Shown here: positions 1 to 30,071 of the stretch, in pieces
Layout: every line of letters starts with the position of its first letter
Numbering within the stretch: the stretch's first letter is position 1
From: a virus
DNA: 30,071 nucleotides
Direction: 5' to 3' (one strand)
IMG/VR virus record: IMGVR_UViG_3300025132_004644
Span: 1 to 30,071 of that record
Made by a program: the position numbers and the translations under genes
Notes under the pieces: model-generated
Database searches by the model: none
Told to the model about the DNA's origin: nothing
Seen by the model: only the letters and a program-made list of their open reading frames with translations

Positions 1-420
1 GGCTTCGAGATCCATGTTTTTAGTTCCCCCGTCGTATTCATGAGCATATCCTTCTTTTATCATTTGTTCATTGAGGGACACGTCTGAGTCCCCAATGTAT
101 AACCACCCAAGAAGACGGCCATATTTACCAACGCCACCGTCAAGTTCAGTCCTAATAATGAGATCATCGTCACCAGCCACAGCACTCTCGAGCTTTTCTT
201 TAAGCCAATTGGTTGCGTCGATTCCAAGAGCCTTCTCCTCTAGATTTCGTGTTCTCTTCTCCGGCGTATCAACTCCTGCAACTCTAACTCTTTCTTTCTT
301 GTATAGATCAAACCCCAAATCAATGGTGACATCAATAGTATCACCATCAACCACACGGTTTATCTCCAAACAACGAAAGTTGTAACATGACTTCCTGCTC
401 GGCGGTGTCATCGCTCCCAT
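1..420 (-). CDS. Staphylococcal-nuclease-like (thermonuclease) protein, 3' end outside window
   Basis: The frame stays open to base 1, giving 140 codons without the C-terminus. The SNase fold is recognisable: a VVDGDT strand at residues 23-28, RVRVAGVDTPE at 44-54 with the family's catalytic Arg (R46) and Glu (E54), and KYGRLLGWLY with the second Arg at R102. These match R35, E43 and R87 of S. aureus nuclease, so a Ca-dependent nuclease is likely. The ATG at 420 is chosen because AGGAG lies 7 nt upstream; an in-frame ATG at 411 is the alternative. The start lies 74 nt inside the 3' end of the preceding small membrane gene. I see no signal peptide, so it probably acts in the host cytoplasm. 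Family call strong, start less so. Confidence 0.85.
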   Translation of the reverse strand, partial: MGAMTPPSRKSCYNFRCLEINRVVDGDTIDVTIDLGFDLYKKERVRVAGVDTPEKRTRNLEEKALGIDATNWLKEKLESAVAGDDDLIIRTELDGGVGKYGRLLGWLYIGDSDVSLNEQMIKEGYAHEYDGGTKNMDLEA

Positions 421-526
421 CTTCCATCTCCTGATGTGCCATCTTTAGTATGTAGTAGATGTAACCAAGAGCCATGAAGAAGCATATACCTACCATGGCA
501 TTGACTACAGGGACGTATTCATACAT
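347..526 (-). CDS. Small single-TM hypothetical protein (59 aa)
   Basis: The gene starts at an ATG overlapping the TGA of the upstream propeller gene, so translation is probably coupled. The protein has one hydrophobic helix (about residues 8-27, from VVNAMVG to GYIYY) followed by an acidic tail with QEMEDGSDD. This predicts a one-pass membrane protein with a soluble C-terminus. I recognise no family and no catalytic motif. An upstream in-frame extension exists but lies wholly inside the preceding gene, so the overlapping ATG is preferred. Its 3' end overlaps the nuclease gene by 74 nt, which is long even for a phage. Confidence 0.6.
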   Translation of the reverse strand: MYEYVPVVNAMVGICFFMALGYIYYILKMAHQEMEDGSDDTAEQEVMLQLSLFGDKPCG

Positions 527-1397
527 CAAACTTAAATGGGAATGGGTATTTGTTGTGATGACATAGATCTTCTCCATCAATCCTTCTGATATCGTTGATA
601 GCACCGATGTTATCAATACGATATTCTTTTACGAACTTTTTATTCTCGAAGATAGAAATATGAGCGTCACCAAATCCTCTATAATGTCTCTCTTGTGGTG
701 GGAAGTGTCCAACTGCAATTGTATTTTTATCCCCAGCCATACCTCTCATAAAACCACCAAAGGAAGGCTCATAAATTGATTTTGAACCAAAATTAATCCT
801 TTGTTTGTGAGTATCAAGACATGCAATGATGTCACCATTCAAGTAAATTCCATGAGAACTTTTAAGGTCTGTATCTATAAGGGATTCTTTTTCTCTTGTC
901 TCTAAATTTAAGACCAGAATTTGACTTGGCTTACGGTGTCTGTTATGTAGCATGACGTAGAGGAGATTATCTCTGACAACAACAGAATTAACATGATGCC
1001 TATGAGTTGGTTGAAAGTTTCCCCAACCATCGTCGATGTGAAATGTCTCATAACTATAATCTTCAAGATTGATGAACTTAATACAATCTTGTCTGGTCAT
1101 AGTTACTATGATTTTATTTTCATGGTAAACTATTTGATGTGTATTTTGATCCAGAATTCCATTTATACTTTTTACAAACTTTAAATCTGAATCATAGATC
1201 AACAGATTTGAACGATTGGCAATAAAGATCGTGTCCTCATTCCAGGTGATTCCAAATGGTCTGTGCGATGGTCTCTCTTGATTAGAGGTATGATCAAGAC
1301 CACGTTCATCTGTTTCTATTTTCAATACCGTTTCTGTATCAGTATCAAACAATGTCAATACATCATCTTTACTGTCAGATGTAATCGCCAGTTTCAT
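519..1397 (-). CDS. Beta-propeller-like protein (292 aa), function unknown
   Basis: The protein is a run of short strand-turn segments of the kind seen in NHL/six-bladed beta-propellers: FGITWNEDTIFIAN, HQIVYHENKIIVT, HHVNSVVVRDNLLYV and SSHGIYLNGDIIACLD. Each has the form 'position-specific H/G, then strand, then D/N turn'. There is no signal peptide and no membrane helix. Repeated His near blade starts could bind metal, as in some propeller enzymes, but I cannot assign an activity. Start: ATGA overlap with the stop of the upstream ORF (MKLAITSD), preferred over an upstream in-frame ATG at 1421. The fold call is inferred from repeat rhythm, not from a match I can name. Confidence 0.7.
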   Translation of the reverse strand: MKLAITSDSKDDVLTLFDTDTETVLKIETDERGLDHTSNQERPSHRPFGITWNEDTIFIANRSNLLIYDSDLKFVKSINGILDQNTHQIVYHENKIIVTMTRQDCIKFINLEDYSYETFHIDDGWGNFQPTHRHHVNSVVVRDNLLYVMLHNRHRKPSQILVLNLETREKESLIDTDLKSSHGIYLNGDIIACLDTHKQRINFGSKSIYEPSFGGFMRGMAGDKNTIAVGHFPPQERHYRGFGDAHISIFENKKFVKEYRIDNIGAINDIRRIDGEDLCHHNKYPFPFKFDV

Positions 1398-1609
1398 AAG
1401 TAACCACCCCAGATCTTCCACAGATCCCTAAAATAAAAATCAACTTCAGTTAAGTTTCCAAGAGGAACATTTTGTTCCTCTGTCTCAGCCCACTTCTTAC
1501 AAAATTTACTGACCTCATGTGAATCCCTAACTGAGTTCACGCCATACATTCTTGAAAAAGAACACATAGCAAAGTTATATCTCATAGTAAAGTCAGTCTG
1601 ATCAGTCAC
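1394..1609 (-). CDS. Hypothetical protein (71 aa), probable GTG start
   Basis: This small aromatic-rich protein (DFYFRDLWKIWGGYL at its C-terminus) has no family I recognise. The GTG at 1609 overlaps the TGA of the upstream gene, as at most junctions here. An ATG at 1585 would give 63 aa but has no purine-rich ribosome site; one at 1630 lies deep in the upstream gene. Its stop overlaps the start of the propeller gene as ATGA, so the two are likely co-translated. Confidence 0.5.
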   Translation of the reverse strand: MTDQTDFTMRYNFAMCSFSRMYGVNSVRDSHEVSKFCKKWAETEEQNVPLGNLTEVDFYFRDLWKIWGGYL

Positions 1610-1805
1610 CGAAGTGTTTCTCCAATACATCTAGCCTTTCTTCTTCCTTAGCAATCATATCAATCTGGTCTTGAACAGCAGCAAGGATATCAGAATGTTC
1701 ACCGATGCCTACAGGGTTATGTAGGTAGATGTCAATATTTGCTTTTGCCTTTTCAATGTTACCAAGTGCTTGAGCCCTCAGGGCTTTGACAATAGTTCTT
1801 CTCAT
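1602..1805 (-). CDS. Hypothetical helical protein (67 aa)
   Basis: This small, highly charged protein has two predicted helices: MRRTIVKALRAQALGNIEKA near the N-terminus and an acidic one with DQIDMIAKEEERLDVLEKH near the C-terminus. The heptad-like spacing suggests a helical hairpin or coiled coil. No signal peptide, membrane helix or catalytic motif is visible. It begins 27 bp after the plastocyanin gene ends and overlaps the next ORF. Function unknown. Confidence 0.6.
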   Translation of the reverse strand: MRRTIVKALRAQALGNIEKAKANIDIYLHNPVGIGEHSDILAAVQDQIDMIAKEEERLDVLEKHFGD

Positions 1806-1832
1806 TTGTATAGTCCTTCTTTAATTATTATA

Positions 1833-2156
1833 TCATTTGACGTGAATTTGTCCAATCATCCCTGCACCTTGGTGAGGACCACAGAAGAAATCATAATCTC
1901 CTACATCAACGAATTTGATATCCTGTGATTCACCAGGATTAAACATCAATGATTCTCTAGACAGGTCAGCTCTTCCCTCAACAATAATGTTGTGAGGTGG
2001 AAGCATTCCATTGACAAAGTGTACTGTCTCACCCGCTTCAATAGTGATGTCAGATGGATCAAAAACTAGGTTACCATTTGAACCCATCTTGACATCTACA
2101 GCCCAAGCAGGAAGGGCAAAGAATAGTGTAGCCAGGATCGCAAAAAGAAATCTCAT
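1833..2156 (-). CDS. petE: Plastocyanin (phage petE)
   Basis: Plastocyanin is the lumenal blue-copper protein that carries electrons from cytochrome b6f to photosystem I. Residues 1-19 form a Sec-type signal peptide ending AWA, as expected for export to the thylakoid lumen. The four copper ligands of the family are present: H55 (in PPHN), then C92, H95 and M100 in FCGPHQGAGM. At 107 aa with the leader it is about family length. Phage plastocyanin is known from cyanomyoviruses and is thought to keep photosynthetic electron flow going during infection. It follows an unknown membrane-protein gene by 28 bp. Confidence 0.96.
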   Translation of the reverse strand: MRFLFAILATLFFALPAWAVDVKMGSNGNLVFDPSDITIEAGETVHFVNGMLPPHNIIVEGRADLSRESLMFNPGESQDIKFVDVGDYDFFCGPHQGAGMIGQIHVK

Positions 2157-2184
2157 AAGTAAATTTACTTGACTACACTATCTA

Positions 2185-2616
2185 TCACATCTTATAGGAA
2201 TCGTCAGGTTTTTGTGTTGGAGTCAACGTAAGTGGACCTTGTTCGATTCTAATTGTCTGTGCTGGAGCTGTGGCTGCAGCCTTCTCAATAAGTCTTTCCA
2301 TGTCCGCCTTGGAAACACCACCTGAAGGACCACCATTTGCTCCGTTCTTCTTGGCAGTTTGAACACCAAACGTTGCTAGAACCCCGGTAAAGACTGAGGC
2401 GATGAAGGTGGGGTCGAGCTTCTGCTCTGGGATTCCAAGTGCAGGTGGTAGTTTAATGTACGCCAACGTGAGGATTCCACCGCTCCATACAAGAATACCA
2501 AGCCTGACAAAAGTAGATAGAATTGCCAGTTGTTCTTCCGAGTCTGCTGCCTTTTCTTTGAGTTTCCCAAGTGGTCCCTTCTTTTTGGGTTCATCCTTTT
2601 TTACTTCCTCAGCCAT
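2185..2616 (-). CDS. Two-TM hypothetical membrane protein (143 aa)
   Basis: A Lys/Glu-rich N-terminus (EEVKKDEPKKKGPLGKLKEK) is followed by two hydrophobic segments, about residues 32-55 (ILSTFVRLGILVWSGG...) and 70-88 (PTFIASVFTGVLATFG). The C-terminal tail is Gly/Ala-rich and soluble. The ATG at 2616 (MAEEV) is preferred to one 9 nt upstream. A CTAAATAC motif 20 nt upstream resembles T4 late promoters. A charged N-terminus plus two TM segments is compatible with a holin-like or virion membrane protein, but this is only an inference; the family is unknown to me. Confidence 0.65.
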   Translation of the reverse strand: MAEEVKKDEPKKKGPLGKLKEKAADSEEQLAILSTFVRLGILVWSGGILTLAYIKLPPALGIPEQKLDPTFIASVFTGVLATFGVQTAKKNGANGGPSGGVSKADMERLIEKAAATAPAQTIRIEQGPLTLTPTQKPDDSYKM

Positions 2617-2635
2617 GATTACCATTGAGACTGAT

Positions 2636-2643
2636 GTATTTAG
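2636..2643 (-). promoter_or_regulatory. Possible T4-type late promoter (CTAAATAC)
   Basis: Read on the minus strand, this octamer resembles the T4 late -10 consensus TATAAATA and lies 20 nt before the ATG at 2616. An almost identical element (22936-22943) lies 20 nt before the ATG at 22916, which supports both. It directly follows a rho-independent terminator, where a new transcript would be expected. Confidence 0.4.
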
Positions 2644-2668
2644 AAAAAAAGGGGCCGTTTAGCCCCTT
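2644..2668 (-). terminator. Rho-independent terminator
   Basis: On the minus strand AAGGGGC pairs with GCCCCTT (7 bp, 6-nt loop) and runs into a T tract. The loop contains the stop codon of the 48-aa ORF, so the hairpin ends the hli/small-ORF unit before the next membrane-protein gene. Confidence 0.85.
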
Positions 2669-2805
2669 GCACCTTGATAAGCTGGTGTCATCATACCACC
2701 ATCAGGTGGTCCGTCGTCTTCATCCTTACTGGCAAGTGCCAACATAAGGAAGTATGGAGTAATGATGAACACCAGTGTTTGAAACAGTGTCCAATCGTAG
2801 GTCAT
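2659..2805 (-). CDS. Small single-TM protein (48 aa)
   Basis: The protein starts MTYDWTLFQT, has one TM helix (about residues 8-25, LFQTLVFIITPYFLMLAL), then an acidic, Pro/Gly-rich tail beginning SKDEDDGPP. The ATG overlaps the stop of the 23-aa ORF (ATGA), and its own stop is within a terminator loop. Placement in one unit with an Hli gene and ferredoxin suggests a thylakoid-associated accessory role, but that is inference only. It is short, yet clean start coupling and the terminator support it as a real gene. Confidence 0.7.
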   Translation of the reverse strand: MTYDWTLFQTLVFIITPYFLMLALASKDEDDGPPDGGMMTPAYQGARG

Positions 2806-2873
2806 TTATTAGACCCCTTCACTACTGCGATGATAGGAATCAACATTAGTAGTGCTGCTCCTACAAATCCCAT
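2802..2873 (-). CDS. Very small membrane peptide (23 aa)
   Basis: The peptide is almost entirely one hydrophobic helix (MGFVGAALLMLIPIIAVV) with a KGSNK tail, the size and shape of small photosystem or cytochrome b6f subunits. It does not match any of those that I can recall. The start overlaps the hli stop (TGATG) and the stop overlaps the next start (ATGA), so it sits in a fully coupled chain. That coupling is the main reason to accept so short an ORF. Confidence 0.55.
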   Translation of the reverse strand: MGFVGAALLMLIPIIAVVKGSNK

Positions 2874-2980
2874 CACCAGATACCAGGAATGATTTGACCT
2901 GATACTGCGTAGCTACCCATGGCTGCGACTACACCCAGCATGGCTGCCCAACCGTTAATGCGTTCTGCCTTTTCGTTCAT
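2873..2980 (-). CDS. hli: High-light-inducible protein, minimal form (35 aa)
   Basis: This is a one-helix member of the chlorophyll a/b-binding-like Hli family, which binds pigments and protects photosystems under stress. The helix AERINGWAAMLGVVAAMGSY aligns with the family motif ExxNGRxAMxGF. The usual Arg after NG is Trp here (NGW), while the Glu and Asn pigment-binding positions remain. The tail SGQIIPGIW is typical. It is about half the length of the other hli in this window, with no N-terminal extension. It overlaps the upstream ORF by 26 nt and the downstream 23-aa ORF by 1 nt. Confidence 0.85.
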   Translation of the reverse strand: MNEKAERINGWAAMLGVVAAMGSYAVSGQIIPGIW

Positions 2981-3125
2981 TTGTTTTCTCCAAAGTGTTG
3001 TTGTAAATAACGACTCTGCCATTTTCATGAGTGAAAATAAGTTCATCATCATGTGCCCAACAGAGTTCTTCGTATAGGGCGTTCAATCTCTCCATGTCTT
3101 CATAGAGTTGGTTTGGGTTTGTCAT
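2955..3125 (-). CDS. Small hypothetical soluble protein (56 aa)
   Basis: The ATG shares a base with the TGA of the ferredoxin gene (TGATG), so it should be translated from the same message. The sequence is acidic and aromatic in its first half (NQLYEDMERLNALYEELCW) and has a strand-turn-strand segment (DELIFTHENGRVVIYN). No TM helix, signal or metal motif is seen. The last 26 nt overlap the minimal hli gene. Function unknown. Confidence 0.65.
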   Translation of the reverse strand: MTNPNQLYEDMERLNALYEELCWAHDDELIFTHENGRVVIYNNTLEKTNERKGRTH

Positions 3126-3421
3126 CAATACAAATACTCTTCTTGATCAGATAGGATTACACAATCACTTGTAGGGTAGGTGACGCAGAGAAGGCAGAGA
3201 CCTTCTTCTAGTTGATCGTCATCAAGGAATGATTGCTCTTCGTTGTCAATCGTTCCACTGATTACCTTACCAGCACATGAGGAACATGCTCCGGCTTTAC
3301 AAGAGTAAGGTAAGTCTAGTCCCGCTTCTTCTCCAGCTTCTAGAATGTATTGATCCTCTTCACAATTGAATGTGGTTTCGGTTCCATCAGGTTGCTGGAT
3401 GGTAATAGAGTAAGACGCCAT
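3125..3421 (-). CDS. petF: Plant-type [2Fe-2S] ferredoxin (phage petF)
   Basis: Ferredoxin accepts electrons from photosystem I and feeds reductases in the cytosol. The cluster ligands are C41, C46, C49 and C79 in the plant-type arrangement (CKAGACSSC ... C), and the protein is the usual length at 98 aa. It has its own sigma70-like promoter between the upstream hli gene and the ATG. Ferredoxins of marine cyanophages are known and can support bilin reductases or other reductases; no such partner is visible in this window. The RfbH-like dehydrase of the glycan operon is another enzyme class needing single-electron delivery, but a link is speculative. Confidence 0.95.
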
Positions 3422-3453
3422 CGGTTTCTTGTCTAGGTAATTTATACTACTAT

Positions 3454-3482
3454 ATTGTATAAAAGTTACTGACCAATGTCAA
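3454..3482 (-). promoter_or_regulatory. Sigma70-type promoter of petF
   Basis: On the minus strand TTGACA (3477-3482) is followed after exactly 17 bp by TACAAT (3454-3459). It is about 33 bp upstream of the petF start and downstream of the hli stop, so petF and the following small ORFs can be transcribed separately from hli. Confidence 0.8.
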
Positions 3483-3489
3483 GTATGTG

Positions 3490-3708
3490 TCAGATTCCAA
3501 ACACACCAAAGAAGAACAAACTTCCAGAAGTTGCGTAGGAAAGTACCGCAGCAACGAAACCAATCATGGCTGTACGGCCATTCAGCTTCTCTGCTTTCTC
3601 AGCATATGTTTCATAACCGTAGCGCTCAGCTGCGGTCTGGTCGATGTACATACGAGGCTCTTTAGCCCACATGTTTTGCTGACCTTGATCATTAGAACTA
3701 ACAGTCAC
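3490..3708 (-). CDS. hli: High-light-inducible protein (72 aa)
   Basis: This is an Hli/CAB-like one-helix protein of the thylakoid membrane. The motif AEKLNGRTAMIGFVAAVLSY carries the conserved Glu, Asn and Arg of ExxNGRxAMxGF, and the C-terminus SGSLFFFGVFGI is typical of cyanophage Hli. A 35-40 aa N-terminal extension with RYGYETYAEKAE precedes the helix. The start is a GTG at 3708, chosen because AGGAG lies 7 nt upstream. Its own near-consensus promoter lies ~30 bp upstream. Phage hli genes are thought to protect the photosystems during infection. Confidence 0.95.
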   Translation of the reverse strand: MTVSSNDQGQQNMWAKEPRMYIDQTAAERYGYETYAEKAEKLNGRTAMIGFVAAVLSYATSGSLFFFGVFGI

Positions 3709-3735
3709 AATAAAACTCCTGTGAAGTATTGTTAC

Positions 3736-3764
3736 ATTATATATAATTTCTTAACATTTGTCAA
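3736..3764 (-). promoter_or_regulatory. Consensus sigma70 promoter of hli
   Basis: A perfect TTGACA (3759-3764) and a perfect TATAAT (3736-3741) are separated by 17 bp on the minus strand, the strongest promoter match in the window. The expected transcript begins just before the AGGAG and GTG start of the 72-aa hli. Confidence 0.88.
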
Positions 3765-3769
3765 CACTG

Positions 3770-3949
3770 TCAGTCTGAATACTGGCACACATCGGGGTTG
3801 TCTCTACAAAATTCCCTGACATGACCGTGAATATCATGCTCCATCCTGTGATGGTAGGAGATATGCATGAGTTGTATAAAAGAAAGAATCCCTGTACATC
3901 CTACGAGAAGGAGTACAAAGGGATTGAATAGAAGTTTAGATATCTTCAT
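3770..3949 (-). CDS. Small single-TM protein (59 aa)
   Basis: The protein has an N-terminal hydrophobic segment (FNPFVLLLVGCTGILSFIQL, about residues 8-27) and a His-rich soluble part (MHISYHHRMEHDIHGHVREF). The cysteine after LLLVG might suggest a lipobox, but the hydrophobic stretch continues past it, so a plain TM anchor is more likely. The ATG overlaps the stop of the upstream 72-aa ORF by 14 nt. The six His residues could bind metal; no family is recognised. Confidence 0.65.
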   Translation of the reverse strand: MKISKLLFNPFVLLLVGCTGILSFIQLMHISYHHRMEHDIHGHVREFCRDNPDVCQYSD

Positions 3950-4154
3950 CTACTGTGGGGGGATTAGGCCATCCTGGAGGGCACATAGGAGTAGTATAGG
4001 GATCCTTCATAACATAGTCAATGGTTTTTTGTGTAACCAACACTGGAGGTTGTGGACTTGGATCCCATACGGATGGCATGTCCAACCACACCTTACCTGT
4101 CTCTTCGTCTGGTGTGATACTCATCACACATAAATCGGGTACTTGATAGTCCAT
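3936..4154 (-). CDS. Proline-rich hypothetical protein (72 aa)
   Basis: This is a soluble, Pro/Asp-rich protein (MPSVWDPSPQPPVLV and MCPPGWPNPPTVDEDI) without TM or signal. The ATG sits directly after the T tract of a terminator, so no Shine-Dalgarno site is visible. An extended -10 element 30 bp upstream could start a short-leader transcript. The 3' end overlaps the next small TM gene. Function unknown. Confidence 0.6.
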   Translation of the reverse strand: MDYQVPDLCVMSITPDEETGKVWLDMPSVWDPSPQPPVLVTQKTIDYVMKDPYTTPMCPPGWPNPPTVDEDI

Positions 4155-4180
4155 AAAAAAAGAGGGCCACTAGGACCCTC
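4155..4180 (-). terminator. Rho-independent terminator after the beta-barrel-like gene
   Basis: On the minus strand GAGGGTC pairs with GGCCCTC (7 bp including one G-U, 5-nt loop), followed by seven T residues. It closes the upstream secreted-protein gene. The next ATG follows the T tract immediately. Confidence 0.8.
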
Positions 4181-4182
4181 AT

Positions 4183-4191
4183 ATTATAACA
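4183..4191 (-). promoter_or_regulatory. Possible extended -10 promoter
   Basis: TGTTATAAT on the minus strand is a perfect -10 with the TGn extension, but no good -35 lies 16-18 bp upstream. Its start site would fall inside the terminator stem, leaving the hairpin incomplete in the new transcript, which then reads the 72-aa proline-rich ORF. Confidence 0.4.
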
Positions 4192-4204
4192 CGTTATCCG
4201 TGAA

Positions 4205-4576
4205 TCAGAAACTGAACTTAACGCCCAGCTTACCACCTACGTTCAGGTCATCGAAGTCCTGGTCAGCAGTCAGCATGGAGAGTTCGCCATAAGCACCGAG
4301 TCTTTCGGTGATAGCAACGGAAGCACCAACCTTACCGGAGATTTCGGTTTCGGTCTCTTCGCCGTCAACAGATACCAGAGCAGGACCGCCTTGGACATAC
4401 CAAGCAGCGGACTCACCCAGGTCACCCTCGTAGCCGACATGCAGATCGGTTACAGCACCACTGTAGTCATCACCGACCCAACCAGCGTTGGTTTCGACGT
4501 TGACGTAGGGACCTGCAAGGGCAGCGCCTGCGGAAAGTGCGGAAGCAGACAGAGCTGCGAATACAGATTTGAACAT
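4205..4576 (-). CDS. Secreted beta-barrel-like (outer-membrane-type) protein (123 aa)
   Basis: A clear Sec signal peptide (about residues 1-21, ending AALAG) is followed by alternating beta strands: GPYVNVETNAGWVG, AVTDLHVGYEG, SAAWYVQGG, EISGKVGASVAI, GAYGELSML and NVGGKLGVKFSF. The C-terminus ends in Phe, as in many outer-membrane barrels. This suggests an 8-strand-type outer membrane protein for the periplasm or outer membrane of the infected cell. The gene is visibly GC-richer than its neighbours, with C-ending codons, which fits high expression or recent acquisition. GAGGT lies 9 nt before the ATG. It is followed by a terminator and so is probably monocistronic. Confidence 0.75.
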   Translation of the reverse strand: MFKSVFAALSASALSAGAALAGPYVNVETNAGWVGDDYSGAVTDLHVGYEGDLGESAAWYVQGGPALVSVDGEETETEISGKVGASVAITERLGAYGELSMLTADQDFDDLNVGGKLGVKFSF

Positions 4577-4692
4577 TAGTTTTTACCTCGTTTTTACTTG
4601 TGGAATGGTTACCCACAGATGGAAAGGGAATCGACAACTCCCTGTTTGTTACCCTTTGTAAAAATTGACAAAAGGTTAAGTATATATACCCG
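4577..4692. other. Intergenic region before the beta-barrel-like gene
   Basis: These 116 bp separate the end of the glycan operon from the secreted-protein gene. I see an imperfect inverted repeat (CCTTTTGT ... ACAAAGG on the minus strand), the repeated heptamer GGGTAAC and an AT-rich TATATATA run. No convincing -35/-10 pair or canonical terminator is present. A regulatory role is plausible but unproven. Confidence 0.4.
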
Positions 4693-5499
4693 TCAAGAAC
4701 TTGGCGGGGTATTTTGTTGATTCTCTGACGCACCTGATATCCTACCGAGGTAGGGATCAAAGTTCATCAATTCATCAATAGACATCTGGGCTCCAGCCTG
4801 TGACCAGAAGTTAAACTGAGCCTGATAGTTACTCTTGTGGAATACCTCCACATGGTCCTGGTGAATACTGGAACCCAGTTCTGTCTTGTATAACAAAAGG
4901 GGAATGGCGTAAGTGTTACCAGAGTTGTAGATGAGATCATCAGCAACTGGTCTGGGTCTTACATCATTATCAAGTTTGTACTTGTTACCTCTACAGTGGA
5001 GACGAATTAACTTCTCCGCATGATGTCGAGTAATCAAGTAACATGCAGTAGAGAATTCATTGACGAATCTCTTGTGGATTTTGACATGGACATCACCTGT
5101 ACAGATGATTGAGATCTGACAAACGTCCCAGTCATAAGGAATCTTACCATAGAAGTCCTTCCATGTAAAGTTCCAGAATCTGACTAGATCTAAATCACAG
5201 TCATCCTCCATCATGATCGCTACCGGATCACCACTCTCATAGAACTCCTTGATAGCCTTGAGGTGTGATGTCACACAACCAATCTCACCCGACTGACACA
5301 TGTCAGGATACCTACCCTTCAGAATGTCTCCTAGATCGTCTTCACGACCATCGTAAGCGGACACACGGGTATAGTTTTCAATCTCCCAGTACTTAAACTG
5401 GTTAGTCATATACTCCCAACGTTCTGGTTGATCATCAAGGTTGATGCAATAGATCTTGGGAAGACCTTGAAGTTTATAAGCACCTTTGTTTCTGTCCAT
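4693..5499 (-). CDS. Glycosyltransferase family 25-like protein (268 aa)
   Basis: This is the last gene of the glycan operon. It has the family 25 (LPS glycosyltransferase, LgtB/collagen galactosyltransferase type) blocks: IYCINLDDQPERW at 16-28, GEIGCVTSHLKAI at 71-83 and MMEDDCDLD at 96-104, where the acidic pair binds a metal-nucleotide sugar. Such enzymes usually transfer galactose to a surface oligosaccharide in the cytoplasm. The ATG shares a base with the preceding TGA (TGATG); a TTG one codon earlier is less likely. Donor and acceptor cannot be read from the sequence. Confidence 0.88.
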   Translation of the reverse strand: MDRNKGAYKLQGLPKIYCINLDDQPERWEYMTNQFKYWEIENYTRVSAYDGREDDLGDILKGRYPDMCQSGEIGCVTSHLKAIKEFYESGDPVAIMMEDDCDLDLVRFWNFTWKDFYGKIPYDWDVCQISIICTGDVHVKIHKRFVNEFSTACYLITRHHAEKLIRLHCRGNKYKLDNDVRPRPVADDLIYNSGNTYAIPLLLYKTELGSSIHQDHVEVFHKSNYQAQFNFWSQAGAQMSIDELMNFDPYLGRISGASENQQNTPPSS

Positions 5500-6290
5500 C
5501 AAATAGTCTCCCAGTGTCGGGGGTATAAATCTTTGGTATTTAAGTGAGCGTTGTTAGGTCCGAACCAGACTTTAGGTGCAATGACTTTACCAGTGTTTGC
5601 CAACCATGCACCCCACCATGAGAATGAAGAGTTGGCAATGATGAAGTCACTACACTGTGTCATCAGGTAGAGATCAATGTAGGAACTATTACCTCTGGAG
5701 ATAATGAATCTATCTGGTTTGAATAGTTCCTGTTCTGTAGCCCATTCAGGATCGTCTGTGAAGATGATTACATCTCTCCTTACCTCAAACTTACTTAACG
5801 CCTTCTCGTACCATTCTAGGGGGAGATTGTGATGATTACCACTATTGATTAGGAAATCACCACGACGTATGTGTAGAGCGATAGGATCGTCGAATACGCT
5901 TTCTACAATCTCTTTACACTCATCAACAAATGGTTTCTTGAATGTAAAGTCCTTACGGATCTCATCAGAGATGTGTTTAAAGTATTTCTCTGTCTGAAAG
6001 AATCCAAATAGGTTACAGTTGTCTGGACATTTGTTGAATAGTTTTTCGTCAAACTCAAAACCACCCTCTCGGATGTCCATTGCTTTGATCATACCTCTTT
6101 TACAGTCGAGTGTAAAGGGGACATCCAATTCAATATGGAGTTTGTTACCGATACCGTCATCAAAGATCTCATCATGATCGGGGATCATGAAATCATATCC
6201 GTTGTGTGTGGCGATACCTTTAGTCGAAGCATACTGGAACATCTGGTTACCCAGTTGTCCCAACTTACCGAGATAGTTAAACGTAATCAT
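5499..6290 (-). CDS. GT11 alpha-1,2-fucosyltransferase-like protein (263 aa)
   Basis: This enzyme should transfer L-fucose (or a related 6-deoxy sugar) from GDP-sugar to a glycan. GT11 motifs are intact: GQLGNQMFQYA at 11-21, the nucleotide-sugar-binding HIRRGD at 140-145, DLYLMTQCSDFIIANSSFSWWGAWL around 206-230, and KVWFGP near the end. The length is close to the family norm. It overlaps the upstream SDR gene by 14 nt and the next gene by one base. It is the best-conserved of the three GT11-like genes here; another has lost the HIRRGD motif. Confidence 0.92.
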   Translation of the reverse strand: MITFNYLGKLGQLGNQMFQYASTKGIATHNGYDFMIPDHDEIFDDGIGNKLHIELDVPFTLDCKRGMIKAMDIREGGFEFDEKLFNKCPDNCNLFGFFQTEKYFKHISDEIRKDFTFKKPFVDECKEIVESVFDDPIALHIRRGDFLINSGNHHNLPLEWYEKALSKFEVRRDVIIFTDDPEWATEQELFKPDRFIISRGNSSYIDLYLMTQCSDFIIANSSFSWWGAWLANTGKVIAPKVWFGPNNAHLNTKDLYPRHWETI

Positions 6291-7128
6291 TCTTCATCGC
6301 ATTGAATACTTTGGCAATACCATCTTGAAGATTGGTTGTAGGTAACCACCAGTCTTTGATAAACATATTAGCATCATTCCTCTTATCAAGTTGTACACTG
6401 TCCTTTGCAATACCAGGTGTGATCTTGATTGGTCTATTGATCAGATTAAACTGACCCATAATGATAGCAGCAACTTCCTTGATACTTGAGGAATTGAATG
6501 ATGTGATATGTAGTGGATCTTCAGGTTTGAAGTCTGTGTAATGCATCATGATAGTCTCAAGAGCCTCACAACAATCTTCAGCATACAGGAACTGTCGTTC
6601 TTCTGTACCATCCGTCATCATATCAAAGTCACCATGTTCAAACCCCTTACGGATAAAGTCTGTAATAACATGTGACTTCTCATGGTCTTTCTCAATACCA
6701 TACACGTTCCAAAACTTGACAGTCAGACCACCAAGTGTAGAGGTGTACATCTCACCTACTCTCTTCATAACACCATATGGAGAGTAAGACATGTTACTCA
6801 TCTGTGAGGATGCAAATACAAATCTCTTATTAGTTTTCTCCAAAAGATTAAACACGTTAGCCATCATACGTGTATTGTTGTTGATGAACTTAAACGTGTG
6901 TTGATACTTCTTGAGATATCTAGAACCACCAACATCAAACGCCAGGAAGAATACAAAGTCAGAGTCAATAATTTTCTCCATGAGAAGACTATTGTCATTC
7001 ATTGTAAGGTCTTGCCAGTGAGGGTCATTCACTTTGTCAAATTCATGAACAGTGTGTCCCTTCTCACGAAGATACTCGGTGAGGTATGCACCGATCTGAC
7101 CACTTGATCCTAGGTTTAGAACTTTCAT
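6277..7128 (-). CDS. NAD(P)-dependent sugar epimerase/dehydratase, extended SDR (283 aa)
   Basis: The N-terminal Rossmann motif is GSSGQIG (7-13), and the catalytic Tyr/Lys pair is Y118-x3-K122 with SSQMS upstream supplying the Ser. FLAFDVGGSRYL resembles the region after beta-4 in nucleotide-sugar epimerases. It should convert a nucleotide sugar (epimerisation, dehydration or 4-keto reduction), but the substrate cannot be assigned. The start overlaps the talC stop as ATGA, so it is translationally coupled to talC. The following fucosyltransferase suggests GDP-fucose-type sugars, by context only. Confidence 0.85.
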   Translation of the reverse strand: MKVLNLGSSGQIGAYLTEYLREKGHTVHEFDKVNDPHWQDLTMNDNSLLMEKIIDSDFVFFLAFDVGGSRYLKKYQHTFKFINNNTRMMANVFNLLEKTNKRFVFASSQMSNMSYSPYGVMKRVGEMYTSTLGGLTVKFWNVYGIEKDHEKSHVITDFIRKGFEHGDFDMMTDGTEERQFLYAEDCCEALETIMMHYTDFKPEDPLHITSFNSSSIKEVAAIIMGQFNLINRPIKITPGIAKDSVQLDKRNDANMFIKDWWLPTTNLQDGIAKVFNAMKNDYV

Positions 7129-7808
7129 ACAGATAAAACAGGAGTTGCAGGGACTACAGGAATCTCTTCGTTATATGTTGCCCAGTCAGTATCAAATTGT
7201 TTGACACCTTCACGGGTAAGGACATGATCATACATCTTCTCAAAGATTGTGGGAGGCATGGTCACGATGTCAGCACCATTATAGAAAGCACGAGTGACTT
7301 TGTAAACGTCACGGATAGATGCTGCCAATACTTGAGTACCAACACGATGTCTTCCATAGACTTCTGCGATGGAACGTACAACTTCAAGTCCAGCCACCGA
7401 GTTGTCATCACAACGTCCAACGAAGGGTGACACATAGTATGCTCCAGACTTGGCAGCAAGAATTGCTTGTGCGGCACTAAAGATAAGAGTCACGTTGACA
7501 CGGATATTCTCTTTTGAAAGTTCACGACAAGCGAGAAGTCCCTCGCGAGTGCAAGGTACTTTAATAGTACATACTTCTCCAAACTCTTCTACCAGGTTAT
7601 GTGCCTCAGCTACGATGTAGGGTGCCTCCCCAACAATCTCCATGGAGATGTCTTTGACACCCATCAACATCAGTTCACGATATACATCCTGTGGTTTACG
7701 ACCACTCTTCCTGATCAGAGTAGGATTAGTTGTCACACCGTCAATCAGACCTGTACCGAAATGACGTGCTACTTCAGCATTGTCAGCTGTGTCTAGAAAA
7801 AGTTTCAT
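7125..7808 (-). CDS. talC: Transaldolase, TalC/FSA type
   Basis: The phage TalC transaldolase moves a dihydroxyacetone unit between sedoheptulose-7-P and erythrose-4-P in the pentose phosphate pathway. MKLFLDTADNAEV, GVTTNPTLI at 24-32 and the Schiff-base lysine K83 in TIKVPCT are diagnostic of the short TalC/fructose-6-P aldolase class, and 227 aa is near the expected size. talC is a common cyanophage metabolic gene, thought to raise pentose and NADPH for nucleotide synthesis. Here it sits inside a glycan operon, overlapping genes on both sides by 4 nt. That context suggests it also feeds sugar phosphates (e.g. fructose-6-P) into nucleotide-sugar synthesis. Confidence 0.97.
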   Translation of the reverse strand: MKLFLDTADNAEVARHFGTGLIDGVTTNPTLIRKSGRKPQDVYRELMLMGVKDISMEIVGEAPYIVAEAHNLVEEFGEVCTIKVPCTREGLLACRELSKENIRVNVTLIFSAAQAILAAKSGAYYVSPFVGRCDDNSVAGLEVVRSIAEVYGRHRVGTQVLAASIRDVYKVTRAFYNGADIVTMPPTIFEKMYDHVLTREGVKQFDTDWATYNEEIPVVPATPVLSV

Positions 7809-8611
7809 AGGTATTTTTGTAAGTAACTTTGATTAGAGTAGTATTCAATAAGTTGATCTTTTGTCATTCTTTGAATCCGTTCCCATAAATCATTATTAGA
7901 TTGCATATGTGGATTGGTGAACCAAGAGTTCTCACCACGAGCATGTTCTAGATGATAGATGAAATTAGATATTCGTCCAACATTATATCCCAACTTCTCG
8001 AATCTGTATAGTCTTTCTTTATCTTCTGGTGCATATGCCTTGAAGTTTTCGTTCTCCATACCACCTTTGATATAGACAGATCGTTTGAAGAACTGAACCC
8101 ATCCAGACTGAGCATCGTAGATAGAGGAGTTTGATTTCAGTATTGCATAGTCATAACTCTCTAGAAAATCAGAGACTACATCATCAGATGGTTTGACTTG
8201 ATACTGATAGTTACCCCATCCATAGGGGTAAACAACATCGTAACCACCATCCATGATCATCTCATATGCTTTCTTCATTGAATCAAGAGGAAGGATAGCA
8301 TCACAATCGTAGTTGACTACGATATCAGTGTCTGCCTCATGGATCATCTCATTCAATACTCTCTGTCTATGGAACAGAGGAGCATTACTTTCTTCAAAGA
8401 TATGTTTGACCTTGACCGGAACTGAAAGAATGTTCTTCAATACCGGAAGTGCATCACTAACAAATCTGGATGTCTTGTCCACTTCCTTGATAATGATATT
8501 AGTATCAAAGTTTTCAAGGAGATAAGATGTAGTTGTAATTACATTCCTCAATCTATCATCCGATTCAATCCTGATCGGAATGATGAATGTCGCATTACTA
8601 AGGTCGATCAT
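7805..8611 (-). CDS. GT-A fold glycosyltransferase (GT2/GT27-like, 268 aa)
   Basis: The protein has an N-terminal strand plus FIIPIRIESDDR, a DxD metal/nucleotide-sugar motif in YDCDAIL at 101-107, and a second conserved block GGMENENFKAYAPEDKE at about 183-199 followed by HLEHARGENS. This block order is typical of the galactosyltransferase-like C-terminal domain of GT2/GT27 relatives. It probably adds one sugar to the surface glycan. The start forms an ATGA overlap with the SDR gene upstream; a longer upstream reading is not needed. Donor sugar unknown. Confidence 0.82.
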   Translation of the reverse strand: MIDLSNATFIIPIRIESDDRLRNVITTTSYLLENFDTNIIIKEVDKTSRFVSDALPVLKNILSVPVKVKHIFEESNAPLFHRQRVLNEMIHEADTDIVVNYDCDAILPLDSMKKAYEMIMDGGYDVVYPYGWGNYQYQVKPSDDVVSDFLESYDYAILKSNSSIYDAQSGWVQFFKRSVYIKGGMENENFKAYAPEDKERLYRFEKLGYNVGRISNFIYHLEHARGENSWFTNPHMQSNNDLWERIQRMTKDQLIEYYSNQSYLQKYL

Positions 8612-9504
8612 ACTTGTGTCTTGATCCAATCAAGAATATTTACTTTGGGTTTCCAAGTCAATTCGGTCTTCGCCTTACGAATGTCAGCCAGGGTCTCCTT
8701 CATCTCACCAGGTTTGGCGGAAAGGTGGACCTGATCTTCCGAGATAGCATTAGCAATCTCATTGACACTCCAGTTCTCACCATACCCGATGTTATAGACC
8801 TCACCCCAGTTGTCAAGTTCCTCAAAACTAATCACTGCGTTGGCGTTAACTACATCAGAAACATGGATAAAGTCACGTCTCTGTTCACCGTCACCAAAGA
8901 TAGTCAGTGGTTGACCCTCTTTCTTCATCTTGATGAACTTACTCACACAAGGTGCGTATGTTCCTACGTGTCTTGCCCTCTCACCATATACATTGGTGTA
9001 TCTGAATGCAACAGTCTTCATACCATAGAGATGATGATATGCTTTGACCAGTTGTTCACCACATAGTTTACCAATTGCATAAGCGTTGAGTGGATCTTCC
9101 CTCATGATCTCGGTATTGGGAATAGGATTATTATTACCATAACATGCAGAGGTAGAGGAGTAAATAAACTTCTCTACACCAGCTGCTCTTGCTGCCTCAA
9201 GTACATTCACTGTACCCATGACCTGTGTTTCCATTGTGTCCATGGGTTTGGCAATAGATGCCTGGACACTTGCCTTTGCAGCGAGGTGATAAACATAATC
9301 TACACCACGGAACTTATCAGCAATGTGCCAAAAGGTTCTGATGTCTACTGGATAGTTGGTTGCCCTATCGTTCCAGTAATATTGATCATGTCCGTCAGAT
9401 GTCTCATTGTCAAGGACAATAACATTGTGACCCATAGACAAGAGTTTATCAACCAGGTGACTACCGATGAATCCGGCACCACCTGTAACCAGGGATGTTT
9501 TCAT
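8608..9504 (-). CDS. UDP-glucose/GlcNAc 4-epimerase-like SDR (298 aa)
   Basis: This extended SDR has TGGAGFIGSH (7-16), the NAD-binding site, then YSSTSACYG at 115-123 and catalytic Y142-x3-K146. The C-terminal blocks FGDGEQRRDFIHVSDV and YNIGYGENWSVNE are characteristic of UDP-galactose/UDP-GlcNAc 4-epimerases and related GDP-sugar enzymes. It likely makes UDP-Gal(NAc) or an equivalent donor in the cytosol. ATGA overlap with the preceding glycosyltransferase. The exact substrate cannot be fixed from motifs alone. Confidence 0.88.
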   Translation of the reverse strand: MKTSLVTGGAGFIGSHLVDKLLSMGHNVIVLDNETSDGHDQYYWNDRATNYPVDIRTFWHIADKFRGVDYVYHLAAKASVQASIAKPMDTMETQVMGTVNVLEAARAAGVEKFIYSSTSACYGNNNPIPNTEIMREDPLNAYAIGKLCGEQLVKAYHHLYGMKTVAFRYTNVYGERARHVGTYAPCVSKFIKMKKEGQPLTIFGDGEQRRDFIHVSDVVNANAVISFEELDNWGEVYNIGYGENWSVNEIANAISEDQVHLSAKPGEMKETLADIRKAKTELTWKPKVNILDWIKTQV

Positions 9505-10286
9505 ACTCTCTCAAAAATCCTATTCTTAAATGATTCCTCTAAATTGTATGGTTCAGGAATGATAACCTTTGGATTATTACCACCTAACCACCACGCCACC
9601 TCAGCAAACGTTGAGGCGTATGTACCCACGATAGTATCACACATAGACAAAAGATACAAGTCGATGAATGCATCTACAGTATCTTGTACGGACTTGTTAT
9701 GTCCTGACTCAGCCATATGTGGGTGATTGTATTTCTTTTGAGGATGAGTGATGATACGATCACCATACTTGTCCTCAAAGTGTTTCAATACATCACTGTT
9801 GTCACCACAAAGAAAGATCTTTCTATCTTTGTCAAAGGTATCTATAACACTTTCAAACAGTTCATTACTATGATATTTTACCCTGTCACAATACCATGAT
9901 CTGATGTGGAGACCGACTACCTTATCCCAATCACTAGTAAATCCAACACAGTAATCAACGATATCTGAATTGACATGCAGATGTCTAAAGGCTTCCCTAT
10001 ACACATCAACAAAATACTTTGGTGTGTCCTCGTACAAGAGATCAATATACTTGTACTCACCAGTCTTTCTATCCTCACCAGGGATGATAGGGAACCTCCA
10101 GTGATCAAAGGTAGGGTAGGTGTCTAGTTCTTGTTGTGTGGCTAGTCTCAAGTCATCAAAGATATAAGCGTCAGCCTCATTGACAGTCAATGCTTGTTTG
10201 AATGTCCTGTAGATACCTGCATAGTTCTTAATTCTATTTGCAAGACCGGGTGATCCATCGTGAATTGCAACTTCCATAAAACTCAT
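9501..10286 (-). CDS. NodZ/GT23-like glycosyltransferase (261 aa)
   Basis: SPGLANRIKNYAG at 12-24 and VGLHIRSW at 124-131 match the two GDP-fucose-binding features of the NodZ/O-fucosyltransferase superfamily, where the Arg in HIR contacts the nucleotide. The C-terminal block DLYLLSMCDTIVGTYASTFAEVAWWLGG is the usual family core with the conserved Ser/Thr. A fucose or related donor is likely but not certain. ATGA overlaps join it to the genes on both sides. Together with the GT11 genes it gives the operon a strong bias towards fucosyl-type transferases. Confidence 0.78.
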   Translation of the reverse strand: MSFMEVAIHDGSPGLANRIKNYAGIYRTFKQALTVNEADAYIFDDLRLATQQELDTYPTFDHWRFPIIPGEDRKTGEYKYIDLLYEDTPKYFVDVYREAFRHLHVNSDIVDYCVGFTSDWDKVVGLHIRSWYCDRVKYHSNELFESVIDTFDKDRKIFLCGDNSDVLKHFEDKYGDRIITHPQKKYNHPHMAESGHNKSVQDTVDAFIDLYLLSMCDTIVGTYASTFAEVAWWLGGNNPKVIIPEPYNLEESFKNRIFERV

Positions 10287-11089
10287 GCTTCAATAACCTC
10301 CCATGATTCGGGGAACAAATCTGTTGTATCAATGTGTGCTTGACCAGGACCATACCAGGGGGTAGGTGCAATCACTCTCTTGTCAGGATTAGGTGAGAGA
10401 TATGCACCCCACCAACTGAATGTACTGTTGGAGATGATGTGGTCCGAACACTTGGACAGGAGACAGAAATCAAAGTGTGATTTATCTACCTTCGTATTCA
10501 GATCATTGAAGTGGAAGTTCTTTCCTTTGAATACTTCTTGTTGCTCACACAACTTCAGGTTGTTAGAACAGATGATGTACTGTCTATCCTCACCCATCAT
10601 CTTAATGGCTTTCTCGAAGTATGTCCAGGGGAGATTCCGATGATTTCTTGAAGATCCAGGATAGTCGAAGTGATCATTGAACTCTCTGACGCAGATAGAC
10701 ACTGGTTCATCTGCTAGGATATTACCCCATGCATAATCTACAGCATCGATGACTTCATCATTAAATCTAAAGTCCCACTTAAGTTGTCTCCACGCATGAC
10801 TAAAGTATTTTTCTGTCTGGAGATATCCATTAAGATGAACATGGTTAGGACATTCAGTGAATAGTTCTTCACAGAACTCATGACAATCATGAATCTCTAC
10901 CTCATCCCCATCAATAAATCCAAACCTACCACCACAGTGTAGCATCTCAAAACACTTACTTAATTCAGTGTCAGGAGGGATCTTGAAATCATATCCATTC
11001 TTCTTTGCAATACCAACCAGGGATGCGTATTGGAACATCTGGTTTCCAATCCTACCGTTCCTACCCAGATTATTCATACCAATGGTCAT
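10283..11089 (-). CDS. Divergent GT11 fucosyltransferase-like protein lacking HxRRGD (268 aa)
   Basis: The overall GT11 frame is present: GRIGNQMFQYASL at 12-24, HLNGYLQTEKYF, and the C-terminal CSDHIISNSTFSWWGAYL ending at residue 231. Yet where the family has HxRRGD, this protein reads CVREFN (133-138): the His, second Arg and Asp are lost. Those residues bind the GDP-sugar, so the enzyme may use another donor, or be inactive or a scaffold. It resembles the GT11 gene at 5499-6290, so an old duplication with divergence is likely. ATGA overlaps both neighbours. Confidence 0.85.
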   Translation of the reverse strand: MTIGMNNLGRNGRIGNQMFQYASLVGIAKKNGYDFKIPPDTELSKCFEMLHCGGRFGFIDGDEVEIHDCHEFCEELFTECPNHVHLNGYLQTEKYFSHAWRQLKWDFRFNDEVIDAVDYAWGNILADEPVSICVREFNDHFDYPGSSRNHRNLPWTYFEKAIKMMGEDRQYIICSNNLKLCEQQEVFKGKNFHFNDLNTKVDKSHFDFCLLSKCSDHIISNSTFSWWGAYLSPNPDKRVIAPTPWYGPGQAHIDTTDLFPESWEVIEA

Positions 11090-11913
11090 AATGTAATCTC
11101 CTTGTTCTGTTCTGCCAACGTTGTATCTGTGATGTCACCTACATCCAGTGAATAATATGTATGCCACCCTCTGGCATCAGGTGTGTACCAGTTGTTCAAT
11201 GCACCCCGTGTCATCTTCACCTTCTCCCAGAACTCACGGGATTGGATTTGATAGTGAGCATTCAAGAGGAGGGGGTCATCAGGTCTTCCAACAAAAGACA
11301 GGTTGATGTTAGGACCACTGGTAAAAATTTTGTGAATGTTGAATGACTGAACACCAAACTTGGTATTGGCAATCTGTTTAGGAGCCCAGAGATTAAACCA
11401 CTCGGGTTCTTCTGCACCGTTGGTGGCACTCTGGGATCTGTGTGTCATCCATACCCTATCCTGGTATGGGGCACGAGAAGTAAAACCCTGGACCAGGCCA
11501 GCAGTAGGGTGGTAAAGATGGTCGTTAGAATTAAACCATACCCAATTCGTTTCGACGGTCCCATAGTTCTCATAGTCTTTTAAGATTTCCTTAAGATTTA
11601 CTTGTACAGGACTATATAAGAACTCGTCAAGGTCAATCTGTGCAATCCATTGAGTTTCGTTACAGATTGGTAAGAAGTATTTGTTATTGACATCAGTCTG
11701 TCTTCCAGTGTACCTTTCAGTTATACTATTGTGAAAGAGTGTGACAAACCCTTCACGTATAAAAGGTTCTAAAATTGGTTCAAAATCGTCAGTGCTACCA
11801 TCATTTACCAGGTAGATATGATCTACTCCATGGTGTTTGTAATGAAGGATCCATTCCTTTAGATTCCAACTCTCATTCTTGAATACTGATGCGACTGATA
11901 GATAATATTTCAT
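11086..11913 (-). CDS. GT92/DUF23-like glycosyltransferase (275 aa)
   Basis: The N-terminal FKNESWNLKEWILHYKHHGV (11-30) with LVNDGSTDD (35-43) and the metal-binding IDLDEFLY (93-100) are the signature of the GT92 and related GT2_4 transferases, which read 'kNE..yl.EWi.yH...G.....ydn.S.D'. Such proteins add galactose or other hexoses to glycans. The downstream part contains NIHKIFTSGP and a late NAHYQIQSREF block with the usual His. Coupled by ATGA overlap to both neighbours. Specific sugar unknown. Confidence 0.85.
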   Translation of the reverse strand: MKYYLSVASVFKNESWNLKEWILHYKHHGVDHIYLVNDGSTDDFEPILEPFIREGFVTLFHNSITERYTGRQTDVNNKYFLPICNETQWIAQIDLDEFLYSPVQVNLKEILKDYENYGTVETNWVWFNSNDHLYHPTAGLVQGFTSRAPYQDRVWMTHRSQSATNGAEEPEWFNLWAPKQIANTKFGVQSFNIHKIFTSGPNINLSFVGRPDDPLLLNAHYQIQSREFWEKVKMTRGALNNWYTPDARGWHTYYSLDVGDITDTTLAEQNKEITL

Positions 11914-12620
11914 AGTGTGATACCGTGTTTCTGTCTACAATATTCAAATTCTTTTTCGATTTCATCTGATGATCTGGTGTTAATGATGTTGTCTACATTA
12001 TTCACCCTTTGAGATACCAGGATCTGATCCAGATATACACAGTCACCATATTTCTCTCTCATACTATAATAAAAATCGATGTCAAGTAGTCCAAATGTCT
12101 TTGGATCCCACCTAACATCCATGTCTTTATTTCTATAGGAGATAACAGAAGTACCGCTCATGGTATTGTTACCTCTAGCCTTCAACATTCTGTCATTCCA
12201 TCTAGGAATGATTGGTGAGTCGAAAGACTGACCATCATCTCTTGTATGATTTGTACCACAGACCAACCACATCTTGTCGGAGTTCATCAGAGAATTATAG
12301 ATCAACTCCAATGCGTTGTCTGTATAGAAGAAGTCATCCATGTAGATGAGTTTGACGACCTCAGCTGTAGAGAAGTCCATTGCAACATTAGTATTGACTG
12401 CAGCATTACCTCTACCTTGTTCTGTTCTGATATGACAGATATCTAAGTCAAAGATATTATCGTCACAGAATTGTTGGATCTTATCATCCTTACTGTGATC
12501 GGATACAATCACCTCAACATCCTTAAGAGTCTGAGACTTGATTGATCTGAACAGATCACTTAGATAAAGAACACCCCTACCATTGTACTCATAGGCAGGG
12601 ATGGCAATGGACATTTTCAT
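11910..12620 (-). CDS. Family 2 glycosyltransferase (236 aa)
   Basis: This is a short GT2 (GT-A fold) enzyme. MSIAIPAYEYNGRG opens the nucleotide-binding domain, VSDHSKDD (39-46) is the first Asp-containing loop, RGNAAVNTNVAM contacts the base, and the DxD equivalent is YMDDFF at 93-98. The acceptor-side GLLDIDFYYSM follows near residue 180. No TM helices are seen, so it is probably a cytosolic or peripheral enzyme. The ATG at 12620 lies 1 bp after the preceding stop; ATG at residue 3 is possible. Confidence 0.88.
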   Translation of the reverse strand: MKMSIAIPAYEYNGRGVLYLSDLFRSIKSQTLKDVEVIVSDHSKDDKIQQFCDDNIFDLDICHIRTEQGRGNAAVNTNVAMDFSTAEVVKLIYMDDFFYTDNALELIYNSLMNSDKMWLVCGTNHTRDDGQSFDSPIIPRWNDRMLKARGNNTMSGTSVISYRNKDMDVRWDPKTFGLLDIDFYYSMREKYGDCVYLDQILVSQRVNNVDNIINTRSSDEIEKEFEYCRQKHGITL

Positions 12621-12621
12621 A

Positions 12622-13308
12622 TCAGGTCTGTTCGTAATGTGCTCTAAACCGATCCACAGCTGTGTTGGATAACTCTGTTAGGTAATATACAGCAAAACTC
12701 TTCCTAGCCTTACCAGGAGGACACTTAAGTTTACTTGGGACACCATGCCAGGAGTTCTGTGTGGTGTCAAAGATGATTGCTCTATTGAACTTAGCCTCTA
12801 CTGACCTGACACAATGACCAGGTTTATTAGTTTCAGGATTATGAGACCACAATTCAAGGTCACCACCCCAAGAAGAGTTGTAACCCTCCTCCAGGTAAAT
12901 GATAAGGTTAATCTTCCTTTGAAGATTCATCTTTGGATGTGTGGAGTAATCAAGATGGACAGATAGATTACCACCCTCGGTGTGCATATGCCACCCACCA
13001 CCATGGAGACCAATGTCAGGATATAAGGGATCACATCCTGTCAAGTTCTTAATCTTCTCCGTAGTATCAATCGATAGTAGATTCCAGAAGGTCTTGTATG
13101 TCAGAGGTGGGAACCTATCCCACTTGTTACAGATTTTCTTTTTGGCAATCCAACCATCATAACCAACCCACTCATCCTCATCATAGTTGAGGAATTGTTG
13201 GCTGATATCTTTTGCTACAGGAAGATCCAAGAAGTCATCAATGATCCAATAATCAAATGGATCATTACCGTGTTCAGTTACTTCCCAATTGAAGTTCATT
13301 CTTTCCAT
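12622..13308 (-). CDS. 2OG-Fe(II) oxygenase (228 aa)
   Basis: The jelly-roll dioxygenase core is evident. The iron ligands are H118 and D120 in VHLDYSTHP plus H188 in NSWHGVP, and R202 in ARKSFAVYY fits the 2-oxoglutarate-binding Arg. Conserved GGDLELW precedes the distal His. Many small oxygenases of this class hydroxylate sugars, prolines or lipids. Here it lies between a methyltransferase and glycosyltransferases, so oxidation of a sugar or glycan is the natural guess. GGAG lies 7 nt before ATG 13308; ATG 13299 overlapping the upstream stop is the alternative. Confidence 0.85.
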   Translation of the reverse strand: MERMNFNWEVTEHGNDPFDYWIIDDFLDLPVAKDISQQFLNYDEDEWVGYDGWIAKKKICNKWDRFPPLTYKTFWNLLSIDTTEKIKNLTGCDPLYPDIGLHGGGWHMHTEGGNLSVHLDYSTHPKMNLQRKINLIIYLEEGYNSSWGGDLELWSHNPETNKPGHCVRSVEAKFNRAIIFDTTQNSWHGVPSKLKCPPGKARKSFAVYYLTELSNTAVDRFRAHYEQT

Positions 13309-13976
13309 ACCTTTGCTCCACCGTTCAACCCATCTTCATAGATCTCGAAACGATATCCATGCTTATCCAACCACTCACGGAATGCCTTTCTCTCATGATG
13401 ATCATAGTCAGGCTCATGACCATGCCAGTCATCAAATCGGAAATACAACTCATCCCACTCACACTTATCAATAAACTTGAATGCTGATACTGTAGGTTCG
13501 TAAATATCTAGGTCAATATGAATAGCACCAACCTTACCAATACCAAAGTCAGATGGTTCTTTATCTACCATGTCATGTACATCTTCCACGAAGATCTTGA
13601 TGTTAGGTGAGACAGAACACTTCTTCTTTACATCCTCAACAGTCTGTGGAATCCAAACATATTGAGGATCACCAATACGGAATGCACCTTCAGTCCATCC
13701 TGCATAGTCAGGTGTGGGTTGTTTAGTGACCTCCAGACCCTTGAAGTGATCGAAACCATATACCAAACGGGAAGGATTCTTTTGTCCAATAGGGAGGATT
13801 GTACCACCACTACAGACACCGAACTCAAGGATGTCACCATCACCAGCAAGTTCAGAAATCTTCTCTGCAAACGTTACGTGATGGAGTGTGTAGTCTGTAG
13901 TCGTTGGATTAGTTCTCTTCGTTGCCTCAGGGAACATGTTGTCAAGTTCAGAAAAAGTCGGAGCAGTATAAGACAT
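13296..13976 (-). CDS. TylF-like SAM-dependent O-methyltransferase (226 aa)
   Basis: The class I methyltransferase motif I is ILEFGVCSGGTI (49-60), and the metal-binding acidic pair is in AIHIDLDIYEPT (151-162), followed by FDDWHGHE. This arrangement matches the macrocin O-methyltransferase (TylF/MycF) family, Mg-dependent enzymes that methylate sugar hydroxyls. It is the obvious candidate for O-methylating a deoxy sugar in the glycan. It starts 16 bp after the DUF5672 gene and overlaps the oxygenase gene. Confidence 0.85.
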   Translation of the reverse strand: MSYTAPTFSELDNMFPEATKRTNPTTTDYTLHHVTFAEKISELAGDGDILEFGVCSGGTILPIGQKNPSRLVYGFDHFKGLEVTKQPTPDYAGWTEGAFRIGDPQYVWIPQTVEDVKKKCSVSPNIKIFVEDVHDMVDKEPSDFGIGKVGAIHIDLDIYEPTVSAFKFIDKCEWDELYFRFDDWHGHEPDYDHHERKAFREWLDKHGYRFEIYEDGLNGGAKVWKE

Positions 13977-13992
13977 AGTTTAATTAATAAGT

Positions 13993-14697
13993 TTATTCGA
14001 TGGATATTCCAGGTGGTAGATGATAGTGGAATCCAAAGGGGATTAGACCATCATTCTCTGGGACTGGTGCTTCGTATGAAAAATGTTTTGCAATTTCAAT
14101 AGGAGCGATTTTACATCCATGTTCCTCATAGATGTGACGATTATGAACACAGATATTTCCATCCTCATGTGTATCGTAGAAGCCAAATGTTTTATAGAAC
14201 CCACTATCATCAGTGATAGGGAAGGGGATATCTACCTTACTAGGTAGTTCCATAAGTTTCTTTGACTTAAATGAGAACCCACCATTACCAACTCTAATGT
14301 GTTCTCCATAAGGTGAGATGTAACCCCTCTCTCGGATTGGCCAAGGGGCACCAATGTAATCGTATTCGTAGTATTCATCCATCCATGCACTAGGATTTAT
14401 AATGAATGCGTGACTCTGAATTGACAAACAGAATTCTGATTCGATATGTCTATGTTGTTCTTGAAGTAGAAACTTACCGTACCCTTCTCTTGTCGTGACA
14501 GGTACACAACTCTCTTCTACAATGATGCCGTCTTCCTTAAGTTCGTCAGAATATTTTTCAACAAACTCGGATGATGTTACCAGTTTTACCTGATGGAAGT
14601 TGGCAACATCCATACATGTATATAAGGCTCTGATAGTATCGTCAATAGTCTTTGTATTGTCGATAGCAAAACATGTGACCCTATTCAGATCAAGCAT
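13993..14697 (-). CDS. DUF5672-type putative glycosyltransferase (234 aa)
   Basis: The conserved blocks of the DUF5672 family are readable: LSIQSHAFIINP at 91-102, YDYIGAPWP at 112-120, VGNGGFSFKSKKLM at 136-149, and EDGNICVHNR and PFGFHYH further on. The family is found in sugar-biosynthesis clusters and is thought to be glycosyltransferase-like, with the Gly-rich block near the active site; I know of no firm activity. Starts inside the aminotransferase-fold gene's stop (8-nt overlap). Confidence 0.82.
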   Translation of the reverse strand: MLDLNRVTCFAIDNTKTIDDTIRALYTCMDVANFHQVKLVTSSEFVEKYSDELKEDGIIVEESCVPVTTREGYGKFLLQEQHRHIESEFCLSIQSHAFIINPSAWMDEYYEYDYIGAPWPIRERGYISPYGEHIRVGNGGFSFKSKKLMELPSKVDIPFPITDDSGFYKTFGFYDTHEDGNICVHNRHIYEEHGCKIAPIEIAKHFSYEAPVPENDGLIPFGFHYHLPPGISIE

Positions 14698-15985
14698 TCC
14701 TGAAATCCTCCACTACCTCTCCAATATATCCAATCATATCATCTGTAATGACAGGAGAACAACCCAAGAAGAACACATTGTTGAGAACCTTATTGGCTTC
14801 AGGATACTTCTTGGCATCGTCAAGATGAGAATATCCGGGATGAAGAAGAATATTACCAGCGAAATAGTTTCTTGTCTGAATCTTGTTTGCCTCAAGGTGT
14901 GCAACCAGAGCGTGTTTGGTTTTGGACTCTTCACACACAATCGGGACACCAAACCAACTGGTCTCACTGTCTGCACGTTCCCTAACAACTCTACAACCAG
15001 GGATGGTCTCGATGATATTCTGAATACTCTCCTTATTCTTTCTTCTCAATCTATGGATCTCATCAAACTTCAATAGTTGAACTGAACCAACCGCACCCTG
15101 CATGTCTAGTGGTTTGAGATTGTATCCCATCTGACCGAACACATACTTGTGATCTACGATGTCATCGTATCCTTCCAACCACTTATCAAAACGACGACCA
15201 CATACACCGTTAGTCAATAGGTTCTGTTGTCCTACACAATAACAACCACGACCCCACCATGCAAAACTACGTGCAAGATCCACGATAGCCTTGACATTAG
15301 ATGAGACCATACCACCTTCAATGGTACAGATATGGTGAGCAGGATAGAAGGAACAAGATGCAGCGATAGCATGTTTAGTCAGATAGTCACCCTTATACTT
15401 ACTACCGAGACTGTCACAGTTATCAGCAATAAGTTCTAGACCCTTTGCCTTACAGAACTTTACCAGTCTGTTCATATCATAAGCATTACCCAGAACAGGA
15501 GATGAGAACACAGCACGTGTCCTAGGTGTCACCTTAGAGAACACCTGATCCATATCCCAGTTCAGGTCTTGCCAGTTGATATCAACGAACACTGGTTTCA
15601 GACCAGCCTGGACTACAGGAGCAATCGTGGTAGCAAATCCACAGGAACAAACAATGATCTCATCACCGTCTTCCCAACCAAAGTATTTCTTCAGTGCAGC
15701 AATCATCACCAGATTTGCTGATGACCCAGAGTTCACCATGACCGAGTGATCAAACTCAAATCTCTTGGAGAACTCTTTCTCAAATTTATTTACTTTCTCA
15801 CCAGAGGATAACCACTTACCCTTCATGACACCGTAAATTAGTTCCTGTGCCTCTAGATCATCCCAGTAGGGACCAGAGTAGTAGACATTCTTACCAGGTT
15901 TCCAATCCTTGTTAGCCAAGAATGGAAACACATTGTCATCCATCTCTTTGGCGTCACTGATGAACTTCTCAATGAGTTGATACAT
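14690..15985 (-). CDS. RfbH/E1-like PLP-dependent sugar 3-dehydrase (431 aa)
   Basis: The protein belongs to the DegT/DnrJ fold, but the PLP lysine is replaced by His: SFYPAHHICTIEGG has H217/H218 where aminotransferases have Lys. This is the hallmark of 3-dehydrases (E1/RfbH, ColD). Four cysteines, C190-X57-C248-X1-C250-X11-C262, closely match the E1 [2Fe-2S] motif as I recall it (C-X57-C-X1-C-X7-C), with four extra residues in the last gap. E1 removes the C-3 hydroxyl of CDP-4-keto-6-deoxyglucose using electrons from reductase E3; I see no E3 gene here. The blocks GGMVSSN, WWGRGCYC and MGYNLKPLDMQGA are RfbH-like. Expected product: a 3,6-dideoxy sugar. Confidence 0.88.
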   Translation of the reverse strand: MYQLIEKFISDAKEMDDNVFPFLANKDWKPGKNVYYSGPYWDDLEAQELIYGVMKGKWLSSGEKVNKFEKEFSKRFEFDHSVMVNSGSSANLVMIAALKKYFGWEDGDEIIVCSCGFATTIAPVVQAGLKPVFVDINWQDLNWDMDQVFSKVTPRTRAVFSSPVLGNAYDMNRLVKFCKAKGLELIADNCDSLGSKYKGDYLTKHAIAASCSFYPAHHICTIEGGMVSSNVKAIVDLARSFAWWGRGCYCVGQQNLLTNGVCGRRFDKWLEGYDDIVDHKYVFGQMGYNLKPLDMQGAVGSVQLLKFDEIHRLRRKNKESIQNIIETIPGCRVVRERADSETSWFGVPIVCEESKTKHALVAHLEANKIQTRNYFAGNILLHPGYSHLDDAKKYPEANKVLNNVFFLGCSPVITDDMIGYIGEVVEDFRNA

Positions 15986-15994
15986 CCTGTCGTT

Positions 15995-16963
15995 CTATCT
16001 CTCTAAAGTATAATATGGATTGTTCAGTCTGTAAAGGTCGTATTCCTTCTGACACTCGGGACCAGACATAATGTTACCTTGAGTATCGATGTAATCCCAT
16101 TCCTTTACAATGATATCATCACCTCTCCACCATCCGGTAGAAGTCTTATGATCGAACCAGTATTTTGGTGCAATAACTTTCTTTACTTCTTCACTAGTCC
16201 ATACAGGCCAGAAGGAGAATGTTGAGGCGGACATGATAACATTCCTAGCATTATATAGGATGGACCAATCAACCCCAATATTACCACCCTTATACTTAAA
16301 GAATCCTGTACCCTGTTCAATATCTTCCTGTTCTTTAAGTGTAGTAGCACCTACCACATCAGCCCAGGGAATAAACTTGTTTGCATTCTCGGGGTCGTCA
16401 GTCACCACCACAAACTTCATGTTAGGGTTGTGTTCCAACATTCTATCTCTTGCATTCTCATAGAACTTTGGTTCCAACCAGGCTGTGGTAATTAGATATT
16501 CACCACCACGAAAGTGAATGACACAGATATCATCATCACAATAATCTCTGACATCAAGATTAGTCTTCAACCACTTTCTTACACTCTCCTTTTGACCGTC
16601 AAGATACTGAAGATTCTGAAATAGACCATCAATCTTTGAGTTGTCTGGGAGATTATACCAAAGTGAGGGATCAAAGAACTGAGCATCATGTCCTCCACAG
16701 ATAGGAAGAGGTACTGCATTCTCTCTGATGTAGTGTTTGATTCCTTGTGGTAAAACTGCGGGTTGTTGTCCTTCTCTAGGTGTAGATCCACCAACAACCT
16801 CATCACCAAAGTCAAACTCCGGCATAAAGTTCTTTGCTTTGAATGGTGTAGTCTTCATTACACCCCAACTATATCCATGTCTATGTGCAAGGATTCTAGA
16901 TACGACAAGATTCCAGATCTGGTTACCCAGTCCAGAACCACGATAGATTTCAGTAACAATCAT
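15995..16963 (-). CDS. GT11-like glycosyltransferase (322 aa)
   Basis: This is the third and longest GT11 relative in the operon. GSGLGNQIWNLV at 9-20 is the N-terminal family loop, VIHFRGGEY at 148-156 is a variant of HxRRGD (second Arg changed to Gly), and SASTFSFWPVW at 245-255 replaces the usual SSFSWWGA block. The first half carries extra sequence (TPREGQQPAV to NAVPLPICGG). The donor may be GDP-fucose or another GDP sugar such as the product of the GME gene in the same operon; this is inference. It overlaps the preceding 45-aa ORF as ATGA. Confidence 0.82.
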   Translation of the reverse strand: MIVTEIYRGSGLGNQIWNLVVSRILAHRHGYSWGVMKTTPFKAKNFMPEFDFGDEVVGGSTPREGQQPAVLPQGIKHYIRENAVPLPICGGHDAQFFDPSLWYNLPDNSKIDGLFQNLQYLDGQKESVRKWLKTNLDVRDYCDDDICVIHFRGGEYLITTAWLEPKFYENARDRMLEHNPNMKFVVVTDDPENANKFIPWADVVGATTLKEQEDIEQGTGFFKYKGGNIGVDWSILYNARNVIMSASTFSFWPVWTSEEVKKVIAPKYWFDHKTSTGWWRGDDIIVKEWDYIDTQGNIMSGPECQKEYDLYRLNNPYYTLER

Positions 16964-17097
16964 TTGGTCTCATACTCTTGAATTAATCTAGCAACTTGCT
17001 TTCTGTCAGTCCCTTCGGGAGCATTTCTTAAACAAATCAAGATACACTCCTCGTCACTTATGGGATCTCTCTGTGTCCAACCACTTTCATCAATCAT
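16960..17097 (-). CDS. Tiny coupled ORF inside the glycan operon (45 aa)
   Basis: The ORF fills the gap between the GT17-like and GT11-like genes and overlaps both by 4 nt (ATGA at start and stop), the same arrangement as the large genes. The protein is acidic and helical (PISDEECILICLRNAPEG then DRKQVARLIQEYE), with no TM segment and no recognised family. Precise coupling on both sides argues it is translated rather than spacer. It could be a small regulator or complex subunit; no function assigned. Confidence 0.6.
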   Translation of the reverse strand: MIDESGWTQRDPISDEECILICLRNAPEGTDRKQVARLIQEYETK

Positions 17098-17978
17098 TTG
17101 ATCAGATAGGAATACTTCTCCTTGTTATCTAGAAGATATTGAGGGAACCTATCTTCATCAAAGTGAGTGATACAATACGCAGCATTGTCTTGACCCAGTG
17201 GTGATCTACCATCATTGAGTCTTTGTTCCAACTCACCGATCAGTCTCTCGTTATTGAGTTCAGTGTGTGCGGATGACTTAATCTTTTTCATCACCCGGTC
17301 ATACATCGTACACTCTTCATCACTACCAACAGTGCTCCAGTGCCAACCACCAGGATGAATCCTGAGATTGTTTTCTTTAGGAAGTTCCTGTCTCATTTGA
17401 GTCAGTGTGTACTTCTTAAGTGTGGCAAAGTCACACATCTTTGTACCAATCCAACGTGGACCTTCTTCTTCATAGGAGAAGTCAAGTGTCTGTGATGTAA
17501 TTGTACCAGTGGTTTCAAACCAGTTGAGTGCAGCCTGATAATTATCCTGTGCAAAGTTATATACAGTACCAGGTTTGTAGAAGTCACTCAGATTTTCAAG
17601 TACTTCAGGATTAGGAACCTCATCGAGATCAGACCAGACAATTACATCTTCATCAGAACAATGTTCTTTAAGAACATCCATGATACTGTCCTTGTAGAAA
17701 GTATCTCTCATGAAGGATTCTCTCTTCACATTGTACTCAATACCTTTTGCTTGAAGTTGATCTTGAGTTGGTTCTTCAATCTTGGTGTAGATAATCTTAT
17801 CTTTAAACTTCTTGAATCTCTTATCAGTCTTCTTGAATACAAAACCCTTGTCTTCACCAGAGAATGTTTTACCACCCTCACTGAATACAAAGTAATCCAC
17901 ATAGGGATCAAGGATATTCATACGGATCTCTAGAAGATCCAACTCATAACCAAACAGGAATACATCAAATACTTTCAT
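17094..17978 (-). CDS. GT17-like N-acetylglucosaminyltransferase family protein (294 aa)
   Basis: The first strand and loop VFDVFLFGYELDLLEIRMN (3-21), DYFVFSEGGKTFSG (28-41) and the metal-binding SDLDEVPNPEVL (116-127) are the hallmarks of family 17, whose eukaryotic member adds the bisecting GlcNAc to N-glycans. Bacterial and phage members occur in surface glycan loci with unknown linkage. The late GGWHWSTVGSDEE block is also typical. The start lies 1 bp after the FkbM gene stop. Donor is probably a UDP-HexNAc, but only by family. Confidence 0.88.
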   Translation of the reverse strand: MKVFDVFLFGYELDLLEIRMNILDPYVDYFVFSEGGKTFSGEDKGFVFKKTDKRFKKFKDKIIYTKIEEPTQDQLQAKGIEYNVKRESFMRDTFYKDSIMDVLKEHCSDEDVIVWSDLDEVPNPEVLENLSDFYKPGTVYNFAQDNYQAALNWFETTGTITSQTLDFSYEEEGPRWIGTKMCDFATLKKYTLTQMRQELPKENNLRIHPGGWHWSTVGSDEECTMYDRVMKKIKSSAHTELNNERLIGELEQRLNDGRSPLGQDNAAYCITHFDEDRFPQYLLDNKEKYSYLIK

Positions 17979-17979
17979 A

Positions 17980-18693
17980 TCAACCTCTCAGTTTAAACAA
18001 TGCGTCACCACCCATGACATCAGGGTATGGCCAGTTCTGTGCAAGATCGTATCCAGGAAGAAGATCACTTACAGTTTGAAGGTTAGTGGCACCCACATAC
18101 ATCTCTTCCTCATGATACTCGGTATAAACATAATCAATCTTACCAATCATGTTCTTAGCACCAAGGAACACTTCTTTCTCTGCTCCCTGTACATCCATCC
18201 ACATGAAGTCGATGTGATCGATACCATTCTCCTCACAGAATGAATCAAGACTTCTGGTTTGAACCTCAATCTTCTCATCGTATTTGATAAATGGCCACCT
18301 ATTACCTCGGGGTCCACCATCAATAATCGTCTTTGGTTCATAGATTGAACCAGAGTATCTACCGAAGTCAACACCGCCATCAGGTGCATTGGTGTTACGG
18401 GAACGAGTAAAGGTAGTCTTACCATCCTGTGCAGCCATGGCAGCTGGTGTGAATGTATGACGACTATCAGTTCTCAATCCCTGATTAGATACACCCTTTA
18501 CATCCTTACCACCCTCTGCAGACATCGCTTTGATGTTAGTGGGGTCAGGATCAAACGTGTATAGTTTTAGATTGTCACCAAACTGACTCAGGAATTGTTT
18601 TGTATCAGTTCCGTCAGCACAACCAACTTCAAAGATAACGATCTGGTCACGATTACCTACCAGTTCTTTGATTCCTTCAATTGAGATTCCCAT
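17980..18693 (-). CDS. FkbM-family SAM-dependent methyltransferase (237 aa)
   Basis: Motif I is FEVGCADGTD (21-30), a second block LYTFDPDPTNI follows, and the C-terminal DFMWMDVQGAEKEVFLGA (162-179) is the FkbM signature. The family O-methylates sugars and polyketide oxygens. The ATG at 18693 is chosen because GGAG lies ~5 nt upstream and it overlaps the GME stop by 17 nt; the longer frame upstream is only the antisense-like extension inside GME. It is the second methyltransferase of the operon, suggesting a multiply methylated glycan. Confidence 0.88.
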   Translation of the reverse strand: MGISIEGIKELVGNRDQIVIFEVGCADGTDTKQFLSQFGDNLKLYTFDPDPTNIKAMSAEGGKDVKGVSNQGLRTDSRHTFTPAAMAAQDGKTTFTRSRNTNAPDGGVDFGRYSGSIYEPKTIIDGGPRGNRWPFIKYDEKIEVQTRSLDSFCEENGIDHIDFMWMDVQGAEKEVFLGAKNMIGKIDYVYTEYHEEEMYVGATNLQTVSDLLPGYDLAQNWPYPDVMGGDALFKLRG

Positions 18694-19753
18694 TTTTCTC
18701 CATTTCAATTTGTGTACAAATCCATTCGTATGTTTTACGGATACCCTCTTCAAGACTCTGAGAGTAATCCCAACCAAGGTTCTCACGAATGAGATCATTA
18801 TTAGAATTACGACCACGGACACCCGTAGGTGCGTCAAGTTTGTAAAGCTTCCTGACAACCTTACCTGATACCTTGGCTGCAGTCTCTACCAGTTGATTGA
18901 TAGTGACCATCTCCTCGGAACCGATATTAACCGGTCCCATAAAGTCGGAGTCCATTAGTCTTCTAGTCGCTTCAATGCATTCGTCAATGAACAGGAAGGA
19001 ACGAGTCTGTAAGCCGTCTCCCCACACCTCGATGCCTCCACCGACCTCCGGGAGTCTAGCGACTTTACGGCAGATTGCAGCTGGTGCCTTCTCTCTTCCA
19101 CCGTCCCAGGTTCCTTCGGGACCAAAGATGTTATGGTAACGAGCAACACGAACGGGAATACCGTGGTTACGATTGTAAGCAAAGTAGAGACGTTCTGAGA
19201 ATAGTTTTTCCCATCCGTACTCGGAGTCTGGAGCTGCGGGGTAAGCTGATTCTTCACGGCAATCAGGGTTGTCAGGATCTAGTTGGTTGTGTTCTGGATA
19301 CATACATGCCGAACCAGAGTAGAAGATCTTTGTCTTGTTCTCCTCTTTGGCATCGTTGAACTTACGTTGTTCTTCAAGGACATTTAGATTGATAGTGACA
19401 GAGTTACGCATGATGTCTGCGTCATTCTCACCAGTGAATACGAATCCTGCACCACCCATGTCAGCAGCAAACTGATAGATCTCATCAAACGTTTCGTGAT
19501 ACCTATCAGGGACACTAGCATAGAAGTTACCAGCATATCCCTTGAATCTAATCACACGACGAACGAATGTGGGATCAGTCAGATCACCCTGAATGAACTC
19601 ATTGGCAATTGTTTCAGAGAACTCAGGTCTCTTCAGGTCAACACCACGAACCCAGTATCCTTCTCTTCGTAGTCGTTTTACCATGTGACTACCAATGAAT
19701 CCACCCGCACCAAGAACTAGTGCGGTCTTATTATACTCAGTCATAACATCCAT
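18677..19753 (-). CDS. GDP-mannose 3,5-epimerase-like SDR (GME)
   Basis: The closest family I can see is plant-type GDP-D-mannose 3',5'-epimerase, which makes GDP-L-galactose and GDP-L-gulose. GAGGFIGSH binds NAD at 15-23. The catalytic residues known from Arabidopsis GME (C145, Y174, K178, K217) fall at C150, Y179, K183 and K222, all shifted by exactly +5. The flanking blocks agree: SGSACMYPE, EYGWEKL, GTWDGGREKAPAA, WGDGLQTRSFLFIDECIEA and GVRGRNS. At 358 aa it is close to full length. The start may be ATG 19753 or 19744. GDP-L-galactose would be a natural donor for the GT11-like enzymes of the operon. Confidence 0.92.
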   Translation of the reverse strand: MDVMTEYNKTALVLGAGGFIGSHMVKRLRREGYWVRGVDLKRPEFSETIANEFIQGDLTDPTFVRRVIRFKGYAGNFYASVPDRYHETFDEIYQFAADMGGAGFVFTGENDADIMRNSVTINLNVLEEQRKFNDAKEENKTKIFYSGSACMYPEHNQLDPDNPDCREESAYPAAPDSEYGWEKLFSERLYFAYNRNHGIPVRVARYHNIFGPEGTWDGGREKAPAAICRKVARLPEVGGGIEVWGDGLQTRSFLFIDECIEATRRLMDSDFMGPVNIGSEEMVTINQLVETAAKVSGKVVRKLYKLDAPTGVRGRNSNNDLIRENLGWDYSQSLEEGIRKTYEWICTQIEMEKNGNLN

Positions 19754-19781
19754 GAATTACTTACTATGTATCCTTAAAAAA

Positions 19782-20603
19782 TCAATATACTTCACACATC
19801 ATATCAAGTCCTGTGTCAATGTCAAGTTTGGGAACGAAACCATAACTCTCCAGTTTATCAACGTTAATCGTCATGTTCTTAATCTGTAGATATTGTTGTT
19901 CATCAGGGAAGGGAACATCAATAATCTCACTTGTACTACCTACCTTATCCTTACAGTATTCAATAATTTCCCTGAAGGTACGACTTACACCTGAACCGAC
20001 ATTGTAGATTTGATTAGGGGAACTCCACACCATCAACGTATCAAGTGCTGTACACACATCATCAACATACATGTAATCCTTTAGATAATCACCACCACCA
20101 TACAATTTAATCGGTTCATTCTTCTTTAAAGAACGAATCATATAACCAAGAACATTTTTTCCAGGGGTCACAGTAGGGTCAATACCAAAGACATTCGCAA
20201 CTCTGAAGATACGATATTGAACACCAAAAGTTTTACAGTATGAGATGACCAAAGACTCAGCACATCTTTTAGTAATAGAGTAAAACCCTGTAGGATTACA
20301 GGGGTCATCTTCCTTGGCATCCAAGAAGTCATTACCATACACAAAACCAGAACTAACAAAGTTGAATACAGTATCTGTTCTCTTACAGTGTGACAATACC
20401 TCTGTCAGAATCTTAAGGTTAACATCAATATCAACCTGAAGATCTTTGAATACATTTTGATTGGTTGTAGTACTGATAAAGTACAGGATATCAGCCGAAT
20501 CAGGATGTCTTTGTCCTCTTGGAATTACAATATTGTCAGGATACATCCTACAATAGTGACTACCAATATAACCAGTGGCACCAAATACAGAAAGATTAAT
20601 CAT
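19782..20603 (-). CDS. NAD-dependent epimerase/reductase, extended SDR (273 aa)
   Basis: The sequence begins INLSVFGATGYIGSHYC with the Rossmann GxxGxxG, has NFVSSGFVYG as the catalytic-Ser strand and Y108-x3-K112 (YSITKR) as the catalytic pair. LYGGGDYLKDYMYVDDV resembles the C-terminal block of nucleotide-sugar epimerases. It immediately follows rmlC, the place usually held by rmlD, so a 4-ketoreductase role completing a dTDP-6-deoxy sugar is possible; however its motifs look more like GalE/epimerase than RmlD. ATG 20603 is preferred to a GTG three codons upstream. Confidence 0.8.
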   Translation of the reverse strand: MINLSVFGATGYIGSHYCRMYPDNIVIPRGQRHPDSADILYFISTTTNQNVFKDLQVDIDVNLKILTEVLSHCKRTDTVFNFVSSGFVYGNDFLDAKEDDPCNPTGFYSITKRCAESLVISYCKTFGVQYRIFRVANVFGIDPTVTPGKNVLGYMIRSLKKNEPIKLYGGGDYLKDYMYVDDVCTALDTLMVWSSPNQIYNVGSGVSRTFREIIEYCKDKVGSTSEIIDVPFPDEQQYLQIKNMTINVDKLESYGFVPKLDIDTGLDMMCEVY

Positions 20604-21132
20604 ATTTTTCACACTCTTTGAAAGTTTTAGCGTATTTGTCCTTGGCAGATAAGAACGGACTATCTATACCCCAGTCTATACCAAGGTCAGGATCATTCCA
20701 TAGAAGTGATCTATCATACTCCTTATAGTAAAATTCAGTTGTCTTGTATGATACGTGTGCATGTAAACTATACACATAGAATCCATGTGCAAACCCTTCT
20801 GGTACCCATAACATCACCTCAGGACGGTAGAGATGAACACTATAGTGTTGACCAAACGTGGGTGATGATTGTCTCAAGTCTACAATCACATCCAGAATTG
20901 AACCTTTAACACATCTAACCAGTTTACCTTGTGGTTTGACAACCTGATAGTGAAGTCCCCTTAGAACATGTGGAGATGACATCGAATGATTGTCTTGTAC
21001 AAATTCCATGTCCAGACCAACACTCGTAAAGTCTCTTTTATTGTAGGTTTCAATAAAGTGACCTCTATCATCTTCGTGTCTGTTCTGTTCAATCAAAACA
21101 GCATCTTTGAGTGGTGTCTTAATTATCTTCAT
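20596..21132 (-). CDS. rmlC: dTDP-4-dehydrorhamnose 3,5-epimerase
   Basis: RmlC converts dTDP-4-keto-6-deoxy-glucose to the rhamno configuration. The cupin blocks are clear: HEDDRGHFIETYNKRDF at 19-35, NHSMSSPHVLRGLHYQ up to 63 with catalytic H61, K70, GSILDVIVDLR, and VPEGFAHGF at 110-118, plus the EFYY tyrosines at 133-136. Length 178 aa is normal. It overlaps rmlB by 14 nt, so RmlB and RmlC are made together. RmlA and a clear RmlD are not in the window, so dTDP-glucose must come from the host or another locus. Confidence 0.96.
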   Translation of the reverse strand: MKIIKTPLKDAVLIEQNRHEDDRGHFIETYNKRDFTSVGLDMEFVQDNHSMSSPHVLRGLHYQVVKPQGKLVRCVKGSILDVIVDLRQSSPTFGQHYSVHLYRPEVMLWVPEGFAHGFYVYSLHAHVSYKTTEFYYKEYDRSLLWNDPDLGIDWGIDSPFLSAKDKYAKTFKECEKYD

Positions 21133-22042
21133 AATAGAGAATTGTTTTGAGAAGTCCAGTTGTAATGTCAGTGGAAACAGACCACTTTGTTTCGGTTGTT
21201 ATTTTTTTGTTTGAAGTGGAGTATCTAAGGTCATGTCCAGGTCTATCAGTGACATGTTCTATACGATGATCCTCCTTACTCATTAACTTACAAATCATCT
21301 TGACGAGATCAATGTTCTTAAGTTCACATTCTCCACCAATATTATATCTCTCTCCTACCTTACCGTTGATCCACAGTTCAATCAATGCGTCACAATGGTC
21401 TTCAACATAGATCCAATCCCTCACCTGTTGTCCATCCCCATAGACAGGGATAGGAGTTCCATTCTTGATATTCCTGATGATCGTAGGGATCATCTTCTCA
21501 TCATCCTGTCGTGGTCCATAGTTGTTTGAACAGTTTGTGATGGTGGTGGGAAGACCGTAGGTGACATTATATGCATTTACAAAATGATCACTGGCTGCTT
21601 TGGATGCAGAGTAAGGATTCCTAGGTTGATACCTAGACTCCTCATTGAATGATCCATCTTTGAAGTCAATAGATCCAAACACCTCATCAGTAGAGATGTG
21701 CATAAAACGATCTACCTCATGTTCCAATGATGCTTGTAGAAGATTAACCGTACCAATCACATTAGTATCAATGAATGGTTTGGGATTATTGATTGAATTA
21801 TCTACATGACTCTCTGCTGCAAGATGGAAAACAGTATCAAATGTTTCTTGTTCAAACAAATATCTAACTGCGTCATCACTGGCAATATCAATCTTATAGA
21901 ATTCAACATTGTCAGGTAGATTTGATTTCTTACCAGCATAAGAAATCTTATCAGCAACCACCAATCTCTCACCAAACTTACCCAGAGATCTGAGTAGTTG
22001 ACTACCAATAAACCCAGCTCCCCCTGTGACTAGAATGGACAT
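21119..22042 (-). CDS. rmlB: dTDP-glucose 4,6-dehydratase
   Basis: RmlB makes dTDP-4-keto-6-deoxy-glucose, the branch point to rhamnose and many deoxy sugars. The NAD motif is TGGAGFIGSQ (6-15), the active-site triad STDEVFGS contains T118, D119 and E120, and the Tyr/Lys pair is Y144-x3-K148 (YSASKAASDH). NNYGPRQ and YGDGQQVRDWIYVEDH are the usual RmlB blocks. At 307 aa it is somewhat shorter than the ~350 aa bacterial enzymes but keeps all catalytic residues. It overlaps the cytidylyltransferase gene by 13 nt. Confidence 0.95.
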   Translation of the reverse strand: MSILVTGGAGFIGSQLLRSLGKFGERLVVADKISYAGKKSNLPDNVEFYKIDIASDDAVRYLFEQETFDTVFHLAAESHVDNSINNPKPFIDTNVIGTVNLLQASLEHEVDRFMHISTDEVFGSIDFKDGSFNEESRYQPRNPYSASKAASDHFVNAYNVTYGLPTTITNCSNNYGPRQDDEKMIPTIIRNIKNGTPIPVYGDGQQVRDWIYVEDHCDALIELWINGKVGERYNIGGECELKNIDLVKMICKLMSKEDHRIEHVTDRPGHDLRYSTSNKKITTETKWSVSTDITTGLLKTILYYEDN

Positions 22043-22536
22043 GTTTCCTCGTATTTGTGTAGTAGTTCTGGTGAGTATTGAAGACCATCTTCATCTCCCA
22101 GAGTAATTTCTGTTCTCTTCAATTCTTCCAGACTATGAACTCTGTTCCTCAATTCTGTAGAGGAATACTTATGTTGTCTCTTGTGGTAGTGAATCTCAAT
22201 ATCATTGTCGATACAATATTGTTTACCAGTAAAGTCTCTGTCTTTATACTCCTCACTCAAGAAACGAATATCCATTCTCTGTGTCTTGATCATATTCAAC
22301 AGATCTTCCTCTGTCTCGTACACCAATATCTCATCTACGTATCTACATCCCTGCACCTGAACATACCTCTCATACACACTCTGTATGGGTTTGTTCTTGA
22401 TACCCGGTCTATCAATCGTAGGGTCCACTTGTAAGGCAACTATCAAATAGTCACACAAGTCTTTCTCCATCTTCAACATTGTCACATGTCCAGCATGAAA
22501 CAAATCAAAGGAACTACAATTAAATCCTATCTTCAT
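22030..22536 (-). CDS. Cytidylyltransferase-like nucleotidyltransferase (TagD/glycerol-3-P type)
   Basis: First gene of the glycan operon. The HxGH active site of the cytidylyltransferase superfamily is HAGH at 14-17 in SSFDLFHAGHVTML, followed by RYVQVQGCRYVDEI and YSSTELRNRV, the ISSTxIR-like substrate loop. Length (168 aa) fits glycerol-3-phosphate cytidylyltransferase or the related heptose-1-P enzymes. It would make CDP-glycerol or another NDP-sugar or alcohol. A CDP product would fit the RfbH-like dehydrase downstream, but that enzyme needs CDP-glucose, normally made by a different family. ATG preferred over the adjacent GTG. Confidence 0.85.
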   Translation of the reverse strand: MKIGFNCSSFDLFHAGHVTMLKMEKDLCDYLIVALQVDPTIDRPGIKNKPIQSVYERYVQVQGCRYVDEILVYETEEDLLNMIKTQRMDIRFLSEEYKDRDFTGKQYCIDNDIEIHYHKRQHKYSSTELRNRVHSLEELKRTEITLGDEDGLQYSPELLHKYEETCPF

Positions 22537-22562
22537 CACGAAAGATCTACCACATAGTATGT

Positions 22563-22591
22563 ATTGTATTAAAAAAGGAGGCCTTTGTCAA
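22563..22591 (-). promoter_or_regulatory. Sigma70-type promoter of the glycan operon
   Basis: TTGACA (22586-22591) and TACAAT (22563-22568) are 17 bp apart on the minus strand, ~27 bp before the first operon ATG. The -35 box spans the loop and 3' stem of the terminator of the previous unit, so the two signals physically overlap. Confidence 0.82.
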
Positions 22592-22599
22592 GACCTCCT
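22569..22599 (-). terminator. Rho-independent terminator before the glycan operon
   Basis: On the minus strand AGGAGGTCTT pairs with AAGGCCTCCT (10 bp, one G-U, GACA tetraloop) and is followed by a T tract. It ends the three-gene unit 23384-22692. The spacer between it and the last stop codon (22600-22691) shows no ORF or tRNA. Confidence 0.88.
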
Positions 22600-22691
22600 G
22601 AGCTCCATGCACGCCACTTACTCTTGAGAGAAGTAAGAAACTCTAGGGGTTATCCCGACCAGTGCTGTTACAGTCCATCCGTGACTACTAC

Positions 22692-22916
22692 TTACAGAGC
22701 ACCCTTAGAAAGTTTCTCAATGTTAAGCTCAGGGTTCATCTTAAGAACTCTGATCAACTCATCGAGTCTTGCATCTCCACCACCGGACGAATGCTTTGCT
22801 TCACACGCAGCCTTAAGTGCCTTTACCTCAGCTTCAAGAGCCTTAAGTCTTACCTCAACCTCATTGTCATACTGGGACATAAAAGCACCAGATGCAGATG
22901 TCTTTCTCGTTGCCAT
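22692..22916 (-). CDS. Coiled-coil hypothetical protein (74 aa)
   Basis: After a basic Ser-rich start (MATRKTSASGAFMSQ), a strong heptad pattern follows (NEVEVRLKALEAEVKALKAA), then a Ser/Gly linker and a second helix (RLDELIRVLKMNPELNIEKL). The shape suggests an oligomeric coiled-coil protein, for example a minor virion or regulatory component. A CTAAATA late-type motif lies exactly 20 nt upstream of the ATG, and a strong terminator follows. No family recognised with certainty. Confidence 0.75.
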   Translation of the reverse strand: MATRKTSASGAFMSQYDNEVEVRLKALEAEVKALKAACEAKHSSGGGDARLDELIRVLKMNPELNIEKLSKGAL

Positions 22917-22935
22917 AGTTTTAATTAAATCTACT

Positions 22936-22943
22936 TTATTTAG
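22936..22943 (-). promoter_or_regulatory. Possible T4-type late promoter (CTAAATAA)
   Basis: The minus-strand octamer resembles the T4 late consensus and includes the stop codon of the upstream gene. It lies 20 nt before the ATG at 22916, the same spacing as the element at 2636-2643. Confidence 0.4.
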
Positions 22944-23172
22944 ATTTGATTACGTCTCTCACGTAGGAAGGGACTCCATCAGGATCTAACCATTTAGTAT
23001 ATTCAAAGTCTTCCATGGCGGTGAGTAACTGCATTTGATTGTCACAGAGATACATGTCTTTGTACCTTCGTGTATTATCATCAAACTTTTGAATTCTACA
23101 ATCGGGGTTTCCGTCTTCTAGATCACCGCTCTCAACATAACGATAGGGGTATCTCTCAAGTAGAATTTTCAT
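22936..23172 (-). CDS. Hypothetical protein (78 aa)
   Basis: This small soluble protein is rich in Tyr and Asp (RYPYRYVESGDLEDGNPDCR, then KDMYLCDNQMQLLTAMEDFE). No TM helix, signal or metal motif is seen. The ATG overlaps the preceding stop (ATGA), so it is co-translated with the 71-aa gene before it. The function is unknown; its place in a short unit with a coiled-coil gene is the only context. Confidence 0.65.
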   Translation of the reverse strand: MKILLERYPYRYVESGDLEDGNPDCRIQKFDDNTRRYKDMYLCDNQMQLLTAMEDFEYTKWLDPDGVPSYVRDVIKSK

Positions 23173-23384
23173 GCCACCTCTGTCTTCTCAAGATCTTCTG
23201 CCAGACAATCAATGAGAATATCATAGTCATCCAGAGGGTCACCAGAAAAAGTTACACCATCGTTCTCATAAAACTTACGGACCTTTTTGAAAAGTTTCGG
23301 ATTCTTTACATCAAGGAAGAAGTCACCTTTCACTGCGGATCGGAGAGTCGTGATGTCCTTTTTGAACTTAGAAGTGATAGTCAT
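23169..23384 (-). CDS. Hypothetical protein (71 aa)
   Basis: The ATG at 23384 (MTITSKFKKDI) is preferred to an upstream in-frame start because the promoter at 23407-23435 lies just before it and would split the longer version. The protein is Lys/Asp-rich with a likely helix-strand pattern (LRSAVKGDFFLDVKNPKLFKKV) and an acidic C-terminus (DDYDILIDCLAEDLE). No recognised family. First gene of a three-gene unit that ends at the terminator near 22570. Confidence 0.65.
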   Translation of the reverse strand: MTITSKFKKDITTLRSAVKGDFFLDVKNPKLFKKVRKFYENDGVTFSGDPLDDYDILIDCLAEDLEKTEVA

Positions 23385-23406
23385 TGTCTTTCGTGTTGAC
23401 CTTAGT

Positions 23407-23435
23407 AGTATAAGGGATTTGACATTTATAGTCAA
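23407..23435 (-). promoter_or_regulatory. Sigma70-type promoter downstream of tRNA-Met
   Basis: TTGACT (23430-23435) and TATACT (23407-23412) are 17 bp apart on the minus strand, just before the ATG at 23384. It starts the unit 23384-22692 and lies immediately after a stable hairpin that follows the tRNA. Confidence 0.75.
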
Positions 23436-23436
23436 G

Positions 23437-23458
23437 AGGACAGTTGAAAAACCGTCCT
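23437..23458 (-). other. Hairpin 3' of tRNA-Met/Ile(CAU)
   Basis: AGGACGGTT and AACTGTCCT (minus strand) form a 9-bp stem with one G-U and a TTTC tetraloop, 2 nt after the tRNA 3' end. There is no T tract, so it is more likely an RNA-processing or stability element than a terminator. Confidence 0.65.
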
Positions 23459-23460
23459 GA

Positions 23461-23533
23461 TGGGGATCGTGGGGATCGAACCCACCTCCGCCGAATTATG
23501 AGTTCGGTGCATTCACCAGATTGCTAGACCCCC
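23461..23533 (-). tRNA. tRNA with CAU anticodon (Met, or Ile if lysidine-modified)
   Basis: A 73-nt cloverleaf can be drawn: acceptor GGGGGTC/GATCCCC with one G-U, a short D stem (GCA/TGC), anticodon arm CCGAA-CTCATAA-TTCGG (anticodon CAT), variable CGGAG, T arm GTGGG-TTCGATC-CCCAC and discriminator A. No CCA is encoded. The anticodon alone does not distinguish elongator Met from Ile2. Confidence 0.93.
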
Positions 23534-23539
23534 TAGGGA

Positions 23540-23710
23540 TTAGCATCCTTCTTCGTGCTCTGTGTACATCTTGTACAGGTCGTCATCGGTGGACATCATC
23601 ACACATGCCGCACCATTATCATTCACGATTCCTATATGTTCTCCGTTCTCTACTCTCTTAATCAATTCATCCCAGTTCTTTTGAAACTCTTGCACGGTGA
23701 AGATTTCCAT
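23540..23710 (-). CDS. Phd/YefM-like antitoxin domain protein (56 aa)
   Basis: The start MEIFTVQEFQKNWDELIKRV and VENGEHIGIVNDNGAACVMMS matches the Phd/YefM fold (ITVSEARANLSELLDRVENGE...IT.NGKPVAVLM). These proteins bind DNA and neutralise a RelE/YoeB or Doc toxin. At 56 aa it has the DNA-binding fold but only a short toxin-binding tail (DDDLYKMYTEHEEGC). No toxin gene is adjacent: the neighbours are a tRNA and a small membrane protein. A solitary antitoxin could neutralise a host toxin or act as a repressor. A good -10 (TATAAT, 23717-23722) lies just upstream. Confidence 0.82.
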   Translation of the reverse strand: MEIFTVQEFQKNWDELIKRVENGEHIGIVNDNGAACVMMSTDDDLYKMYTEHEEGC

Positions 23711-23732
23711 AGCTAAATTATATAGAAGATTT

Positions 23733-23915
23733 TTAAGACCAGTAACCAACCACTTTGAGAAGACCATGTGCATAAAAGAACAGTAGCACTGATCCAATAC
23801 ATGCACTGATAACTGTGGCAGTTTTGTTGTGTTTGTCGATAGCTTTGTCGATTAGATCCTGACACTGTTTATAAGTGACCATGTGTTCAGGTTTAATCTC
23901 TGGTAGGCGTGACAT
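23733..23915 (-). CDS. Small single-TM protein (60 aa)
   Basis: A soluble N-terminal half (PEIKPEHMVTYKQCQDLIDK, helical) is followed by one hydrophobic helix (TATVISACIGSVLLFFYAHGL, about residues 32-52) and a short tail. It is likely an inner-membrane anchored protein. A strong sigma70-type promoter lies just upstream, overlapping the stop of the oxygenase gene. No family recognised. Confidence 0.65.
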   Translation of the reverse strand: MSRLPEIKPEHMVTYKQCQDLIDKAIDKHNKTATVISACIGSVLLFFYAHGLLKVVGYWS

Positions 23916-23920
23916 GTGTA

Positions 23921-23948
23921 ATTATACTACGGTAGATGGAAATGTCAA
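23921..23948 (-). promoter_or_regulatory. Sigma70-type promoter inside the oxygenase gene end
   Basis: A perfect TTGACA (23943-23948) and a perfect TATAAT (23921-23926) are 16 bp apart on the minus strand. The -35 is in the last codons and the -10 covers the stop codon of the oxygenase gene. It would drive the 60-aa gene, the antitoxin and tRNA-Met/Ile. Confidence 0.85.
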
Positions 23949-24503
23949 CTCTTTATAGGTGTAAGCCACAGTCAATCGTGGCACCTTACATAGAACATTA
24001 GGTGCATATCCCATATGATCCAGATGTGCTGGGAATAGGATTCCATTATTTGGTATATATGTTTCGTAATAATACTGATTTGGTTTAGTTGTCAGGATAA
24101 ACTCACCTCCCCATTCAGTTTTCCAATATGGACATGCAAATATGTTCAAGGTCCAAGTGGATTCACCACCGTCTGTATGGAATGAAGACTCTTGACCAAA
24201 GAATTGAATATTTGTATTAACTCTCTTAAGTTTTAAGGGACATCGTAAAATTTTCTCACACTGATACTTCAATATAGATCCAAATTTAATCAGTGTCAAA
24301 TTGTCCCCGATGGTAGATACCGATGATCGTATAGAAGAAGGTTTTTTTATACACCCCATCGGTGGATGGTCTAATCCTCCATCGTTTTTAGTGAATTTCC
24401 AAGTATTATATTGTGAATTGAACTCATCGTACAACGTAAGAAATTGATTAACAGACAAAACATCTTGAAGTCTGTAGAAATTATCAACCTTATCGTACCT
24501 CAA
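23922..24503 (-). CDS. 2OG-Fe(II) oxygenase (193 aa)
   Basis: The dioxygenase core has iron ligands H109 and D111 (SSFHTDGG) and a C-terminal His in PAHLDHMGY (H160 or H163), with R176 in VPRLTVAYTY as the 2-oxoglutarate Arg. WTLNIFACPYWKTEWGGEFIL is the usual strand between. Such proteins are common in marine T4-like phages; proposed targets are proteins or nucleotides but none is shown. It overlaps the zinc-binding gene by 14 nt. Confidence 0.82.
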   Translation of the reverse strand: MRYDKVDNFYRLQDVLSVNQFLTLYDEFNSQYNTWKFTKNDGGLDHPPMGCIKKPSSIRSSVSTIGDNLTLIKFGSILKYQCEKILRCPLKLKRVNTNIQFFGQESSFHTDGGESTWTLNIFACPYWKTEWGGEFILTTKPNQYYYETYIPNNGILFPAHLDHMGYAPNVLCKVPRLTVAYTYKELTFPSTVV

Positions 24504-24738
24504 AATCTAATCTCCTGACCTTTCTCTTTCTCCTTTCCTCTTGATAGGACAGGTCACTAGAGGTCAGAACATTACCGTTCTCTACCTTATTACTAGAATT
24601 AATCATAACCACTTTGGTAAGGTCTACAGCAGTGACCTTATCTTCAATGACTGTCATCATATTAGGACACCCACAACAGTGGGTATGATGGTCACTCCTG
24701 ATTTCTTTGTTGCATTGTTTGCATCTGACGGTAATCAT
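24490..24738 (-). CDS. Small zinc-binding protein (82 aa)
   Basis: The N-terminus has a knuckle C6-x2-C9 (RCKQCNK) and a second cluster HTHCCGCPN (H20, C21, C22, C24), enough ligands for one zinc ion. The rest is soluble, with a basic stretch EERRKRKVRR near the end that could bind nucleic acid. Similar Cys-rich small proteins occur in cyanomyoviruses. It follows tRNA-Val by 22 bp and overlaps the oxygenase gene. Confidence 0.75.
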   Translation of the reverse strand: MITVRCKQCNKEIRSDHHTHCCGCPNMMTVIEDKVTAVDLTKVVMINSSNKVENGNVLTSSDLSYQEERRKRKVRRLDFEVR

Positions 24739-24760
24739 GGGTCATGTTTGGTATTCGACA

Positions 24761-24832
24761 TGGGAGATACTGGGATCGAACCAGTGACATCTTCGGTGTA
24801 AACGAAGCGCTCTACCGCTGAGCTAATCTCCC
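24761..24832 (-). tRNA. tRNA-Val (UAC anticodon)
   Basis: A 72-nt cloverleaf: acceptor GGGAGAT/ATCTCCC, D arm GCTCAGCGGTAGAGC, anticodon arm CTTCG-TTTACAC-CGAAG (anticodon TAC), T arm CACTGG-TTCGATC-CCAGT and discriminator A. CCA is not encoded. It reads GTA/GTG codons, common in this AT-rich genome. Confidence 0.96.
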
Positions 24833-24980
24833 TAACATTACACTTATCCGAATGCTTCCTATGGGGCATTTTTTCAACCCTAACATTCTGACAGTTTGTA
24901 ATGGAGCAAAAAGAAAGTAACCAACTCTCTAGATCACAGTGTGGTTAACACCGCCGCGGGCGAGCTCATTCCCCGTCTTA
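24833..24980. other. Non-coding spacer between tRNA-Val and tRNA-Asn
   Basis: In these 148 bp I find no ORF above a dozen codons and no T-arm (GTTCRA) that would mark another tRNA. It holds a hairpin AATGCTTC/GGGGCATT at 24851-24870 and a GC-rich palindromic block (CCGCCGCGGGCG, 24950-24961) unlike the surrounding AT-rich DNA. It could be a decayed tRNA or a processing spacer. Confidence 0.5.
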
Positions 24981-25053
24981 CTGGCCCACTAGGACTCGAA
25001 CCTAGGACAACAGAGTTAACAGCTCCGCGCTCTACCAACTGAGCTATAGGCCA
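24981..25053 (-). tRNA. tRNA-Asn (GUU anticodon)
   Basis: A 73-nt cloverleaf: acceptor TGGCCTA/TGGGCCA with one T-G pair, D arm GCTCAGTTGGTAGAGC, anticodon arm CGGAG-CTGTTAA-CTCTG (anticodon GTT), T arm CTAGG-TTCGAGT-CCTAG and discriminator G. The 5' T plus G discriminator is typical of tRNA-Asn. CCA is not encoded. Confidence 0.95.
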
Positions 25054-25065
25054 ACGTATTCTTTT

Positions 25066-25094
25066 ATTGTATCAAACTTCACCACTTTTGTCAA
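25066..25094 (-). promoter_or_regulatory. Sigma70-type promoter of tRNA-Asn
   Basis: TTGACA (25089-25094) and TACAAT (25066-25071) are 17 bp apart on the minus strand, with the -10 only 13 bp from the tRNA 5' end. The -35 is inside the last codons of the 34-aa membrane gene. Confidence 0.85.
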
Positions 25095-25176
25095 ATAGTG
25101 AAATACCCCATGAGAGACCAATGAGGACACAGAATCCAAGTCCTGTGTATGTGAATAACGGATAGAGTTCAGCCAT
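25072..25176 (-). CDS. Very small membrane protein (34 aa)
   Basis: One TM helix (PLFTYTGLGFCVLIGLSWGISL) flanked by MAELY and FDKSGEV. The ATG at 25176 overlaps the stop of the 56-aa gene by 8 nt; a longer frame upstream has no good start. Size and shape match small accessory membrane subunits, but none is recognised. Its 3' end carries the -35 of the tRNA-Asn promoter. Confidence 0.55.
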   Translation of the reverse strand: MAELYPLFTYTGLGFCVLIGLSWGISLFDKSGEV

Positions 25177-25339
25177 AAGGGTTTCTTCCAATTTCTTTAC
25201 AAAGTTTGAAATAGATTTTGTAGTATCTATTGCACATCTTCCTGACGACATCCTGATCTTCTGGGAAGTCATTGATCCTCAGGTGATGATGGGCACTCTC
25301 AAGACAACTAATGATTCGTAGGAGTTCAATCGGGTCCAT
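25169..25339 (-). CDS. Small helical hypothetical protein (56 aa)
   Basis: The start is taken at ATG 25339, which shares a base with the oxygenase stop (TAATG); an ATG five codons upstream is possible. The protein is helical and charged (IELLRIISCLESAHHHLRIN, then RKMCNRYYKIYFKLCKEI), without a TM segment. No family recognised. It lies between an oxygenase and a tiny membrane protein, all tightly coupled. Confidence 0.6.
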   Translation of the reverse strand: MDPIELLRIISCLESAHHHLRINDFPEDQDVVRKMCNRYYKIYFKLCKEIGRNPYG

Positions 25340-25932
25340 TAAGCGTGTAGCCATCCCGTGACTATGTATTTAATCTCATCAACTGGTGGATAACCACGAT
25401 GATAATAGTTCCAAAGAGAAGGGAAGATACACATTCTTCCAGTTTTTGGTTGTACCTTAGTACCATCTACAAATTCGGTGTAGCCATCATTCTTTATATC
25501 ATTAAGATACCAAATGAATGTAGAGTGTCGCATTCCATGTTCTCTTACATACGAACCCTGCATACTATCATGATGCCAGGTGTATCCTGAACTTGGAGAT
25601 GTACGTTGTATTTGATAACCCGTATCATTTAGATGTTCAAAGGAGATACCAAGTGGATCATTTAAAAAATCCGTCTGCTGAAGGTAAATTTTAATGTGTT
25701 TATTCAGCGCTTTAAATAGAACTTCATCTTCATCTTTCCAATCATCAAGACTGGAGATATGGAGATCCATAGAGTCTTTAATAGATCTATCGACTCTTTT
25801 ATTTTCTTCATCACCAATCATGCCGAATTCTATCCGACTATCATTTTCAAATCGTTCAATCAAATGATTACAGAAGTCCTCTGTGAGGACATCATCGACG
25901 ACGTATATAAAATCGGAAAGGTTAACATTCAT
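25339..25932 (-). CDS. 2OG-Fe(II) oxygenase, prolyl-4-hydroxylase-like (197 aa)
   Basis: Iron ligands H120 and D122 (WHHDS) and H178 (YHRGYPP) are readable, and K188 in EIKYIVTGWLHA sits where prolyl-4-hydroxylases use Lys to hold 2-oxoglutarate. TFIWYLNDIKNDGYTEF matches the conserved strand before the metal loop. Phage P4H-like genes are common in cyanophages; the substrate is not known. It begins ~28 bp after tRNA-Arg. Confidence 0.87.
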   Translation of the reverse strand: MNVNLSDFIYVVDDVLTEDFCNHLIERFENDSRIEFGMIGDEENKRVDRSIKDSMDLHISSLDDWKDEDEVLFKALNKHIKIYLQQTDFLNDPLGISFEHLNDTGYQIQRTSPSSGYTWHHDSMQGSYVREHGMRHSTFIWYLNDIKNDGYTEFVDGTKVQPKTGRMCIFPSLWNYYHRGYPPVDEIKYIVTGWLHA

Positions 25933-25960
25933 AATTGATAAAAGTATGGGAAGTACCCAA

Positions 25961-26033
25961 CGGGTCAGGAGGGATTTGAACCCCCGACCAACGCATTAGA
26001 AGTGCGATGCTCTATCCACTGAGCTACTGACCC
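25961..26033 (-). tRNA. tRNA-Arg (UCU anticodon)
   Basis: A 73-nt cloverleaf: acceptor GGGTCAG/CTGACCC, D arm GCTCAGTGGATAGAGC, anticodon arm TCGCA-CTTCTAA-TGCGT (anticodon TCT), T arm CGGGGG-TTCAAAT-CCCTC and discriminator G. CCA is not encoded. It reads AGA/AGG, codons rare in GC-rich Synechococcus but common in these phage genes. Confidence 0.96.
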
Positions 26034-26106
26034 AATGACGGTTCCTATCGCCGCTAACCCTGAACCGTCAAGGGGGTCACCGCAGTGGTCTCTCAACCAC
26101 TCATAT
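26034..26106 (-). other. Structured leader between promoter and tRNA-Arg
   Basis: The ~70-nt leader holds two perfect inverted repeats on the minus strand: AGTGGT/ACCACT (26084-26101, 6-nt loop), right at the expected transcript start, and GACGGTTC/GAACCGTC (26037-26069, 17-nt loop), 4 nt before the tRNA. There is no ORF. Processing signals or a small RNA are both possible. Confidence 0.6.
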
Positions 26107-26135
26107 ACTATAAGAGGGTATCAGCCTTCTGTCAA
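26107..26135 (-). promoter_or_regulatory. Sigma70-type promoter of tRNA-Arg
   Basis: TTGACA (26130-26135) and TATAGT (26107-26112) are 17 bp apart on the minus strand. The -35 lies in the final codons of the lysozyme gene, which ends at 26121. Confidence 0.82.
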
Positions 26136-26744
26136 GGGTGTTGTGACCTTTACCATTTTGGCATAGTACTCATGAGCAAAAGTTTCACGATACCCTTTGA
26201 TACCCCATCCCAACCAGTAGTATGCAGGTGCCATGTACTGACGGATTGACCATCCAGTTCCCTCAAAGTCTGGTAGAACTTTTTGGAAGTGTACTTCATT
26301 CACCAGGAAACGAGTTTGTCCTTCAAGACTACTCGGGTCACAATTATACTTTCGACAGAAGTTACCCAGGGCATTGTATCTACCAACTGTGGTCCATTGG
26401 ATCAAACCATAACCACCAGAGTGACACTGATGATAAGCAACTCTTGCACCACCTTCACAGATATTAGGATGAAAATTACTCTCTGACTTGATGTTACCCA
26501 TCAGAGTTGAGAGAGCATTACGATCAGTGATCTTGGTGTAATCTTGAAGTTTGCTCAGAACATAACGTTCGTTAGGATTACAACCGGGACAGTCCCACTT
26601 CTCTACTACCTTTTGAATCTCTACAGACTTCTCTTCATTTACGCTGACATCTACTTCTTCCTCCAATGTTGTGGATCCTGCACAGGCAGCAATTGCCCAT
26701 ACTCCAGTTACACTCATAAGAGCAGCGATAATTCTGTTAGTCAT
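26121..26744 (-). CDS. Phage lysozyme-domain lipoprotein (207 aa)
   Basis: Residues 1-20 are a lipoprotein signal: hydrophobic MTNRIIAALMSVTGVWAI then the lipobox AIAA-C21, so the mature protein may be lipid-anchored at the membrane. Residues ~75-130 match the phage tail lysozyme (Phage_lysozyme2) type of peptidoglycan hydrolase: LSTLMGNIKSESNFHPN with candidate catalytic E88, then SGGYGLIQWTTVGR. Cysteines at 52, 55, 96, 107 and 130 suggest disulfides in an exported protein. It could help lysis or penetration, or block superinfection. Family call strong, anchoring inferred. Confidence 0.85.
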   Translation of the reverse strand: MTNRIIAALMSVTGVWAIAACAGSTTLEEEVDVSVNEEKSVEIQKVVEKWDCPGCNPNERYVLSKLQDYTKITDRNALSTLMGNIKSESNFHPNICEGGARVAYHQCHSGGYGLIQWTTVGRYNALGNFCRKYNCDPSSLEGQTRFLVNEVHFQKVLPDFEGTGWSIRQYMAPAYYWLGWGIKGYRETFAHEYYAKMVKVTTPLTEG

Positions 26745-26758
26745 AAATTGAAAATAAA

Positions 26759-27187
26759 TTAAACATTAAAATAATCCTTGCGGTAATACCGTCCGAGGAT
26801 ATTGGAATTGTAGTACAGTGGTGTCTCATCTGTCAACCGTTGAGACAACACCTCATTGAGGAACAATTGTCGGGTCTCCTCAAAGTTTACCTTTCCCTTG
26901 GTATTATGTAGGGACAAAATCTCACGGGAGAAATTATCCTTACCATACTTGATCACATCTTCCTTTAGTTCAGGACATGACCCAAAGTATTTCTTCCAGT
27001 CAGACTCTGCCTTTGCTTTTCTTTTCTTCCCTGGTGGTTTTCTAAACGACCAAAAATACTTTCGCCCAATGTACTGTCGTCCATTTGACTTATTGGTAAT
27101 GAGATACACAAAGCCAAAGTTGTCCCCAATAAGGCTCCCGTCAAAAGGGGTGCCCATGTAGATCCAGGGGTTTTCGTAGTCACACAC
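26759..27187 (-). CDS. GIY-YIG endonuclease (142 aa)
   Basis: The two GIY-YIG strands are present in variant form: GFVYLITN (25-32) and QYIGRKYFWSFRK (38-50), with R42 as the likely catalytic Arg; FEETRQ further on could give the metal-binding Glu. There is no clear separate DNA-binding domain, as in small repair or homing-related nucleases of T4-like phages. It lies 3 bp downstream of the 47-aa ORF after nrdB, a common spot for such genes. Homing or DNA processing is possible; no intron is visible nearby. Confidence 0.85.
   Translation of the reverse strand: MCDYENPWIYMGTPFDGSLIGDNFGFVYLITNKSNGRQYIGRKYFWSFRKPPGKKRKAKAESDWKKYFGSCPELKEDVIKYGKDNFSREILSLHNTKGKVNFEETRQLFLNEVLSQRLTDETPLYYNSNILGRYYRKDYFNV
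26807..26836 (-). promoter_or_regulatory. Candidate sigma70 promoter of the lysozyme gene
   Basis: TTGACA (26831-26836) and TACAAT (26807-26812) are 18 bp apart on the minus strand inside the GIY-YIG gene's 3' end, ~60 bp before the lysozyme ATG. The in-gene position makes chance possible. Confidence 0.45.
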
Positions 27188-27190
27188 TCA

Positions 27191-27334
27191 CTATTCTTCA
27201 TAGTCCTGAAATATGTAGTCATCAATTTTTTTCGCTTGAATTTTCTGGGCCTCCATGTAGAGACCCAGAGCATAGTCATTCCAGTCACCAATTAGATCAG
27301 AGTTTGAATCCTGAGAAGGTGTCGTTCTTGACAT
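27191..27334 (-). CDS. Small hypothetical protein after nrdB (47 aa)
   Basis: The ORF begins within nrdB's 3' end (MSRTTPSQDSNSDLIGDWND) and continues as a helical tail (YALGLYMEAQKIQAKKIDDYI). The ATG at 27334 has GGAGG 11 nt upstream. The first part is antisense-free but shares DNA with nrdB in another frame, so it is weaker than its neighbours. It fills the space between nrdB and the nuclease gene, which otherwise would be a ~110-bp gap. Function unknown. Confidence 0.5.
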   Translation of the reverse strand: MSRTTPSQDSNSDLIGDWNDYALGLYMEAQKIQAKKIDDYIFQDYEE

Positions 27335-28427
27335 CCTGTTTGATTCCTCCGACAACGTAGGACTCAACTTCTGTCTCTTGAGGGGCGACTTGAAGACCCT
27401 TAGAAGAGATCCAGTGCTGTGTCCAAGGAAGTGGATTATTCTTTGCAGCGACATCGTAAATAGGCTTCAGGCCAATAGCTTTCATTCTACGATTGGCAAC
27501 CCACTCAACATACTTCTTAAGAAGTGCATCGTTGAGACCAATCATTGATCCATCTTTGAAAAGATAGTCTGCCCATCTCTTCTCTTCATCAACAGTCTTG
27601 TCGAACATCATATACAACCACTCCTCTTCTTCCTTCATGATTTGTTTCATGTCAGGATCATCACCAGCCTTCCACTTGTTTAGAATGTTCTGGGTGATAC
27701 CAAGGTGTTGATTCTCGTCACGTGCGATGAGGGAAATAATCTTCGCAGACCCCTCCATGAGTTTGAGTTCACCAAATGCAAAACTACAAGCAAAGCTAAC
27801 ATAGAACCTAATACCCTCAAGAATATTAACGTTCGCGACAGCTCTGAATAGCTTTCTCTTAAGATCTTTGATTGCATACTCTTTTACAGCAGAGTCTCTA
27901 TAATCCTCAGTCCACAGATTACCATTACCCCACTCTTGTGCGGCGTTGATAAAGTCATCATAGGCTTGAGTTACACTCTTGGCCCTCTCAAGAATTCTAT
28001 CGTCAGTGATGATGTGGTCAAAAATATCTGATGGATCAGGGTAGATATTTTTGATGATGTATGTGTAGGAACGACTATGGATCATCTCCATAAATCCCCA
28101 CACTTCCATACACGCTTCCAGTTCAGGAAGAGAACAGTATGGAATGAACGCCATACCAGGACCACGACCCTGAATAGAGTCGAGCATAATCTGATACTTC
28201 AGATTAGAAGTATAGATATGCTTTTGTTCTGGTCGGAGGGTCTGATAGTCTGCTCTGTCTTTCTGGAGAGATACTTCTTCTGGTCTCCAGAAGTATCCTA
28301 GTTGTGTTGTCGTTAGTTTCTCAAAGATAGGATACTTATATGAGTCGTATCTTTGAACCCCTAGGGGTTTTCCAAAAAACATAGGTTGTTTTTTGTTATC
28401 ATGGACTTCGGTATTAAATACCGTCAT
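27297..28427 (-). CDS. nrdB: Ribonucleotide reductase class Ia, beta subunit
   Basis: NrdB carries the di-iron centre and tyrosyl radical that start reduction of ribonucleotides by NrdA. Counting from ATG 28427 (MTVFNTEV), the iron ligands are D83, E114, H117, E204, E238 and H241 and the radical Tyr is Y121, almost the E. coli numbering (D84, E115, H118, Y122, E204, E238, H241). The motifs DSIQGRGPG, EMIHSRSYTYI and ARDENQHLG are intact. Longer reads from ATG 28445 or GTG 28490 would add residues not needed. GAGG lies 8 nt before the chosen ATG. Confidence 0.95.
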   Translation of the reverse strand: MTVFNTEVHDNKKQPMFFGKPLGVQRYDSYKYPIFEKLTTTQLGYFWRPEEVSLQKDRADYQTLRPEQKHIYTSNLKYQIMLDSIQGRGPGMAFIPYCSLPELEACMEVWGFMEMIHSRSYTYIIKNIYPDPSDIFDHIITDDRILERAKSVTQAYDDFINAAQEWGNGNLWTEDYRDSAVKEYAIKDLKRKLFRAVANVNILEGIRFYVSFACSFAFGELKLMEGSAKIISLIARDENQHLGITQNILNKWKAGDDPDMKQIMKEEEEWLYMMFDKTVDEEKRWADYLFKDGSMIGLNDALLKKYVEWVANRRMKAIGLKPIYDVAAKNNPLPWTQHWISSKGLQVAPQETEVESYVVGGIKQDVKNDTFSGFKL

Positions 28428-28470
28428 CCCCTTCACCTCATTCATTTTCTTATCGTAAACCGATGAAACC

Positions 28471-30071
28471 TTAAACTGCACAGGATTCACACTCTCCCTC
28501 CTCTACTGATTCTAGTTCGTTTAATAAACTATTGAGTTCGGACTTATCTTCTACCACCTCGTCAGTTTTGATGTCGTAGGTGTTCTGGTAGTAAGAAGTC
28601 TTCCAACCATACTTATATGTAGTCAAAAGGTCATTAGCCATTTGAGACACAGGTACTTCATTGTCATCATAGTTCTCTGGATTGTAACTCCAGTTACCAG
28701 AGATACCTTGGTCGAAGAACTTTTGCATGACAGCAACGACATTAATATACCCCTCGTTACTCTTCATTTCCCATAGGAGTGTGTAATTGTTCTTAAGTGT
28801 GTTATAAGACGGTACAATCTGCTTAAGGGGTCCCTTCTTACTCTTCTTAATGGACAAATAGTCTCTAGGTGGTTCGATGCCATTCGTTGCGTTTGACACA
28901 ACGGAAGAACTTTCTGATGGCATCTGAGCAGACAATGTTGAGTGCCGTAGTCCATGAGCCAGAATCGACTCTCTAAGCGCTTCCCAATCATGGACAAGAG
29001 CCTGTGTAGAAATCTCATCAACATCTTTCTTATACGTGTCGATAGGAAGGAGTCCATCACTGTACTTAGTACGTCCAAAGTATTCACAGTGTCCCTTCTC
29101 TTTGGCAATTTCATTGGAGGACTTAAGAAGGTAATACTGGAACGACTCAGACAACCCGTGGACGGCATCCCATGCCTCCTGTGAGTCGTAGTTATAACCT
29201 AGCTTGGCAAGATAGTGTGCAAGACCGATGAAACCAACACCGAGTGAACGACGTGCTTTAGTTGCAACCTCTGCAACTCTTACAGGATACTCCTGGTAGT
29301 CAATCAACTCCTCCAGACCCCTCACAGACAGGTCACACAGGTCTTCTAGTTCCTCATCGGACTTGATCTTACCTACGTTGACAGCTGACAGAATACACAG
29401 GGCAATCTCACCTGGCATCTCCTCATCAATATGACTCAATGGTTCTGTAGGAAGTGTAATCTCCTGACAAAGGTTTGACATATTTACCTTGTCTTTGAAG
29501 GAGGAGTGACTGTTACAGTGGTCGATGTTCATGATATACAAACGACCAGTCTCTGCTCTCTCCTTCAGTAGATCAAGAAAGAGTTCCTGAGCTCCGACAG
29601 TTTTTCTTGGTACAGAATCATCTGCTTCGTAACGTGTATAAAGCTCATCGAAGCGATCAGTACCAAAAGCATCATAGAGCCCAGGCACATCATGAGGACT
29701 GAAGAGGGAAATTTCTCCGTTAGTAATGAATCTTTCGTAGAAGAGTTTGGAGAGTTGGATGGAGTAGTCAAGTTTCCTTACGCGATTATCTTCTGTACCT
29801 TTGTTGTTCTTCAGAACAAGGATGTCTTCTATTTCTTGGTGCCAGATAGGAAAGTGAACTGTAGCAGAACCACCTCTGATACCGTTTTGTGTACAGCATC
29901 TGACAGTGCTTTCAAACTTTTTGAGGAAGGGGACCACACCTGTGTGTTGTACCTCTCCGCCTCTGATTTTAGAGTTGATCCCGCGGATTCTACCAGCGTT
30001 AATACCGATACCAGCCCTTTGTGCGACATACCGGCCAATAGCCATATCGCTGCTAAAGATACTATCGAGGG
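28471..30071 (-). CDS. nrdA: Ribonucleotide reductase class Ia, alpha subunit (5' end outside window)
   Basis: NrdA is the catalytic subunit that makes dNTPs from NDPs. The frame is open past base 30071, so the N-terminal part (ATP-cone region) is missing; ATG 30045 is an internal Met. Visible blocks: RYVAQRAGIGINAGRIRG, RCCTQNGIRGGSATV, the active site NMSNLCQEITLPT (Asn, Cys, Glu), RSLGVGFIGLAHYL, MPSESSSVVSNATNGIEPPR, and the C-terminal redox pair CESC. nrdB starts within ~45 bp, as usual in T4-like phages. It probably draws host thioredoxin or glutaredoxin for turnover. Confidence 0.97.
   Translation of the reverse strand, partial: LDSIFSSDMAIGRYVAQRAGIGINAGRIRGINSKIRGGEVQHTGVVPFLKKFESTVRCCTQNGIRGGSATVHFPIWHQEIEDILVLKNNKGTEDNRVRKLDYSIQLSKLFYERFITNGEISLFSPHDVPGLYDAFGTDRFDELYTRYEADDSVPRKTVGAQELFLDLLKERAETGRLYIMNIDHCNSHSSFKDKVNMSNLCQEITLPTEPLSHIDEEMPGEIALCILSAVNVGKIKSDEELEDLCDLSVRGLEELIDYQEYPVRVAEVATKARRSLGVGFIGLAHYLAKLGYNYDSQEAWDAVHGLSESFQYYLLKSSNEIAKEKGHCEYFGRTKYSDGLLPIDTYKKDVDEISTQALVHDWEALRESILAHGLRHSTLSAQMPSESSSVVSNATNGIEPPRDYLSIKKSKKGPLKQIVPSYNTLKNNYTLLWEMKSNEGYINVVAVMQKFFDQGISGNWSYNPENYDDNEVPVSQMANDLLTTYKYGWKTSYYQNTYDIKTDEVVEDKSELNSLLNELESVEEGECESCAV

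Follow-up and report, generated by a model that had tools for sequence, protein, structure and literature searches.

Background

Bacteria remove the C-3 oxygen from activated sugars in O-antigen and antibiotic pathways. E1 (AscC, DdhC or RfbH; CDP-6-deoxy-L-threo-D-glycero-4-hexulose 3-dehydrase; PDB 3bcx) carries a histidine in place of the PLP lysine, together with four cysteines for an Fe-S cluster. It works on a CDP sugar (PMC8987622), and the canonical pathway comprises RfbF, RfbG, RfbH and RfbI. SpnQ, the dTDP-4-keto-2,6-dideoxyglucose 3-dehydrase of spinosyn synthesis, is likewise an E1-type enzyme with an Fe-S cluster, and is served by ferredoxin and ferredoxin reductase or by flavodoxin and flavodoxin reductase (PMC8987622). 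ColD (GDP-4-keto-6-deoxymannose 3-dehydratase; 2gms) shares the fold and the active-site histidine, but has no Fe-S cysteines, uses a hydrolytic mechanism and acts on a GDP sugar. In viruses, rfbH, ascC and ddhC have been listed among the auxiliary genes of a marine virome survey (PMC10653327), and whether cyanophage LPS genes are functional or are 'stuffer' DNA was left open by Sullivan et al. 2010 (PMC3037559).

The window analysed here is the whole 30,071-nucleotide stretch of the IMG/VR virus record IMGVR_UViG_3300025132_004644. An earlier reading from the letters alone (the sequence-only reading) had proposed that it encodes an RfbH/E1-like dehydrase in a phage. The phage setting is supported: the window belongs to a T4-like cyanophage and its gene cluster is colinear with that of Synechococcus phage S-H68. 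Orthologues at ~87% identity are found in the Synechococcus phages S-H68, S-B43, S-B05, RB11-B and RN05-S, and the S-H68 gene is already annotated as CDP-4-dehydro-6-deoxy-D-glucose 3-dehydratase, that is, with a CDP substrate assumed. Phage genes of the RfbH/ascC type are already known; what is added here is the clade, its dTDP context and the absence of E3, and a search of the open-access literature found no paper on this clade, its nucleotide or the missing E3. Judging from the residues shared with E1, the enzyme most likely strips the C-3 oxygen from an activated sugar by means of a cofactor of the vitamin-B6 type together with an iron-sulfur cluster. The features discussed below are collected in Table 1.

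Table 1. Position of the dehydrase gene, its predicted functional residues and associated genes in the window
Feature	Position	Strand	Basis
E1/RfbH-type NDP-4-keto-6-deoxyhexose 3-dehydrase gene	14690..15985	minus	431 aa, ATG start
H217, stands in for PLP lysine (= E1 H220)	15335..15337	minus	3bb8 alignment; invariant 135/135
C190, first predicted [2Fe-2S] ligand (= E1 C193)	15416..15418	minus	E1 alignment
C248, second predicted [2Fe-2S] ligand (= E1 C251)	15242..15244	minus	E1 alignment
C250, third predicted [2Fe-2S] ligand (= E1 C253)	15236..15238	minus	E1 alignment
C262, fourth predicted [2Fe-2S] ligand (= E1 C261)	15200..15202	minus	loop 4 residues longer than that of E1
Plant-type [2Fe-2S] ferredoxin (PetF), candidate electron donor	3125..3421	minus	TIGR02008 139.5 bits, cut-off 81.15
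GDP-mannose 3,5-epimerase-like SDR	18677..19753	minus	2c59, E=5.8e-83
Short-chain dehydrogenase (SDR), proposed C-4 ketoreductase	19782..20612	minus	locus linkage to E1-type gene
dTDP-4-keto-6-deoxyhexose 3,5-epimerase (RmlC), possible C-5 epimerase giving an L-series product	20596..21132	minus	TIGR01221 225.4 bits, cut-off 155.75
dTDP-glucose 4,6-dehydratase (RmlB), proposed supplier of 4-keto-6-deoxy substrate	21119..22042	minus	TIGR01181 389.4 bits, cut-off 365.1
Cytidylyltransferase-like (TagD/RfaE-II), head of cluster	22030..22539	minus	PF01467; TIGR01518 47.1 and TIGR02199 59.6 bits, both below cut-off

E1-type residues and predicted structure

The opposite (plus) strand of the E1-type gene is interrupted by stops. 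Residues 23-428 of the protein align with E1 from Yersinia (3bcx), its best solved relative (phmmer, E=1.9e-62), at an identity of only about 30%. The histidine of interest was placed with the help of 3bb8, a structure of the H220K mutant of E1. Its engineered lysine falls opposite the first of two adjacent phage histidines, and H218 pairs with E1 H221; H217, and not H218, is therefore the equivalent of E1 H220. All E1 active-site positions looked at (D194, Y217, H220 and F345) are matched in the phage protein, as are the four cysteines, numbered C193, C251, C253 and C261 from the aligned 3bcx chain. This numbering bears out the E1 motif that the sequence-only reading had given, C-X57-C-X1-C-X7-C, and the six phage residues that it had named (C190, H217, H218, C248, C250 and C262) each lie exactly at the position claimed. 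The phage spacing, C-X57-C-X1-C-X11-C, differs from that of E1 only in the last loop.

An AlphaFold2 model built from a diverse alignment has a mean pLDDT of 94.2, a pTM of 0.92 and no residue below 50, with the cysteine loop as its least certain part (block means 84, 63 and 79). In a model built from 50 close relatives the pLDDT of this loop is below 50 because the alignment is too shallow, a defect that the diverse alignment cured. Foldseek ranks E1 3bcx first among solved structures (TM 0.86/0.88), followed by ColD and then by sugar aminotransferases. The comparison with E1/RfbH and ColD that the sequence-only reading had proposed as a check thus finds E1 closest in both sequence and fold, ColD being less similar (E=1.9e-47).

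Two IMG/VR scans for relatives gave 203 and at least 590 matching stretches. Among 135 aligned sequences, C190, D191, Y214, H217, H218, C248, C250, C262, W344 and F345 are invariant in every one, and the X57/X11 cysteine spacing is kept in 134 of 134 relatives; such invariance means that the pattern in the phage protein is not due to chance. A separate IMG/VR scan with a canonical cyanobacterial RfbH as query found 404 viral stretches. In these more distant RfbH-type proteins the four cysteines are nearly always present and the last loop is 7, 11, 12 or 13 residues long. Loop length varies within the family, so the longer loop is no argument against a cluster. The genes of this wider set (loci L208-L287) are spread between the two clades described below; some of them match the window protein and E1 about equally well and may connect these clades.

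The DegT/StrS fold is also that of nucleotide-sugar aminotransferases, some phage records label the gene as an aminotransferase family protein, and SpnQ transaminates when no reductase is supplied (PMC8987622). The phage enzyme might thus be an aminotransferase, or an SpnQ-like enzyme that mainly transaminates in vivo. However, the lysine of DegT/StrS aminotransferases is replaced by histidine in all 135 sequences, and a transaminase would have no obvious need of the conserved cysteines, which makes this reading very improbable. At the level of sequence, the proposal of an E1-type C-3 dehydrase with predicted PMP and a predicted [2Fe-2S] cluster, neither a transaminase nor a ColD, holds on the strength of the complete E1 active-site and cysteine signature.

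Selection on the gene is strong and purifying, as indicated by dN/dS values of 0.04-0.08 against 12 relatives with usable dS (five others are saturated at synonymous sites). Cyanophage LPS clusters are sporadic and of unknown function, and functionless packaging DNA has been raised as one explanation for them (PMC3037559). With such dN/dS values and invariant catalytic residues, this explanation is strongly disfavoured for the present gene and hardly credible.

A virus-dominated clade with host copies

In a tree of 68 proteins, a set that does not include SpnQ itself, the viral sequences fall together with four picocyanobacterial ones in a single clade (support 100) on a long stem (2.13). Its sister clade (support 99), whose members have the short loop, contains Yersinia E1 and proteins from Salmonella, Azospirillum and Streptomyces as well as canonical cyanobacterial RfbH. 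By this phylogeny the phage protein is a member of a well-supported, virus-dominated branch that is sister to canonical RfbH. Streptomyces RfbH-like genes, which group with canonical RfbH (X7) and lie in antibiotic-type clusters, differ from the phage gene in both respects. Compared with E1, the phage protein is set apart by its low identity, its X11 loop, its separate clade and its dTDP-type context.

The phage protein scores 345.6 bits to NF011936, the RfbH equivalog model, and a host copy of the viral-type gene (genome G001) scores 347.7 bits. The curated cut-off is 423, so the phage protein is not called an RfbH equivalog, which fits a separate subfamily. Though it is no RfbH equivalog, its shared residues indicate that it should work like E1. 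Divergent cyanobacterial matches to NF011936 (210-311 bits; L173-L181) were considered as a host source and rejected, since they do not have the set of three cysteines and fall outside the E1 clade; several are on long branches, and their own positions in the tree are unsure.

The picocyanobacterial copies are nested at three places inside the viral diversity. Three separate positions suggest repeated gene exchange between viruses and picocyanobacteria, which may have run in either direction. The viral-type gene was found in 4 of 400 genomes of the picocyanobacterial family, and at least two of the copies sit on host contigs. A copy in Prochlorococcus AG-347-J21 is flanked by genes that we take to be ftsH-, argF- and lexA-like, and the flanks of a second host copy (L201) are apparently apt/mtn-like, from gene names read from sequence.

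Which nucleotide carries the sugar

The sequence-only reading expected CDP-linked substrates. We surveyed 40 records that carry the gene, 39 of them viral and one from a host. As most of the viral records are fragmentary, any single absence carries little weight, although the records of S-B43 and LR756502 are long. None of the 40 contains a CDP-glucose 4,6-dehydratase over the cut-off, and none a glucose-1-phosphate cytidylyltransferase (RfbF) over the cut-off. A dTDP-glucose 4,6-dehydratase is over the cut-off in 26, of which 25 are viral; LR756502, the most distant member, has no RmlB at the threshold used. The RmlB of the window matches the solved structure 1bxk (E=1.7e-83) and fails the CDP model TIGR02622 (79.6 bits against a cut-off of 278.45). 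As a control, CDP-glucose 4,6-dehydratase was detected in 17 of 20 cyanobacterial genomes with canonical RfbH, several times adjoining RfbH. In the four hosts with the viral-type gene, some of whose genomes are small and possibly incomplete, the dTDP enzyme is always present and the CDP enzyme is missing from three.

A second conserved partner is the SDR. Of 138 loci, 89 have a homologue of it immediately upstream of the E1-type gene and a further 35 have one elsewhere; 18 loci show the order RmlB-SDR-E1, head to tail. Within the phage collection the SDR occurs in only six records, five of them closely related to one another, and all six hold the E1-type gene at 66% identity or more. In the window itself the SDR is ~3.8 kb from the E1-type gene. 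A homologue of RmlC is present in 42 of the 138 loci. The RmlB-RmlC-SDR set of the window could equally be a rhamnose-type set for another sugar. Taken together, the frequent RmlB, the absent CDP enzymes and the linked SDR favour dTDP-4-keto-6-deoxyglucose, which, to go by these conserved partners, is most likely the substrate. There is precedent for dTDP-linked relatives in the characterised SpnQ and in a Streptomyces RfbH relative that adjoins RmlB and a 2,3-dehydratase gene. The phage enzyme is proposed to resemble SpnQ in being E1-type, in having an Fe-S cluster and in using a dTDP substrate.

The alternative closest to the original expectation is E1-type chemistry on a CDP-linked substrate made wholly by host RfbF and RfbG. 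E1 itself works on a CDP sugar, and canonical RfbH is over the cut-off in 78 of 386 cyanobacterial genomes. Such genomes usually have the CDP enzyme as well, so that these hosts could provide the substrate. Among the hosts with the viral-type gene, one (G475) does contain the CDP enzyme, on a different contig. On the other side, no viral carrier has a CDP enzyme over the cut-off (CDP dehydratase or RfbF in 0 of 39, against RmlB in 25 of 39), RmlB is at times in the same operon as the E1-type gene, and three of the four hosts do not have the CDP enzyme. CDP-linked substrates are therefore unlikely. The cytidylyltransferase of the window was also considered as a source of CDP-glucose and rejected, as it belongs to the TagD/RfaE-II superfamily and is not RfbF.

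A GDP-linked, ColD-like dehydratase that makes a colitose-type sugar and leaves the cluster unused would accord with the closeness of the ColD fold to the phage protein, and with the presence of a GT11 and of the GDP-mannose 3,5-epimerase-like gene in the cluster. Moreover, phage S-CAM7 has a ColD-like gene adjoining Gmd and Fcl. Against this, ColD-like proteins do not have the set of four invariant cysteines, the phage gene groups with RfbH in the tree, away from viral ColD-like genes, and GDP-mannose 4,6-dehydratase (gmd) was found in only 3 of the 40 carrier records. We regard a GDP-linked enzyme as scarcely probable, and dTDP-4-keto-6-deoxyglucose stays the preferred substrate.

Several additional DegT-fold genes were observed in phages. 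Those of the jumbo phage LR756502 (L083:7431-8600) and of S-CAM7 (L206:2953-4086) are ColD-like and have no Fe-S cysteines, and ColD-like DegT-fold relatives in phages and cyanobacteria do not contain the C248/C250/C262 set. A weaker relative is found at L092:7105-8268. LR756502 carries both a ColD-like and an E1-type gene within 8 kb. In S-B43 (MN018232.1), RmlB and the SDR (56254-58505) are ~35 kb from the E1-type gene (93845-95140) and on the opposite strand, unlike in S-H68, where all three genes are in one cluster; the arrangement in S-B43 reflects an inversion or an assembly error.

Proposed electron supply without E3

The sequence-only reading noted that E3/RfbI is not in the window, an observation that extends to all carriers tested. 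A Salmonella sequence (NZ_CP022016.1, locus L205) has an E3/RfbI-like frame at 4031-5065, between rfbC and rfbF, for which the PLSDB table has no feature. As a probe for E3 we used its reading frame 4067-5065. The probe finds itself, and at E<=1e-10 it finds E3 in none of 34 carriers, namely ten viral records and 24 cyanobacterial genomes, 20 with canonical RfbH and four with the viral-type gene. No E3 was found in an IMG/VR scan, which reaches close relatives only, and no ferredoxin-reductase NAD-binding domain is over the cut-off in the 39 viral records. Unlike in the canonical RfbF-RfbG-RfbH-RfbI pathway, no E3, RfbF or RfbG partner was found for the phage protein in the records tested. E3 is absent also from the 20 cyanobacterial genomes with canonical RfbH, so cyanobacterial E1-type enzymes in general seem to manage without it.

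Ferredoxin is a plausible electron donor by analogy with SpnQ, and a ferredoxin gene is present in the window as well as in all five isolate phages that carry the E1-type gene. Ferredoxin genes were also found in 283 phage records, of which nearly all lack the E1-type gene. With so wide a distribution in cyanophages, their presence is compatible with a donor role but is not specific. A petF gene is expected in every cyanobacterium, and its apparent absence from some picocyanobacterial genomes in a Fer2 family search was set aside as a probable false negative.

Proposed pathway and biological role

In the proposed mechanism, PMP would form a Schiff base in the active site with the C-4 ketone of an NDP-4-keto-6-deoxyhexose. 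H217 would then take a proton from PMP and the C-3 hydroxyl would depart. The resulting 3,4-hexoseen intermediate would receive two single electrons through a [2Fe-2S] cluster held by C190, C248, C250 and C262, to yield a 4-keto-3,6-dideoxy sugar. The substrate, dTDP-4-keto-6-deoxyglucose, would be made by phage RmlB from dTDP-glucose of the host. Electrons might be supplied by reduced ferredoxin, either that of the host or phage PetF, or by a host ferredoxin/FNR pair, instead of by the E3 reductase. The linked SDR would reduce C-4, RmlC may invert C-5, and glycosyltransferases of the cluster would put the 3,6-dideoxysugar onto a surface glycan. We consider it reasonably probable that this reading is correct as a whole, from the E1/SpnQ-type 3-dehydrase with a dTDP substrate and ferredoxin electrons to C-4 reduction by the SDR and a surface-glycan sugar.

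The E1-type gene lies within a block of glycosyltransferase genes (GT2, GT11, GT17, GT25 and GT92) and sugar-nucleotide genes. Homologues of the GDP-mannose 3,5-epimerase-like gene immediately follow the E1-type gene in 26 loci, and the product in the window is a possible source of GDP-L-galactose. Positions 13993-14697 of the window encode a DUF5672 protein, and in 62 of 138 loci a homologue comes right after the E1-type gene; the protein is possibly the glycosyltransferase for the product of the E1-type enzyme. We infer that the simplest role of the enzyme lies in making a 3,6-dideoxysugar that goes into a surface glycan, and both alteration of host LPS during infection and decoration of the virion are possible. 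A 3,6-dideoxyhexose has been reported from the LPS of Anabaena cylindrica (PMC4515613).

At two other loci (L200 in genome G605 and L194 in Desulfobaculum), E1/RfbH-type genes adjoin a transketolase/pyruvate-dehydrogenase-like gene pair, as would be expected for TPP-dependent synthesis of a branched-chain sugar on a 3-deoxy intermediate.

Implications

The virus-dominated branch seems to use dTDP rather than CDP and to work without the textbook reductase. If the nucleotide switch is true, it would correct the GenBank annotation CDP-4-dehydro-6-deoxyglucose 3-dehydratase. The enzyme is also a candidate case of an Fe-S sugar enzyme that operates in a photosynthetic cell on electrons from ferredoxin, with no E3.

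A broader scenario can be offered only tentatively, and we would not yet bet on it. An E1-type subfamily dominated by viruses may have shifted from CDP- to dTDP-sugars and from E3 to photosynthetic ferredoxin. In that case, infecting cyanophages would draw on light-derived electrons to make 3,6-dideoxysugars for a surface glycan. The gene may then have passed several times between phages and the surface-polysaccharide islands of Prochlorococcus and Synechococcus.

As read from the conserved signature, C-3 deoxygenation would be strongly conserved across a large group of marine viruses, at least 590 related stretches having been found in a single IMG/VR scan. If true, this would settle the question of function versus stuffer (PMC3037559) for one gene of a cyanophage LPS cluster.
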